Shown in pieces: positions 1-64,000 of a stretch of 64,000 nt of DNA. Below the pieces are notes generated by a model. It saw nothing but the letters and a program-made list of their open reading frames with translations. It did no database searches and was not told the origin of the DNA. The position numbers and the translations under genes were made by a program. The stretch lies in the NCBI GenBank assembly GCA_949293415.1, contig CASFDK010000044.1, positions 62,001-126,000 on the forward strand, in the 5' to 3' direction. This DNA is from an uncultured Verrucomicrobiota bacterium (GTDB lineage Bacteria > Verrucomicrobiota > Verrucomicrobiia > Opitutales > Intestinicryptomonadaceae). The stretch's first letter is position 1. Each line of letters starts with the position of its first letter.

Positions 1-1467
1 GAGGTCGAAGAAGTTTTCCTCGTTTTCCAAAAGTTTCAGTTTGAGCTTTGCAGGCGCAACCGTGCGCTTGATTGCCGAAAGGCGAATGACGCACAGCACA
101 TAGACCGTGAATTGAAGAACCAAAAACAGCCCCACGGCTGCCAATGTTGCGGAATCCGTTTCGAATTTCATAGTTTCCCCTTCGATAGTGTTCAGAACTT
201 TGTCAAATGCAAATTTTAATTCGGGCGCGGGAGCGTTTTCTATTTTGACCTTGAAGGCGTCGGGCTCGATGGCAAGAAAGAAGAAAAGCCCCACGACAGT
301 CCCCTCGAGAAGCCCGCGGACGAGTGCCAACGGCGAATACCAAGCGGACGTATCGCGGCGCGGTCTGAACAGGCGTATCAATCCGCGCGCCGAAGAATAA
401 CCGCCGACGAGCACAAGCAATATTTTCACGACTAGCATTCCTACGGGAAAATCCTTGGCAGCCGAACCGAGTCGTTCGCGGACGGGGTCGCAAACGGACG
501 CGAGCATTTTCATTGCGTATGAATCGCGGTAAATGGGTTTGTCGCGCCGAAGCAGAAATTTCAGCGAGCCGCTGCCGTTGATGTACGCAAAGGCAAAGTC
601 GCGCCACTCGGATTCGTCCGCAGATTCGAGATAGCGCGCGCAATCCGGCACATTGCCGAGCATAAGCACGCCAGCGGCAAAAGCGTTGCGCATATCGTCC
701 GACGGAGCTGCCGCATAGAGTCTGCCGAAATCGTATGCGTCGGAAAGCGACGAAAAGCGGGCGAAGAGCGTGCGCATTGAAGTCCAGTCGAAATTCTTGG
801 CGAGCACGAGCGCGCCTATGCAGAATTTTTCGAGCTTTTCCTTTTCGGCGGGGTCGCTTTTGATTTTTTCGAAAGTCGAAACGAAGTCGGTAAGAAAACC
901 CGTCGACATATCGCCCGACTGCGCCAACAACGCGCACGAAAGCAGGGCAGCCTCGAGCGGCGCGCCCGCCGACGTAAAGACGGGCGGCAGAAGCGTCGAG
1001 TTGAGCGAACGCAGCGAAATGAATTTTTTCACCGTCCCCGAACTGCTTTCCGAGAGAAATTCGAGCAGTTTTTTCCTGTTTTCGCCCAACGACAGAATTT
1101 CGTAGACCTTGCGGTTTTTTATTTTGGAATATTCGGGCGGAAGCGTCGAAAGATACGCACAAAAAAACGGTTCGTCGCCCCCCGAAACGCGCCAAGGCGG
1201 GTGTTCGGTGTAGACCGCCTCTATTGCGGGCGAGACGGAATCGAGCTCGGCTGCCGCCTCCGCGACGAGAACTGCGGACGAAAGTTTCGCGCCGTCAAGA
1301 AACACCCGCGCCAAGTCTATCGGCGAAGTCGTTCCCGCGCCCGCAGCGACAACGGCGGACTTGTCGGTTGCCACAAAATGGGCGGGAATCGCCGCGGCGG
1401 CAAGCAGCATTGCAAGCCCGAGCGCGAGCCTCAAAAGCGATGTCGTTATATTTGCGAATGTGCGCAT
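1..1467 (-). CDS. Hypothetical integral membrane protein, 3' end cut by window edge
   Basis: At least 489 codons are open on the minus strand and run off the left edge, so the C-terminus is missing. I place the start at the ATG preceded by GGGAGG about 10 bases upstream. The N-terminus has a hydrophobic stretch (LRLALGLAMLLAAAAIPAHF) that looks like a signal or anchor segment. A soluble, probably helical region follows, and then at least three hydrophobic segments near residues 335-355, 380-400 and 435-460. I do not recognise a family. It lies about 105 bases after the OlsF-like gene on the same strand and could be the last gene of that run. Coding is seen; function is unknown. Confidence 0.75.
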   Translation of the reverse strand, partial: MRTFANITTSLLRLALGLAMLLAAAAIPAHFVATDKSAVVAAGAGTTSPIDLARVFLDGAKLSSAVLVAEAAAELDSVSPAIEAVYTEHPPWRVSGGDEPFFCAYLSTLPPEYSKIKNRKVYEILSLGENRKKLLEFLSESSSGTVKKFISLRSLNSTLLPPVFTSAGAPLEAALLSCALLAQSGDMSTGFLTDFVSTFEKIKSDPAEKEKLEKFCIGALVLAKNFDWTSMRTLFARFSSLSDAYDFGRLYAAAPSDDMRNAFAAGVLMLGNVPDCARYLESADESEWRDFAFAYINGSGSLKFLLRRDKPIYRDSYAMKMLASVCDPVRERLGSAAKDFPVGMLVVKILLVLVGGYSSARGLIRLFRPRRDTSAWYSPLALVRGLLEGTVVGLFFFLAIEPDAFKVKIENAPAPELKFAFDKVLNTIEGETMKFETDSATLAAVGLFLVLQFTVYVLCVIRLSAIKRTVAPAKLKLKLLENEENFFDL

Positions 1468-1572
1468 TCGAATTTTTCCCTCCCGTAGATTTCGGAACAT
1501 TGCCGATTACCGCCAAACTGTTTAAGACGCGGCGCGGGCAAGTCAAGGCAAATGCCCTTTCCCCCTTGGCGG

Positions 1573-3489
1573 CTATTTTGACTGTTCCCCGTCGGCGGCG
1601 GTTTCGGACCGAGTCTGGGCGGATTTCAAACCGTGGTATTTGCAATACTCCTCGGTCTGTTTTTCGCCCATATACGACTTCATCAGCTTGGGATCAACCT
1701 TGAGCATATCCACCATAATAAGCCCGTCTATGCACGAGCCGAAGTCGGGGTCGACATTGAAGGCCAGCAGTTCTCCGTCGAGTTTTAGATAGTGTTTGAG
1801 CAGCGTCGGAATGCCCTTGTTGTCGATTTCTATTTCCGAAACGAGCGCGGAGATGTGGTCGATATTGTGCGCCCCCTCGAGCAGGGCTTTTTTGTCGACA
1901 TTCTTGAGCTTTACTTTCGGCGGTTTTTTGGGCTTTACGAATTTCGCAAGTTCCTCGGAGGTTTTGCGCTCGGTAAGGAACTGCACCATCAGGTCTTTCG
2001 AAATGGAATTGTAGTGCGTGCTGATGCTTACTGGTCCGTAGAGCGTGCGGTAGTGGGGATTGCGGTAGAGATACTCTCCTATACCGCGCCAGAGAATCGC
2101 AAGAGTTGAGCGTTTTTTCTGGTATTCGCTCGCGATGAACGACCGCCCCATTTCGAGCGCGGGGCTGATTCTGTCGATGAGTTCGCGCCGGATTTTAAAG
2201 AGCGTCGACGCGTAAAGCCCCTGTATGCCGAGCGAGTTCATAATTTTGTCCGTCCGCCCGATTCTGTATGCGCCCGCGATTTTCCTGTTTTCGGCGTCCC
2301 ACATAAACATATGCAGGTAGTATTGGTCGAACTCGTCGGTATCGACGCTCTTGCCCGAGCCTTCGCCGACTTCGCGGAAGGTCTTTTCCCTCAAACGCCC
2401 GATTTCCAGAAGAGTCCACGGAATCTGCCACGCCTCCGCGCAGTATACCGAAATTTTTTCGCCGCCTATCATACACGCCGACTCCGGCAGCGCGGCGATT
2501 TCCTTTTCCATCAGCTCGGGCGCAATCGGCAGAATCATCTCCTGCATTTCCCTGTGCATAATCGGAAAGATTTTTTCTATGCTGCGCTGAATAATCTGAA
2601 GCTGGGTCGGGTTCTGTTTTTCGCCCTTGTTATTGCGGCCGCCCAAAACATACGAATTTATGCGAAGCCACGATGTCAGTTCTTCGTCGGTCGGAAACTC
2701 GGGCAGTTTGCGCGCCGAGATAACGCCGCCGATACGCATTTTGATTTTGCGGCGGCAGGCAACGTAGAACATTTCGCGAATGAGAAGCAGCGTGCGCAGG
2801 CGCGGGTGAATCAGCCCAGCAAGATAGAAGAGCCACGAGTTGCGCCCGTGGAAATACACGGGCAGAATATTTGCGTTCGTGCGGCGCGCGATTTGGGCGA
2901 TATTCGTATTCCACTCGGGATCGCTTATGCAGCAGTCGCGCAGATGGATGTACGAAACCGTACCCGACGGGAACGTTCCGACGCATCCGCCCGATTTCAG
3001 CAGACGGATTGTCTCCTTCATCGCCGAAACGTTTTGCGAAGTCGCCGACTTGCCGCCAAACGGATTCACGCAGACGGAATACTCCTTGATTTCGGGCATT
3101 TTCGCCAGAAGACCGTTTAGAATGACCTTTGCATCGGAACGGGCCTTCAGCAAAACCGTGCCCATTATTATCCCGTCGATTCCGCCGAGCGGGTGGTTCG
3201 AGACGACTACGAGCGGCCCCGTTTTCGGGATTTTTGCAAAGTCTTCGTCGTCGATTTCGTAGCTTATGCCGATTGCCTTTATCGCCCGTTCGAAGAAATT
3301 TCCCGAAGTGTGTTTTTTCAGGAAGTCGTATGTGGAGTTGAGCTTTGTTATGCCCAGAAACCCCTCGAGCGGTTTTTGTACGAGTCCGTAAAGGCGGTTC
3401 AGATAACGGTTTTTGATGGACGATTTTACATCGACCACCTTGTATTCAATCTGTTCCTGCGAATCCATCTGCGGGTCGTATACTGGCAC
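1573..3489 (-). CDS. Bifunctional acyltransferase, OlsF-like (PlsC domain plus N-acyltransferase domain)
   Basis: The 638-residue protein joins two acyltransferase modules. The N-terminal part is a PlsC-type lysophospholipid acyltransferase with the NHx4D motif as NHPLGGID near residue 98 and an FPSGT motif near 172. The C-terminal part resembles the OlsB/GNAT-like N-acyltransferase fold (AYRIGRTDKI, ALEMGRSFI, then an LYGPVSIS segment). This order matches bifunctional OlsF, whose C-terminal half N-acylates ornithine and whose N-terminal half adds the second acyl chain; glycine-lipid enzymes are a close alternative. The start used is a GTG; an ATG seven codons downstream is equally possible, and neither has a clear ribosome site. 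It follows cimA by 15 bases. Substrate is inferred, not seen. Confidence 0.7.
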   Translation of the reverse strand: MPVYDPQMDSQEQIEYKVVDVKSSIKNRYLNRLYGLVQKPLEGFLGITKLNSTYDFLKKHTSGNFFERAIKAIGISYEIDDEDFAKIPKTGPLVVVSNHPLGGIDGIIMGTVLLKARSDAKVILNGLLAKMPEIKEYSVCVNPFGGKSATSQNVSAMKETIRLLKSGGCVGTFPSGTVSYIHLRDCCISDPEWNTNIAQIARRTNANILPVYFHGRNSWLFYLAGLIHPRLRTLLLIREMFYVACRRKIKMRIGGVISARKLPEFPTDEELTSWLRINSYVLGGRNNKGEKQNPTQLQIIQRSIEKIFPIMHREMQEMILPIAPELMEKEIAALPESACMIGGEKISVYCAEAWQIPWTLLEIGRLREKTFREVGEGSGKSVDTDEFDQYYLHMFMWDAENRKIAGAYRIGRTDKIMNSLGIQGLYASTLFKIRRELIDRISPALEMGRSFIASEYQKKRSTLAILWRGIGEYLYRNPHYRTLYGPVSISTHYNSISKDLMVQFLTERKTSEELAKFVKPKKPPKVKLKNVDKKALLEGAHNIDHISALVSEIEIDNKGIPTLLKHYLKLDGELLAFNVDPDFGSCIDGLIMVDMLKVDPKLMKSYMGEKQTEEYCKYHGLKSAQTRSETAADGEQSK

Positions 3490-3504
3490 AAAATCGGGCG
3501 AAAA

Positions 3505-5079
3505 TCAACCCTCTTCCGAAAGTTTGTATTCAACCGAGTCCTTAAGTGCCTCCCACGAAGCCACTATGATGTTGTCGGAAGCTCCAACCGTGCCCCAAAC
3601 GTTCTTCGCGTCGGTCGATTCGATTTGCACGCGCGTGACGGCGTTTGCGCCCGCGCCGCTGTCGATGATACGCACCTTGAAGTCGGAAAGTTCGATGTTC
3701 TTTATCTGCGGGAATTTTTTGACCAGTGCCTTGCGCAAAGCCAAGTCGAGCGCGGCAACGGGCCCGTGCGCCTCCGCCACGGTGTGCTCTATCGAACCGT
3801 CGATTTCAAGCTTTACCGTCGCCTCCGATTTCGTCGTGCGGGCAAACTCGTCGCGTTCGACAATCACCCTGTAGCCGCGAACCTTGAAGTGGTCGTTATG
3901 TTTTTTGAGGAATTTCGAAAGCAGAAGCTCGAACGACGCGTCGGCGGCTTCGTACTCGTAGCCTTTGAATTCGAGTTTTTTCAGCTCGTCCAAAAATTCG
4001 CCGATTATCGGGTCTTTCGAATTTACGTCCAAGCCCAAGTCGCGGGCTTTCATCATAACCGACGCCCTGCCCGACATATCGCTTACCAGAACGCGCGTGC
4101 GGTTGCCCACAAGCGACGGGTCTATGTGCTCGTAGCTACGTTTTACCTTGTTTGCGGCGTCCGCATGCACCCCTCCCTTGTGCGCGAACGAAGACGCTCC
4201 GACGTACGGCAGACGGGTATCGCTTCGCAGGTTCGCCATTTCGTCGAGGAACAGCGAGAGGTCGCGAAGTTTCGAAAGGTTCGGCCGGCAGTCGAGCGGG
4301 AAGCCGAGCTTTAAAACGAGGTTCGGAATTATCGAGCAGAGATTCGCATTGCCGTTGCGCTCGCCGAGCCCGTTGATTGTGCCCTGCACCATCGTCGCGC
4401 CGTTCAGAACGCCTTCGAGCGACACCGCAACGCCGAGCCCGCAGTCGTTATGGCAGTGTACACCGACGGGGATGTCGCCCATAAATTCGACGACTTTCGC
4501 CACGATTCCGCCGAACTCGCGTACCATCGTGCCGCCGTTTGTGTCGCAAAGGCAGACGAATTCCGCGCCGCCCTTTCGCGCGGCATCGAGCGTTGCGAGA
4601 GCGTATTCGGGGTTGTCCTTGTAGCCGTCGAAAAAGTGCTCGGCATCGTATATCACCTTGCGCCCGTGCTTTACCAGATACGAAACTGTCTCCTCAATCA
4701 TTTTGAGGTTTTCTTCGGCGGTCGTTTTTATCACCTCTTCGACGTGCAAAAGCCACGTTTTGCCGAAAATCGTGATATACGGCGTGTCGGCTTCAAGCAG
4801 CAACGCCACTTGATGGTCTTTGTCAACCGACGTATTCGCCCTGCGTGTCGAGCCGAACGCGGTTATTTTCGCGTGGTTGAGGTTGAGTTTTTTCGCCTGT
4901 TCGAAAAACGCCATATCGCGCGGGTTCGACCCCGGCCAGCCGCCCTCGATGAAGTCGAAGCCGAACTTATCCATCTTTTCGGCGAGTCTTAATTTTGCCG
5001 CAACGGAAAGCGAAACGCCTTCGCATTGTGTGCCGTCGCGCAGGGTTGTGTCGTATATGAAAATTTTCTTGTTGCCCAT
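3505..5079 (-). CDS. cimA: Citramalate synthase (LeuA/DRE-TIM family)
   Basis: CimA condenses pyruvate and acetyl-CoA to citramalate, the first step of the threonine-independent route to 2-oxobutyrate and isoleucine. The N-terminus carries the catalytic DTTLRDGTQCEG signature, followed by VHCHNDCGLG and the HKGGVHADA metal-site region. The C-terminal 120 residues form the LeuA-type allosteric/dimerisation domain. The long opening FIEGGWPGSNPRD is typical of the citramalate rather than the isopropylmalate branch. I chose the ATG preceded by AAAGGACA; an in-frame extension of 19 residues upstream has no such site. It lies downstream of threonine synthase and aspartokinase, so both sources of 2-oxobutyrate are encoded together. 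Confidence 0.9.
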   Translation of the reverse strand: MGNKKIFIYDTTLRDGTQCEGVSLSVAAKLRLAEKMDKFGFDFIEGGWPGSNPRDMAFFEQAKKLNLNHAKITAFGSTRRANTSVDKDHQVALLLEADTPYITIFGKTWLLHVEEVIKTTAEENLKMIEETVSYLVKHGRKVIYDAEHFFDGYKDNPEYALATLDAARKGGAEFVCLCDTNGGTMVREFGGIVAKVVEFMGDIPVGVHCHNDCGLGVAVSLEGVLNGATMVQGTINGLGERNGNANLCSIIPNLVLKLGFPLDCRPNLSKLRDLSLFLDEMANLRSDTRLPYVGASSFAHKGGVHADAANKVKRSYEHIDPSLVGNRTRVLVSDMSGRASVMMKARDLGLDVNSKDPIIGEFLDELKKLEFKGYEYEAADASFELLLSKFLKKHNDHFKVRGYRVIVERDEFARTTKSEATVKLEIDGSIEHTVAEAHGPVAALDLALRKALVKKFPQIKNIELSDFKVRIIDSGAGANAVTRVQIESTDAKNVWGTVGASDNIIVASWEALKDSVEYKLSEEG

Positions 5080-5198
5080 TTTTTTGTCCTTTCGAGTATT
5101 TGTCTTTACGGATTGCACTTCGGCAAACGCGCGCAAAACGGGCGCGTCCGCCGTACTGTAGGATTTACGAAACGCCCGCCCGCCTCCAATCGGACGGG

Positions 5199-6560
5199 CT
5201 ATCTAATGCCGCGCGACTGTATGTATGCGCGGATTACCGATTCGTCGGCGGCGGCGATTTCCTTGACGATTTTCCTGTCCAACAGACGTTCAAGCGATTC
5301 CGCAGTCGGATGGATGCCCAACACCGATTCTATCAGTTGCGGAAATTTCGCCGCGTGCGCCGTCGAGAGCACGATTTTCGTCGTGTTGCCCGAAATGTCC
5401 TTGAAAGCGCATGCCGTGTGCGGGTCGATAACCTTACCGTACTTTTTGTAGATTTCGACGATTGTCGTCGCGATTTCGCCGTCGGACATTCTCGAGGCGC
5501 AAAAGTCGTCCGCCCTGAAGTCTTCGAAAACCCATTTGCCGTCGCGCTTGAACGCCGACATAATCTCGCGGACTTTCGCGGTATCGCCGTTTGTGAAATA
5601 GTATATGAAGCGTTCGAAATTCGACGCCACTTGGATGTCCATCGACGGCGCGCAGCTCGGCGAAACCTCCGAAACTTCGTAGACACCCGAATTGAAGAGC
5701 CTGTAAAGGATGTCGTTTTGGTTTGTCGCAACCCTGAATTTCTTTACCGGCAAGCCCGCCTTGTGGGCAAGCCATCCCGCAAACACGTTGCCGAAATTGC
5801 CCGTGGGCACGATAAATTCGACATTGCCGCGCTTCTGCGCGGGCAGCTGCAGCCACGCGTAGATGTAGTAGACGCACTGGGCGAGGATTCGCGCAAGATT
5901 TATCGAATTTACCGCCGAAAGATTCCACTGCGCCTTGAAGTCCAAGTCGCCGAAAAGCGATTTCACTATCGACTGCGCGTCGTCGAACGTGCCGCGTATC
6001 GCAATCGGAAAGACGTTTTCCGCGCCCGTGCACGTCATTTGGCGTTCCTGAAGCGGCGAGATTCTGCCCTCGGGATACAGTATGAAAATGTTTACGTTCT
6101 TTTTGCCGAGCAGACCGTTGATTGCCGCGCTCCCCGTGTCGCCGCTTGTCGCGCCGAGGACGTTGATTTTCCTGCCGCTTTTCGACAGCAGATATTCATA
6201 CAAGCTTCCCACAAGTTGCAGCGCGAAATCTTTGAACGCCAAGGTCGGACCGTGGTAAAGTTCGAGCAGATAGAGGTCGTCGGAAAATTTTGTAAGCGGG
6301 GCTATGCGCGGGTCGTCGAACTTTGTGTACGATGCCGAAACGATTTCGCGCAAATCGGCTTCGGGGATGTCGGTTGCGAATATTTTGAGGAATTCGAAGC
6401 ACAGGTCGGCGTAAGAAAGCCCCTCCCACTCGGGCAGTTTGCCCGAGATGTCGGGAATCGACGCGGGAACGTACAAACCGCCGTCGGGTGCCAAACCCTC
6501 AGAAACGGCTTCAGAGAATCCGAGATTTTTACTTTGTCCACGTGTACTTGTGTATTCCAT
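5199..6560 (-). CDS. thrC: Threonine synthase
   Basis: This PLP enzyme converts O-phosphohomoserine to threonine. The N-terminus (YTSTRGQS) and the cofactor lysine in PTLAFKDFAL (about Lys110) are characteristic, as are GATSGDTGSAA and the glycine-rich VPTGNFGNVFAG that binds the PLP phosphate. The length of about 453 residues is normal for the fungal/enterobacterial-type subgroup. The canonical MEYTSTRG start is preferred over an upstream ATG five codons earlier. It sits between aspartokinase and citramalate synthase on one strand, about 100 bases after lysC, consistent with an Asp-family amino acid operon. Confidence 0.95.
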   Translation of the reverse strand: MEYTSTRGQSKNLGFSEAVSEGLAPDGGLYVPASIPDISGKLPEWEGLSYADLCFEFLKIFATDIPEADLREIVSASYTKFDDPRIAPLTKFSDDLYLLELYHGPTLAFKDFALQLVGSLYEYLLSKSGRKINVLGATSGDTGSAAINGLLGKKNVNIFILYPEGRISPLQERQMTCTGAENVFPIAIRGTFDDAQSIVKSLFGDLDFKAQWNLSAVNSINLARILAQCVYYIYAWLQLPAQKRGNVEFIVPTGNFGNVFAGWLAHKAGLPVKKFRVATNQNDILYRLFNSGVYEVSEVSPSCAPSMDIQVASNFERFIYYFTNGDTAKVREIMSAFKRDGKWVFEDFRADDFCASRMSDGEIATTIVEIYKKYGKVIDPHTACAFKDISGNTTKIVLSTAHAAKFPQLIESVLGIHPTAESLERLLDRKIVKEIAAADESVIRAYIQSRGIR

Positions 6561-6664
6561 ATTTCTTCGGCGCATCCCGCCGTATTGCGATTAAAACCGT
6601 GATAAAACCGAACCCCGCCGAGGGGGGTCGCCCCGCGTTCGGCGGCGGTTCGGTCGAATGAAAA

Positions 6665-7879
6665 CTACTTGTCGAGCGCGAATGCCGCGTGGAGCGCGTT
6701 CGCCGCAAGGTCTGCGTCTTCGAGCGAGATTCCGACCGAAATCTTGATTTCGCTTGTCGTGATAATCTGCACGTTGATGCTGTTTTCGGCGAGAGTCTGG
6801 AAGAACTTTGCCGCAACGCCGCTGTGCGAGCGCATTCCTGTGCCGATGACCGAAACTTTTGCGATGTCGCCCGTAATCGAAACCGTCGCGCCCTTTATGC
6901 CGTCGCAGTGTGCGCGGAGGACTTTTTCCGCCTTCGCCGCGTCGTCTTTCGATACCGTGAAGGTCAGGTTGGCCTTTCCGCCGCGTCCGACGTTCTGAAC
7001 AATCATATCCACCACGATGCCCGCTTCGCCCAATTCGCGGAAGATGTCCGCCGCCGTTCCGGGCTTGTCGGGTATGTCGCTTACGGTGACTTTCGTCTGG
7101 TTTCTGTCTATTGCAACGCCGCTGATTACGACGTCTTCCAATGAGGGTGCTTCCGATTTCACTATTGTTCCGGGTTCGTTGTTAAAGCTTGAGCGCACTT
7201 CGAAAACCACGTTGTGTTTCTGCGCAAATTCGACGCTCCTTGCCTGCATTACCTTCGAGCCGAGAGACGCCATTTCCAAAAGTTCTTCGTACGACATTTC
7301 GGGAATCTTGCGCGCGTTTTTCACCACGCGCGGGTCGGCGGTGTAAACGCCGCTTACGTCGGTGTAGATTTGGCAGACGTCCGCCTTGAGAGCCGCCGCC
7401 AATGCGATTGCCGAAAGGTCGCTGCCGCCGCGCCCGAGGGTCGAGACATTGCCGTGGCGGTCGATTCCCTGAAAACCCGCGACAATTACAACTTCGCCTC
7501 TGTCGAGGCACTCGCGGATGTCTCCGCCGGTGATTTCGACGATTCTTGCGCGCGTATGCGCGTCGTCGGTGATTATGCCCGCCTGTGCGCCCGTGCGCGA
7601 GACCGCCTTTACGCCGAGCGAGTGAAGAGCCATCGCCGTAAGGGCGATTGTTTCCTGTTCGCCGACGGCAAGAAGCATATCCATTTCGCGTTCGTCGGGT
7701 TCCGGCGAGAAGGTTTTTGCGCGAGCGATTAGCTCGTTCGTAACGCCGCTGCGGGCGGAGACGACGACGACAACCTGATTCCCGCCGTCTACGAAAGTCT
7801 TAATGCGTTTGGCGACGTTCAAAATCCTGCCGGTATCGCCGACAGACGTTCCGCCGTATTTCTGTACTATCAATGACAT
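6665..7879 (-). CDS. lysC: Aspartate kinase
   Basis: LysC phosphorylates aspartate, the committed step to lysine, threonine and methionine. The 404-residue protein begins with VQKYGGTSVGD, the ATP/aspartate-binding start of the amino-acid-kinase fold, and contains GFQGID and GRGGSDLSA. Two ACT domains fill roughly residues 265-404, so feedback regulation by lysine and/or threonine is expected. The single-function form (no homoserine dehydrogenase fused) is seen. It is the first gene of the lysC-thrC-cimA run; a terminator-like hairpin separates it from the histidinol phosphatase gene upstream. Confidence 0.95.
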   Translation of the reverse strand: MSLIVQKYGGTSVGDTGRILNVAKRIKTFVDGGNQVVVVVSARSGVTNELIARAKTFSPEPDEREMDMLLAVGEQETIALTAMALHSLGVKAVSRTGAQAGIITDDAHTRARIVEITGGDIRECLDRGEVVIVAGFQGIDRHGNVSTLGRGGSDLSAIALAAALKADVCQIYTDVSGVYTADPRVVKNARKIPEMSYEELLEMASLGSKVMQARSVEFAQKHNVVFEVRSSFNNEPGTIVKSEAPSLEDVVISGVAIDRNQTKVTVSDIPDKPGTAADIFRELGEAGIVVDMIVQNVGRGGKANLTFTVSKDDAAKAEKVLRAHCDGIKGATVSITGDIAKVSVIGTGMRSHSGVAAKFFQTLAENSINVQIITTSEIKISVGISLEDADLAANALHAAFALDK

Positions 7880-7901
7880 ATATTTGCCTGTTTACGCGCT
7901 A

Positions 7902-7907
7902 TTTATA
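7902..7907 (-). promoter_or_regulatory. Candidate -10 element for lysC
   Basis: TATAAA on the minus strand lies about 22 bases before the lysC start, within an AT-rich stretch that follows the upstream gene's terminator. No good -35 hexamer is at 17 bases, so this is only a position-supported suggestion. Confidence 0.3.
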
Positions 7908-7916
7908 CGCTCTCGT

Positions 7917-7957
7917 TAAAAATATTAAGCGGAGAGGATGACACATCCGCCCGCTTA
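7917..7957 (-). terminator. Rho-independent terminator after the histidinol phosphatase gene
   Basis: On the minus strand the sequence TAAGCGG pairs with CCGCTTA, with an inner GGATG-TGT-CATCC stem, and a T-rich tract (ATATTTTTAA) follows. It lies between the histidinol phosphatase stop and lysC and probably separates the two transcription units. Confidence 0.65.
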
Positions 7958-8011
7958 GTCAACACTTTATATGCAACGCTACTACCCGATTTTTCTTTAG
8001 GCTGCACGCCC

Positions 8012-8782
8012 CTACTCTTCGGGGTTGAGCGTTTTCAGCACTTGGGCGTGCAGTTCGGGAGTGCACGAGGCAATCAGACCGTCCTTGCCGATATTGTCGC
8101 CGCCGTGCCAGTCGCTGAAAGCCGCACCGCAGCCGCGCAGGGCGGGCAGGATTGCGGTAAGGTCCCACACTTCCAGTATTGCGTCGCACATAACGTGCGC
8201 CAAGCCGCGGCAGACGAGCATATAACCGTAGCAGTCGCCCCAAGTTCTGGCAATCGCCGCCTCCCTTTCGAGAGCCGCCCAGCCCTTTTCCGAATGCAGG
8301 TTGCGGCAATATCGGCTGTCGGAGGTCAGCAGGGTTATCGATTTTGTGTCGGTCTTTTTCGACGGATTGACTTGCACGCCGTTGAAAAGGCACGTTTTGC
8401 AGTCGCCCACGATTCGCTCTTTGAGAATCGGCTGGTTGATTAGCCCGAGAATCGGCTCGCCGCGAAAGCGAAGCCCGATAAGCGTGCCGAAAAGCGGCAC
8501 TCCCGAAATGAACGATTTCGTTCCGTCGATGGGATCGAGCACCCACTGGAATTCGGAATCTTCGTTGACGTTGCCGAATTCCTCGCCGATTATTCCGTGG
8601 TTCGGAAATTTTTTCCGAATTGCCTCGCGCAACATAAGCTCCGTATTGCGGTCTATTTCGGTTACGGGGGATGCGTCTTTTTTCAAATCTACGTGGATTT
8701 TTTTGCCGAAATTTGCGGCTATGTACCCGCCGCTCTTGTCCGCCATTTCGTTAATAAAAATCTTGAAACTTTCGATATCCAT
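8012..8782 (-). CDS. hisN: Histidinol-phosphatase, inositol monophosphatase family
   Basis: The 256-residue protein has the IMPase metal sites: GEEFG near residue 66-70, DPIDGTKSFISG near 83-94 and EVWDLTA in the C-terminal part. The stretch ISGVPLFGTLIGL and the following LGLINQP are characteristic of the HisN branch, which removes phosphate from histidinol phosphate. Other IMPase activities (inositol or nucleotide phosphates) cannot be excluded by sequence alone. The start is the first ATG that begins the conserved domain; longer in-frame extensions run antisense into the divergent exonuclease gene and are not credible. Only 37 bases separate the two divergent starts. hisA lies elsewhere in the window. 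Confidence 0.8.
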   Translation of the reverse strand: MDIESFKIFINEMADKSGGYIAANFGKKIHVDLKKDASPVTEIDRNTELMLREAIRKKFPNHGIIGEEFGNVNEDSEFQWVLDPIDGTKSFISGVPLFGTLIGLRFRGEPILGLINQPILKERIVGDCKTCLFNGVQVNPSKKTDTKSITLLTSDSRYCRNLHSEKGWAALEREAAIARTWGDCYGYMLVCRGLAHVMCDAILEVWDLTAILPALRGCGAAFSDWHGGDNIGKDGLIASCTPELHAQVLKTLNPEE

Positions 8783-8819
8783 AGCACTAATATTTTCAAA
8801 GCGCGGACGTTTTCGCAAG

Positions 8820-9467
8820 ATGAAAAACATAAATATTCCGATATTGGCAGTAGACTTCGAAGGCTCGAGGAAAATCGGCGTGGTGGAATTTGCCGCTGCG
8901 AAAATCGAGCGCGGAGAGGTTGTCGGAATGTACACTTCGATATGCGCCCCGAAGACGAAAATTCCGCAGCGCGATGCCGAATTTTTCGGTATCGACAACG
9001 CCGAAGCCTTTGCCCACAAGCCCTTTTCAGAGCATATCGGCGAGTTTTGCAAAATGCGCAAAAGCGGAATTTTCATGGCGCACAACGCATCGGTCGAAGA
9101 CGGTCTGTTGCGCGATGCCGTTCCCGCGCCGGCCATTGTCCCCGACTTCGCCCGCGGCGGGCAGATCGCCGCGTGGTCGCCGTGGCTCGACACTTGCGCC
9201 CTGCTCAAGAGGCTTTTCCCCGACCTCGAATCGGCGAAGCTTTCGGCGGCAATCGACGCGTTTTCCCTGCGCGAAAGGCTCGATGCACTCGCCGAAAAAT
9301 TTTGCCCGCCCCGCCGCAGAAAATGGCACTGTGCGCCCTACGACGCGCTCGCTTGTGCATTGCTTTTGCTTTTCGTCTGCGGGCTCGACGGCTTTGAAAA
9401 TGTCGACATTCCGTGGCTGGCAAGGCATTCTTCGCCCGATTTCGACGCAACCGCGAACCTCTTCTAA
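8820..9467 (+). CDS. DnaQ-type 3'-5' exonuclease domain protein
   Basis: A 215-residue protein with the three DEDDh exonuclease motifs: ExoI as AVDFEGS near residue 11, ExoII as AHNASVEDGLL near 83, and ExoIII as HCAPYDALA near 183 (H-x4-D). This is the fold of the DNA polymerase III epsilon subunit, RNase T and related nucleases. No polymerase or other domain is attached, so it could be a proofreading subunit or a stand-alone nuclease. The start lies just after the divergent hisN start; no strong ribosome site is seen. The next plus-strand gene begins 5 bases after its stop. Confidence 0.75.
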   Translation: MKNINIPILAVDFEGSRKIGVVEFAAAKIERGEVVGMYTSICAPKTKIPQRDAEFFGIDNAEAFAHKPFSEHIGEFCKMRKSGIFMAHNASVEDGLLRDAVPAPAIVPDFARGGQIAAWSPWLDTCALLKRLFPDLESAKLSAAIDAFSLRERLDALAEKFCPPRRRKWHCAPYDALACALLLLFVCGLDGFENVDIPWLARHSSPDFDATANLF

Positions 9468-9472
9468 GCCCC

Positions 9473-9907
9473 ATGCGCAAGAATTCAAAGTTGAGGTTGT
9501 TGAACGCCCTGCTCGCCGCGGGTTCTCCCTTTGCCAACGACGTTTTTGCTGATGCGTCGGGCGGCATTGAGTTGGCTATTAGGAGCGGAAGCGCCGATAT
9601 CGACCTCGAGCCTTTCGCGAAAAAAATCCTGCGTCTCTACGACCCCGATGCGCATCTCGAGTTTCTCGATTTCGAAAATGTGCATTTCGACCCGCTCTTT
9701 GCCTTTGTCGCCGTATCCGACTGCGCGAAACGGCTTGCGGGCTACGGGCGGGCGGTGTTGATTGTATCGGGGCTTGAGCGTGCGGGAATCGCCCCCAATG
9801 CCCGACTCACCCCGAAGCGCAAATCGGAGTACCTCGAGAATATGGAGGTTATCGAGTCATATCTTGCGCGTTTTACCCTCGACAACATCGAGATTATCTT
9901 CATTTGA
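9473..9907 (+). CDS. Hypothetical protein following the exonuclease gene
   Basis: A 144-residue protein of unknown family. It has a mixed hydrophobic/charged pattern typical of a small globular protein, for example the segments HLEFLDFENVHFDPLFAFV and GRAVLIVSGLERAGI, and no signal peptide or membrane segment. The ATG is 5 bases after the exonuclease stop, so the two genes are probably translated together. The reading is favoured because codon use matches its neighbours and the opposite-strand frames look like shadows. Function is not known. Confidence 0.55.
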   Translation: MRKNSKLRLLNALLAAGSPFANDVFADASGGIELAIRSGSADIDLEPFAKKILRLYDPDAHLEFLDFENVHFDPLFAFVAVSDCAKRLAGYGRAVLIVSGLERAGIAPNARLTPKRKSEYLENMEVIESYLARFTLDNIEIIFI

Positions 9908-9972
9908 CGCATCCGCAAAATTCCCAAAAAAACCTGTTGCATTGTAGCGGCGTTGCGCTATCCTTTCGGACT

Positions 9973-10311
9973 ATGAAAACTCTTTTCGAGAAAATACTCG
10001 ACGGCGAGATTCCCTCGAAGATTGTTTACCGCGACGATGTTTGCGCCGCGATAAACGACATCAATCCGCAGGCACCCACCCACGTGTTGCTCTTCCCCGT
10101 CAAGCCCATTGAAAGGCTTGCCAAAGCGGAGGATTGCGATGCCGAAATTCTCGCCCACTTGATGCTCACCGTTCCCAAGATCGCCAAGCTTTGCGATTTG
10201 GACGACGGGTTTCGGGTTGTCATAAACAATGGGCTGATGGCGGGCGAAACTGTCCCGCACCTGCACATACACATCCTCGGAGGCCGCCCCTTCCACTGGC
10301 CCCCCGGCTGA
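9973..10311 (+). CDS. HIT family protein (HINT-like purine nucleotide hydrolase)
   Basis: A 112-residue protein of typical HINT length. It starts with TLFEKILDGEIPSKIVYRDD and ends with the histidine triad PHLHIHILGGRPFHWPPG, in which the central histidine is the nucleophile. Family members hydrolyse nucleoside phosphoramidates such as adenylylated lysine; the cellular substrate is not known. The stop codon directly touches the first copy of a structured tandem repeat. Confidence 0.92.
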   Translation: MKTLFEKILDGEIPSKIVYRDDVCAAINDINPQAPTHVLLFPVKPIERLAKAEDCDAEILAHLMLTVPKIAKLCDLDDGFRVVINNGLMAGETVPHLHIHILGGRPFHWPPG

Positions 10312-10462
10312 GCAAAGGCGAAGCCCTTGACGCCCGAACTCCGTTCGGGAGTTGTGATGCTGCGGAGGCAACTATAGTTGCCTCCTTTTCTGTATAAGGT
10401 CGCATTGCTTCGCAATGGCTTTGTTTGCTCGAACTTATTTTGTTTGTTGCCGAAACCAAATA
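10312..10462 (+). repeat. Structured intergenic repeat, copy 1
   Basis: About 150 bases made of successive hairpins: CCCGAAC-TCC-GTTCGGG (10333-10349), a perfect 22-base palindrome with half-site GGAGGCAACTA (10364-10385) followed by TTTTCTGTATAAG, CATTGC-TTC-GCAATG (10403-10417), and a CGAAC...GTTTG stem near 10430-10446. The same order, flanked by the same unpaired blocks, recurs in copy 2 immediately downstream. The strand is arbitrary. No open frame of credible coding quality is present. Confidence 0.85.
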
Positions 10463-10655
10463 GCAAAAGGCGAAGCCCTTGACGTCCGAACTTCGGGCGC
10501 GAGCCGCGCCAGTCGTCGGAACTTCGTTCCTTCTTGTGATACTTCGGCGCGACTATAGTCGCGCCTTTTCTGTATAAGTTCGCATTGAACGGCGGAACAC
10601 CGTTCAATGGCTTTGCTGTTTCGAACTTATTTTGTTCGTTTCCGAAAACTATTTG
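10463..10655 (+). repeat. Structured intergenic repeat, copy 2
   Basis: About 190 bases. Conserved blocks shared with copy 1 include AGGCGAAGCCCTTGACG, TTGTGAT, CCTTTTCTGTATAAG, TCGCATTG and CAATGGCTTTG. The central palindrome is now half-site GGCGCGACTA (10546-10565), and the next hairpin is CATTGAACGG / CCGTTCAATG (10583-10609), so paired positions differ from copy 1 but remain paired. Extra small hairpins (GGCGCG-AGC-CGCGCC and GGAAC-TTC-GTTCC) sit in its first part. About 100 bases of unremarkable AT-richer DNA then lead to aroK. Confidence 0.85.
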
Positions 10656-10755
10656 ATATGCTTGTCAGATAGAACAAACGGGATTCGTTTCATTTTCTAC
10701 TAAACCCGTTAATAAGGCTTGAAAAGGGCAATATCGATGGTAGGAAGGAATAAGA

Positions 10756-11319
10756 ATGAAACGAGAGCGGAAGGTCGAAGACTGTCCAAACCTGTATTTG
10801 CTTGGCTTTATGGGTACGGGAAAGTCGTCGATTGGCAGGAAAGTCGCCGCCCGTCTCGGGTTTCGTTTTCTCGATTCCGATGCCGAAATCGAAAAGCTCT
10901 GCGGAATGGAAACCAAGGATATTTTCGCAAAATTCGGCGAGGCAAAATTCCGCAAGATGGAGCGCGAATTTATCGAAAGCGGACATCCCGACCACAACTG
11001 CGTGATTGCCTGCGGCGGCGGTTTGTGTTGCCGCGACGGAATGCCCGAGCTTGTGAAATCGAAGGGAGTGAGCGTCGTGCTTTTCAGCACTCCCGACGAA
11101 ATTTTCGAACGCGTATCTAGCAACGACAAACGCCCACTTTTGAACGTAGAAAATCCCAGAGAGCGCATTGCAAATCTTCTGCGCGAGCGCACGCCCTACT
11201 ATATGAAAAGCGGGGTTGCAATCGCCGCAGACAAAAACATGAAAATTACCGAAGACCGAATTTTGCGCATTTACGCCGCGAAACTTCGGCGGATGAAAAG
11301 AGCCGCAAAGCGGAAATAA
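10756..11319 (+). CDS. aroK: Shikimate kinase
   Basis: This enzyme phosphorylates shikimate in aromatic amino acid biosynthesis; the chorismate formed downstream also feeds the futalosine pathway encoded in the window. The 187-residue protein has the P-loop GFMGTGKSS near residue 17, the shikimate-binding DSDAEIE, the CGGGL loop and the lid region with NDKRPLL. The ATG is preceded by GGAAGGA. The gene is followed by a strong bidirectional terminator and preceded by the tandem structured repeat, which may lie in its leader. Confidence 0.92.
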   Translation: MKRERKVEDCPNLYLLGFMGTGKSSIGRKVAARLGFRFLDSDAEIEKLCGMETKDIFAKFGEAKFRKMEREFIESGHPDHNCVIACGGGLCCRDGMPELVKSKGVSVVLFSTPDEIFERVSSNDKRPLLNVENPRERIANLLRERTPYYMKSGVAIAADKNMKITEDRILRIYAAKLRRMKRAAKRK

Positions 11320-11356
11320 AAAAAACCGGAGAAAATCGAAAATTCTCCGGTTTTTT
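11319..11356. terminator. Bidirectional rho-independent terminator between aroK and devC
   Basis: A perfect 13-bp stem (AAAAACCGGAGAA with TTCTCCGGTTTTT, loop of 9) with T-tracts on both strands lies between two convergent genes. Confidence 0.9.
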
Positions 11357-11372
11357 GCGGTTGAAATTTTTG

Positions 11373-12563
11373 TCAGAAAATATCGGCGGGATTTGCGTTT
11401 CTGAGTTTGCGCGTTGCCAAAAGACCAGCCGCAACGCACATCGAAAGCGAAAGACCGAACACCGTCAAGAGGCTCTCGACCGACATATAAGTTGGCATTC
11501 CCGCAATCTCGCGCGTCATAAAATACAACAGTTCGGCAAGCAACGCGCCCGGAATAAACCCGAGGAACGACAGAATAAAAGACTCCTGCACGATTATCCA
11601 CACAAAGAACGAATCGGCAAAGCCCACCGCCTTCAGAGTGGCGTATTCGGGGATGTGGTCGGAAACGTCGGTGTAGAGAATTTGGTAGACAATCACCGCG
11701 CCCACGAAAATCGCAACCGCCATCGACGCTCCGATTACAAAGCCGATAGGCGTGCGCTCGCCCCAGTAGGCTTTTTCGGACTTCACGAACTGCTCTTTCG
11801 TCACCACCCTGACGCTTTCGGGGTACATTTTGCTGAGCGACTGCGCCACTTTTTCTGCATCCGCTCCCTTGCGGAGTTTGAGCACGCCCACGTTGCTTAC
11901 GCCCGAAGGATCGTGCGGCCAGAACTCTTCGAGGGTCGCAAGGCTCATAAGTACGTTTCCGTCGGCGGCGAATGTCGGACCTATTTTTATCAGCCCCACG
12001 ATGTCGGATTTCACCCCCGCAATTTCCGTCCTTACCCTGCCGTCTCTTTCGAAAAGCCCTCCTACGTTGCCGTACTGCGAGCGTGAAAGGGAATCGAATA
12101 AAACGTTGCCGTGTGTTTTCAACAAGTTTTGTTGTTTTAAAATATCTTCGGACAAAAAAACTTTTTTCGAAGGATCGAATGCGATAAGAAAAATGTCGCG
12201 TTCCCTGCCGTCTTCGACGTTTTTGAACGACGCGCAACCGAGCTTGACCGCGTTCGCCTCCACAACGTCGGGATTCGCCAAAGCCTGATGGAGTCTGATA
12301 TTCGCAAACCCCCTGCCCACTCCGAAATATTCGTAGTGCGAGCCGACAACCATTACCTGACCGTCGAGCAGCAGCAGGGGCCCGAGTACCTGTTTATAGA
12401 GTGCCTTCTGAAGCCCCATTTGGAAGAGCATCATCGCCACGGCAAAGGTTATGCCCGCAATAGCCACCGCGAACCGCTTGCTTTCCGACGCCAGCTGAAG
12501 CCACGCGAGCGGAATGCCGAGCGGCATGATTTTCTCGAACAGACTTTTCCCCGACTGCGCCAC
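11373..12563 (-). CDS. ABC exporter permease, DevC/FtsX-MacB type
   Basis: A 396-residue inner-membrane protein with one N-terminal membrane segment (after GIPLAWLQLA), a large periplasmic domain and three C-terminal membrane segments, the last ending with TRKLRNANPADIF. This layout and the LAWLQL start are those of the DevC family, which with a DevB fusion protein and a DevA ATPase exports lipids or other envelope compounds. The start is a GTG one base after the devB-like stop; an ATG 13 codons in is an alternative. No ATPase gene is next to it, so the ATPase must be encoded elsewhere or shared. Confidence 0.82.
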   Translation of the reverse strand: MAQSGKSLFEKIMPLGIPLAWLQLASESKRFAVAIAGITFAVAMMLFQMGLQKALYKQVLGPLLLLDGQVMVVGSHYEYFGVGRGFANIRLHQALANPDVVEANAVKLGCASFKNVEDGRERDIFLIAFDPSKKVFLSEDILKQQNLLKTHGNVLFDSLSRSQYGNVGGLFERDGRVRTEIAGVKSDIVGLIKIGPTFAADGNVLMSLATLEEFWPHDPSGVSNVGVLKLRKGADAEKVAQSLSKMYPESVRVVTKEQFVKSEKAYWGERTPIGFVIGASMAVAIFVGAVIVYQILYTDVSDHIPEYATLKAVGFADSFFVWIIVQESFILSFLGFIPGALLAELLYFMTREIAGMPTYMSVESLLTVFGLSLSMCVAAGLLATRKLRNANPADIF

Positions 12564-12564
12564 T

Positions 12565-13485
12565 TTACTTCGAAAGTATTCTTACTTCGACCTGCGAGCC
12601 GATGAGATTGCGGAAGGGGACCGAATCGTCGAGGCGTATTTTCGCGATGACAACGCGCGTGTTCGAGTAGTCGCTCGGGTCGGTGCTGAACAGTCTGTTC
12701 GACTTCACATAGCCCGAAATCTGCACGACTTTTCCCGAGAACACTTTTTTGCCGAGCGCGTCCGAAGTGATTTCCGCCCTTGCGCCGTTTTTGATTTTCG
12801 CGATGTCCGAAACGTAGACCTCGGCATTGACGAACATATTTTTCGTGTTTGCGATTTCGCACACGCCTTCGCCGCCGACGGCTTCGCCCAGTTCGCAGTT
12901 AAGCTCTATAATCTCTCCCGAAATCGGGGACTTGAGAGTGAACTCCTCGAAATGTTTTTTCGATTCCGCAACGACCGCCTCCGCTTCGGCGACGACGTTT
13001 TTCTCGTTCGCCTCGACGAGCTTCAGCATGCCGTCTGCCTGCGCGATTTTGCGGGCGAGCGATTTCTGCTCGTATTCGATTTCCTCGCGCTCGCGGCGCG
13101 GCGGGTCTTTTTCGTCGAGAATTTCGCGGTTCTGGTCGAACGAACCGCGCATATCGGCGGCGAGATTCTTCTGTTGCTGCACGCGGATTGCCGAAGCCGT
13201 GCGAACGGCCGCAAGCACCGCCTCCGCGTGGTCGAGCGAGGCCTTCGCCTTGTCGATGCCCGCAATTTCCGCCACTGGCGCGCCCGCTTCTACGAAGTCG
13301 CCTTTTTTGACGAACAGCCTTTTGACTACGGGCTGCGCTCCCGTGGGAGAAGCCGCCGTGAGTTTCGAAATTCTCGCCTCCGGCACGACCCTGCCCATAC
13401 AGGCAACGGCGTCGATTGAATCGGCGGCAAATGCCGCGGTTGTCGCTAAAATCGGGAGGGCGAAAATCGGGATAAATTTTTTCAT
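12565..13485 (-). CDS. DevB/HlyD-type periplasmic membrane fusion protein
   Basis: A 306-residue adaptor with an N-terminal signal peptide (FIPIFALPILATTAAFAA), a biotinyl-lipoyl half-motif (VKKGDFVEAGAPVAEIAG), a long central coiled-coil hairpin of roughly residues 75-175, the returning lipoyl half (LKSPISGEIIELN) and a beta-barrel region. It would connect the adjacent DevC-like permease to an outer-membrane channel. The two genes are separated by one base, so expression is coupled. Cargo is unknown; in cyanobacteria the DevBCA system exports envelope glycolipids. Confidence 0.82.
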   Translation of the reverse strand: MKKFIPIFALPILATTAAFAADSIDAVACMGRVVPEARISKLTAASPTGAQPVVKRLFVKKGDFVEAGAPVAEIAGIDKAKASLDHAEAVLAAVRTASAIRVQQQKNLAADMRGSFDQNREILDEKDPPRREREEIEYEQKSLARKIAQADGMLKLVEANEKNVVAEAEAVVAESKKHFEEFTLKSPISGEIIELNCELGEAVGGEGVCEIANTKNMFVNAEVYVSDIAKIKNGARAEITSDALGKKVFSGKVVQISGYVKSNRLFSTDPSDYSNTRVVIAKIRLDDSVPFRNLIGSQVEVRILSK

Positions 13486-13551
13486 AAAACGGGAGGTTAT
13501 TATTCGGGTTGTTTTTTACAACATTTAAATTGCGGGGGAAAGTCGGGCGGT

Positions 13552-14853
13552 TCACTTTTCCCGCCGCTCAACCGACTCGGGTCTGACGACCGCGCTTCCG
13601 TCGCGGAAACGCAAATTGAATGGCTTCCCCACGCCGAGCTCCGACGCCGAAAGCGTCTTTCCCCCGTCGTCGGTCGGCAACGCGAATCCGCGCATGAGAG
13701 TGTTTTCAACCCCCAAAATGTCGAGCTGTTTCGAGAGGGAATCGAGACGTTCGGCGAGCATTGCAAGCCTAGCCTTCGGCGCTACCGCGGCAAAGTCGGC
13801 GCGCAATTCTGAAAGCCCCGCGCGCATTTTGTGAACGTGCCGCATTGAAAGCGACTCCAAACGGACGGACATTTCGCCCAGCCGCAAGTCGAGGTTTGCC
13901 ACTTTCGAGACCGGCGAGTTTGCCTCGAGTAAGTCGGAATCGGAATCTATCCGCATTCTGAGCATATCTATTGCGTGTTGCACGCGCTTTTCGACCGCCG
14001 AAAAAGTCTCGCGCAGAGTCGAAAGCATTTCGACGAACGCGCTCGAGATATATTCCGCCGCCGCGCTTGGAGTCTCGGCGCGAAGGTCGGCGGCGAAGTC
14101 GGAAAGCGTGAAATCTATTTCGTGCCCGACCGCCGAAATCGTCGGAATTTCGGAAGCGGCAACGGCGCGGGCTACAACCTCTTCGTTGAACGGCCACAAA
14201 TCCTCCAAACTTCCGCCGCCGCGCATCAAAACGAGCAAATCGAAGCGCGAACCGTTCGGCAGAATGCGGGTTTGGGCGGCGGAAACCTGCGCTGCAATCT
14301 CGCCCGCAGCCTCCGCGCCCTGCACGCGCGACGGCAGAATCCAGACGTTTCCGCGCCATCCGCGCCGCGTCAAAATCCTGCAGAAGTCGCGTATCGCCGC
14401 GCCCGTGGGCGAGGTTATCACGCCGATATTTTCGGGAAGCGCGGGTATCGGTTTTTTGCGGGACGAGCCGAAAAGCCCCTCTTCGGAAAGCTTTTTTTTG
14501 AGCGCGTTGAAGCGTTCCGAAAGCGTCCCCGCGCCGTCTGGCAGCGCGGCTCTGACGACCAGCTGGTAGCTGCCGCGCTGTTCGTATACCGATATTTCGC
14601 CGAACGCTAAAATCTTCATCCCCTCGCGCAGCGGGAACGAAACCGCGCGCGCGCTGCCCTTGAAAAGCACGGCGGAAACCGCCGCGTCGGCATCCTTTAG
14701 GGTGAAATAGGTGTGTCCGCTCGAATAGGTTTTCAGGTTCGAGATTTCGCCGCTGAGCCACAGCTCGGGAACGGACGTTTTCACGAGCATTTTGAAGCGG
14801 CACGAGAATTCGCCCACCGTCAATATTTCGTCACTTTGCCTCAGAAATTCCAT
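13552..14853 (-). CDS. xseA: Exodeoxyribonuclease VII large subunit
   Basis: XseA is the catalytic subunit of exonuclease VII, which degrades single-stranded DNA from either end. The 433-residue protein has an N-terminal OB fold (roughly residues 12-105, with WLSGEISNLKTYSSGHTYFT), the catalytic core with VITSPTGAAIRDF and RGGGSLEDLWPFN, and a C-terminal coiled-coil and terminal domain. The start overlaps the end of the VTT-protein gene by 23 bases. No small subunit gene is visible beside it. Confidence 0.95.
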   Translation of the reverse strand: MEFLRQSDEILTVGEFSCRFKMLVKTSVPELWLSGEISNLKTYSSGHTYFTLKDADAAVSAVLFKGSARAVSFPLREGMKILAFGEISVYEQRGSYQLVVRAALPDGAGTLSERFNALKKKLSEEGLFGSSRKKPIPALPENIGVITSPTGAAIRDFCRILTRRGWRGNVWILPSRVQGAEAAGEIAAQVSAAQTRILPNGSRFDLLVLMRGGGSLEDLWPFNEEVVARAVAASEIPTISAVGHEIDFTLSDFAADLRAETPSAAAEYISSAFVEMLSTLRETFSAVEKRVQHAIDMLRMRIDSDSDLLEANSPVSKVANLDLRLGEMSVRLESLSMRHVHKMRAGLSELRADFAAVAPKARLAMLAERLDSLSKQLDILGVENTLMRGFALPTDDGGKTLSASELGVGKPFNLRFRDGSAVVRPESVERREK

Positions 14854-15541
14854 CGGATTTTTTCAGTTTGTGCCCGTAGCGTTTTTCGAGCATTCGCGCA
14901 ACGACGGCGATTACCATCAGCATACTCGAGCCGAGAATGATTTTCGAAATTCCGCCGTCGAAAATTCCCTCGCCGAAGTAGACATACACCGCCACTTGTA
15001 TGTACTGAATCGGCAGCGAAACGACAGCGTATTTGAAGAACGAAACGTCCGCCGCGCCCAAAACGTAGTTCTGAACCGCAAGCGGGTTCCCCGGTATCAT
15101 ACGCATCAAAAAGACAAGTTCGTACTGCTCGTAGGTCGGAACTTTCGGAATGCACACGCCGCGCTTTGCCAACACTCCGCGCAAAACCGCGCCGAATTTA
15201 CGCGATATGAAGTAGGAGACAATCACGTTCGCAGTTATCCCCAAAAGGCAGAAAAACAGCACCACCGCGTACGACGATTCGTCGGCGCGCGCCGCCGCCA
15301 AAATGAACACGGGCGTTACGGGCAGGAAGAAAATCGGCAATGCGAAAATCACCAGCGAATAGCATATCAGCGGCACGCCGTCCAAAAACTTCACGCCGTC
15401 GCGGAAAAATTCGCCGAGCTCGGCAAGCATTACGGTTATTTCGTCGCGCCAGACAAGGAAAGTCCAGAGAGCGGCAAGGACAACGCACAGCACCCCGAAC
15501 GCGCAGAGCTTTAAAAGCCGTTTTTTGTTGTAGTCGTCCAT
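14831..15541 (-). CDS. VTT-domain (TVP38/TMEM64, DedA-related) membrane protein
   Basis: A 236-residue protein with about six hydrophobic segments and the VTT hallmark FLMRMIPGNPLAVQNYVLG near residue 145. Members of this family act as lipid scramblases or transporters in the inner membrane. The gene begins 6 bases after mqnB and overlaps xseA, so it is probably cotranscribed with the menaquinone genes; no functional link to them is evident. Confidence 0.85.
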   Translation of the reverse strand: MDDYNKKRLLKLCAFGVLCVVLAALWTFLVWRDEITVMLAELGEFFRDGVKFLDGVPLICYSLVIFALPIFFLPVTPVFILAAARADESSYAVVLFFCLLGITANVIVSYFISRKFGAVLRGVLAKRGVCIPKVPTYEQYELVFLMRMIPGNPLAVQNYVLGAADVSFFKYAVVSLPIQYIQVAVYVYFGEGIFDGGISKIILGSSMLMVIAVVARMLEKRYGHKLKKSDGISEAK

Positions 15542-15547
15542 CCTGTT

Positions 15548-16132
15548 TTAAATCCACAATTGGCGCATTTCGGCGAAACGCACCGCCATTTTCTCGTTGT
15601 TCGCAACGATGTCGCATTCCTGCGAAAAGTCGGTGACCATTTTCACCATCGAAAGCTTTTTGCCGTAAATCGCCGCCGCTCTTGCGAACGCGTAGCCCTC
15701 CATATCGACAAGCGGCGCAAATTTGCCCGCGGCAATGCGGTCGGCGCGGGTCTTCACGGGGCGGCTGCTTGTTACGAGCCGTTCGCCGCCGCAGGCGATG
15801 TCGAGCGAAAGTTCGTTGTATGGCTCGAGACAGACGACCTGCGAAATGCTGCAGACCCTACCCATTACCGACGGGTCGGGTTCGGCGGATTCGTCGGCAA
15901 TCGTCGCGCCCGCCGAGCCGATGTTGAGCGCGTCGGAAAACCCGAATTTGTCCGCCGCCCACGCGAAACCGAGCGAGGCGTTCACAAGCCCGATTCCCGT
16001 TACGACTATCAGATTTTTCCCGTTGCGCCACACGCGGAAAGGCTCGGCGCAAATCTGCTCGTAGCCGAACGATTTGTCGGCTAGCACATGCGCGGCCTCG
16101 AGCCTCGTCGCGAAAAATACAGCCCTTAACAT
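15548..16132 (-). CDS. mqnB: Futalosine hydrolase
   Basis: MqnB removes hypoxanthine from futalosine to give dehypoxanthinylfutalosine in menaquinone biosynthesis. The 194-residue protein has the purine nucleoside phosphorylase fold: VVTGIGLVNAS, LNIGSAGA, VDMEGYAFARAA and VTDFSQECD near the end. It is short compared with typical members (about 200-230), but both active-site regions are present. It overlaps mqnD by 7 bases. Context makes futalosine hydrolase more likely than another nucleosidase. Confidence 0.88.
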   Translation of the reverse strand: MLRAVFFATRLEAAHVLADKSFGYEQICAEPFRVWRNGKNLIVVTGIGLVNASLGFAWAADKFGFSDALNIGSAGATIADESAEPDPSVMGRVCSISQVVCLEPYNELSLDIACGGERLVTSSRPVKTRADRIAAGKFAPLVDMEGYAFARAAAIYGKKLSMVKMVTDFSQECDIVANNEKMAVRFAEMRQLWI

Positions 16133-16878
16133 TTCGAAAGCTCCTCCAGAAGCCTGCCGCGGATGGGCGAAATATCGAACGTGTGCCTGTTGACAAATGC
16201 GTAAATGTGCTTTTGCAAAACGTCGTCCTCAAGATACTGCGCCATACTTCCGACATACGGATACGCCGCCCCGGGGTTGTCGAAGGCGACTTTCAAACTG
16301 TCGCGGATTGCGTTTTCTATTTGCGCTTTGAGCGCGGAGAAATCGCGGCGCACGCAGATGCAGCCGAGCGGCACGGGCAACGAAGTTTTTTCGCTCCAAT
16401 ACGCGCCCAAGTCGCAGAGCAGCTTTGCGCCCGCCGATTCGAAGACAAACCTGCCCTCGTGTATGAGAACGCCCGCGCGGAATTTGCCCGACGAAACCGC
16501 GCCGAGTATCGAGCGGAAATACATCGGCGTCATCTTGACGTTTTTGCCGCAGCGGTATTTCAGCAGAAGCGCGGCGGTTGTGTTCAAACCGGGGACGGCA
16601 ACGTTGCACGTTTCGTCGAAAGCTTCGTCCGTCCCGACGAGAACGGGCCCCGTGCCCTCGCCCAACGCCGCGCCCGCGTCGAGCAGCTCGTACTTGTCGG
16701 AACAGGCGAGATAGTTTGCAAACGACATCTTGGTTATCGGATATTCCCCGCGCTCCGCCGCCAGATTCAACGCCTCGATATCGTCGAAGACGAATTCGAA
16801 ATCCGACGGCACAATGCCTTTTATCAGCGCGTAATACGCAAACGTGTCGTTGGGACAGGGTGTGATTGCAAATTTCAT
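16126..16878 (-). CDS. mqnD: 1,4-dihydroxy-6-naphthoate synthase
   Basis: MqnD turns cyclic dehypoxanthinylfutalosine into 1,4-dihydroxy-6-naphthoate. The 250-residue protein opens with FAITPCPNDTFAYYALIKG and has the ITKMSFANYLACSDKYELLDAG segment and the VPGLNTTAALLLK loop typical of this substrate-binding-protein-like enzyme. Its ATG overlaps the mqnC stop (ATGA). Confidence 0.93.
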   Translation of the reverse strand: MKFAITPCPNDTFAYYALIKGIVPSDFEFVFDDIEALNLAAERGEYPITKMSFANYLACSDKYELLDAGAALGEGTGPVLVGTDEAFDETCNVAVPGLNTTAALLLKYRCGKNVKMTPMYFRSILGAVSSGKFRAGVLIHEGRFVFESAGAKLLCDLGAYWSEKTSLPVPLGCICVRRDFSALKAQIENAIRDSLKVAFDNPGAAYPYVGSMAQYLEDDVLQKHIYAFVNRHTFDISPIRGRLLEELSKC

Positions 16879-17939
16879 TTTTCGAAAGATTTTAACGTGT
16901 TGTAGAGTCCGTCGCGCTCGCGCGGTCTGAAGCCCGCGTTCGATATTATGCGGCGCATATTCGCCGCCGTCGCCCTGTTGTCGATTCCCGCCGCGCGGAC
17001 GACCATTTCGTCCATCAGCACGCCGCCGACATCGTTCGCACCGAAGAGAAGCGCGATTTCCGCCGCCCTCAAGCCCTCCGTCAGCCAGCCCGACTGCACA
17101 TACTTGACGTTGTCCAAAAATATGCGCGACACTGCCAGCATCTTCAGAAATTCGGGGAAGCCAACGCGCGGAACTTTGCCCTCAATCTCGGTGTTTTCGG
17201 GCGCAACGGGCCACGCTATGAACGCCTTGAACACGCCCGTTTCGTCCTGAATTCGGCGCACGCAGTCGAGGTGCTCCATACGCTCGGCGAGCGTTTCGCC
17301 GATACCGAAAGTCATCGTCGCCGAAGAGCACATACCGAGCTTCGAAAGCGAGCGCATAACTTCGCGCCATTCGTCCACAGTGCACTTGTTGCCGCAAACC
17401 TCCGAACGCACGCGCGGCACGAGAATGTCGGCAGCTCCCGGAACGGAATCCGCCCCCGCCGCTCTCAGCCGCTTCAGACACTCGAGCACCGAAATATCGG
17501 CACTTCGCGCGAACCAGACGATTTCCGACGGCGAAAAAACGTGAAGCCAGAAATTCGGAAAAGCCGCCTTGATTCGGCGCAAAATGCCCTCCGCCCATTC
17601 GAGACGGAAGTCTGGGTGCAAGCCTCCCTGCAGCATAAGCTCGGTAGCTCCGCGCTTGACGGCATCGGCGCAGAGGTCGAAAATTTCGTCGTCGGTGAGC
17701 CTGTACGGTGCGACTACCCCCGACTTTGCGTGGTACGCGCAGAACCTGCAGCGCGCATTGCAAATGTTCGAGTAGTTCACCATCCGGTTGACGATGTAGC
17801 CCACTTCGTCCGAAGAGTCGGCTTGGCGGCGGCGGATGTCCGCCATCTTAGCCAAGTCGAAAAGCGGCATTTCGAAAAGCTCCGAAGCCTCAGCCCCCGA
17901 GATACGCCCGCCCGATTCCACTTTCTCAAAGATACCCAT
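16875..17939 (-). CDS. mqnC: Cyclic dehypoxanthinyl futalosine synthase (radical SAM)
   Basis: MqnC is the radical SAM enzyme that cyclises dehypoxanthinylfutalosine. In the 354-residue protein the CxxxCxxC cluster site is CNARCRFC near residue 61, preceded by NYSNI. ELMLQGGLHPDF is the expected SAM-domain motif, and AAGADSVPGAADIL corresponds to the MqnC-branch glycine-rich strand. It overlaps mqnA by 14 bases and mqnD by 4. Distinguished from mqnE in the same operon by the YHAKSG sequence after the cluster and the more typical MqnC length. Confidence 0.9.
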   Translation of the reverse strand: MGIFEKVESGGRISGAEASELFEMPLFDLAKMADIRRRQADSSDEVGYIVNRMVNYSNICNARCRFCAYHAKSGVVAPYRLTDDEIFDLCADAVKRGATELMLQGGLHPDFRLEWAEGILRRIKAAFPNFWLHVFSPSEIVWFARSADISVLECLKRLRAAGADSVPGAADILVPRVRSEVCGNKCTVDEWREVMRSLSKLGMCSSATMTFGIGETLAERMEHLDCVRRIQDETGVFKAFIAWPVAPENTEIEGKVPRVGFPEFLKMLAVSRIFLDNVKYVQSGWLTEGLRAAEIALLFGANDVGGVLMDEMVVRAAGIDNRATAANMRRIISNAGFRPRERDGLYNTLKSFEK

Positions 17940-18690
17940 AAGGTCTCAAAGCCTCCACATAGTTGAAAATTTTGTCGAATTTGTCCGCGTCGAATTTGTA
18001 GACCAGACGCGAATAGTATTTGTCGAGAACGTCCGCGCCCAAACGCACGCCCTCCGACTCAAAAAAACGCTCGCCCGCAAGCTTCACGACATCGGCGCGG
18101 CGGGAGGCAAAAAGCGCGAGCGATTTTCCGAAATAGTCGGCTACCGCCCTCGCCGTTTCCGCGTAGATGTCGCGGCGGATTACGGCTATTGCATATATCA
18201 TTTCAAGCCCCGTTTCGGCGCGCCACATTTCGCCCAAGTCGTAAACGTACGGATACGCGGAAGCGTCGAACGAAAGCGCGGCGTTGCCTATAAACAGCAC
18301 TGCATCGGCGGCGGAGACGGACATCCTCGGAAGTTTGAAAATATCGTAGCCGTATTTTTTTTCGAGCAGATAGCGGAACGCCCGCGACGAAGTTCCCGTC
18401 TGCGACGTTATGAAAATGCTCCCGCCGCCGAGCGACTCGGCTGGAACGCGCGAAAATATCTTCACCGACATAATTTCTCCCCCGCCGCCTATGCAATACT
18501 CGGGAAGCGGCGCGTAGTCTTTCTCGACCCGCGGATACTCCCAGCGCGAAATCAGCGAAATATCCAAGCCTCCGTGCGCAACCGCCGCATTCAGCCGCGA
18601 CGGCACGTCTTCGACAATCGAAAACGGCGAATCGGCGCAAAACAGCGGAATGCTGTTTATGTACGAAACTCTGCCGAAACTACGCCCCAT
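17926..18690 (-). CDS. mqnA: Chorismate dehydratase
   Basis: MqnA converts chorismate to 3-enolpyruvyl-benzoate, the entry to the futalosine pathway. The 254-residue protein starts with GRVSYINSIPLF and has LDISLISRWEYP, ITSQTGTSSRAFRYLLEK and FIGNAALSF, all typical of the family's periplasmic-binding-protein-like fold. It overlaps mqnE by 11 bases and mqnC by 14 bases. Confidence 0.93.
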   Translation of the reverse strand: MGRSFGRVSYINSIPLFCADSPFSIVEDVPSRLNAAVAHGGLDISLISRWEYPRVEKDYAPLPEYCIGGGGEIMSVKIFSRVPAESLGGGSIFITSQTGTSSRAFRYLLEKKYGYDIFKLPRMSVSAADAVLFIGNAALSFDASAYPYVYDLGEMWRAETGLEMIYAIAVIRRDIYAETARAVADYFGKSLALFASRRADVVKLAGERFFESEGVRLGADVLDKYYSRLVYKFDADKFDKIFNYVEALRPYGYL

Positions 18691-19723
18691 AATTGGAATT
18701 GCACTTTACTGGCTCGAAACCCGCGCCCGCAATCACGCCGCGCATAAAGTTTTCGCTGCGCTCGGTTTTCGGCGCGCCAGCGGCAACGGCAACCTCTTCC
18801 TGCCAATGCGTGCCGCCTATGTCGTCCGCGCCGAAGTTCAGAAGTATCTGCGCCATTCTGTCTCCGAAATGTGGAATCGGAACGCGGATATGCGGAAAAT
18901 TGTCGAGCACCAAACGCGCAAGTGCGCAGATTTTGAGGTCGTACACGCCCGAAGCCTTCGACGGAATCGCGCTTTCGCCGCGCCTGAACGGGAGCGGAAC
19001 AAACGCCTTGAATCCGCCCGTTTCGTCCTGAAGTTCGCGCAGGCGCAAAAGGTGGTCAACTATTGTCTCGGGCGTTTCGATGTGCCCGTAAAGCATCGTG
19101 GCGTTCGTCTTCAGACCGCATTTGTGGGCGGTGCGCATCGCGCCGAGCCACTGCTCGGCGGTGAGTTTGTTTGGCGAAATCTTGGCGCGGACGGATTCGT
19201 CGAAAATCTCCGCGCCGCCCCCCGGAAGCGCGCCAGTGCCCGCGTCCGTTAAAAGCCCGATTACCTCCTCCAAACTTTTGCCCGAAACGCGCGACATCAG
19301 CACACACTCGGAAACCGTAAAAGAGACAACGTTGAGCTTGGAGTCGGCCGACTTGACCGCGCGTACGACATCCAGATAATACTCGAGCGGCAGTTTCGAA
19401 TACATTCCGCCTATGATGTGGATTTCCTCCGCGCCCTTTTTCGAGAAAGCCTCGGCGCGTTTGCGAACGTCTTCGGGGGTAAGTAAATAAGCCCCCGCCT
19501 GCCCCTCCTTGCGCGAGAACGAACAAATCGGGCACAACGCCTCGCAGATATTCGAATAGGTTATCGCCGCGTTCACCGCGTAGTACGCCGAATTTCCGTG
19601 GCGCACCCTGCGCGCCGCGTCGGCGCGTTCGCCCAGCTCGACAACGTTTGCCTTCGTCAAAAGCTCGAGGGCTTCGGCGCGGTCGATTCTTTTATAATCG
19701 GCTGAAAATACGGTTTTTTCCAT
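18680..19723 (-). CDS. mqnE: Aminofutalosine synthase (radical SAM)
   Basis: MqnE adds an adenosyl group to 3-enolpyruvyl-benzoate to form aminofutalosine. The 347-residue protein has the cluster motif CEALCPIC near residue 60, EIHIIGGMYSKLPLEYY and TDAGTGALPGGGAEIF. It is the first gene of the overlapping mqnE-A-C-D-B set. No aminofutalosine deaminase gene is in the operon, so deamination must be supplied from elsewhere. Confidence 0.93.
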   Translation of the reverse strand: MEKTVFSADYKRIDRAEALELLTKANVVELGERADAARRVRHGNSAYYAVNAAITYSNICEALCPICSFSRKEGQAGAYLLTPEDVRKRAEAFSKKGAEEIHIIGGMYSKLPLEYYLDVVRAVKSADSKLNVVSFTVSECVLMSRVSGKSLEEVIGLLTDAGTGALPGGGAEIFDESVRAKISPNKLTAEQWLGAMRTAHKCGLKTNATMLYGHIETPETIVDHLLRLRELQDETGGFKAFVPLPFRRGESAIPSKASGVYDLKICALARLVLDNFPHIRVPIPHFGDRMAQILLNFGADDIGGTHWQEEVAVAAGAPKTERSENFMRGVIAGAGFEPVKCNSNYGA

Positions 19724-19814
19724 TCAGCTCAAGATGAACTGCCGACGGATTTTGTCAACTTTCTAAATGCAGGCCGGATCAACACCCTGCCCTCTTGATT
19801 TTAGGGGCGCGGTT

Positions 19815-21098
19815 TTATTTCCGCCACCTTTCGAATTTTGCGGCGGCTCGGGTCGGGATTCTGGCGAAAATTTCGCAACCTTCGCCCGTCTGGCGTTCCG
19901 ATACCACAGCCCCCAACGAATGCAGCTCGGCAACCGCCGCATATTGCGGGTGCGGAATCAAAAGGCGCATAGCCCGCGACTGAGCCGACACAAGCGCGGA
20001 TATTTTCGAAAGCAGTTCGGGCAACCCGACTCCCGTTTTTGCGCTTATCCACACCGCGTCGGGAAATGCCGCGCGGAGATCGTAGATATGCGCTTGGTCG
20101 GTCGCCGCGTCGGTCTTGTTCATCACGGTGATTATTTTCTTCTCGTCCGCGCCGAGTTCGCGCAAAACTGAAAACGTTGTCTTGATGTGTTCGGATGCGT
20201 CGGGGTTGGAGCAGTCCACAACGTGCAGAAGAAAGTCGGACACAACCGCCTCTTCGAGCGTCGACTTGAATGCGTCAACGAATCTGTGCGGAAGCTTTCT
20301 GACAAAACCCACGGTATCGGTAAGCAGAATCTCCGAGCCGTCGGGAAGCGCGAGGCGGCGCGTGGTGGGGTCGAGCGTGGCGAAAAGCTTGTCCTGCGCC
20401 AGAAGCGAGCTATTCGAAAGCGCGTTTATCAGCGACGACTTACCCGCGTTCGTGTAGCCCACTACCGCCGCAGTCGGCACGGGCACGCGCATACGCCGCT
20501 TGCGCTGTACACCGCGCATAGTGGCGACTTTTTCAAGCTCGATTTTCAGCTTGGCAATGCGTTCGCCGATAAAACGCCTGTCAAGCTCGAGCTGGCTTTC
20601 GCCGCCGCCGCGCTGGGTTACGCCGCCGCCCCGCTGCCTGTCGAGGTGCGACCACGCGCGGTGCAGGCGCGGAAGCGAGTATTCAAGCTTCGCAAGCTCC
20701 ACCTGCAGACGGGCCTCTCGCGTCTGGGCGCGGGCTGCGAAAATGTCCAAAATGACCTCCTGCCTGTTGACGATTTCCAGATTCGAAGCGTTCTCCCAGT
20801 TGCGCTGCTGCGCGGGAGAAAGCTCGTCGTCGAAGACAATGCAGTCGGCGTCTACCCCGCGAGCCGATGCGACAATTGACTCGAACTTGCCCGTACCCAC
20901 AAAATAATGCGCCGACGGCTCGCGCAACAACACGATTTCGCGCCCGACAACATCGATGTCGAGATTCGAAACAAGCTCGGAAAGTTCGTCGAGAAGTGCG
21001 TTTGCGCCGCCCTCCGATTCCCCTATACGGCGGATGCCAACAAGGTATGCGCGCCTCTTTTCGGCGGCTTCGGCGGTCAAATCAATCAGCTCCGCCAT
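19815..21098 (-). CDS. hflX: GTPase HflX
   Basis: HflX is a ribosome-associated GTPase that splits stalled or stressed ribosomes. The 427-residue protein has the N-terminal HflX domain, a coiled-coil linker with the glycine-rich GGGVTQRGGGESQLELDRR, and the G domain with GYTNAGKSSLINALS (G1), DTVGFVRKLPH (G3) and NKTD (G4). The gene is about 90 bases upstream of mqnE on the same strand; whether they are cotranscribed is not clear. Confidence 0.95.
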   Translation of the reverse strand: MAELIDLTAEAAEKRRAYLVGIRRIGESEGGANALLDELSELVSNLDIDVVGREIVLLREPSAHYFVGTGKFESIVASARGVDADCIVFDDELSPAQQRNWENASNLEIVNRQEVILDIFAARAQTREARLQVELAKLEYSLPRLHRAWSHLDRQRGGGVTQRGGGESQLELDRRFIGERIAKLKIELEKVATMRGVQRKRRMRVPVPTAAVVGYTNAGKSSLINALSNSSLLAQDKLFATLDPTTRRLALPDGSEILLTDTVGFVRKLPHRFVDAFKSTLEEAVVSDFLLHVVDCSNPDASEHIKTTFSVLRELGADEKKIITVMNKTDAATDQAHIYDLRAAFPDAVWISAKTGVGLPELLSKISALVSAQSRAMRLLIPHPQYAAVAELHSLGAVVSERQTGEGCEIFARIPTRAAAKFERWRK

Positions 21099-21207
21099 AT
21101 CGATTGAAAACAGAAATGAAAATTCGTCATCGGCTGTGGATTATCGACACGTACCAACACACTTGCAAGTTTTATTTGTAGGCTTGACAAAACGGCGAAT
21201 CGGAAGC

Positions 21208-21420
21208 TCAGCGAAACGATAAACCACTGCTTAAAACAATGAGAAGAAGAACATTTACAACGACAATCGCAATCGCCGTTGCCGGCATATTTTCGCAAAG
21301 ACTTCCCGCGTAAACCGCCAAGCCGACTGATTCGAACAGGAAAGACTTCACGTTTTCGCAGAGAAACTCGAATATCAACCTGTTCGTAAAGGATGCGCAA
21401 AAGGCTAAAATCGCATTCAT
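21208..21420 (-). CDS. Possible small membrane protein
   Basis: A 70-residue frame starting NAILAFCASFTNRLIFEFLC and ending with a strongly hydrophobic segment (ATAIAIVVVNVLLLIVLSSG). The ATG is preceded by GTGGGGATG-like sequence that could act as a weak ribosome site. No family is recognised. It could equally be a chance frame in scar DNA. Confidence 0.35.
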   Translation of the reverse strand: MNAILAFCASFTNRLIFEFLCENVKSFLFESVGLAVYAGSLCENMPATAIAIVVVNVLLLIVLSSGLSFR

Positions 21421-21662
21421 CGCCGCATCCCCACTTTTCCTATTCCAACGGGCTTGTCGAGCCATACCTCGACTACGCGTACCGCATGCACAGCGCATTC
21501 GCTGACAAGCCGAAAGCGGAGGCGTTGACCTTTGCGCTCAAGTCGGCGGAACGTGCAGGCTGCTCGCTTGCGGTGCTCGGCGGCGAAAATCCCGACGGGT
21601 AGTGGCGGACAGTTTCCATCTAATAAGATTGGTGTGTACTACTTTATGGAATTTTGACTCGC

Positions 21663-21749
21663 GTTTGCATATGCAAACCGTCTCGCCCTTCGGGTCTTTT
21701 GCCTGCGGCAAAATCTCATTCGTGCTTCGCTTGAATTTCAAACAAGCAC
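21663..21749. repeat. Cluster of short perfect hairpins in scar DNA
   Basis: Three inverted repeats follow one another: a 16-base palindrome GTTTGCATATGCAAAC, TTTTGCC-TGC-GGCAAAA (21697-21713), and GTGCTT...AAGCAC (21722-21749) enclosing TTGAA-T-TTCAA. The arrangement resembles the tandem element before aroK in style but not in sequence. Confidence 0.6.
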
Positions 21750-21764
21750 AGGAAGAAGTAAGAT

Positions 21765-21928
21765 GGAATAGAAAGTTGACATATCCATTGCGAAAGCGTG
21801 GAGATAGGTTGAAAGCCGAAGAACGAGAGCGATTGGAAAAGTTTTTTGAGAACAACCCAGCGATAAAGCTGGCTTACGAGTTTAAGGAAAGGTTGTGTGA
21901 GCTACTCCCTAAAATTGCGGGCTTTTAA
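21765..21928 (+). pseudogene. Transposase remnant, probably ISL3-like
   Basis: The last ~55 codons of an open plus-strand frame (RKLTYPLRKRGDRLKAEERE, then LEKFFENNPAIKLAYEFKE) match the pattern of the middle part of ISL3-type DDE transposases, where a loop of the form L-x-x-EER-x-x-L is followed by a segment ending AY-x-x-K-E. No DDE catalytic part, no full-length frame and no terminal inverted repeats are seen, so it is a fragment. Assignment is from recalled family pattern, not a search. Confidence 0.5.
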
Positions 21929-21932
21929 AGTG

Positions 21933-22007
21933 TCGGGCGGGTGGGATTCGAACCCACGACCCTCTGGTCCCAAACCAGATGCGCTAGCCAGACTGCGCTA
22001 CCGCCCG
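21933..22007 (-). tRNA. tRNA-Pro (anticodon TGG)
   Basis: The minus strand folds as a full cloverleaf: acceptor CGGGCGG / CCGCCCG, anticodon stem TCTGG / CCAGA around the loop TTTGGGA with anticodon TGG, and a T arm with GGTTCGAATC. The discriminator base is A; CCA is not encoded. Mobile-element debris begins 4 bases beyond its 3' end. Confidence 0.96.
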
Positions 22008-22142
22008 TGTAAATCCTTCCGATAATTTCAATCCGTCCCCTGAAGTCAAGTTTTTAACTCCATTCTTTTTTGCGTGCGTATCGGAAACAAATTCGATGCG
22101 GGCGATTTTACCGTTCGAAAGTTTAAAACGCGAAAATTTCCG

Positions 22143-22172
22143 CAAAAAAAACCGCCCCGTTCGGAGCGGTTT
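22143..22172 (-). terminator. Rho-independent terminator after the FKBP isomerase gene
   Basis: On the minus strand AAACCGCTCC-GAAC-GGGGCGGTTT forms a stem with one G-T pair followed by a run of eight T. Confidence 0.85.
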
Positions 22173-22191
22173 GAAAGTGTTTGCTTTTCGC

Positions 22192-22929
22192 TTATTGAGC
22201 AGGTTGAGCTGGAGTCGGTGTGGGAACTGCCGCGGGAGCCGCGTCTACGTCGACCATCTCCACTTCGAAGATAAGCGTCGAGTTCACGGGAATTCCGGGA
22301 ACGGGCTGTTTGCCGTAGCCGAGTTTTGCGGGAATGTGCAGGCGGATTTTACCGCCCTTTGCGACTTTCTGCAGACCTTCGCGGAATCCGGGGATAACCT
22401 TGCCGAGATTGAATGTTACGGGTTTGCCGCCCGCCTTATCGGTGGAGTCGAACACCGTTCCGTCGATGAGTTTTCCCGTGTAGAGAACGGTCACGTCGGA
22501 GTCTTCCTTTGCGGTTTTGCCGTCGCCTTTTTTCAGGATTTCGTACGCCAAACCCGACTGGGTTTTGTTGATGCCCTCTTTCTTTTCAAGCTCTTTCCAG
22601 TATTCCGCTGCGACGGCCTCCGCTTTTTCGGCTTCCTTCGCCAGATTTGCCTCTGCGCGCGCCTGCAGGTACTGCAGCATTTTCGGACCGATTTCCTGAA
22701 TGTTTGCGGGCATTTTCTTGCCGTCAAGCGAATCTTTCATACCCGAGACGAACACGTCGAATTCCGCTGGAGTGAGTTTGAGGTCGGAAAGCCCGTTTCT
22801 TTCGAACATCATCATACCGAATGTCTTCAGGTATTCGTTCGCGTTCGTATCAGCCGCGTTTTCAGCCGCGTAGGTTGCCGATGTAAATGCGGCAAGCGCC
22901 GCCAAGCTTGAGAGGATTGTCTTTTTCAA
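22192..22929 (-). CDS. Exported FKBP-type peptidyl-prolyl isomerase
   Basis: A periplasmic Mip/FkpA-like foldase of about 245 residues. A signal peptide (KKTILSSLAALAAFTSATYA) is followed by an N-terminal helical dimerisation-type domain and a C-terminal FKBP domain with VTVLYTGKLIDGTVFDST, VIPGFREGLQKV and IPAKLGYG. I place the start at a TTG directly before KKTIL; an ATG 25 codons upstream would bury the signal peptide behind a polar leader and seems less likely. The protein ends in an Ala/Pro-rich tail. A strong terminator follows. Confidence 0.9.
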   Translation of the reverse strand: MKKTILSSLAALAAFTSATYAAENAADTNANEYLKTFGMMMFERNGLSDLKLTPAEFDVFVSGMKDSLDGKKMPANIQEIGPKMLQYLQARAEANLAKEAEKAEAVAAEYWKELEKKEGINKTQSGLAYEILKKGDGKTAKEDSDVTVLYTGKLIDGTVFDSTDKAGGKPVTFNLGKVIPGFREGLQKVAKGGKIRLHIPAKLGYGKQPVPGIPVNSTLIFEVEMVDVDAAPAAVPTPTPAQPAQ

Positions 22930-23085
22930 TTTTGTTCTTTCTGTTTTTACTTTGCTCGATTGATAAACTTTTATCGACTCGTATTGGGACAAATTAAATT
23001 TCAATCGGTTCCCATTTCAAGCGCAAATTTTTTGCCGAGAGTAAAAAAAGTTGCAAGCGCGGGGCGGATGTGGGAGAAAAATTTT

Positions 23086-23367
23086 ATGGCATCGGAAAAA
23101 CACAGGTTGCAGGTTTGGTATTCTGGACGCGTTCAGGGGGTCGGCTTCCGCTACAAGGTTTCGAATATCGCGGCGGGCTACGACGTTTGCGGATATGTGG
23201 AAAATCTCGACGACGGCAGGGTGCATTTGCTCGCCGTCGGCGACGAATCGCAGACGCGCAGGTTCGCCGACGAAATCGCCGAAGTTATGGCGGACTTCAT
23301 AAAATCGGCGGACGAGCGTGACGATTCTACCGACGTTTCCTACAGGGGCTTTAAAATCAAACTTTGA
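23086..23367 (+). CDS. acyP: Acylphosphatase
   Basis: A 93-residue protein of standard acylphosphatase length that hydrolyses carboxyl-phosphate bonds. It has the phosphate-binding signature SGRVQGVGFRY near residue 14 with the catalytic arginine, and GYVENLDDGRVHLLAVG with the catalytic asparagine. The ATG is preceded by GGGAGAAA. An ABC transporter gene starts one base after its stop. Confidence 0.93.
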   Translation: MASEKHRLQVWYSGRVQGVGFRYKVSNIAAGYDVCGYVENLDDGRVHLLAVGDESQTRRFADEIAEVMADFIKSADERDDSTDVSYRGFKIKL

Positions 23368-23368
23368 T

Positions 23369-24211
23369 ATGCAACCTGCAATCGAGATAAAAAACATCAA
23401 AAAATACTACAAGTACGGCGTACGCGGCCTGCTTGTAAAGGCTCTCGACGGCGTGTCGTTCGACGTCGGCGAGGGCGAAGTTTTCGGGCTTGTGGGTCCG
23501 AACGGCGCGGGGAAAAGCACGACGATAAAAATCCTGCTCGGACTTCTCCGCGCAAATTCGGGCGAATGCAGAATTTTCGGCAAACCCGTCTCGAAGGACA
23601 CAAAACGGCTTGTGGGCTATCTGCCCGAGAACCCCTATTTTTACAGGTATATGACGGGCTTCCAGCTCGTGTCGTTTTACGGAAAGCTTTGCGGAATGCC
23701 GGCGGCGGAGGCGGAAAAATCGGCGCGTTCCGCGTTAGCACTCGTCGGGCTTTCCGACGCGGCCAACCGCGCGCTCGCGCTCTATTCAAAGGGAATGGTA
23801 CAGCGCGCGGGGCTTGCTCAGGCGATTGTGCACAACCCGAAGCTCGTGGTGCTCGACGAACCCGCGTCGGGGCTCGACCCCATCGGCACTTCGGATATGG
23901 CGGAAATCGTAATGCGACTGCGCGAAGACGGCAAAACCGTTCTGCTCTGTTCGCACATTATGAGCGAAGTGGAGCGGCTGTGCTCGCGCGTGGCGGTGCT
24001 CAGCTGCGGGCGGATTGCCGCCACGGGCGAAATCGACAAACTGCTCGAAATAGACGGGCGCACAAGGCTCGACATCGACGGCGCGGACGCGGATACGCTT
24101 GCGAAAATTTCAGCCTACGCGAAGTCGCTCGGGGCAAATGTCGCAACAGAATCGGCGGCGAAAATTCCGCTCGACGAATTTTTCAAGAAAACGGTGGGGA
24201 AAAGAAAATGA
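23369..24211 (+). CDS. ABC transporter ATP-binding protein (ABC-2 exporter type)
   Basis: A 280-residue ATPase with Walker A GPNGAGKSTT near residue 44, a Q-loop region in YLPENPYFYRYMTG, signature YSKGMVQRAGLAQA and Walker B LVVLDEPASGLDP, followed by the H-loop CSHIMSEVE. The C-terminal 60 residues resemble the regulatory tail of CcmA/NatA/NosF-type ATPases. It forms a tight unit with the permease (ATGA overlap) and the TPR protein. Substrate unknown. Confidence 0.92.
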   Translation: MQPAIEIKNIKKYYKYGVRGLLVKALDGVSFDVGEGEVFGLVGPNGAGKSTTIKILLGLLRANSGECRIFGKPVSKDTKRLVGYLPENPYFYRYMTGFQLVSFYGKLCGMPAAEAEKSARSALALVGLSDAANRALALYSKGMVQRAGLAQAIVHNPKLVVLDEPASGLDPIGTSDMAEIVMRLREDGKTVLLCSHIMSEVERLCSRVAVLSCGRIAATGEIDKLLEIDGRTRLDIDGADADTLAKISAYAKSLGANVATESAAKIPLDEFFKKTVGKRK

Positions 24212-24996
24212 GAAACGCATTTCTGATAGCCGCAAACACTTTCCGCGAAACGCTCGGGCAAAAGCTTATGCTAATAACCGCGCTTGTCGCGCTTGCGCTC
24301 GTGCTCTCGTCGAAATACCTGCTTTCGCTCGATCTCGGGCACGAACAGCTGAAATTCGTCTTCGACTTCGGCTCGGGCGCGCTGGGCTTTTTCGGATCGA
24401 TTATGGCGGTCGTGGCGACCTGCCAGATTTTCCATTCCGAAATGGAAAATAGGACTATAATCACCCTGTTCTCGAAGCCCGTCGGGATTGCGCAGTTTGC
24501 CTCGGGCAAGTTTCTGGGCGCGGCGGCGGCATTGGGGCTTTTCACGGTCGCGATTGCCGCGGCGACTTCGCTGATGCTTGCGATAACGCGGGCGGGGTTT
24601 GCCGAAGCGCAGGCAACCGACGCGCCGCAGGTCAACTATTTCGGCGTATGGATATTCGCATTCGCGCAGTGGATAAAACTTTGCACGATTGCGGCGGTTT
24701 CGGTATTTGTGTGTTCCGTTTCGACATCGCTTTTGTTTTCGGCAAGCGTTTCGTTTATGGCGTTGGCAGTTTCGATGGCAGGCGAAATAACCTTGAATCT
24801 GGGCGGCGAAACGGGCGGAGTGGTCGGCGTTGTATCGAGGCTTTTCCCCGACCTGCACGTTTTCGGCGCGCTCGAACCTTTTGCGTTTGCGCCCGTGAAT
24901 GCGGCGGTTTTCGCGGCGGCGGCGGTGTACGGAACAATCTACTGCGCGGCGGCTCTCGCGGCGGCGGCGTTCGCATTTTCAAGGCGCGAATTTTGA
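24208..24996 (+). CDS. ABC-2 family membrane permease
   Basis: A 262-residue protein with about six membrane segments, an N-terminal amphipathic start (RNAFLIAANTFRETLGQ) and the EMENRTIITLFSKPVG loop characteristic of NosY-like ABC-2 permeases. It overlaps the ATPase stop by ATGA, and the next gene starts one base after its stop (TGATATG). Confidence 0.85.
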   Translation: MRNAFLIAANTFRETLGQKLMLITALVALALVLSSKYLLSLDLGHEQLKFVFDFGSGALGFFGSIMAVVATCQIFHSEMENRTIITLFSKPVGIAQFASGKFLGAAAALGLFTVAIAAATSLMLAITRAGFAEAQATDAPQVNYFGVWIFAFAQWIKLCTIAAVSVFVCSVSTSLLFSASVSFMALAVSMAGEITLNLGGETGGVVGVVSRLFPDLHVFGALEPFAFAPVNAAVFAAAAVYGTIYCAAALAAAAFAFSRREF

Positions 24997-24997
24997 T

Positions 24998-25732
24998 ATG
25001 CCGGACGGACTGAAAACCGCAATTTTCGCGCTCGCGGCGTTTGCCGTTGCGGGGGCTGTAGGCGTGCCTCTAAAGGGGATTCTTGCGGAGGGGAAGCCGC
25101 TCGGGAAAAATGCGCTCGCGGCGGCGCGGGGCGGCGGAACGCTCTGGGGTATCCTCGGCGGATACCGCTCGATAATTTCCGACTTCGCGTGGATAAAGGG
25201 CTATCTCGACTGGGAGAAAAAGGACCTTGCGGGATGCGTTTCGGCAATCGAGTTCGCAACCGATGTCGATCCGTATATGACGACATTCTGGACGCAGGGT
25301 GCGTCGATGATAGCCTTCGACACCCCGCACTGGCTGCTCGAAAAACTTCCGCCCGAAAGGCGCAACGAGACCGCGCTCGAAATCTACAAGAAACGGCAGG
25401 CGAATGTGGCCTTCAAGCTGCTCGACAAGGGGCTTGCGATGTTCCCCGACAGTTCGGAACTGCTTTTACAGAAGGGACAGATTGCGCTCGGAATTTCCGA
25501 TTTCAAGCTTGCGGAAAGGTGCTACGCGCCGCTTGCCGAAGCCGACGATCCGCCCGTTTATGTCCGCAGAATCTACGCGTCGATTTTGGCGAAGAACGGC
25601 AACCCGCAAAAGGCGGTCGGAGTGCTCGAGTCGGTGCTGTCGGAGACCGAAGCGGATTCGCCGATAAAAAAGCTTCTCGAAGACCAAATTGCCTCGCTCA
25701 GGCGCGCGGCGCGGGCTTTGCAATCTCGGTAA
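24998..25732 (+). CDS. Membrane-anchored TPR-like protein linked to the ABC exporter
   Basis: A 244-residue protein with one N-terminal hydrophobic segment (TAIFALAAFAVAGAVGV) and a helical repeat region: KLLDKGLAMFPDSSELLLQK, GISDFKLAERCYAPLAEADD and VYVRRIYASILAKNGNPQKA look like degenerate TPRs. I do not recognise a named family. Its position directly after the permease suggests an accessory role in the exporter. Its 3' end overlaps the convergent RNase Y gene by 35 bases. Confidence 0.75.
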   Translation: MPDGLKTAIFALAAFAVAGAVGVPLKGILAEGKPLGKNALAAARGGGTLWGILGGYRSIISDFAWIKGYLDWEKKDLAGCVSAIEFATDVDPYMTTFWTQGASMIAFDTPHWLLEKLPPERRNETALEIYKKRQANVAFKLLDKGLAMFPDSSELLLQKGQIALGISDFKLAERCYAPLAEADDPPVYVRRIYASILAKNGNPQKAVGVLESVLSETEADSPIKKLLEDQIASLRRAARALQSR

Positions 25733-27245
25733 AACGCTGTTCGCGCACGAGCGTAATTTTCACGGACAGGGAATTGTCGGTGCTCTCCTCAATCTTCCGC
25801 TTTATTTTGCCCGCAATTTCCTGCGCCTCGACATCGCTTACGGCATCGGGCGAAACGATAACGCGCAGTTCGCGCCCCGCCTGCAGAACGTACGCGCCCG
25901 AGACGCCCTCGAAATCGAGCGCGGTTTTTTCGAGCATTTTTATGCGGCGGATATACCCCTCGGTGGCTTCCATTCGCGCCCCGGGTCGGGTCGCCGAAAG
26001 GGAGTCGGCAACGCGCACGATTGTCGCGTAAATGCCGTTCGGCAGAACTTCGCCGTGGTGCGCTTCGACCGCGTTTACGACGGTATCGGACTCGCCCGAA
26101 CGCGCCAGCAGCGCAGCCCCCGCCTTTGCGTGCGAAAGGTCCGAGTCTGGCAACGCCTTGCCGATGTCGTGGAAAAGACCGATGCGTTTTGCTATTGCCG
26201 CGTCGCAGTTGAGTTCGGCGGCGATTAACGCGCAAAGCTTCGCAGTTTCAATCGAATGCGCCAGAGTGTCTTGGTTCAGAGAAAGGTGGAACGAAAGGTT
26301 GCCCAGAACCGTCAGAATGTCGGGGTGCACCCGCGCCAGTCCGAGAGATTCCGCCGCTTTAGAGCCTATCTCGTACGCGCGCTGCGAAATTTTCCGGCGC
26401 GCCAGTTCCGCCGCCTGTTCGATTGTCGCGGGGTTGATTCTGCCGTCGCGCACAAGCTCTTCGAGGGCGATTTTCGCAATCTCCCTGCGGACGGGGTTGA
26501 ACGACGAGACCGCAACGCAGTCTGGCGTTTCGTCGATGATAAGCGTCGTTCCCGTCGCCGCTTCGAACGAACGGATGTTGCGCCCCTCCCTTCCGATGAG
26601 CCTGCCCTTCATTGCGTCGTCGGGAATTTTCACCGTGGCGGTTTGCACGGACTGCGGAATGGATGTGGCGATTCGCTGCATTGCGTCGGCGACGATTCGC
26701 TGTGCCGTCTCGTCCGCCTCGCGCTTCGACTTTTCGAGAATTTCGGAGCGGTAGAGCGCGAGGTCTTCGAGGCACTTCTTCTCGATTTCGCGCTTTGCGT
26801 CTTCGCGGATGTTTTCGATGTCGAGCTTTGCAAGCCCCGCAAGTTTTACGGCGTATTCCTCCGACTTCCTGCGGTAGTCCTCCTTCATTTTGGCGAAGCG
26901 GGTAAACTCGGCATCGGCGCGCTCGACTGCGCGTTCGGCGTTTTGGACGCGGATTTTGGCTTCGGCAAGTTTTTCGTCCTGCTCGCGTTTCGCCACGCGA
27001 GCCAGCGAAAGCATATCCTCGTATTCCGACTTCAACTCGATTTCGCGCTCCTTCAGGAGCATTTCGAGTTCGTTGCGCTTTTTTTCGTACTTTACGAGTT
27101 CGTCGGTTCTGATTGTCTCGGCGTCCGCCTCCATTTTGTTTTTCAACGAATTTACGCGGACGACCAATATAATGCACTCTGCGAAAAGGCACGCCGCCAA
27201 GACGCCGAGGACAATCGAGTTCCAGTCAAGTATTTCGAAATTCAT
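25698..27245 (-). CDS. rny: Ribonuclease Y
   Basis: RNase Y is the membrane-anchored endoribonuclease that initiates mRNA decay in many bacteria. The 515-residue protein has an N-terminal membrane segment (IVLGVLAACLFAECIILVV), a long coiled coil of roughly residues 30-195, a KH domain with GRLIGREGRNIRSFE near 210, and an HD domain with metal-binding HDIGKA near 352 and EAHHGEV. All expected domains are present and full length. A TATAAT lies about 55 bases before the start. Confidence 0.95.
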   Translation of the reverse strand: MNFEILDWNSIVLGVLAACLFAECIILVVRVNSLKNKMEADAETIRTDELVKYEKKRNELEMLLKEREIELKSEYEDMLSLARVAKREQDEKLAEAKIRVQNAERAVERADAEFTRFAKMKEDYRRKSEEYAVKLAGLAKLDIENIREDAKREIEKKCLEDLALYRSEILEKSKREADETAQRIVADAMQRIATSIPQSVQTATVKIPDDAMKGRLIGREGRNIRSFEAATGTTLIIDETPDCVAVSSFNPVRREIAKIALEELVRDGRINPATIEQAAELARRKISQRAYEIGSKAAESLGLARVHPDILTVLGNLSFHLSLNQDTLAHSIETAKLCALIAAELNCDAAIAKRIGLFHDIGKALPDSDLSHAKAGAALLARSGESDTVVNAVEAHHGEVLPNGIYATIVRVADSLSATRPGARMEATEGYIRRIKMLEKTALDFEGVSGAYVLQAGRELRVIVSPDAVSDVEAQEIAGKIKRKIEESTDNSLSVKITLVREQRFTEIAKPAPRA

Positions 27246-27298
27246 TTTTTTTAGAATGGGTGCGCGGAGACGCTTGCAAAATTCTCTAGTCTTTATGC

Positions 27299-27304
27299 AT
27301 TATA
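27299..27304 (-). promoter_or_regulatory. Candidate -10 element for rny
   Basis: A perfect TATAAT on the minus strand about 55 bases before the rny ATG. No recognisable -35 hexamer is at 16-18 bases, so support is partial. Confidence 0.35.
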
Positions 27305-27342
27305 TTCGGACAAACGCAAGCAGAATGAGTTGCGCGGAAAAA

Positions 27343-27369
27343 CAAAAAAAGCCCGCCGAAATGCGGACT
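27343..27369 (-). terminator. Terminator after the PEP-CTERM remnant
   Basis: On the minus strand GTCCGC-ATTTCG-GCGGGC followed by TTTTTTTG, lying just after the point where an intact PEP-CTERM reading frame would end. Confidence 0.7.
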
Positions 27370-27394
27370 TTGCAATGGGGGGAAAAATCCGTGT

Positions 27395-27560
27395 TAGCGG
27401 CGCGGTAAATCGCCATAACAAGCGCGATGCCGCCGAAAACCGCCACCCATTCGGCGGGTTCGGGCACGTTGGCGACAATATTCAGATACGACCGTGCCTT
27501 AAAGCCGTCCATTCGACGCCGTGCCGTAATTGGGAGTATAGGCAAAAAAAGACGGCGCAG
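27395..27560 (-). pseudogene. C-terminal remnant of a PEP-CTERM protein
   Basis: The minus strand encodes NVPEPAEWVAVFGGIALVMA followed by IYR, a textbook PEP-CTERM sorting signal (VPEP motif, membrane segment, basic end). The reading frame then runs on past where the expected RR-stop would be: a TAA follows CGC CGC in the neighbouring frame, so a frameshift sits at the very end. Just upstream, a different frame reads YTPNYGTASNGRL-stop, which resembles the usual body of such proteins. No body or start is left, so this is a broken fragment. A terminator follows. Confidence 0.6.
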
Positions 27561-27577
27561 GATACCCCGTGCCGTCC
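27543..27577 (-). terminator. Rho-independent terminator after gltX
   Basis: On the minus strand GACGGC pairs with GCCGTC across a 14-base loop and is followed by seven T. Confidence 0.8.
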
Positions 27578-27647
27578 GGAAAAGCCGTGTCTGATTGTGT
27601 CGCTGCGCGAGCGCAAGTGTGGCACATACCGCACATATTGCGCCGAA

Positions 27648-28973
27648 CTACACGCCCTGCGCGAGCTTGGGTTTTGCCGCCTCTATTCGCGCAACAACCT
27701 TGTCCCTGCCGAGTATTTCGAGCATTGGGAACAGGTCGGGGCCGCCAGCCTGTCCCGTTACGGCGTAGCGGACAATCTGGAAATATTCGTTCGACTTGCG
27801 CCCCGCCTTTTCCGCCATTTCGCAGACGGCGTTGTAGATTGAGTCGTGGTCGAATTTTTCGAGATTTTTGAAAAGTTCAAGCGCTTCGTCGAGACGCGCA
27901 AGCGGTTCGCCCTTCTTGAAAACCTTTTCACGACCCGCCGCGTCGAACGGATAGTCATCCGTGAAGAAGTATTCGACCATCGACGGCAAGCCTTCCATAT
28001 TTGCGGCTTTGGGCTGGCACAGGTCGAAGACCTTTCCGATATAGGCTTCGTCCGACCCCATATCGATTTTGCTTTCCGTCTCGATTGCGCGGCGCGCGAG
28101 CGCGTGGAACTTTTCGGGCGGAAGGGCGCGGATGTGTTCGGTGTTGAAGTGCGCCATCTTGCGTTCGTCGAAACGCGCGTTGCTCTTGACGATTCCCGAG
28201 AAGTCGAACAGCGAGATAATCTCCTCGATGGGCATAACCTCCCTGCCGTTTTTCGGATTCCAGCCGAGCATGCAAAGGTAGTTGCGGACGGCTTCGGGCA
28301 TAAAGTTTTTCTGCTGGTATTCCTCGATGAGCGCGCCCCTGTCGCGTTTGCTCATCTTGCCCTGACCCTCGCTCTTCAGAATGAGCGGAATGTGCGCGAA
28401 CTGCGGCATGGGCGCGTCGAACGCCTTGAAAAGTTCGATGTGCTTGTTCGTGTTCGTAAGGTGGTCCTGACCGCGGATTACGTTTGTAATCTGCATGCAG
28501 ATGTCGTCCACGACGTTTACGAAGTGGAAGACGGGCGTGCCGTTCGAGCGGAAGATGGGAAAGTCCTTTTCCTCGAGCCTTTCGACATCGCCGTAAACCG
28601 CGTCGTGCAGGATTTGCGGTTCGCCCGAAACCTTGAAGAATACCGCGCCGTCCTTGTCGTACGCCCTGCCCTTTTTGCGGAGGATTTCGAGATACTCCCT
28701 GTAGATGTCGGCGCGCTTGCTCTGGAAGTACGGGCCGTAGTCGCCGCCGACATCAGGGCCTTCGTCCCAGTCGAGACCGAGCCACTTCATACCGTCCTTG
28801 AGGATGTTCAGATATTCCACCGAGTTGCGTTCTTCGTCGGTGTCCTCGATGCGCAGGACGAACGTTCCGCCGGTGTGTTTGGCATAAAGCCAGTTGAAGA
28901 GCGCAGTGCGCGCGCTTCCGATGTGAAAGAAACCCGTTGGACTCGGGGCGAATCTTACTCTTACCTTGCTCAT
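27648..28973 (-). CDS. gltX: Glutamate-tRNA ligase
   Basis: A class I aminoacyl-tRNA synthetase that charges tRNA-Glu (and possibly tRNA-Gln). The 441-residue protein has the HIGH-type motif in FAPSPTGFFHIGSAR near residue 16 and the KMSKS-type loop GKMSKRDRGA near 236, plus EDTDEERN. It is shorter than the common ~470-490-residue form, mostly in the C-terminal anticodon-binding part. The zinc-ribbon cysteines found in some GltX are absent, which is common in the family. A Nudix gene lies 24 bases upstream. Confidence 0.93.
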   Translation of the reverse strand: MSKVRVRFAPSPTGFFHIGSARTALFNWLYAKHTGGTFVLRIEDTDEERNSVEYLNILKDGMKWLGLDWDEGPDVGGDYGPYFQSKRADIYREYLEILRKKGRAYDKDGAVFFKVSGEPQILHDAVYGDVERLEEKDFPIFRSNGTPVFHFVNVVDDICMQITNVIRGQDHLTNTNKHIELFKAFDAPMPQFAHIPLILKSEGQGKMSKRDRGALIEEYQQKNFMPEAVRNYLCMLGWNPKNGREVMPIEEIISLFDFSGIVKSNARFDERKMAHFNTEHIRALPPEKFHALARRAIETESKIDMGSDEAYIGKVFDLCQPKAANMEGLPSMVEYFFTDDYPFDAAGREKVFKKGEPLARLDEALELFKNLEKFDHDSIYNAVCEMAEKAGRKSNEYFQIVRYAVTGQAGGPDLFPMLEILGRDKVVARIEAAKPKLAQGV

Positions 28974-28997
28974 TTTTTATTGAAAGAAAAGTTGCAA

Positions 28998-29531
28998 TTA
29001 AAAGTGTTTGCCGCGTTTAGACAAATAAAATCTGTAGACGCGCAAAAACGACGGCGTGAAATTGCGCGGATTTTCCGCAATTTGCCGCTCGAAATCCGAA
29101 ACATTCACCCAGTCGAGCCCAGCAACTTCGTCGGGCGGCGGCGAAAATTTCTCGGAGCCGTCGCACTCCATTTCGTAGACGAACGTAAACTCGTGCCCCG
29201 TCTCTTCGCAGGGCGGAATTTTGCCGATTTTTTCGAGCCTCGAAATATCGACCGAAAGCCCCGTTTCCTCGCGCATTTCGCGGACGGCGGCAATGTCGTA
29301 GTCCTCGCCGCTGTCGACGTGTCCCGAACACGATGTAGTGTAGATGTTCGGATACGAATCCTTGTTCGCGGAACGCCTTTGAAGCAGAATCATTCTGTCC
29401 GCGCCGCAGCCCTTGAACATCAGCACGTGCGAAGCCCTGTGCATAAGCCCCCGCGCGTGAACCTGCGAACGCGGGGCGGAACCGACAACGCGGTCGTTCG
29501 AATCGACAATATCGAAGATGTCGTCCGACAT
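28998..29531 (-). CDS. Nudix hydrolase
   Basis: A 177-residue protein with a complete Nudix box (GHVDSGEDYDIAAVREMREE then TG) near residues 75-97. The region before it (VDSNDRVVGSAPRSQVHARG, then LMHRASHVLMF) matches the Idi/YfcD-like branch, whose members include isopentenyl-diphosphate isomerase. A Nudix hydrolase of unknown substrate is the safer call. It starts 2 bases after the stop of the DUF362-like gene. Confidence 0.85.
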   Translation of the reverse strand: MSDDIFDIVDSNDRVVGSAPRSQVHARGLMHRASHVLMFKGCGADRMILLQRRSANKDSYPNIYTTSCSGHVDSGEDYDIAAVREMREETGLSVDISRLEKIGKIPPCEETGHEFTFVYEMECDGSEKFSPPPDEVAGLDWVNVSDFERQIAENPRNFTPSFLRVYRFYLSKRGKHF

Positions 29532-29533
29532 AT

Positions 29534-30598
29534 CTATTTCCTTTTCAAGGCGTAGGGAACATTGACACGCCTGATTTTGCGGAAGTCGTAGTCGCCTATT
29601 TTAAGCTCGCGGCAATAGTTGAGCACGGGCGGCATAGGATCTATCGGCGCGAAGCCTAACGAACGGCGGTATCGGTTTATCGTGTTCCACGCCAGATAGT
29701 CTATGACCACGGGGTTTGCGCTCATATACAAAAGGTTTTCCGAAAGCGAACAGCGCGAGTTGAAAAGCGCGCCGCCCACGAACTGCCCGCGCTCGAACGA
29801 AAGAATCGTCATCAAGTTCGAGTCGCGTAGCTCGGGAATCGACACAACCTCCGACGCCGCCATCGACGCGTTGGCGGGCTGCTTCAGAAAACGCTCGTTG
29901 TTCGACATATTCCAGATGCTGGCGTTGCCGATTGCCGCGCACACGCCCAAGCCCTCCATATCTGTAATCACCGGCAGGTTAATCCAGAAATCGACCGTCA
30001 AAAAGAGCGGCACGGGCAGGTAGCTTTTGCGCAGCTCGGGATTGTAGAGGTCGGACGATTCGGAAACGTTTTTCATCGACTTGGGCATGAGCGCGTTGTC
30101 GTAGTACCAACGCTTGTCGAAGAATTTTCCGCTTTCGATATCGGCCACGGGCGAACCCTTGTAGTTGTCCGCCGCGCCGTTTTGGATTGCGGAAACTCGC
30201 GGCAGATAGCCGCACTCGCGCATTTTGCGGCGGCTCATATCCACAAGAGTGATATTTTCGCGCTTGTAGCCGCGCTTTTCAAGCTGGTTTACCACCGCGT
30301 CGACAAGCTCGCGCGGCGTGCACATTCCCACGCCCGAATTTGTGTAAATTTTAAGCCCCACTTTGCCTTTAGAGGCGGGCGAAATCTTTTTGCCAGACTC
30401 CTTTTCGAAAGCCGAAAAGAGAACCGAAACCGCCCTGTCGTACGATGCCGCCGAAAACGCGGGAACGCGGCATTCGAAGAGCACCGAACGCATTTTGTCG
30501 GCATCGTCCGCGGGCGCGGCGGTCTGCGCCGCCAAAACTGCGGCGAAAATTGCCGAAAGTATCTGCGAAAATGCGAGTTTTTTTAGAGATTTTTTCAT
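29534..30598 (-). CDS. Exported DUF362-like protein
   Basis: A 354-residue protein with a signal peptide (KKSLKKLAFSQILSAIFAAV). The following part resembles DUF362 proteins: VGLKIYTNSGVGMCTPRELV, QLEKRGYKRENITLVD and LPVITDMEGLGVCAAIGN. The four-cysteine ferredoxin segment sometimes attached to DUF362 is absent. The start is the ATG directly before the signal peptide; a longer in-frame extension upstream would overlap the divergent lipoprotein start and is rejected. Function unknown. Confidence 0.7.
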   Translation of the reverse strand: MKKSLKKLAFSQILSAIFAAVLAAQTAAPADDADKMRSVLFECRVPAFSAASYDRAVSVLFSAFEKESGKKISPASKGKVGLKIYTNSGVGMCTPRELVDAVVNQLEKRGYKRENITLVDMSRRKMRECGYLPRVSAIQNGAADNYKGSPVADIESGKFFDKRWYYDNALMPKSMKNVSESSDLYNPELRKSYLPVPLFLTVDFWINLPVITDMEGLGVCAAIGNASIWNMSNNERFLKQPANASMAASEVVSIPELRDSNLMTILSFERGQFVGGALFNSRCSLSENLLYMSANPVVIDYLAWNTINRYRRSLGFAPIDPMPPVLNYCRELKIGDYDFRKIRRVNVPYALKRK

Positions 30599-30624
30599 AA
30601 TAATATTGCCCCGCCGTGAAAAAT

Positions 30625-30653
30625 TTGGCTGAATAAAATTAAATGGGTAATAA
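30625..30653 (+). promoter_or_regulatory. Candidate promoter for the TPR lipoprotein-dnaG-rpoD run
   Basis: TTGGCT and TAATAA are separated by 17 bases in an AT-rich stretch 17 bases before the lipoprotein ATG. The -10 match is modest. Confidence 0.3.
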
Positions 30654-30670
30654 AAGGGAATTTTAAATTT

Positions 30671-32260
30671 ATGCAAGCACCGAAGTTCATTTTAAAAACT
30701 CTCGTACTCTGCGCGGCAATCGCCGCCGCCGCAATTTTTTCGGGATGCGGCGAAAAATCGCCCGAGCAGATAAAGCTTGAAAACCAAAGGCAGACCGACA
30801 TCTCCGTCCGCCGTGCAAGGGTGTTGATGTTCGAGGAAAAATCGGCGGAGGCAATCAAACTTCTCGAAGACTCCTACCAGAAATACGGCGCAAGCGCGGA
30901 GCTTTGCGAGGCCCTCGCCTACGCCTATATGCAAAACGGACAGCTCGCAAGCGCGGCGATGTTCTTCGAAAACGCGTCCGAAAAAAAGGGCGGCGATGCC
31001 GAACTTCAAATAAACGCCGCAAAAGCCTACGAACAGTCCAAGGCGTTCGATTCGGCGATAAACGCATACAAAAAATACCTAAAACTCAAACCCGCCGATA
31101 CGGTCGCGTGGCGGGCATTGGCGGAATGCCAGATAAAAGAGGAAAAATATTCCGACGCGCTCAATTCGATGATGGCGGCGGTCAAGGCAAAGGGCGGCAA
31201 ACCCAATACCGCCGAAGCCGCAAAAATAGGCAATCTCTTCGTGAAGACGGGCAACGCGGTTCAGGGTCGCCAGTGGCTCGAAGCCGCCTACAAGGCTACT
31301 CTGCCCGAAAACGTTGAAACTCGCAGGGACATCCTGCTCGGGCTTGTTACGGTCTACCTTGCGCAGCGTGAAACCGCCCTGCTCGATGCCGCCGTTGCCG
31401 AACTCGACAAAATCGAGCCGCAAATAATCGACAAAAAATACCCCAAGTTACACGCCCAACTGAAGGAGTTCAAGGAATCGCTCGCCGCCGCGCAGGAGGC
31501 GATGAAAGCCAAGGAAAAAGCCGAAGCCGAAAAGAGGGAAGCCGAGCAAAAGGCGAAACTCGAAGCCGAGCAAAAGGCGCGCGAACAGGCAAAAGCCGAA
31601 GCCGAAAACAAGGCAAAAGAACGGGCGCAGGAAAACGCGCAGCAGCCCGAAAATTCCGCCGAAGCGAAACCCGAACAGTCGGACGACCGTACAAAGCAGG
31701 AAGCCGTCGAAGTCGTGAAGACCGAAGACAAGCCCGTCGCCGACGCGCCCGAAAATTCCGGTCTCAAAGACGAGACGCAGACCCCCGCCGTTCTCTCGAA
31801 ATACGACCGGCTTCTCGAAAAGTGCGGCAACGCAATCGCCGAAAAAAATTCGGTGCAGGCGGAAAAATTCGCCCACCTTGCGATTGCCGAAAACCCCGCC
31901 CCCGAAGCCGCGTGGAGACTGCTTGCAAAGGCGTACGAACTTACAAACCGCGACGAAGACTCGTATATGGCGGCGGCGGAAGCCTACAAGCGCAACCCCG
32001 ACGACATCGACGCAACCCTCTTCTATCTGCGCAACGCAAGCAGGGTTCTCAACAACGAAAAGTTTTTGAACAAAGTCTACCGAGCCTACGAAAAATTCCC
32101 CAACAACCCCGAAATTTGGGTCGATTTGGCGCGCACGTACAAGCTCATCGGCGACCGCCGCAACGCGCTATTTTTCTTCAAGCACTTCCTCGCCAACACG
32201 CCCAAAGAGCACATTCTTTACGACGAAATGCAGCGCGAGTACGAAGAATACACAAAATAA
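30671..32260 (+). CDS. TPR-repeat lipoprotein with a Lys/Glu-rich coiled-coil insert
   Basis: A 529-residue protein. A lipoprotein signal ends in IFSGC (Cys26). Two blocks of TPR-like helical repeats (about residues 45-235 and 395-529, for example INAYKKYLKLKPADTVAWRA) flank a highly charged segment of about 90 residues rich in EAEQKA repeats that should form a long single helix or coiled coil, then an acidic linker. It would sit on the inner or outer membrane facing the periplasm. The stop is followed directly by the dnaG ATG (TAAATG), so the two are translationally coupled, an unusual partner for primase. Function unknown. Confidence 0.82.
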   Translation: MQAPKFILKTLVLCAAIAAAAIFSGCGEKSPEQIKLENQRQTDISVRRARVLMFEEKSAEAIKLLEDSYQKYGASAELCEALAYAYMQNGQLASAAMFFENASEKKGGDAELQINAAKAYEQSKAFDSAINAYKKYLKLKPADTVAWRALAECQIKEEKYSDALNSMMAAVKAKGGKPNTAEAAKIGNLFVKTGNAVQGRQWLEAAYKATLPENVETRRDILLGLVTVYLAQRETALLDAAVAELDKIEPQIIDKKYPKLHAQLKEFKESLAAAQEAMKAKEKAEAEKREAEQKAKLEAEQKAREQAKAEAENKAKERAQENAQQPENSAEAKPEQSDDRTKQEAVEVVKTEDKPVADAPENSGLKDETQTPAVLSKYDRLLEKCGNAIAEKNSVQAEKFAHLAIAENPAPEAAWRLLAKAYELTNRDEDSYMAAAEAYKRNPDDIDATLFYLRNASRVLNNEKFLNKVYRAYEKFPNNPEIWVDLARTYKLIGDRRNALFFFKHFLANTPKEHILYDEMQREYEEYTK

Positions 32261-34111
32261 ATGGCGCGTATAAAACAGTCGTCGATTGAGGACGTACGCG
32301 CACGGGTCAGCCTTGCCGACTTCATCTCGAACTACGTCAATCTGAAGAAAAGCGGTTCGGCTTTGAAGGGGCTAAGTCCCTTCACGCACGAAAAGACGCC
32401 GTCGTTTTTCGTCTATCCCGAAAAAGGCTTCTACTACTGCTTCAGCACGTCGCAGGGGGGCGACCTGTTCAAGTTCGCAATGATTAAGGAAAATCTGAAT
32501 TTTCCGGAAGCCGTCGAATTCATTGCGAAAAAATACGGAATTACGCTCGAATACGAAGCGGGCGGCGGCGGCGTTGCGCCGTCGATGCGCAAGCAGCTTT
32601 TCGACATCCACGAAGACGCGGCGCAATGGTACGCCGAAAGGTTCTTCGACGATACCCCCGAAGCCGCCGAAATCCGCGACTACTGGCTGAACGGGCGCGG
32701 CTTCACTCTCGACGACGCAAAGGAACTGCGCATAGGCTTTGCGCCCGTCGATTCCACGGGTCTTAAACGCCTGCTTGCCTCGAAAAAATATACGCCCGAA
32801 GCGATAGCCGCATCGGGAATATTCTCGGCGCGGGAGGGCGAGCGCAACATACGCAATTTCTACCCGCGCTTTCGAGGCAGAATGATGATTCCAATCTCCG
32901 ACATTCAGGGGCGCGTGATAGCGTTCACCGCCCGCAAGACGCGCTTTACGCCGCAAGTTCCGTCGGAGGAGGGCAAATACGTAAACTCGCGCGACACCGA
33001 AATTTTCAAGAAAAACCTCGTAGTGTTCAATATGGACAAGGCGAAAAACGAGGCGAAGGAAAAGAACTACTGCATAGTCGTCGAGGGACAGCTCGACGCA
33101 ATCAGAATGTACTGCTCGGGGTTCAAAAATACGGTCGCCACACAGGGAACGGCAGCGGGCGCGGAGCACTTCGCGCTGATGAAACGATACGCTAACAAGG
33201 TGGTGCTGCTCTTCGACGGCGATTCGGCGGGGCAGCACGCGGCTCTGCGGGTAATCCCGATATGCTTCAGGGCGGAGCTCGAGCCGTTCGTGGTGGTAAT
33301 CCCCGACGGCGACGACCCCGACTCGTTCATCAAAAAACACGGCGTGGACGCAATGCGCGAGCTCGTCGAAAACAGGCGCAAGACCGCGCTGAGCTTCGCG
33401 GCAAAATACGTTCTTGCCGACACTCCCTCCCCCTCGCCGCAGGACAAGCGTACGGCGATACTCTCGCTTTTCGAGATGGTCGCCGCCTGTCCGTCGCGGG
33501 TTTTGCGCGACGACTACCTGCGCGAAATATCGACTGCCACGATAACAGACTACGAGTCGCTGCTTGCCGACTACTCCCGTTGGTCGAAAGCCTCGCCGCA
33601 GACACGCCCCGATTCCGAAAACATATCGGAACGAAACGGGGAAAATAGCGGTCAAGGAATGTTGACAAACTCGATTTACGACGCTTTAATGGTCGCCCTA
33701 CACTACGAAAATGTGGCGGAGGGGTTGTCGCAAATTCTCATGGAGGAATGGATTCGCGGCGACTCCGTCGAGGCTAGGACGCTCAGAAGGCTGATGGCTC
33801 TCTACCGCGGGGGCGTCGGCTTTTCCGTTGCGGAAATCGACACAAGCTTCGAAAAAAACGACGAAAAAAACCTCATATACAGATTGAGCTCGGAGGAAAA
33901 ATCGACAATCGAAAATCCGGTAAAATACGCCAACGAATGCATCAGAAAAATATACAAAAATTTCTACGCCGAAAGGCTCGAAGCGTTGAACCGCAGACTT
34001 GCGGAATCGGAATCGTCGGAATCGGGCGACACGATGGAAATCCTCAAGCGGATATCCGAACTGCGGCGCGAGTCTAAAACACCGCCCGCGCGAATCGAAG
34101 AGGACGCATAA
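32261..34111 (+). CDS. dnaG: DNA primase with a degenerate zinc-binding domain
   Basis: DnaG makes RNA primers for replication. The 616-residue protein has the N-terminal domain, an RNA polymerase core with FYPRFRGRMMIPISD, and a TOPRIM domain with VVEGQLDAI near residue 273 and LLFDGDSAGQ near 318. In the N-terminal zinc domain the usual CPFHxEKTPSF...CFGC reads SPFTHEKTPSF...CFST: ligands become Ser39, Thr42, Cys60 and Thr63, so only one of four is kept. Hydrophobic and charged positions around them are conserved, so this is not random decay. It starts directly after the lipoprotein stop and is followed by rpoD. Confidence 0.95.
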   Translation: MARIKQSSIEDVRARVSLADFISNYVNLKKSGSALKGLSPFTHEKTPSFFVYPEKGFYYCFSTSQGGDLFKFAMIKENLNFPEAVEFIAKKYGITLEYEAGGGGVAPSMRKQLFDIHEDAAQWYAERFFDDTPEAAEIRDYWLNGRGFTLDDAKELRIGFAPVDSTGLKRLLASKKYTPEAIAASGIFSAREGERNIRNFYPRFRGRMMIPISDIQGRVIAFTARKTRFTPQVPSEEGKYVNSRDTEIFKKNLVVFNMDKAKNEAKEKNYCIVVEGQLDAIRMYCSGFKNTVATQGTAAGAEHFALMKRYANKVVLLFDGDSAGQHAALRVIPICFRAELEPFVVVIPDGDDPDSFIKKHGVDAMRELVENRRKTALSFAAKYVLADTPSPSPQDKRTAILSLFEMVAACPSRVLRDDYLREISTATITDYESLLADYSRWSKASPQTRPDSENISERNGENSGQGMLTNSIYDALMVALHYENVAEGLSQILMEEWIRGDSVEARTLRRLMALYRGGVGFSVAEIDTSFEKNDEKNLIYRLSSEEKSTIENPVKYANECIRKIYKNFYAERLEALNRRLAESESSESGDTMEILKRISELRRESKTPPARIEEDA

Positions 34112-34132
34112 CTTAAAAAAGGAAAATCCAAT

Positions 34133-36053
<1,921 letters not shown>

Positions 36054-36067
<14 letters not shown>

Positions 36068-36494
36068 CAAACATACCGCAACGCACGTTTGGAATTTCCT
36101 GCGTGCGCTGTTTTTTTGCCTGCTCTGCTGCGCGGCGACCGAACCGGCACTTGCGCAGTCGATTCGGCGCGGACTTACGGGACGCGTCGCGCCGTCGCCC
36201 GCGATGCGCCAGTATCTCGAAAACCTTCCGCAGAAGGATATGGATTTCTACGTCGGACGAATCGTCCGCAAAGACGGCGACACGGTTATAGTAAACATAA
36301 TGTCGCCGAGCACCGTTAGGGACAGAGCCCCGATGTACTACGCCTGCGATGTGAAAATGCGCCCGACCGCCATTCTGAAATACGCGAAAATCTCGCACCG
36401 CTCCTGCGCGGCGTTCACCGTGGAAAGCGGCACGGCACTTGTCGGCGATGTCGTGATGGTAAAATATCTCGCCCCCGAAAAGGACGGGAAATAG
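36054..36494 (+). CDS. Small exported protein of unknown function
   Basis: A 146-residue protein whose first 35 residues form a clear signal peptide ([20 protein letters not shown] then Q). The mature part is about 110 residues with beta-rich stretches ([32 protein letters not shown]) that suggest a small barrel or OB-like domain. It overlaps the end of rpoD by 14 bases and is probably cotranscribed. No family recognised. Confidence 0.65.
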
Positions 36495-36558
36495 GCTCGG
36501 CGACCGCACACCCCCGACGGCGCGTGCGAAACACTTCCGCAACCCGCTTTTTTACGCA

Positions 36559-37633
36559 CTACGCGCGAAATTCGGAATAGGACTTCCGCGAGACGGCGGC
36601 GAATTTTTCGAGCTTTGCCGCATTCTCTTCGGTTTCGTTTTTACCGAGAACGATGTCGCGCAAAACACCGCCCTCGGCGGCGACGGCTTTGCCGTGTTCG
36701 GAGAAATAGTGTCCGAATAGGAAATACGCAAAACGCACAAAGCGGTCTTCGCCGAACGCAAACCGCGCGGGTCTGCCGAAATCCCTTTGCGTTTTGTCCA
36801 TATATTCGAACTCCGCAACGGCAACCGATTGGCGTGCGATAATCGCCGCCTTCACGTCTTCGATTGAATTCGACTTCGCAAAAACCACCGTATACGACAA
36901 GCCTTGGTCTTCGATTCTGTGCGCGTCGGAATTGCCGATTACGGGATAATGCAGCCCCTGCGCCCGCAATTCGGCGTAATTGCAGACGGCGCGGGCAATC
37001 GACATATCGACACAACCGTAGGTCATAAACTCGTACACGTTGAAAATCTTCCTGCGGCAAACCTCGGCCCAAATCGACTGGAAGTCTAAACCGCATTCGT
37101 AACAGCGCAGGGCTACCTCCTCGGGTTTGTTTCTGCCGTCCGAACGAGTCGAGTGGATGTGGAAATCACCGAGCAGGGGCACGAGCGAAAGAAGGTAGAT
37201 TTCAAGCGCGTAGACGTGCAGAACCGCAATCGGGCGCGGCATTTTGTGCGCCTCCGTCTCGGGCGGAATTTTCTTTTCGAAAAGACGCATGCAGTAGCTC
37301 TGCTCGCGCCCGAATTTTACTTCAAAGCGCATCGTATTTCCGTCTACCTTGAACGGAATCGGCGTGCCAACAGGCTTGTTGAAAAAATCGCCGTTGACAT
37401 CCGATGCGCCGTCGTCGCCCAAGAAACTCAGAAAACCGCCCTCCACTTTGGCGCGCAGGTTTTCGGGAAATTTTACGATAATCGGATAATTCCTGCCGAC
37501 GGCAAAACCCTCTTTTGCATATCGAACTTTGCAAACGGCGGATTCTTTTCCCCGCATTCGGCGACAGACAACGGCGACAACGCCGCAAAAATTCCGCCCG
37601 CCGCAACCGATTTTATAAACGTTTTCTGTCCAT
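36559..37633 (-). pseudogene. Decayed Tat-exported PHP-domain gene
   Basis: The 3' part is a 332-codon open frame with the PHP start GDFHIHSTRSDG and the later GNSDAH motif, but the roughly 100-150 residues that normally lie between them (including the TDH metal motif) are reduced to about 45, so the metal site is incomplete. Upstream, the N-terminus is split over three frames: MDRK, then TFIKSVAAGGIFAALSPLSV in the next frame, which together look like a Tat signal after loss of one A from an A-run, and a second shift leads into the main frame. I read this as a gene with an internal deletion and two frameshifts. Confidence 0.65.
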
Positions 37634-37742
37634 CGCCGAAAAAATTAAATCCGCGACAAAACCTACGCAAACAAATTAAATCCGTAAAATTCAATCAAAA
37701 ACAACAGGATGCAAGAATGCGCAATTATAATGCAAAATCAGC

Positions 37743-38621
37743 CTATCGTGCGAAAGTCGTCTTGCCATATATCGAAAGCGGCAGGTCGAAACCGTTCTTG
37801 GACGGAAGGACAAGCTCGCCGCATTCGGTTTTCGCGCCCGCGATTTTTCCGAAATACTGTTCGAGCATATTCGCCGCCATTATCGACGATGCCTCAATCG
37901 AATAGAGCGTCATCAGAACGAAGAGGGGCTTTTTTGCGATGATTTTCGAGCACGCGTCGAGAAGTTCGGGCAGCATCCGTTCGAGTTTCCAAAGCTCGTT
38001 TTTCGGCCCCCTGCCGAACGCGGGCGGGTCGAGCACTATGGCCTCGTACGAAGCCCCCCTGCGCTCTTCGCGCTTGGCGAACTTCAGCGCGTCATCTACA
38101 ATCCAGCGAATCGGCGCGGAGTCGAGACCGCTCTCCGACTGGTTCTTGCGCGCCCAATCAACGGAAGGTTTCGACGCGTCTACGTGTGTCGTATAAAAGC
38201 CGCCCTTTGCCGCCGCGAGCGTCGCAGCGCCCGTGTAGCCGAAAAGGTTCAGAAGTTTCGGTTTGCCCTGCCCCTTGAAGCCAGCCGCCGCCTGCGTGAT
38301 ATACTCCCAATGCGGCGACTGTTCGGGAAAAACGCCCAAGTGCTTTGTGCCGTCCATAAACTTGGCGCGGAATTTTACGCCGTTCCAGTCGAGCACGGGG
38401 GCGGAAATTTTTGCGTCGAAACGCCAATGCGAATCTTTGCGGTCGTCGTCGATATGCCGCGCGTGCGCGCGCCGCCAAAGCTCGGGCGCGGACGGACTCC
38501 ACCACGCTTTCGGCTCGCTGCGCACGACAACCGCGTCGCCGAAACGCTCGAGCTTCAGGCGATTTCCGCTGTCGAGCAGTTCGTATTCCGCCCACTCCGA
38601 TTTTAGCACGTCGATATTCAT
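37743..38621 (-). CDS. SAM-dependent methyltransferase, RlmI-like
   Basis: A 292-residue class I methyltransferase of the family that includes rRNA cytosine-5 methyltransferase RlmI. Motif I is LNLFGYTGAATLAAAKGG near residue 130, and the catalytic-type motif is VLDPPAFGRG near 195. The N-terminal PUA domain of RlmI is missing, as in shorter members of this group. Its ATG overlaps the hisA stop (ATGA), so it is translated with hisA. The exact RNA target is not known. Confidence 0.82.
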   Translation of the reverse strand: MNIDVLKSEWAEYELLDSGNRLKLERFGDAVVVRSEPKAWWSPSAPELWRRAHARHIDDDRKDSHWRFDAKISAPVLDWNGVKFRAKFMDGTKHLGVFPEQSPHWEYITQAAAGFKGQGKPKLLNLFGYTGAATLAAAKGGFYTTHVDASKPSVDWARKNQSESGLDSAPIRWIVDDALKFAKREERRGASYEAIVLDPPAFGRGPKNELWKLERMLPELLDACSKIIAKKPLFVLMTLYSIEASSIMAANMLEQYFGKIAGAKTECGELVLPSKNGFDLPLSIYGKTTFAR

Positions 38622-39358
38622 TGCGCCTGCGCAATCTTTATGATTTCCGCAAGATTTACGCGTTTTTCGTAAATCGCCTTGCCTACGATTACCCCTTCGA
38701 GATTGTCGTATTTGAGCGAAAGTTTTTTAAAGCCTTCGATGTCGGCATTCGACGAAACGCCGCCCGAGGCAATCAGCCGCGCCCCCGCGGGAGCGAGCGT
38801 TTGGAGCATTTTCTCCTGAGCCGAGAAGTTCGCGCCCGCGAGCATTCCGTCGGTGTCGATGTCGGTGTAGATAAAAGTTTTCACGCCGCCTTTGGAAAGT
38901 TTTTCCGCAAGCTCGAAAGCCGAAAACTGCGCGACTTCAACCCAGCCTTTGATGGCGACTTTCCCGCCCTTTGCGTCCACGCCGACCGCGATTTTTTCGC
39001 CGTATTTTTCGGCAAGGGCAATGGCGAAATCTGGATTGGTACACGCCTTCGTTCCGATAATCGCGCGCGAGACTCCCGCGTCGAACGCCGCATTTACCGC
39101 GGATTCGTCGCGCATACCGCCGCCGAGCTCCACAAACATTCCCATCGATGCGATTTCCGAAATAACCTTGAGATTTTTCAGCTTTCCCTCGAACGCGCCG
39201 TCGAGGTCTACAACGTGGATTACCTTCGAACCCGCATCGGCAAACGCCTTCGCCGCATCCGCGGGATTTTCGAAATAAACCGTACTGTCCGAAGCCACGC
39301 CCTTGCGCAAGCGCACGCATTTTCCGTCCTTAATATCTACTGCGGGATAAATTTTCAT
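38618..39358 (-). CDS. hisA: Phosphoribosylformimino-5-aminoimidazole carboxamide ribotide isomerase
   Basis: HisA carries out the isomerisation step of histidine biosynthesis. The 246-residue TIM barrel starts with YPAVDIKDGKCVRL and has HVVDLDGAF, VELGGGMRD, GTKACTNPDF and TDIDTDGM, with the two catalytic aspartates (near residue 8 and in TDIDTDG) in place. It overlaps the upstream SUMF1-like gene by ATGA and the downstream methyltransferase gene in the same way. No other his gene is adjacent. Confidence 0.95.
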   Translation of the reverse strand: MKIYPAVDIKDGKCVRLRKGVASDSTVYFENPADAAKAFADAGSKVIHVVDLDGAFEGKLKNLKVISEIASMGMFVELGGGMRDESAVNAAFDAGVSRAIIGTKACTNPDFAIALAEKYGEKIAVGVDAKGGKVAIKGWVEVAQFSAFELAEKLSKGGVKTFIYTDIDTDGMLAGANFSAQEKMLQTLAPAGARLIASGGVSSNADIEGFKKLSLKYDNLEGVIVGKAIYEKRVNLAEIIKIAQAQ

Positions 39359-41067
39359 TTTGAAGCCTTTTTGTCGGGATATTCCACTACGATTCTGAAG
39401 CCGACCATTCGGTTGCGCTGTTTGGGGTCGAATTTCGACATCGGGATGTCGCCGATTGCGTCGGCGGAAGTCTGCGCGCCGCCGCCTATGATGTAGACAA
39501 AATCTGGCAGCGAGACGTTCGGACGCACATATTCGGCAACATTTCCCAGCAAATCGTAATACCCCCTGTCGTTGGATTTCCTCGTGGCGACGGGGTGCGT
39601 CTTGCCCTCGCTGTTCATATTGTTCCACGAAATTTCGTTGATGTCGGCATAGCGCAGCGAACCTATCGCCGTGCGGTACATTTTTTCGGTCGGCAACTTC
39701 GCGTCGTAGCCGAGTAGCCACGACACCCTGCTGCAAAACCTGTTCGCGTCTTCGAGCGTCACGGAATCGACGGGGCGGTTTTTGTCGTTCGTAAAGCGGC
39801 TCGGATTCTCCTGCATAACGAGCGAATAAAGCTCCTGAGTAACTTCGGTGCGCAGCATTTTCACGCCGTCAAAGCCCTCGAGAGAACCGAGCATCGGCTG
39901 TATTGCGTTGCGGATTTTCCCGATGTCGTGCGACATAAAATTGACGTAGCGCATACGCATCAGAATTTCGTCGCCGATGAGCGGACTCTGCGGAAAATTC
40001 TGCATAAAGTGCTCCGTCTTTCTGAGCAGATTCGCCGACGTTTCGGCAACCGCGCCGATGTCGCCCGAACGCAGGCTGGCAAGCAACGCGGCATCCTGCT
40101 CCTTGATTTCCTTTGCGAATTTCCAACTGTAGGTTTCGATTTTCTTGAGCTCGAACGCGCGTACTTTTTCCTCGGAAACGTAGCGGCTTTTCGGATAGAG
40201 CCTGTTGAGTGTGCGCTGATTCTCGGCTGCGTCGGAATAAGACTCGGAAGCGGAGAGAAAGTCCTTTTTCGATTCGGCTTCTTTCGCCGCCTTTTCGAAC
40301 GCGGCGATTTTTTCGGCAAGCCCGCCCGAACGCAGCGAGGCAAGCTCCGACTCCAAGCGCATAAGCCGCGCGAAGTCGGTGTAGACCGATGCGGGGTGTT
40401 CGGCGTGCAGCTGCGATATCGCCTCTATCGTCTTTTCGAAAAGCCCCTTCGCGGCGAGCAAATCCTTCTTCGCCAAAGCCGCCTGCGCCGCCTTCTCAAG
40501 CCCGACGGTTTTTTCGTAGAGCGGGCGCGCCTCGAGCATTTTCACCTGCCTGTCGAACTCGACGCGTTTGCCGATGTTTTTGTATTTCGAAAGGGGATAG
40601 TCGGTATTGATTTTCGACTGCAAGTCGTACGCCTGACGGTAGAGCGTTATGGATTCCGCGAAGTTGCCGTCCTCCTCCGCTTTCGCAGCGTTCTTTTCGA
40701 GCGACTCGATGGTTTCGGCGATGGGCGCGGACTCGATGTTGTGCAGGCGGGTACGCAGCGACATCAAACGGTCGGCGGGTTCGCGGCCGAGGGTTTTTGC
40801 CTTGTCGATGTAGCGTTCCTGAAGTTCGATTGATTTGCGCAAAAGCCCGACAACCTCCTCGGACATAGTGCTTGCGACGGATGCCTGTTCGAACTGCTTT
40901 TCGTATTTTTCCGACTCCTTCAAGAGCTGGTCGCCCTCGAGAGTCGGGTCGATGTAGCTTTCGGTATAATCGACTGCCGCGCCCGGACCAAGCAGAGCCA
41001 TCAAGTAAAAGCCGCCCAAAACCAATGCCGCCAAAAGTAGAAACCAAATGTATTTTAATACGCTCAT
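39355..41067 (-). CDS. Membrane-anchored coiled-coil protein with a C-terminal SUMF1-like domain
   Basis: A 570-residue protein. One N-terminal membrane segment (YIWFLLLAALVLGGFYLMAL) is followed by about 320 residues of helical, repeat-like coiled coil (YEKTVGLEKAAQAALAKKDL and similar), and then a C-terminal formylglycine-generating-enzyme-like domain (NRPVDSVTLEDANRFC, YYDLLGNVAEYVRP, VGFRIVVEY). The RGGSxxC-type catalytic cysteines are not present, so the domain is probably binding rather than oxidising. Its stop overlaps the hisA start. Role unknown. Confidence 0.75.
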   Translation of the reverse strand: MSVLKYIWFLLLAALVLGGFYLMALLGPGAAVDYTESYIDPTLEGDQLLKESEKYEKQFEQASVASTMSEEVVGLLRKSIELQERYIDKAKTLGREPADRLMSLRTRLHNIESAPIAETIESLEKNAAKAEEDGNFAESITLYRQAYDLQSKINTDYPLSKYKNIGKRVEFDRQVKMLEARPLYEKTVGLEKAAQAALAKKDLLAAKGLFEKTIEAISQLHAEHPASVYTDFARLMRLESELASLRSGGLAEKIAAFEKAAKEAESKKDFLSASESYSDAAENQRTLNRLYPKSRYVSEEKVRAFELKKIETYSWKFAKEIKEQDAALLASLRSGDIGAVAETSANLLRKTEHFMQNFPQSPLIGDEILMRMRYVNFMSHDIGKIRNAIQPMLGSLEGFDGVKMLRTEVTQELYSLVMQENPSRFTNDKNRPVDSVTLEDANRFCSRVSWLLGYDAKLPTEKMYRTAIGSLRYADINEISWNNMNSEGKTHPVATRKSNDRGYYDLLGNVAEYVRPNVSLPDFVYIIGGGAQTSADAIGDIPMSKFDPKQRNRMVGFRIVVEYPDKKASK

Positions 41068-41145
41068 AAAATCCCGAGCATTCTGAAGAAACGCCCGCGA
41101 ATGTCAATTTATATAATTTGCGCCGGCGCGAAATTTCGCCGTATG

Positions 41146-41793
41146 CTAACGGATTTTCCCTGCGCGCCGCTGTTGATCGACGCGCCGCTTGAAGTCGTCC
41201 CACCCGTTGCGGTCGAGTATGCGGTGCGGACAGTGTTTGCCCGACCAGTCGCGGTGCATTCGCAGCGCGGATGTCGGCAAGTTGTAGATGTTGAGCAAGT
41301 GCGCAGCCAAAATTACGGCGTTCGCCTCGGCGCGGTCGTACAGTTTTGCGTCGCCGCCATTGCAAAGGCTTCGGCAAATTTCGATGCCGACGCTGTGCAA
41401 ATTGCCCTCTCCCCTGTCGCCGTCGCCCGCGTGCCACGCGTGCATATCGAGCGGAAGAATCTGCACCGCCTCGTTTTCGTCCACCGCAAAATGGAACGAC
41501 ACCGACACGTTGTCGCGCTTTTTGTTGAGCCTGTCGCGCTCGCCGCGCGCCGAAAGATAGCCCGCCGTGTTGTGTATCGTAACCGTCTTTACGCCGTAAA
41601 ACGGCGCGGGCATTGCGCGGCGGCGGTTGTAGGCGTTGTCGTCGAGAAAATCGTACACCACGGGCAATCCGTCGACGACCGACACATACGCCCCCGAGGG
41701 CGCGGCGTACCGCTCCCCCGTACCCGCGCATCCGCACAAAACCGCGGCGGCGGACACGACAAAAATCAGACGAAAAAGTTTTCCGAAATACAT
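41146..41793 (-). CDS. Lipoprotein N-acetylmuramoyl-L-alanine amidase (Amidase_2/PGRP fold)
   Basis: A 215-residue lipoprotein with the lipobox VLCGC (Cys22). The amidase domain has the zinc ligands in TIHNTAGY near residue 75 and HRDWSGKHCPHR near 185, and the SVGIEICRS strand. It cleaves the bond between muramic acid and the peptide stem, as AmiD does. The start is preceded by GGGAGAG, and a perfect 12-bp inverted repeat lies 17 bases upstream of the ATG. Confidence 0.9.
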   Translation of the reverse strand: MYFGKLFRLIFVVSAAAVLCGCAGTGERYAAPSGAYVSVVDGLPVVYDFLDDNAYNRRRAMPAPFYGVKTVTIHNTAGYLSARGERDRLNKKRDNVSVSFHFAVDENEAVQILPLDMHAWHAGDGDRGEGNLHSVGIEICRSLCNGGDAKLYDRAEANAVILAAHLLNIYNLPTSALRMHRDWSGKHCPHRILDRNGWDDFKRRVDQQRRAGKIR

Positions 41794-41810
41794 CGAGCCA
41801 CTCTCCCACC

Positions 41811-41842
41811 GCCGCGGGAAAAGTCAAAGATTTTCCCGCGGC
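41811..41842. promoter_or_regulatory. Perfect 12-bp inverted repeat upstream of the amidase gene
   Basis: GCCGCGGGAAAA and its exact reverse complement TTTTCCCGCGGC are separated by 8 bases. Neither strand has a following T-tract, so it is not a standard terminator. It lies in the divergent interval between the amidase and MocA-like genes, just before the amidase ribosome site. A protein operator or a leader hairpin are both possible. Confidence 0.6.
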
Positions 41843-41974
41843 AAAAATCGGATTTTCGTAAAAGTTTTGCTTGAAAAACAACGCCCCTTTCGGTAGCCAT
41901 TCAGGTCTTGGGGCGGGAACAAAACAGTTTCCGACGCGCGGAAACACCCGCCCGAAAAACCAGAGGAAAAAATT

Positions 41975-43396
41975 ATGATAAATCGCAGAAGCTTTTTGAA
42001 AGGCTCGGCGGCGGCAGGTGCCCTGATGTTCCTGCCCTCCTGCCAGACTTCCAAAGTTAAAAATGCAAACGGCAAACTCAATGTGGCGTTTGTCGGCGTG
42101 GGCGGTCGCGGATACAATGCGGTCGAAAGCCTCGAAAAACATCCCGACATCGTAAACCTCGTCGCGTTCTGCGACGTTCAGGACGACACCCCGCTCAAGC
42201 CGTGGTCGGGCTACAAGAGCGCGATGGTCACCTACAAAAAACATCCCAATGTAAAGCGTTTCCGAGACTACCGCGTAATGCTCGACAAGATGGACAGGGA
42301 AATCGACGCGGTTGTCGTCGCGACACCCGACCATATGCACTACCCCATCGCCGCGTGGGCAATCGCAAAGGGCAAGCACGTCTACTGCGAAAAACCCCTC
42401 ACCCGCACGATTTGGGAAGCCCACGAACTCAAACGCCTCGCAAAGGAAGCGGGCGTAATCACCCAAATGGGCAATCAGGGACACACCAACGAAGGTTGGC
42501 GCGCAATCCGCGAATGGTACAACGCGGGGCTTTTGGGCGAAATCAAAGACATTTATATGTGGACCAACCGCCCGATTTGGCCGCAGGGCGGCTTGAAAAT
42601 GCCCGCAGGCGAAAAAGTGCCCGACAATCTCGACTACAAGGTATGGCTCGGCGTTGCGCCCTACCAGCCCTACTCGTCGAAAGTCCTGCCGTTCAACTGG
42701 CGCGGTCTGCGCAACTACGGCACGGGGGCTGCGGGCGATATGGCTTGCCACTTCTTCGACGTTCCCTACTCGGCTTTCGAACTCGGCGCACCCGTATCGA
42801 TTCAGGGCAAGGCGTCGCCGTTCGACGACTACAGCTGGCCCGCGGCGACAAAGGTCGAGATGACATTCGCAAACAAATGCGGACTCGGCGGCAAAATCAA
42901 CCTGCACTGGTCCGACGCAAAAGTCCGCCCGCAGTCGATTGAAAGAGTCGATCCGTCGTTCCTCGTTCCCGATCCAAAAAACGAATGGCACAACGGCAAC
43001 TGCACGTTCATCGTGGGCACAAAGGAAACGGTACTCACAAACGAATACGGTCTCAACTCGATGATATACCCGCGCGAAAGGATGAGGGAGTTGGCGAAGT
43101 CGAAGGCGTTGCCCGAAAAGACGATTGCGCGTTCCATCGCCCCCGGAAATCCGCACTTGGAATGGGCGAAGAACTGCATCGCGGGCACAATGCCCCCCGG
43201 AAACTTCGACTATGCCGCGCCGTTTACCGAAATGTGCCTGCTTTCGATGATTTCGATAAACTTCCCCGAACAGAAGCTCGAATACGACGCAAAAACGATG
43301 AGCTTCAAGAACTGCAGGGAAGCCGACAAATACATCAGAAGCCTCTACGCATACAACGAGGAATTCCTGCCCTCGAAGCCGTTCTGGTCGTTCTAA
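41975..43396 (+). CDS. Tat-exported Gfo/Idh/MocA family oxidoreductase
   Basis: A 473-residue NAD(P)-dependent dehydrogenase. A Tat signal (NRRSFLKGSAAAGALMFLPS) precedes the Rossmann fold with VAFVGVGGRGYNAVE, followed by VVATPDHMHYPIA and the catalytic-type CEKPLTRT near residue 137. The C-terminal part has the substrate-binding sheet with GTGAAGDMACHFFDVPYSA. Such exported MocA paralogues are common in Verrucomicrobiota and Planctomycetota and usually act on sugars or polyols; the substrate is not known. The ATG follows GAGGAAAAAAT. A terminator follows the gene. Confidence 0.9.
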   Translation: MINRRSFLKGSAAAGALMFLPSCQTSKVKNANGKLNVAFVGVGGRGYNAVESLEKHPDIVNLVAFCDVQDDTPLKPWSGYKSAMVTYKKHPNVKRFRDYRVMLDKMDREIDAVVVATPDHMHYPIAAWAIAKGKHVYCEKPLTRTIWEAHELKRLAKEAGVITQMGNQGHTNEGWRAIREWYNAGLLGEIKDIYMWTNRPIWPQGGLKMPAGEKVPDNLDYKVWLGVAPYQPYSSKVLPFNWRGLRNYGTGAAGDMACHFFDVPYSAFELGAPVSIQGKASPFDDYSWPAATKVEMTFANKCGLGGKINLHWSDAKVRPQSIERVDPSFLVPDPKNEWHNGNCTFIVGTKETVLTNEYGLNSMIYPRERMRELAKSKALPEKTIARSIAPGNPHLEWAKNCIAGTMPPGNFDYAAPFTEMCLLSMISINFPEQKLEYDAKTMSFKNCREADKYIRSLYAYNEEFLPSKPFWSF

Positions 43397-43410
43397 TCGG
43401 CACGGATTTG

Positions 43411-43455
43411 AAAAAACGAAAAGAGGCTGTCGAAAATTCGGCAGTCTCTTTTTTC
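43411..43455. terminator. Bidirectional terminator between the MocA-like and NxGxx-repeat genes
   Basis: AAAAGAGGCTG pairs with CAGTCTCTTTT (one G-T pair) across a 12-base loop, with A- and T-tracts on both sides. Confidence 0.8.
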
Positions 43456-43473
43456 GTGGAGGCAAGGCTTGAA

Positions 43474-44355
43474 TCACCCGAGTTTTTCGAGCAGTTCGGC
43501 TTTTGTGATGCCCGTGATCTTTTCGAATATTGCGAAGTCGAAGTTCGGCAGGGCGAGCGTTTTTTTTATGTCTTCGGCGGTCGCGTCCATCAGCGATTCC
43601 TTCGGGTTCGGAGTGTTCAGCCACTTGGGCAAAATTATCTGTGAAAGCGGAATGACGGTCGGCTTGTCGAACATATAGACGGGCGCGGAACGCGTATTGA
43701 AATGCCCGCAGTGGTACGAGCCGACATTCCATTTTCCGGTATTCCTGTTGCCCGTGTTGAAACTGCCGCTGTTTGCGTTGCCTTTGTTGAAATGTCCGCT
43801 GTTGTACGAGCCCGTATTGTCGTCGCCCGTATTCGAATGTCCGATATTTCGGCTGCCCGCGTTTGCGCTGCCGACGTTGCAGTCGCCCACGTTGTCGATA
43901 CCCGTATTGCGGTCTCCCGTGTTGAAGTCGCCGCTGTTGAGTTTGCCCGTGTTGCGCCTGCCCGTGTTGCGTTCGCCGATATTGTGCGAACCTATGTTGC
44001 GTTCGCCCAGATTGCCCTCGCCTATGTTGAATTTTTCGTCGGTCAGAAGCGGGAGAAGCTCGTCGGTTACGTCGCGCAAAAGGCGGATTGTACGGCAGCA
44101 AATCTGGTCTTCGACGGCGGGCGGACGCGGAGACATGCACGGCTCGAAATCGACTTCGTAAATACGCGCGCCCCTATCGTACCACATATTCCAGTATTTC
44201 GACACATAGTAGCCGCCGCCCGACATCTCGGCGTCGTCGATGCGCGGAAGCCACGCGCCCGCGGAATTTTCGGTCGGCAGATACGGGGTGTAGTCGAAAA
44301 GCGTGCACGGCGATTTCGCTTCGCCGCCCAAGACCTTGTAATATTTTCCGTCCAT
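43474..44355 (-). CDS. NxGxx pentapeptide-repeat protein
   Basis: A 293-residue protein. An N-terminal part of about 105 residues has no recognised fold (rich in Tyr/Trp: YYVSKYWNMWYDRGARIYEV). About 23 tandem five-residue repeats of the pattern x-N-x-G-x follow (about residues 109-223, for example RNTGRRNTGKLNSGDFNTGD), then a C-terminal 70 residues. This is the Pentapeptide_2-type repeat best known from mycobacterial PPE-MPTR proteins and should fold as a beta-helix. No signal peptide is seen. It lies between two convergent or divergent genes as its own unit, with no clear ribosome site. Function unknown. Confidence 0.8.
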   Translation of the reverse strand: MDGKYYKVLGGEAKSPCTLFDYTPYLPTENSAGAWLPRIDDAEMSGGGYYVSKYWNMWYDRGARIYEVDFEPCMSPRPPAVEDQICCRTIRLLRDVTDELLPLLTDEKFNIGEGNLGERNIGSHNIGERNTGRRNTGKLNSGDFNTGDRNTGIDNVGDCNVGSANAGSRNIGHSNTGDDNTGSYNSGHFNKGNANSGSFNTGNRNTGKWNVGSYHCGHFNTRSAPVYMFDKPTVIPLSQIILPKWLNTPNPKESLMDATAEDIKKTLALPNFDFAIFEKITGITKAELLEKLG

Positions 44356-44425
44356 AAAAAAGTCGGCGAAAGTCTGAAAAAAAGCTTCTAAATTTGAAAG
44401 AAAAATCCACTATATTTTACAGACT

Positions 44426-45844
44426 ATGATACCCGATATTTTGGCAGAACGTTATGCCTCGAAAGCGCTCAAAGATATCTGGAGCGCGGAAGGCAAAATT
44501 TTACTCGAACGCAATCTCTGGATTGCCGTTATGAAAGCCCAGAAAGAGCTTGGGCTCGACATCCCGCAGGAGGCGATAGACGCCTACGAAAGGGTAAAGA
44601 CGAACATCCGCATAGACGAAATCAACAAGCGCGAAAAAATCACGCGGCACGACGTAAAAGCGCGCATCGAAGAATTTTGCGAACTCGCGGGCTTCGAGCA
44701 CATCCACAAGGGGATGACAAGCCGCGACCTCACCGAATGCGTCGAGCAACTGCAGGTTTACGAATCGCTGAAAGTAATCAAGATAAAGGCAATTGCCGCG
44801 ATTCTGCTGCTTTCGAAGGCGGCGCGCAAGCACAAGGCTACGGTTCTCGCCGCGCGCACGCACAACGTAATCGCGCAGCTTACGACGGTCGGCAAACGCC
44901 TTGCCGAATACGGCGAAGACACACTGCGGGCAATCGAAAACCTCGACGCGCTCATCGCGACCTATCCCGTCCGCGGGCTCAAGGGCGCGGTCGGCACACA
45001 GCTCGACCAGCTCACGCTCTTCGACGGCGACGCATCGAAAGCCCTAAAGCTCGACGAAATGGTGCGCAAACATTTGGGAATAAACCGCGCAATCGGCGCG
45101 ACGGGTCAGGTATACCCCCGCACGCTCGACTACGAATGCGTATCGCGCCTCTACCAACTCGGCGCGGGCGCGTCGTCGTTCGCAAAGACGCTCCGCATTA
45201 TGGCGGGCGCGGAACTGGCAGGCGAAGGTTTCGCAAAGGGTCAGACGGGCTCTTCGGCAATGCCGCACAAGATGAACTCGCGCAGTTGCGAGCGCATCAA
45301 CGGCTTCCACGTAATCCTGCGCGGATACCTCGAGATGGCGGCGTCGCTGGCAGGCGACCAGTGGAACGAAGGCGACGTATCGTGCTCGGTCGTGCGCCGC
45401 GTAGTTCTGCCCGACTCGTTCTTCGCAATCGACGGTCTGCTCGAAACTTTCATCACAATCCTAAACCAGATGACGATAAACACGGCGGTTATCGCCGCGG
45501 AGTGCCGCAAATATATGCCGTTCCTGCTGACTACCACAATAATGATGAACGCCGTCAAAAAGGGAATCGGACGCGAAGACGCGCACGAAATCATCAAGGA
45601 ACACGCAGTCGCCACGGCAAACGACCTGCGCGCGGGCAAAATACACGACAACGACCTTCTCAAACGCCTTGCCGACGACCCGCGCATGCCGCTAGACTCC
45701 GCCGAACTTGCCGAAATCGAAAAGGTCGGCAGCTGCGCAACGGGTATGGCGGAGGCGCAGACTGCCGATTTCTGCGACCGCGCCGACAAACTCGCCGAAG
45801 AGTGTCCCGAAGCGCAGTCGTACGTTCCCGCACCGATACTTTAG
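44426..45844 (+). CDS. purB: Adenylosuccinate lyase
   Basis: PurB acts twice in purine biosynthesis, splitting SAICAR and adenylosuccinate. The 472-residue protein of the fumarase/aspartase superfamily has TSRDLTECVEQ near residue 97 and the signature loop GSSAMPHKMNSRSCERI near 273. The tgt gene starts 3 bases after its stop, so they probably share a transcript. Confidence 0.95.
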   Translation: MIPDILAERYASKALKDIWSAEGKILLERNLWIAVMKAQKELGLDIPQEAIDAYERVKTNIRIDEINKREKITRHDVKARIEEFCELAGFEHIHKGMTSRDLTECVEQLQVYESLKVIKIKAIAAILLLSKAARKHKATVLAARTHNVIAQLTTVGKRLAEYGEDTLRAIENLDALIATYPVRGLKGAVGTQLDQLTLFDGDASKALKLDEMVRKHLGINRAIGATGQVYPRTLDYECVSRLYQLGAGASSFAKTLRIMAGAELAGEGFAKGQTGSSAMPHKMNSRSCERINGFHVILRGYLEMAASLAGDQWNEGDVSCSVVRRVVLPDSFFAIDGLLETFITILNQMTINTAVIAAECRKYMPFLLTTTIMMNAVKKGIGREDAHEIIKEHAVATANDLRAGKIHDNDLLKRLADDPRMPLDSAELAEIEKVGSCATGMAEAQTADFCDRADKLAEECPEAQSYVPAPIL

Positions 45845-49485
<3,641 letters not shown>

Positions 49486-49500
49486 AACCGGTTCCGAAAT

Positions 49501-49686
49501 ATGGACAGGACAATAGCGCTCTGCAAACAAAACGGATCGTTCGTGTACGTCTACAACGCAAAGGGCGCGGTGATATTCACCAAGCACGGCACGCTTGTCG
49601 GCTACACGGCGACGACCGTTTCGGTTCAAAACGGCTCTAAAATATACGTCTACGACAACAGGGGCGCATTCAAATTTGCGAGGTAA
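49501..49686 (+). CDS. Small hypothetical protein with an internal repeat
   Basis: A 61-residue frame between two well-supported genes on the same strand. NGSFVYVYNAKGAVIF and NGSKIYVYDNRGAFKF are two related halves joined by a TLVGYTATTVSV linker, suggesting a small beta-structure made of two similar strands. No signal peptide. The amphipathic pattern and codon use look coding, but no ribosome site stands out. Family not recognised. Confidence 0.5.
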   Translation: MDRTIALCKQNGSFVYVYNAKGAVIFTKHGTLVGYTATTVSVQNGSKIYVYDNRGAFKFAR

Positions 49687-49750
49687 TTCCCGCCCGCCCC
49701 GCCGCATTTGCGCCGCAGCATACTTTACGCCCCGTTCCAAACTAAAAAAC

Positions 49751-49780
49751 TTGACATATACACCAATCGGCTGCAAAAAT
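49751..49780 (+). promoter_or_regulatory. Candidate promoter of the RND pump genes
   Basis: A perfect TTGACA is followed after 18 bases by AAAAAT, a 4/6 match to -10, seven bases before the adaptor gene's ATG. The short leader makes this uncertain. Confidence 0.3.
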
Positions 49781-49786
49781 CTCGGA

Positions 49787-50929
49787 ATGTATATATCGGG
49801 GAAATCTCTCAGTATTTTAATAACCGCCGCATTTTCTCTGTTGCTGACAGGCTGCTTCGAGAAAAAAAGCGATTCGAAAGACGCGGAAGTCTACAATACC
49901 GTCGAGGTCGCAAAACCTCTCGTAAAAAAGCTCGAGTTGTGGGACACCTACACCGCGCGCATCGAGGGGCAGAAATCGGTCGAAATACGTTCGCGCGTCA
50001 GCGGCTATCTCGAAAAAATCTACTTTAAGGACGGCGACTTCGTAAAGGAGGGCGACATCCTTTTCGAAATAGACCCGCGTCCGTTTCAGGCACTCGTGGA
50101 AGCTTCTCAGGCGGAAGTAAAGGAAATCGAAACGCGCATAGAGCTTGCCCAAAGCAACCTCGACCGCGCGCGAAACCTCTACGAAGTAAACGCCATTTCG
50201 AAGGAAATTCTCGACACGCGCAAAAGCGAGCTGCTCGCCGCCCAAGCCGTATTATCGAGCGCGCAGGCGAAACTCAAGGAGGCCACGTTAAACCTCGAAT
50301 TTACCAAGACATACGCGCCGATTTCGGGCTACATAAGCCGCCGCCGCGTAGACGAAGGCAACCTCATCGACGCGTCCTCCACGCTGATGGCGATGATTGT
50401 CTCGCGCGACACCGTCTACGCCTACTTCGAGATAAGCGAGCGCGACATCATAAGATACACAAAGAACAAACTTTTCGACACAATCGACGCCGCAAAACAC
50501 TCGGGTCCGCCCGTCAAGCTTATGTTGCTCGACGAATCGAAGCCGTCGCACTTCGGCTGCGTTACATATGTTGACAACACGCTCAACGCCTCGTCGATTG
50601 AAATCAGGGCGGAAATCGAGAACAAGCAGAAGATTCTCTATCCCGGAATGTTCGGCAAAATAATGCTCCGCGCTGGCGACCCCGTGGAACATCTGCTCGT
50701 GCCCGAAGCGGCGGTCGGCACCGACCTCGTCGGAAGATTCGTGCTGACGGTAGACGACAAAAACCTTGTGGAATACCGCGCGGTTGAGGTCGGCGAACTT
50801 GTCGGCAATATGCGCATAATCAACGACGGGCTGAAAGCCTCCGACCGCGTAATCGTAAGCGGGCTGCACAGAGCCGTTCCCCGCAAAAAAGTAAACCCTG
50901 TCGAAAGCGCGGAGTTCGCCGACAAATGA
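49787..50929 (+). CDS. RND efflux periplasmic adaptor (AcrA/MexA type)
   Basis: A 380-residue lipoprotein adaptor with the lipobox LLLTGC (Cys23), lipoyl half-motif KDGDFVKEGDILFEIDPRPF, a coiled-coil hairpin of about residues 95-165 and the second half YAPISGYISRRRVDEGNLID, followed by beta-barrel and membrane-proximal domains. With the inner-membrane pump gene it overlaps (ATGA), it would form a tripartite efflux system; no outer-membrane TolC-like gene is adjacent. Substrate unknown. Confidence 0.93.
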   Translation: MYISGKSLSILITAAFSLLLTGCFEKKSDSKDAEVYNTVEVAKPLVKKLELWDTYTARIEGQKSVEIRSRVSGYLEKIYFKDGDFVKEGDILFEIDPRPFQALVEASQAEVKEIETRIELAQSNLDRARNLYEVNAISKEILDTRKSELLAAQAVLSSAQAKLKEATLNLEFTKTYAPISGYISRRRVDEGNLIDASSTLMAMIVSRDTVYAYFEISERDIIRYTKNKLFDTIDAAKHSGPPVKLMLLDESKPSHFGCVTYVDNTLNASSIEIRAEIENKQKILYPGMFGKIMLRAGDPVEHLLVPEAAVGTDLVGRFVLTVDDKNLVEYRAVEVGELVGNMRIINDGLKASDRVIVSGLHRAVPRKKVNPVESAEFADK

Positions 50930-53900
50930 AATTCTCGCACTTTTTCATCGACCGTCCCATTTTCGCGGGCGTAATTTCGATAATCATTTCCTTCGTCGGA
51001 ATACTTGCGTATTTTAATCTGCCCGTTACGCAGTACCCGAACATCACGCCGCCTACGGTCGTCGTCTACGGCACATACAAAGGCGCGTCGCCCGAAGTCA
51101 TAATGAACACGACAATCGCGCCTCTCGAACAGCAGCTAAACGGCGTCGAGGGAATGGCGTACATGAGTTCGTTGGCGCGTCCGACGGGCAGTTGGAACAT
51201 TGTGGTTACGTTCGAAACGGGCGTAGACATCGATATGGCGCAGGTGCTCGTGCAGAACAAAGTGTCGCAGGCGCAAAACCGCGTGCCGAAGGAAGTGCGC
51301 GACATCGGCATAACCGTAAGAAAACGTTCCGCCGACATCCTGCTGACGCTCAACCTGTTCTCGCCCAACGGCACGCGCGACAAAATCTACCTCTCAAACT
51401 ACGCAATCACGCAGCTGCAGGACAGACTCTCGCGCGTATACGGCGTGAGCGAATTTTCCACTTTCGGCTCGAAGGAATACAGTATGCGAATCTGGATGGA
51501 CCCCGACAGACTCGCCGCCGTAAACCTCTCGCCGATGCAGGTAATCGCCGCCCTGCAGGAGCAGAACAAGCAGGTCGCCGCGGGCAGCCTCAACAAGCCT
51601 CCGCAGGAGACGGGCGCGGCGTTCGAACTGCTTATCAACGCGCAGGGCAGACTTACCACCGAAAAGGAATTCGGAGAAATCATCGTCAAATATCTGCCCG
51701 ACGGAAGAATCGTACACCTGCGCGACATCGCCCGTGTGGAACTGGGCGCGTACGACTACGAAAACGAATCGTTCGTAAACCTCAAGCCGTCGGTTACACT
51801 CGGTATGTACCAGTTACCGGGGACGAATTCGGTCGAGACCGTCAAGCGCATCCGAGCCGAACTCGAAGACATGAAAAAAGACTTCCCCGTGGACGTAGAC
51901 TACGCCATAAGCTACGACGCAACCGAATACGTGCGCGACTCCATCAATGCCGTGTACCGCTCGATTTTCGAGGCTGTGCTGCTCGTGGTATTCGTAATGC
52001 TGCTATTCCTGCAAAACTGGCGCGCGGCGATAATTCCGCTCTTCGCAATTCCCGTCTCGCTCATCGGCACGTTCGCGGTAATGAAGGCGTTCGGCTATAC
52101 GATTAACAATCTGACGCTGTTCGGGCTTGTGCTTGCAATCGGCATAGTCGTGGACGACGCAATCGTCGTGGTCGAAAACGTCGAACGAAATATGAAAGAC
52201 GGCACTCCCGTGCGCGAGGCAACCCGCAAGGCGATGACGCAAATTCAGGGCGCGCTGCTTGCAATCATCCTCGTGCTCAGCGCGGCGTTTATACCTACGA
52301 TGTTCCTTTCGGGCATCTCGGGGCAGTTCTACCGCCAATTCGCGCTGACAGTGGCTTCGAGCACGGTGATTTCGGGGTTGGTCTCGTTCACGCTCACCCC
52401 CGCGCTCTGCGCCCTGTTCCTCAGGGACGGGCACGAACAAAAGCGCGGCATGCTCGAAAACATCTGGCACTACACTTTCGGCTACCTGCTGCGCGGGTTC
52501 AACATCTGCTTCGACTTCACCGCATCGCTGTACGGCAAGCTCATTCTGAAACTGCTGAAATTTGCGGTAGTAGTGATTCTCGTTTACATCGGCATGCTCT
52601 GGGCGACCGCCGACCTTTTCAAGAACACGCCCTCGGGCTTCATTCCCAAACAGGACAGAAGCTTTTTCAGCGCGCGCATGGAACTGCCTGCGGGCGCGAG
52701 CTTCGAACGTACCGTCAACCTGATGGACAAGGCGGGGAAAATCCTGTACGAAAAAATGGAGGGAGTGCGCCTGCTAACGACAATCGCGGGCGATAACTTC
52801 ACCAACCTCGGCAGGGCGACATTCCGCCTCGACGACCGCCGCGTGCGCGAAGAAAAGGGTCAGGACATCAACAAACTGATGCGCATGGCGGACAAAATTC
52901 TCAACGAAAACATCACCGAAGCGAAAATCAACCTGTACACCCCCGCGGTAGTTCCGGGGATGGCATCGGGCGGCGACATCAAATTCCAGCTTCAGGACAA
53001 GGTCGGTATGGGCGTTGCGGCGATAGAAAAATACGCAAAACTGCTCATCGGCGAAATGGAAAACTCGCCCGCAATCTCGAGTGCGTACACGACTTTCAAG
53101 ACGACGAACCCGCAGCTGTACATCGACATCGACCGCGAACGCGCGCAGAAGCTGAACCTGTCGATTGCCGACATCTTCACGACGATGCAGTATAACCTCG
53201 GCGCGGTATACGTGAACGACTTCAACATTTTGGGGCGCGTATACCGCGTAATGGCGCAGGCGGAAGGCGAAAGCCGCCGCGACATCTCTGACGTGTACAA
53301 ACTGAAAATCCCGAACTCGCAGGGGCAAAACGTGCAGCTCGGCTCGGTGGCAAGCATACGCAGATATGTCGGTCCGAATGTGTTCTCGCGCTACAACCTG
53401 TACCTTACCGCCGACATTATGGGCAACGTGGCAAAGGGCTACTCGACGGGCGAGGCAATCAAAGAGGTCGAAAAAATCGCGGCAAAAGTGCTTCCGCAGG
53501 GAATGGGCATTGAATGGACCGACATAGCGCGCGAAGAGAAAAAGGCGGGCAACACTTCCGCATACATCTTCGCAATCTGCGCGATATTCGTGTTCCTGCT
53601 GCTCTCGGCACTCTACGAAAGCTGGACGATTCCGCTTTCGGTGATTCTCATCGTGCCGCTGGTGATTTTCTTCGCGCTATTCGGCGTGAACATCCGCGGA
53701 TTCAGCAACGACCTTATGGCGCAAATCGGATTCGTAGTGCTCATCGGGCTTGCGTGCAAAAACGCGATTCTCATCGTCGAATTTGCGAAGCAGCGCGAGG
53801 AACGCGGCGAGACGCTGCAACACGCCCTTTCGTTGGCATCGCAAAGCAGACTCCGCCCGATTATGATGACATCGTTCGCGTTCATCTTCGGCGTAATCCC

Positions 53901-54060
53901 GCTAGCCTACGGAACGGGCCCCGGCTGCGAACTGCGCCAGCCGCTGGGAACGTCGGTTATGTTCGGTATGATAGGCGTTACGCTGCTAGGCTGCCTTATG
54001 ACCCCCGTGTTCTACTACGTAGTCCGCAGAATATTCGGCAAACCCAAGCTTGAAAAATAG
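50926..54060 (+). CDS. RND efflux pump, HAE1 (AcrB/MexB) family
   Basis: A 1044-residue, twelve-segment inner-membrane pump of full AcrB length. It starts with FSHFFIDRPIFAGVISIIIS and has the proton-relay pair in GIVVDDAIVVVENVER (Asp410 and Asp411), the conserved QNKVSQAQNRVPKEVR in the pore domain, and the GxxxKNAILIVEFA segment in the second half. It overlaps the adaptor gene by 4 bases. Members export drugs, bile acids and other amphiphiles. Confidence 0.96.
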   Translation: MKFSHFFIDRPIFAGVISIIISFVGILAYFNLPVTQYPNITPPTVVVYGTYKGASPEVIMNTTIAPLEQQLNGVEGMAYMSSLARPTGSWNIVVTFETGVDIDMAQVLVQNKVSQAQNRVPKEVRDIGITVRKRSADILLTLNLFSPNGTRDKIYLSNYAITQLQDRLSRVYGVSEFSTFGSKEYSMRIWMDPDRLAAVNLSPMQVIAALQEQNKQVAAGSLNKPPQETGAAFELLINAQGRLTTEKEFGEIIVKYLPDGRIVHLRDIARVELGAYDYENESFVNLKPSVTLGMYQLPGTNSVETVKRIRAELEDMKKDFPVDVDYAISYDATEYVRDSINAVYRSIFEAVLLVVFVMLLFLQNWRAAIIPLFAIPVSLIGTFAVMKAFGYTINNLTLFGLVLAIGIVVDDAIVVVENVERNMKDGTPVREATRKAMTQIQGALLAIILVLSAAFIPTMFLSGISGQFYRQFALTVASSTVISGLVSFTLTPALCALFLRDGHEQKRGMLENIWHYTFGYLLRGFNICFDFTASLYGKLILKLLKFAVVVILVYIGMLWATADLFKNTPSGFIPKQDRSFFSARMELPAGASFERTVNLMDKAGKILYEKMEGVRLLTTIAGDNFTNLGRATFRLDDRRVREEKGQDINKLMRMADKILNENITEAKINLYTPAVVPGMASGGDIKFQLQDKVGMGVAAIEKYAKLLIGEMENSPAISSAYTTFKTTNPQLYIDIDRERAQKLNLSIADIFTTMQYNLGAVYVNDFNILGRVYRVMAQAEGESRRDISDVYKLKIPNSQGQNVQLGSVASIRRYVGPNVFSRYNLYLTADIMGNVAKGYSTGEAIKEVEKIAAKVLPQGMGIEWTDIAREEKKAGNTSAYIFAICAIFVFLLLSALYESWTIPLSVILIVPLVIFFALFGVNIRGFSNDLMAQIGFVVLIGLACKNAILIVEFAKQREERGETLQHALSLASQSRLRPIMMTSFAFIFGVIPLAYGTGPGCELRQPLGTSVMFGMIGVTLLGCLMTPVFYYVVRRIFGKPKLEK

Positions 54061-54092
54061 CCGCGCAGCGAAAGGAAAAAACTGCCGACAAC

Positions 54093-54131
54093 AAAAAAAC
54101 CGAGACCTCCGTTGGAAGCCCCGGTTTTTGT
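54093..54131. terminator. Terminator between the RND pump and dihaem/SUMF1 genes
   Basis: AAAACCG and CGGTTTT plus an inner imperfect stem around CTCC-GTT-GGA, with A- and T-tracts on both sides, between convergent genes. Confidence 0.7.
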
Positions 54132-54181
54132 TTGCCCGAACGCGGCGCGAAGCGCAACCGCCCCGCCCGTTTTCGGCTTTG

Positions 54182-57100
54182 CTACTTTGCATTTTCGGTT
54201 GCGAATTTCTTCGCCGACTGCGCGTCTTCGATTACTACGCGGAAGCCGACATTGTACACGCGCTGCCACTTGAAGAAATCGTGCCTATATGTTGTGCGGG
54301 CTATCTTGAGCCTGTCGCGCCACGAACCGCCGCGCACGACGTATTTCAAAGGCTCCGCAATCTTTCCTCCGAGCGTTTCGGTATACGGCGAGCGCGTCCA
54401 TTCGGCGACGTTGCCGAGCATATCGTAAAGCCCGAAGGCATTCGGCTTGTATTGCCCGCCCGCGCAGACAACCTGATTGCCGTCGTCGGCGAAATCGTCG
54501 CGCGGAATAAACGTTTCGAATTTCGTGGGCTTTTTCTGCGGAAGGAGGTCGTACATAATGCCCACTTCCTTCCCGTTTTTGTCGAGCTTTTTACGCACGG
54601 CGAGGGCTTCGGCAAACTTCTTCGTGTTTACGTCGGAAAGATTTTCGAACTTGGAATAGTCGCCGCCGCCGAACCAGTATTGCCCGTCCGTGCCCGCGCG
54701 CGCCGCCCATTCCCACTGCTCCTCGGTGGGAACGGAAACCTTCACGCCGAGACGCTCCGAGAGAATTTCGCAGAACTTTTCGGCTTCCGCCAAGCTTACG
54801 CGCACCGCGCTGAGTTCGTCGCCGTTAATCGGGATGCCCTCGTGGGTATGGTCTTTGTACTGGCGGTCGAGCCAGCCTGAATGGTGGTTTTTGAGAACGG
54901 TTCTGATTTGCGCGTTCGAAACCTCCATTTCGCCCATATAAAAAGGCTTTTCGATTTTCCGCACACACGCTGGACCCTCGTCGAAATAGCGGTCGTTCGC
55001 GCCCATCACGAATGTTCCCGACGGAATGAGCGCAAGCTTCATTTCGGTTTTTCCGTCGAGCGGAAGCGAGATTTCGCGCGGCAGATTTTCGGCGGCAATC
55101 TTTTCCGACGCCGTCTTTGCGCCGAACGGGAAGCCCGCAACTTTCGGCGCGAGTGCCGCGTGGCGCGGTTCTTCGACGGGCTTTTTAGGCTCTACCTGCG
55201 CGCGCTTCAAATGGATTTCCTCGGGCGAAGAATCCTTCTTGGCGTATTTTTTGAGGAAGTATTTGCGCCGCTCAATGCCGTCGTTCTTGACGGGACGGTA
55301 CTCGCTCCACGTGCCGAGATATGGAACGTTGAGGTCAATCCAAGTGTAGAGTGTGCGCATTTCGCCGTCGGAAAGGCGCGCTCCGTGATGTCCCTTGCGG
55401 AGCATTTGCACAAGCTCGGTATCCGCCGAGTAGTATTCGAGCGGCGTCATCACGCGCTGGTAACACTCTGGCCCCGGTCGGCGCACATACGGGTGCAGCG
55501 CAAGATAGGACGCGCCGAAGTGCTTCCAAAGCTTCTTCGTATCGGCGAAATTCGGACGGCCGTCTTTTGCGTTGGTTTCGGCGTTGTGGCACGAAATGCA
55601 GTTGCGGTCGAGTATCGGCTGGATTTTTCGGTCGAACGAGAATCCCTCAACCTTTTCGTCGAAAGGCTTGATTTCCGACGGCGGGCGGCGCGAGGCGATG
55701 TTCGCCGTAAACGGGACGGTTTCGTTCGAACGCTCGTGGCAACCAACGCAGCTTTGCGTTTCCCCCGGCATCGAAACCGTCCAAGTGCGCATCAACGCCA
55801 ACGCCCTGCCGTCGGCGTCGAGCGGCTGAATCGAAATGGGCGTGTTCGCGGGAATTTTGAAAGCCGCCGAGCCGTCTTCGTAGACGGGCACAGTGCCGAG
55901 AACGCGTTTTACGTCCCACGGACCTTCGTAGCCGATGACATCGTGCATACCCGTGTCGCGGTAGGCGAAGTGGTATTCGAAAAGGCGCAACGCCTTGACC
56001 GTTCCGCGCGGAACGCCCTGCAAGCCTTCGCCCGCGTAGATGTCGCTAAGGTACATCGTGCCGTATTTCATATCGTCGTCGCGGCGTTCGGCAACTGCGG
56101 GCGGACGCTTCGTCTTGACAAGCGGAATCGGCTCGAGCAGCGAGTAGTCGTCGAGCCGTTTTATCTTGGTGATGTTGCCGAATGTGTCGAGCAGGTAAAT
56201 GCCGAACTGCTCGCTTTCGCTGCGGCGCATAGACGCAAGAAAATACTTTTCCGAAAGCGGATACGGATGCAAAAACTTCGGCCACGATTCGAACGTAAGC
56301 TCGTCCATAATCTCCGCCGTGTAGGGCTTGCCGTGCGCCCCAAACTGGTAGATGCGCCCCTCGGCTTCGCGGTTGCCCCGTCTTACGTCGAACAGGTGCA
56401 TTTCGCCCGTGCGCGACATTCCGTGGTGACCCGAGACAATGCCCACAAACATATTCGGATTGTCGGGAATCTGCCTGCAGTAGAAAAGCGAGTTCGGCCA
56501 GTAGCTGCTGCTGCCGTAGTACGAATGCTGATTCGTGCCGTCGGGATTCATACACATGACTATGCGCGAGAAGTAATGCGAGTTGTCGGAATACTCCCAG
56601 CGGGTGTAGAGAACGCGCCCGTCGGGGGTGATACGCGGCATCCAGTCTTGATCCTGCTCGAAAGTGAGCTGGCGGATTGTGTTCTCGCGCTCCTGCGGAT
56701 TTTCGGATGTCGGATCGATTGAAAAAATGTTGCCCACATAATCGACCCCGTAGACGCACGGAACGCCCGCGTAGGATGCCGTCGAGCAATAGACTATGCT
56801 GCCGTCAGGCGTGTAAACGCCGTCGTAGTTGTCGATGTCGGCGTGGATGTTGGGGGTCATCAGACGCGGCTTGCCCCCCCGTACCGAAACTTCGTAAAGC
56901 TCCCAATTTCCTTTTTCGGAAATCGACGAGAACAAAATTTTGTCGGCGTCCCAATTCAGGCACAAGTCGGTGATGGGATTGCGCACGGCGGGTTGGTAGA
57001 TTGTCTTGATGTCGCCGTCGGTCGAAATTTCGCAGATGGAATCCTCTGCCTGCCCCGCCATACCGCGCAGAAAGTGGTTGCCCTGCCAGTTGCACGGAAG

Positions 57101-57565
57101 CCCGAGTTTCAGATAGTTGACGTTTACGTCCTTTTTCTTGAGCTCGGCGATTGTCATCCTTTCGAGCTTGCCGCCTTTGCGGGCGTACGGAAGCCAAAGA
57201 TAGGCATCGGGCAGCGGGTTGTACTTTTTGAGCGCGAGTATCTTCCGCCCCTTGACAAGAGGATTGTCGAGCAACGCCGCGCGGGATGAGTCGAGCATTT
57301 TACGCGCCTTTTCGCGCGCCGCGCCGTCGCCCGCAAGCACGCCCTTTTTGACCGCGTCGTATTCTTTGCGCATAGCCGCGATTTCCGCCGAACGGCCTTT
57401 CGGATACTGAGGAAAGGTCTTTTCCATATCGGCTACGGCGTTTGCCACGCGCTCCAAATCAAGTTCCAGAAATTCGGTTTTGAGCGAATCCCCCGCCGCC
57501 CCCGCAAACGAATGCGCGATGGCGAAAAAAGCGAGAACGAAAACCGATATATATTTGTTTTTCAT
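54182..57565 (-). CDS. PD40-repeat, dihaem cytochrome and SUMF1-like chimeric exported protein
   Basis: A 1127-residue exported protein. A signal peptide (NKYISVFVLAFFAIAHSFAG) is followed by a helical region and a TolB/PD40-like propeller region (WDADKILFSS, TPDGRVLYTRWE). Then comes a section like the hydrazine-synthase-alpha-like proteins of Planctomycetes with two haem-binding motifs, CVGCH near 606 and CISCH near 656. The last 250 residues are a SUMF1/PvdO-like domain (IPSGTFVMGAND, PTEEQWEWAARAG, GNVAEWTRSPY) without the catalytic cysteine pair. The ATG before NKYIS is preferred over an upstream in-frame extension with cysteines that has no ribosome site. Role likely periplasmic; substrate unknown. 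Confidence 0.85.
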   Translation of the reverse strand: MKNKYISVFVLAFFAIAHSFAGAAGDSLKTEFLELDLERVANAVADMEKTFPQYPKGRSAEIAAMRKEYDAVKKGVLAGDGAAREKARKMLDSSRAALLDNPLVKGRKILALKKYNPLPDAYLWLPYARKGGKLERMTIAELKKKDVNVNYLKLGLPCNWQGNHFLRGMAGQAEDSICEISTDGDIKTIYQPAVRNPITDLCLNWDADKILFSSISEKGNWELYEVSVRGGKPRLMTPNIHADIDNYDGVYTPDGSIVYCSTASYAGVPCVYGVDYVGNIFSIDPTSENPQERENTIRQLTFEQDQDWMPRITPDGRVLYTRWEYSDNSHYFSRIVMCMNPDGTNQHSYYGSSSYWPNSLFYCRQIPDNPNMFVGIVSGHHGMSRTGEMHLFDVRRGNREAEGRIYQFGAHGKPYTAEIMDELTFESWPKFLHPYPLSEKYFLASMRRSESEQFGIYLLDTFGNITKIKRLDDYSLLEPIPLVKTKRPPAVAERRDDDMKYGTMYLSDIYAGEGLQGVPRGTVKALRLFEYHFAYRDTGMHDVIGYEGPWDVKRVLGTVPVYEDGSAAFKIPANTPISIQPLDADGRALALMRTWTVSMPGETQSCVGCHERSNETVPFTANIASRRPPSEIKPFDEKVEGFSFDRKIQPILDRNCISCHNAETNAKDGRPNFADTKKLWKHFGASYLALHPYVRRPGPECYQRVMTPLEYYSADTELVQMLRKGHHGARLSDGEMRTLYTWIDLNVPYLGTWSEYRPVKNDGIERRKYFLKKYAKKDSSPEEIHLKRAQVEPKKPVEEPRHAALAPKVAGFPFGAKTASEKIAAENLPREISLPLDGKTEMKLALIPSGTFVMGANDRYFDEGPACVRKIEKPFYMGEMEVSNAQIRTVLKNHHSGWLDRQYKDHTHEGIPINGDELSAVRVSLAEAEKFCEILSERLGVKVSVPTEEQWEWAARAGTDGQYWFGGGDYSKFENLSDVNTKKFAEALAVRKKLDKNGKEVGIMYDLLPQKKPTKFETFIPRDDFADDGNQVVCAGGQYKPNAFGLYDMLGNVAEWTRSPYTETLGGKIAEPLKYVVRGGSWRDRLKIARTTYRHDFFKWQRVYNVGFRVVIEDAQSAKKFATENAK

Positions 57566-57721
57566 AAATACTGCCAAATAAAAACACTGCGGCGGGCATA
57601 CCGCTACGCACAACGTATACGCCTTTTTTCAAACCCAACAAATTCATAAAACAAAGTCAAATTAAAATATGAATTTTCTTTTAATCTGTTGTTTTATCTT
57701 TGAAAACGCAAACGCAGACAC

Positions 57722-57752
57722 AAAAAATCCGCAACCTTGAGACGGTTGCGGA
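57722..57752 (-). terminator. Rho-independent terminator after purT
   Basis: On the minus strand CCGCAACC pairs perfectly with GGTTGCGG across a 7-base loop, followed by ATTTTTTG. The rest of the interval up to the chimeric cytochrome gene is AT-rich and holds nothing else recognised. Confidence 0.9.
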
Positions 57753-57791
57753 CATTCAAAAAAGCCGCTACTAAAGCCCTCGCGAGTCGTT

Positions 57792-58976
57792 TTAATAGAG
57801 CCTAATTTTGAGGTCGGAGAGCATTTCCTCCGTGGTTTTGTCGGCCTTTTCGATTGTTTCGCCGCGCGCGAGCAGAACGCCCATTCTGCGGTGTCCGCGG
57901 ACGGACGGCTTGCCGAATAGCCGCATATCGGTATTGGGACGCGAAAGAACCTTGTCGAGCCCTTCGTATTCGACCATATCCGAGTTGCCCTCCACCACGA
58001 CCGCTCTGCTTGCCGACGCGCCGTAGTTTTCGATTTTCGCAATCGGTATGCCCAATATTGCGCGGGCGTGAAGCGCGAACTGCGAAAAATTCTGCGAAAT
58101 CATCGTAACCATACCCGTGTCGTGCGGTCGCGGCGAAACCTCGCTGAACAAAACTTCGTCGCCCTTGACGAACATTTCAACGCCGAAAATGCCGTAGCCG
58201 CCGAGCGCGTCGGTAATTTTCTTCGCAACGTCGCGAGCCGCCTCGATTGCCTTTGCCGACATCGGGTAGGGCTGCCAACTCTGCCGGTAGTCTCCGTCTA
58301 CCTGCCTGTGTCCAATCGGATCGCAGAACGAAGTTCCGCCGCTGTGACGCACGGTAAGCAGTGTAATTTCGTAGTCGAAGTCCACAAAGCCCTCCACAAT
58401 CACGCGACCGCCGCCAGCCCTGCCGCCCGATTGCGAATATTCCCATGCGCGTTCCACATCCGCCGTCGAGCGCACCACGCTCTGACCGTGTCCGGACGAG
58501 CTCATAATTGGCTTTACGACACAGGGCATTCCGATTTTTTCGAGAGCCTTGTCGAACTCCGACCTGTCGGATGCGAAGGCGTAGGGCGAAGTTTTCAGAC
58601 CGAGCTTTTCCGCCGCCAACGTTCTGATTCCCTCGCGGTTCATCGTCAGGTTCACCGCCTTCGCCGTGGGAACGACGCGGAAGCCGTCGGATTCGAGTTC
58701 GAGAAGCTTGGAGGTTGCAATCGCCTCTACTTCGGGAACGATGAAGTCGGGCTTCTCGGCGCGGACAAGCTGTTCGAGCGCGCCGCCGTCGAGCATCGAA
58801 ATTACGTGCGAACGGTCGGCGACCTGCATTGCGGGCGCGTCGGCGTAGCGGTCCACCGCGATTACCTCTACTCCGAGCCGTTTCAATTCAATGGCGACCT
58901 CGCGCCCGAGTTCACCGGAACCGAGCAGCATTGCCTTGGTCGAGTTCGATTTGTATGGCGTGCCGATTTTTGTCAT
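57792..58976 (-). CDS. purT: Formate-dependent phosphoribosylglycinamide formyltransferase
   Basis: PurT formylates GAR with formate and ATP in purine biosynthesis, replacing folate-dependent PurN. The 394-residue ATP-grasp protein starts [20 protein letters not shown], and has [30 protein letters not shown] and [14 protein letters not shown]. Its ATG overlaps the stop of the LpxL-GT9 fusion gene and follows the strong site GAAGGAAGAAT. Confidence 0.95.
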
Positions 58977-60877
58977 AATAATTCTTCCTTCTCGTTGATA
59001 AATGATAATACAGCCGATTCGACATCGGCAATTTCGTTGTCGAGAACCGAACCGCCCCCCTGCACGGGGCAACCGCTCGGAACGATTTCGGCAAACGGCG
59101 CATCGAAGACAAAGCCCGAGCGCAGCGGATTCGTCGCCCCGTAAATCGCGACAGTCTTCAAGCCGAGCGCATTTGCAATGTGCGTCTGTGCGCAGTCGGT
59201 GCCGACCGCGACGGCGCAACTTGCGATTTCCCCGACGCTCTCGGCAAGCCCGCGCTTTTCGGCGAAATTTTCAACATCGGCAAATTCGGCGTGTTTTGCC
59301 ATTTCGAAAGCCGTGCGGGAATCGCTTTCGCCGCCGAATATCGCGAACTTTGCGTTCGGGATTTTCGCCGACAGCGCGCGGATGAGTCCGCACCACTTTT
59401 CGACGCTCCATGCGTGTATGCCGTCGCCGCCGCACATAACCGCGATTTTGTTCGGATTTTTTTCGATTGCCCCCGCTCCGAGCGGCGAGAAATCGGGTTC
59501 GCCGCGCAGCCCGAACCTGCGCATAAAATCGGTATATTCCAAAACGACGTGCTCCGCCGAATGCGCCGCGTCTGGCTTGTAAACCGCCGTTGCGAACCTG
59601 CGCCTGCGCCCGCGTTCGACGGCAAGGCGCACGTTCGCCCCCGCAAGATACGCCTGAAAGTCGTCGGCGGGCGAATCGGCAAGAACCAAGTGGGTATCGG
59701 CATAGCGGTCGGCGAGCCTGCGGAATGCGGCGCAACGCGCAAAAAAGCCGTCCTCCCTGTCGGGCACTGAAACAACCTCGTCGGCGACACCGAACAGGCG
59801 CACCGCAGTTGCATATTTGTTCTGTACGAGCAGCGATACGAACGCGTCGGCGCGCGATTTGCGGAGTTGCCGCACAAGCGGAAGAAGCGCGAGGGTTTCG
59901 CGGAACGAATCGGGCACGGTTATGAGTATGCGCGTCGTGCGCGGAACTTCGGAAAGCCCCTTGCGCGAGAGCGCGTATTTGACGCTTTCGGCACTGAAAT
60001 CCAAACCGAGCGCGTTCGAACGCCCGTCGCCAACCAGCCATCTGCGGTGAAGCCAGAGCCAGTCAAAACGCGCAATTTCGTCGGTGCGCAGTTTTTCGGA
60101 AAGCCATTCGTTGCCCTCGAAGGTGATTTCCTCCTTAGTCTTTCCGTCGAAGAACACGCCGCCTATCCGCGAACGCCAGAACCCCGTGCGGGTCGCCCAA
60201 AACGCGGCGCAACGCGCCCCGCCCTTTTCGGCGAGAATACCCGCCAAGTCGCTTGTGGTGCACACGCGGTCGAGCAGAAAAGTGCGTTCGCCGGTATAGG
60301 TTTTCTGGTCGAAAAGCACGGCGACTATTCCGTTTTCGCGCAGAAACTTCACGGCGGCAAGAAGCCCATTTTTGCGAGAGAGAAGCTCTATCCCGAACCT
60401 CTGGCGGCTCGATTTCACCCAATCCTCCAGCCCTTTGTTATCGAACGGGCGGTAGAACACGCCCGTGGGCGGGATTTTGTCGGAGACCAAAACGGGAAAC
60501 ATCGTGATTGTCTCCATCATCGCGAAGTGAGGAATCATCAAAACCGTCGGATGCGGATTCGAACCGAGCTTTTTGAGCTCGTCCAAAACGAAGCCGTCTA
60601 TGACTATGCGCGAGCGCAGATTTTCAGCCGAAAGATACGGGCTCGCCAAGACGAACAACGCCATTTCCACCATCCGTCTGCACGACTGGTACGCAATCTT
60701 TCTGCGCTCCGCACGCGTCATATCGGGAAACGCGTGGGCAATGTTCGAATGCGCGACATCGATTCTGCCGAACGGAAAGGCGTAAATGAGCCATCCTACG
60801 AATTTACAGAACGAATCGTTCACGCAATCGGGCATCGACGCGATTGTACGCCCAATCAATGTCAAAAACAGCTTCAT
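58973..60877 (-). CDS. Fusion of LpxL-type lauroyl acyltransferase and GT9 glycosyltransferase
   Basis: A 634-residue two-domain protein. Residues about 1-300 are an LpxL/HtrB-type lipid A acyltransferase with a membrane-proximal start ([20 protein letters not shown]) and the catalytic HFAMME (His117, HX4E). Residues about 310-634 are a family 9 glycosyltransferase like the LPS heptosyltransferases ([38 protein letters not shown]). These are separate proteins in most bacteria. The ATG before [10 protein letters not shown] is chosen; a longer upstream frame lacks a ribosome site. It overlaps purT by 4 bases. LPS or another glycolipid is the likely target (inferred). Confidence 0.88.
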
Positions 60878-60920
60878 TAAAAAAATCCGCCCGAACAGTA
60901 CCCCATCGCGCCGAAAAATG

Positions 60921-60951
60921 CAAAAGAAAAAAGAGCGCATCCCGAGGGACG
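60921..60951 (-). terminator. Terminator after the Sel1-repeat gene
   Basis: On the minus strand an imperfect GCGTCCC-TC-GGGATGCGC stem is followed by TCTTTTTTCTTTT. Confidence 0.6.
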
Positions 60952-60961
60952 CAATGCGAAA

Positions 60962-61795
60962 CTACTTTACGCCTTTCGGAGCGGGAACGGAAGTGTCGAG
61001 ACGCAGTTGGTTCAAGTATTTCGCAGCCTCCTCGTCGCCCTGTTGCGCCGCCATACCGAAGAATGTCTTGGCCCTTTCCAAATCCTTTTTCACGCCCGTG
61101 CCGTTTGCGTACAAAATACCGAGATATTTACGGGCATCGCGGTTGCCGAACTCGGCGGCGTTCGTCCAGATTGCGACCGCCTTTTGAAGGTCGGGCTTGA
61201 CGCCGTCGCCCGTGAAATAGCAGAGCGCAAGGTAAACCTGCGACTGCAAATGTCCCTGTTCGGCGGCGGCTTTCCAGAGTTCGAAAGCCTTTTGAAGGTT
61301 GCGCTCGCGCACCCCCTGCCCCTTTGCGTAGGCGAACGCCAAGTTGAACTGCGCCTTGGGATGCTTTTGTTGGGCGGCTTTGTCCCACCAGAAGACGGCG
61401 GTGTTCACGTCGGGCAGAACCGAAACTCCGCCGCTGTACGCCTGTCCCATCAGATATTGCGCCTCGGCATCGCCGCGCTTTGCCGCCTCGAGCCAGCATT
61501 CTACCGCCTTGTACGAATTGCGCGGAACGCCCTTGCCCGAATAGTACGACGCGCCGATGTTCGTAAGCCCGCGCGGATTGCCGTTGTTTGCGGCAAGCTG
61601 CCACCAAGCTATCGCCTTTGAATAGTCGGGCGGAAATTTTCCGCGTCCGCCGTCGGCATAATATTCGCCGATTTCGTTTTGAGCGGTTGCGTCGCCGTTT
61701 TGCGCCTGTTTGAATTTTGCGTCGAAGTCGAACGCTTCGCCGACGAGCGTCAGCGCGGCAAACGCAAAGGCAAGAATTGCGGGAAATTTTTTCAT
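60962..61795 (-). CDS. Exported Sel1-repeat protein
   Basis: A 277-residue protein with a signal peptide (KKFPAILAFAFAALTLVGEA) and about six Sel1-like repeats of 36 residues, for example AIAWWQLAANNGNPRGLTNI and AVECWLEAAKRGDAEAQYLM. These helical repeats usually bind partner proteins in the periplasm. The ATG is preceded by TTGGGAAA. It lies between two transcription terminators and is probably a single-gene unit. Confidence 0.9.
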   Translation of the reverse strand: MKKFPAILAFAFAALTLVGEAFDFDAKFKQAQNGDATAQNEIGEYYADGGRGKFPPDYSKAIAWWQLAANNGNPRGLTNIGASYYSGKGVPRNSYKAVECWLEAAKRGDAEAQYLMGQAYSGGVSVLPDVNTAVFWWDKAAQQKHPKAQFNLAFAYAKGQGVRERNLQKAFELWKAAAEQGHLQSQVYLALCYFTGDGVKPDLQKAVAIWTNAAEFGNRDARKYLGILYANGTGVKKDLERAKTFFGMAAQQGDEEAAKYLNQLRLDTSVPAPKGVK

Positions 61796-61861
61796 AGTCC
61801 GATTTTCCCAAACGCGCACAATAACACAAGCCAAAAAGCAGCGCGGAGCAACCCGACGGAG

Positions 61862-61897
61862 CAAAAAAAATCGGACGCGTAAAAAGCGTCCGATTTC
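61862..61897 (-). terminator. Rho-independent terminator after the glycoside-hydrolase-like gene
   Basis: On the minus strand TCGGACGC-TTTTTAC-GCGTCCGA forms a perfect 8-bp stem (extended by AA/TT pairs) and runs into eight T. Confidence 0.92.
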
Positions 61898-61907
61898 GGC
61901 AATCCGT

Positions 61908-64000
61908 TTATTCGGCGACTATTTCGTAGAACACGGCGGGCTCTTTCAGCTTGGAGGTGTCAAGCTCTATCTTCAGGGCGCCGTCCGCAATTCCAAGCGG
62001 CAGTTTTTCGGCGCGTTCGCCGTTGAGCTTGAGCGCGTAAACCGCGTAATTTTTCGGACGGAACAGACGCGAGAAGAAGCCCTGTTCGGGCAGCTTGAAT
62101 TCGGCGGACAGCCTGCCCGTGCGCACGATAATCGGCGGCTTGCCCACCGTTATGAGCGTCATTCTGTCGGGCGAAAGTTCGCAGCCTGTGGACGCGTTGT
62201 CGGTATTGTAGACAAGCACCATCCGCGAACTTTCGCCGAGCGGCTTGTTGTCGACAGACGTTATCGCAACCGACGCGGGCACGCTCGAAGACTTCACGAA
62301 AAGCCTGTCGAGTTTTACGTTCTTGGTGTTGTCCTTGAGCACGGCGGCCTCGGTTTTCGGCGTTATGACATCGACCGTACCCGCGTTGAAATCTACGGTG
62401 ATTTCGTTCGTGTCGCTCTGGTAGAGGTTCTTTGCGGGGTCGGAAATGTTGTCTTTGGGAAGGATGCCTGCCATCCGCAGATTTGTCGCGGCGGCGGAGA
62501 TGTCGAAGGTCTTTTTCTCGGTCTTCGGATCGGGATTTGCGCCGTTGCCCCAGATGTTTTTAGCCGAACCCGCAGGCTTGAGCCTGAGGTCGGCGGGCTT
62601 TACCGCGACGCCCTTGAGTTCGTCGATTTTCCGCGCCGAGGGGAAATCGATTCCGAAGCCCGTCATCAGCGCGATTTTCGCCTGCTCGTGGTTCATGCCG
62701 CGCAACATCAGGGGCGAAGATTCCACGTACTCCTTGTTGTATACGACATCTACCCTGTGCGGGCTCGGCTTTACGTCGCCGCGGTAGAAAAGCATTGCCG
62801 AAAGGAATTCGTTGGCGCGGTACACGGGCGAATTGTAGACCTCGAAACTGCCGAGATGTCCGCGCTTGCGTGCGGAAACCGCCTCGTCGTGGATTGTCAG
62901 ATTGTCGTAGTCTTGGAACGCCGAAAATGCGGGGAAGAAAACGCCAGTTTCGTGCTTGTACTGGTTCCAGTGCGAGTGCTGGTATTCGGTCAAAACGTAC
63001 GGACGACCCGCTATGCGCTTGTTGGCCGCGTGAAGCCAGAACGCAGCCGAGTAGTCGGGCGAAAGCGAGCTGTACTGCGCCACGCGCGATCCCTCGCTCA
63101 TAAAGTGGCTCGGGTGGCAAAAGTAGACATTGTTCGCCATATAGCTGCCCGCCTCCGCGCTGAGCAGGTAAACGTCGGAGCGGATTACGCAGTTGTGCTG
63201 GTGCAACGGGGCTTTCATGCCCACTTCGTTGCGCACGACATTTTCGCAGAACCGCTGTAATTCGCGCGAGCAGTCTATGACAAACTGCGCCACCGCCGCG
63301 GGATTTCTGTGCTTTACGTTGTCGAAGGGGGAAAGTTGGTCGAAGTTCTTGAACGATGTTTTCCACTCTTTATTGAGCTTGGCGATGTTGCCGTATTTTT
63401 TCGCCGCCCATTTGCGGAACGCGGCGTCGCCGAACGCCCTGCCCTTTGCGGTCATTCCCGAGTGGAACGGATAGAGGGTATCGAGCTCGTTGAAATATTC
63501 GATTGTGGCAATCGACGGGTCGTCTTTCCACGCCTTTCCCGTATAGGGGTTGACATGCTCGAGCTGCATATGCACAAACTTGCGCCAAGCTTCGCGCGCG
63601 GCGGGGTCGCCGAAGATAAAGCGGCTTTTCGTGTCGAAGCGGTCGCTCCAGTCGAAACCGACTTCGCCGATGTCGTGGCTTGCAAGCATCCAGTGCGTGT
63701 AGATGCCCTCGCGGGCGAGCGCGAAAATCAGGTAGTCGTAAAGGTCGCGGATGTTCTTCTTCATCTTGAAGGGCGCGTCGAATTCGTACGGATACATCGA
63801 AATGCGCCAGCGGAGCATATTATAGCCCTGTTTGCGGAACTTTTTGACGTACTTGTCGATGTCTTCGTGTGTTTTCAATTCGTTCGGGAAGCGGTTTCCG
63901 GGGCGCGAGTTTGTGCCCTTGAATTTTACGCGTTCGCTCGGTTTGTCGGCAAAGGCGAAATGTCCGTCTTTGTTGACGATTAGCCTGCCGAATTTGCCCG
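61908..64000 (-). CDS. Glycoside-hydrolase-like (TIM barrel) protein, 5' end cut by window edge
   Basis: At least 697 codons are open and continue past the right edge, so the start is missing; the frame reads through FAFADKPSERVKFKGTNSRP before the first methionine. The N-terminal part looks like a GH5/GH42-type (GHA-clan) barrel: KQGYNMLRWRI, then SIATIEYFNELDTLYPFHSG with the acid/base Asn-Glu pair, and later RPYVLTEYQHSHWN as the candidate nucleophile region. The C-terminal ~230 residues are beta-rich. A polysaccharide- or glycoconjugate-degrading enzyme is likely; the exact family was not confirmed. Confidence 0.75.
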   Translation of the reverse strand, partial: GKFGRLIVNKDGHFAFADKPSERVKFKGTNSRPGNRFPNELKTHEDIDKYVKKFRKQGYNMLRWRISMYPYEFDAPFKMKKNIRDLYDYLIFALAREGIYTHWMLASHDIGEVGFDWSDRFDTKSRFIFGDPAAREAWRKFVHMQLEHVNPYTGKAWKDDPSIATIEYFNELDTLYPFHSGMTAKGRAFGDAAFRKWAAKKYGNIAKLNKEWKTSFKNFDQLSPFDNVKHRNPAAVAQFVIDCSRELQRFCENVVRNEVGMKAPLHQHNCVIRSDVYLLSAEAGSYMANNVYFCHPSHFMSEGSRVAQYSSLSPDYSAAFWLHAANKRIAGRPYVLTEYQHSHWNQYKHETGVFFPAFSAFQDYDNLTIHDEAVSARKRGHLGSFEVYNSPVYRANEFLSAMLFYRGDVKPSPHRVDVVYNKEYVESSPLMLRGMNHEQAKIALMTGFGIDFPSARKIDELKGVAVKPADLRLKPAGSAKNIWGNGANPDPKTEKKTFDISAAATNLRMAGILPKDNISDPAKNLYQSDTNEITVDFNAGTVDVITPKTEAAVLKDNTKNVKLDRLFVKSSSVPASVAITSVDNKPLGESSRMVLVYNTDNASTGCELSPDRMTLITVGKPPIIVRTGRLSAEFKLPEQGFFSRLFRPKNYAVYALKLNGERAEKLPLGIADGALKIELDTSKLKEPAVFYEIVAE

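Follow-up and report, generated by a model that had tools for sequence, protein, structure and literature searches.

The window, a 64,000-nt stretch of the draft genome of a gut bacterium of the Opitutales (Verrucomicrobiota), carries two hairpin-rich sequences side by side between a HIT-domain gene (PF01230, 9973-10311) and a shikimate kinase gene (PF01202, 10756-11319), all on the forward strand. The first begins at the base following the native TGA stop of the HIT gene (10309-10311), raising the question of what kind of element this pair represents and how it came to abut a coding sequence so exactly.

Architecture and pairing of the two copies

A sequence-only reading of this DNA had described two adjacent, diverged, hairpin-rich copies at 10312-10655, located between the HIT gene and aroK, and sequence, coordinates and gene assignments all agree with it. 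Copy 1 (10312-10462) and copy 2 (10463-10655), both members of a dispersed element family, are ~80% identical in aligned columns, copy 2 having an extra 30-nt hairpin module and a longer second hairpin. The two copies have the unpaired blocks TTGTGAT, CCTTTTCTGTATAAG and CAATGGCTTTG in common, and CCTTTTCTGTATAAG occurs nowhere else in the window (0.05 occurrences expected). When folding is compared with that of 200 shuffled sequences, both copies beat all of them (z of -4.6 for copy 1 and -3.8 for copy 2).

Each copy starts with a string of small hairpins, a feature that the sequence-only reading had passed over together with the stop-codon position and the terminator-like T-run. As read from the sequence, those of copy 1 are CAAAGGC-GAA-GCCCTTG (10313-10329) and CCCGAAC-TCC-GTTCGGG (10333-10349), both found again in other copies. 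Copy 2 comprises AAAGGC-GAA-GCCCTT (10465-10481), the module GGGCGCG-AGC-CGCGCC (10495-10510), which has no counterpart in copy 1 and recurs in L003, L008, L018, L022 and L024, and GGAAC-TTC-GTTCC (10518-10530), which recurs in many copies. The ensuing hairpin A has a terminator-like stem and is an exact palindrome in both copies, as had been claimed, GGAGGCAACTA/TAGTTGCCTCC around a TATA loop in copy 1 (10364-10385) and GGCGCGACTA/TAGTCGCGCC in copy 2 (10546-10565), both arms changing from one copy to the other. It is followed in each case by the T-run TTTTCTGT (10386-10393 and 10566-10573). Hairpin B also has exact arms, CATTGC-TTC-GCAATG in copy 1 (10403-10417) and CATTGAACGG-CGGAACA-CCGTTCAATG in copy 2 (10583-10609), and is enclosed by a putative outer stem, ATAAGGTCG/CGAACTTAT with one mismatch in copy 1 (10394-10438) and ATAAGTTCG/CGAACTTAT in copy 2 (10574-10630).

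The proposal that pairing is kept while sequence changes is borne out by the family alignment, in which 90.8% of cells are paired, as compared with 85.9% after shuffling, and 56 cells are changed on both sides, as compared with 25.0, these counts not being independent events because the copies are related. Sliding the pairing partner lowers pairing to 29.8-44.6%. For hairpin A, 218 of 252 cells are paired (181.6 +/- 5.9 shuffled), and nearly all double changes sit in four of its columns, within the CTATAG palindrome, where GC/CG, CG/GC, GC/AU and AU/GC alternate. Hairpin B grows and shrinks symmetrically, exhibiting CATTG-CTTCG-CAATG, CATTGGC-TTT-GCCAATG, CATTGAGCGGCG-GAA-TGCCGCTCAATG and other forms. 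The outer stem is paired in 89% of cells with no compensatory change in the family, and is therefore not supported. A last stem, CGAAC with GTTTG or GTTCG, was rejected, since it is not conserved: other copies have TTTTGCAGA, TTTTGAGAC and further variants at that place, and the same CGAACTTAT pairs instead with the upstream ATAAGTTCG. Two of the three proposed stems, hairpins A and B, are thus supported. The copies of a genome from another genus (G018) keep the unpaired blocks CTTGTG..ACTTCGG, CCTTTTCTGT and CGCATTG, within flanks reading TTGTGTTACTTCGG...CCTTTTCTGTTTTTA...CGCATTG, yet their hairpin A stems differ from those of the window genome and are nonetheless perfect (GGCGCGGAGCCCCGCGCC, GGCGGGTTGGTCAACCCGCC); this is independent support for kept pairing.

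Hairpin A is a stable, GC-rich hairpin (median stem energy of -14.5 kcal/mol over 39 copies) with a T-run directly after it, at least 5 T being found within the 8 bases on its 3' side in 34 of 39 copies, and therefore looks like an intrinsic terminator. Both window copies come out as terminator-like in a terminator scan; the T-run of the family is shorter than that of ordinary terminators in the same genome. Ending transcription is a candidate function of hairpin A.

A dispersed family in three of nineteen genomes

BLAST of the interval against its own genome (G000, 2.32 Mb in 52 contigs) returns 78 segments over many contigs. A covariance model was built from 39 full copies and used with a cut-off of E <= 0.01 on 19 family genomes, namely the window's own and 18 relatives, all of them draft assemblies in which loci were read as sequence stretches around the matches. 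It reports 70 matches in the own genome, 7 in a congener (G004) and 16 in G018, of the same family, and none in the 16 other family genomes, hence 3 carriers out of 19. Copies in related genomes, whose existence had been left for checking, are therefore present as homologous forms. A pattern scan of named genomes points to just two carriers, the Opitutales MAG SIG75 and the yak-abomasum MAG RGIG9302, whose identical sequences make it probable that they are G004 and G018; one further match, in Microbulbifer, was discarded as a chance coding match.

The family is modular. Its older subfamilies are devoid of the 5' mini-hairpins and start with TTTTTTATATCTGTG. The element ends read GCAAAGG, GCAGGC or TTTTTTATATC at one side and CCGAAAC at the other, an end sequence also being given as TTTTTTATAT..., and some copies at unrelated loci are 92-98% identical over large parts. 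Further tandem copies occur at L051, L027 and L157, and at L161 and L165 one copy interrupts another (GCGCGGCA|TTTTTTATATCTGTG). Searches of the window family itself for a target-site duplication, a terminal inverted repeat or a transposase found none, Rfam returned nothing credible for the window copies at either gathering or permissive scores, and phages, plasmids and viral contigs gave no match to the element.

Two local observations concern the surroundings of copies in the own genome. Four of them (L018, L043, L050 and L025) have a common 3' flank of up to ~300 nt, 77-98% identical and often at contig ends, so that a larger parental unit exists. Moreover, older-subfamily copies seem by eye to be clustered beside genes with PEP-CTERM-anchor-like ends (L157, L159, L160, L162, L164 and L166), ordinary terminators being found just past the element at these loci.

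Stop codons and unrelated families placed alike

Genes around the copies were called with a simple hexamer gene caller, which missed at least one gene (L016), and the element boundary was set objectively as the leftmost base similar to other copies. A sense gene lies upstream of 30 of 49 copies; none was called for the other 19, which therefore could not terminate an upstream gene. In 18 of the 30, the boundary falls between -14 and +1 nt from the stop of the upstream gene, the small negative values being taken to mean that the alignment continued by chance into coding sequence; another 3 have a gene that continues into the element, and 2 have their boundary at +6 and +10. At L006, L022 and L044 of the own genome, the upstream frame enters the element, and its final residues and stop are element-encoded. 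Orthologues in G005, G004 and G001 have matching C-terminal residues (such as ENNLWFGGKVDFGF, SAPHDIIEIKQPSK and LDISSKPPATIEWE, each directly before the stop), which shows that most of these genes retain their native stop codons. At the same gene ends, relatives mostly have ordinary intrinsic terminators ~5-60 nt past the stop (such as CCGCGGGCGCCTGCGCCCGCGGTTTTTTTT in G005), and the HIT orthologues of 12 congeners have no element at the gene end. The stops beside elements are TAG in 15 of 22 cases by hand count, as compared with 16 of 44 window genes (P = 0.0024).

A tRNA-Leu gene neighbours one copy (loci L049, L036 and L056; anticodons TAG, CAA and TAA) in each of the three carrier genomes, and in two of them, G004 and G018, the copy abuts the 3' end of the tRNA. 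A search of the literature for stop-codon-abutting repeats or Opitutales palindromes returned nothing matching.

Sister genomes contain families that are placed in the same way. In G001, a family unrelated in sequence to that of the window (TTTGGCGAATGCTTTTGG... / TTTGGCGAATGC..., L169-L201) ends in its own strong terminator, AACGAACCTCTCATGGGAGGTTCGTTTTTTT, and locally forms tandem arrays of ~171 nt. A stop triplet stands immediately before 25 of its 32 copies (24 are TGA); 18 of these triplets close frames of at least 100 codons, as compared with 9% of all stop triplets at the same loci. A third family, in G004 (TTTTTTATATGACGGGCACCGG...), makes up the ~105-bp inverted ends of a ~610-bp non-coding element; six loci (L227, L228, L243, L244, L252 and L255) carry it, in both orientations, with 93-96% identity across the ~370-bp interior. 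These inverted terminal repeats contain a terminator, for which four different perfect 7-bp stems surround one conserved loop, AA(A/G)GC(G/A)TT, and at several loci the ends of the element come within 0-10 nt of a stop or themselves provide the TGA. The 610-bp element has clearly moved. Two intervals between its repeat copies were inspected for an autonomous parent, and contain host-like ORFs only, with no obvious transposase.

Origin of the elements and comparison with known systems

The reading that best accounts for these data, with a probability of roughly two in three, is that the window pair belongs to species-specific, non-autonomous hairpin-string elements that spread over the chromosome, replaced 3'-end terminators and are kept by selection on their hairpins. 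The element core consists of a GC-rich hairpin with its T-run, then a second hairpin of variable length, with optional mini-hairpins at the 5' side. Copies would have spread over the chromosome, as suggested by their dispersal, by the nested and tandem copies and by the G004 sister element with inverted terminal repeats, and we infer from this that the window family is mobile. They sit mostly at gene 3' ends, from the stop codon onwards and in place of the ordinary terminator of relatives, and their most likely role at these sites would be to stop transcription and to cap the mRNA at its 3' end. Selection on hairpin formation, whether of the RNA or of single-stranded DNA while it is transferred, would keep the arms complementary as their sequence changes. 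Several points weigh against this reading: neither a target-site duplication nor a terminal inverted repeat nor a transposase came up for the window family, 19 of the 49 copies have no sense gene called upstream, the T-run is short beside those of ordinary terminators, and the assemblies are drafts.

The boundary at stop codons possibly reflects targeting, unless any 3' UTR left over is strongly selected against. Dispersed hairpin repeats are nothing unusual, but random insertion plus selection does not easily account for three families, unrelated in sequence and found in sister species, that start exactly at native stops. A further-reaching proposal is that a mobile system of this clade of gut Opitutales inserts base-precisely at coding 3' edges (stop codons, in places also the 3' ends of tRNAs) and has thereby given each species several unrelated hairpin/terminator cassettes instead of its native 3' UTRs. 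This stop-codon-targeting, RAYT-free transposition or retro-copying, undescribed before, is put forward tentatively, and no reverse transcriptase was found in the own genome, a draft from which multi-copy genes can drop out. Targeting, if real, would imply an unknown mechanism by which gene ends are recognized; selection, if it acts instead, would show the strength of the constraint on 3' ends. Either way, a whole gene set has exchanged its 3' UTR or terminator for a repeat.

An immobile origin was also weighed, in which ancestral terminators or 3' UTRs were homogenized within each species by gene conversion (concerted evolution). Element-bearing gene ends are indeed partly common to species despite the different sequences, 4 of ~13 examined G001 orthologues carrying the G001 element, and stems are exchanged as whole units with conserved loops. 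However, in G005, the relative with the most similar HIT protein, the gene ends in question have ordinary terminators or are element-free, the HIT gene end lacks the element in every other genus member examined, and both the nested copies and the G004 inverted-repeat element indicate insertion, making gene conversion rather unlikely.

The strong covariation, the unpaired blocks conserved even in another genus, the 3'-UTR position and the terminator-like hairpin would also suit small RNAs processed from mRNA 3' UTRs, starting at the stop codon and present as many paralogues, all the more since the families of other species end in clear terminators, such as AACGAACCTCTCATGGGAGGTTCGTTTTTTT in G001. 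Such a functional non-coding RNA family is nevertheless quite improbable: the elements have no Rfam match and are limited to 3 of 19 family genomes, they show the copy number, modular 5' parts, truncations and tandem arrangement that repeats typically have, and hairpin B lies beyond the presumed terminator.

The earlier proposal of "a structured RNA or a REP/MITE-like element family", which did not choose between the two, stands as to a dispersed, structure-keeping family and falls as to a known RNA family, and it falls likewise as to REPs in the strict sense, moved by a RAYT (Y1) transposase. GTAG-tagged REPs with RAYT transposases are present, and abundant, in Opitutus terrae, a Verrucomicrobium (PMC3733652), and the window elements are extragenic palindromes as well. 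Against this, no Y1_Tnp match is found in the own genome and its 18 family relatives (0/19) while control genomes are positive, no constant GTAG tag marks the ends, and a length of 150-190 nt with several hairpins contrasts with the 20-40 bp of REPs, so that a RAYT origin is most improbable. Integron attC-like recombination sites, imperfect palindromes that also closely follow stops and are homogeneous per species, are a far-fetched alternative, since what lies upstream of the copies is in each case an individual native gene, on many different contigs, and not a cassette array, and by eye the copies lack an RYYYAAC...GTTRRRY end pair. Decayed coding DNA or an assembly artefact, which the many copies near contig ends might evoke as in assembly-breaking repeats, is contradicted by homologous copies in the independently assembled SIG75 and RGIG9302 and by palindromes with compensatory changes, and can be dismissed.

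The preferred reading of spreading, non-autonomous hairpin elements files the window family among the non-autonomous interspersed hairpin repeats, a known kind. Like ordinary intrinsic terminators, it offers in hairpin A a hairpin and T-run in the sense orientation at 3' gene ends, where relatives have their terminator; unlike them, it is a repeated, conserved unit of 100-200 nt with further hairpins on both sides. MITEs are likewise non-autonomous, non-coding and dispersed, and the MITE-like nature is supported mainly by the G004 sister element with its long terminal inverted repeats, whereas neither these, nor a target duplication, nor a parent transposon was found for the window family. REPs share with it the extragenic palindromes and a presence in a Verrucomicrobium, but differ by their GTAG tag and Y1 transposase and by the absence of its multi-hairpin architecture. 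The pneumococcal BOX and SPRITE repeats were compared by architecture alone, from the passages of PMC3049150 drawn on here. According to these, BOX elements are short, interspersed and modular, with optional hairpin units, and SPRITEs resemble Rho-independent terminators, with an 18-bp stem and a long U-rich tract, and are enriched at 3' ends where upstream regions are undisturbed. The window family resembles both as short interspersed elements, BOX in its modularity and SPRITE in its terminator look. It departs from SPRITE by an 8-9-bp stem and by a short T-run beyond which lies a second hairpin, and from both by belonging to a different phylum, with no shared sequence known and with a stop-codon boundary that those passages do not describe for either. 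On the best reading of this analogy, its closest relatives in kind would be the modular BOX and the terminator-like SPRITE, along with the GTAG REPs, and its behaviour would be BOX/SPRITE-like.
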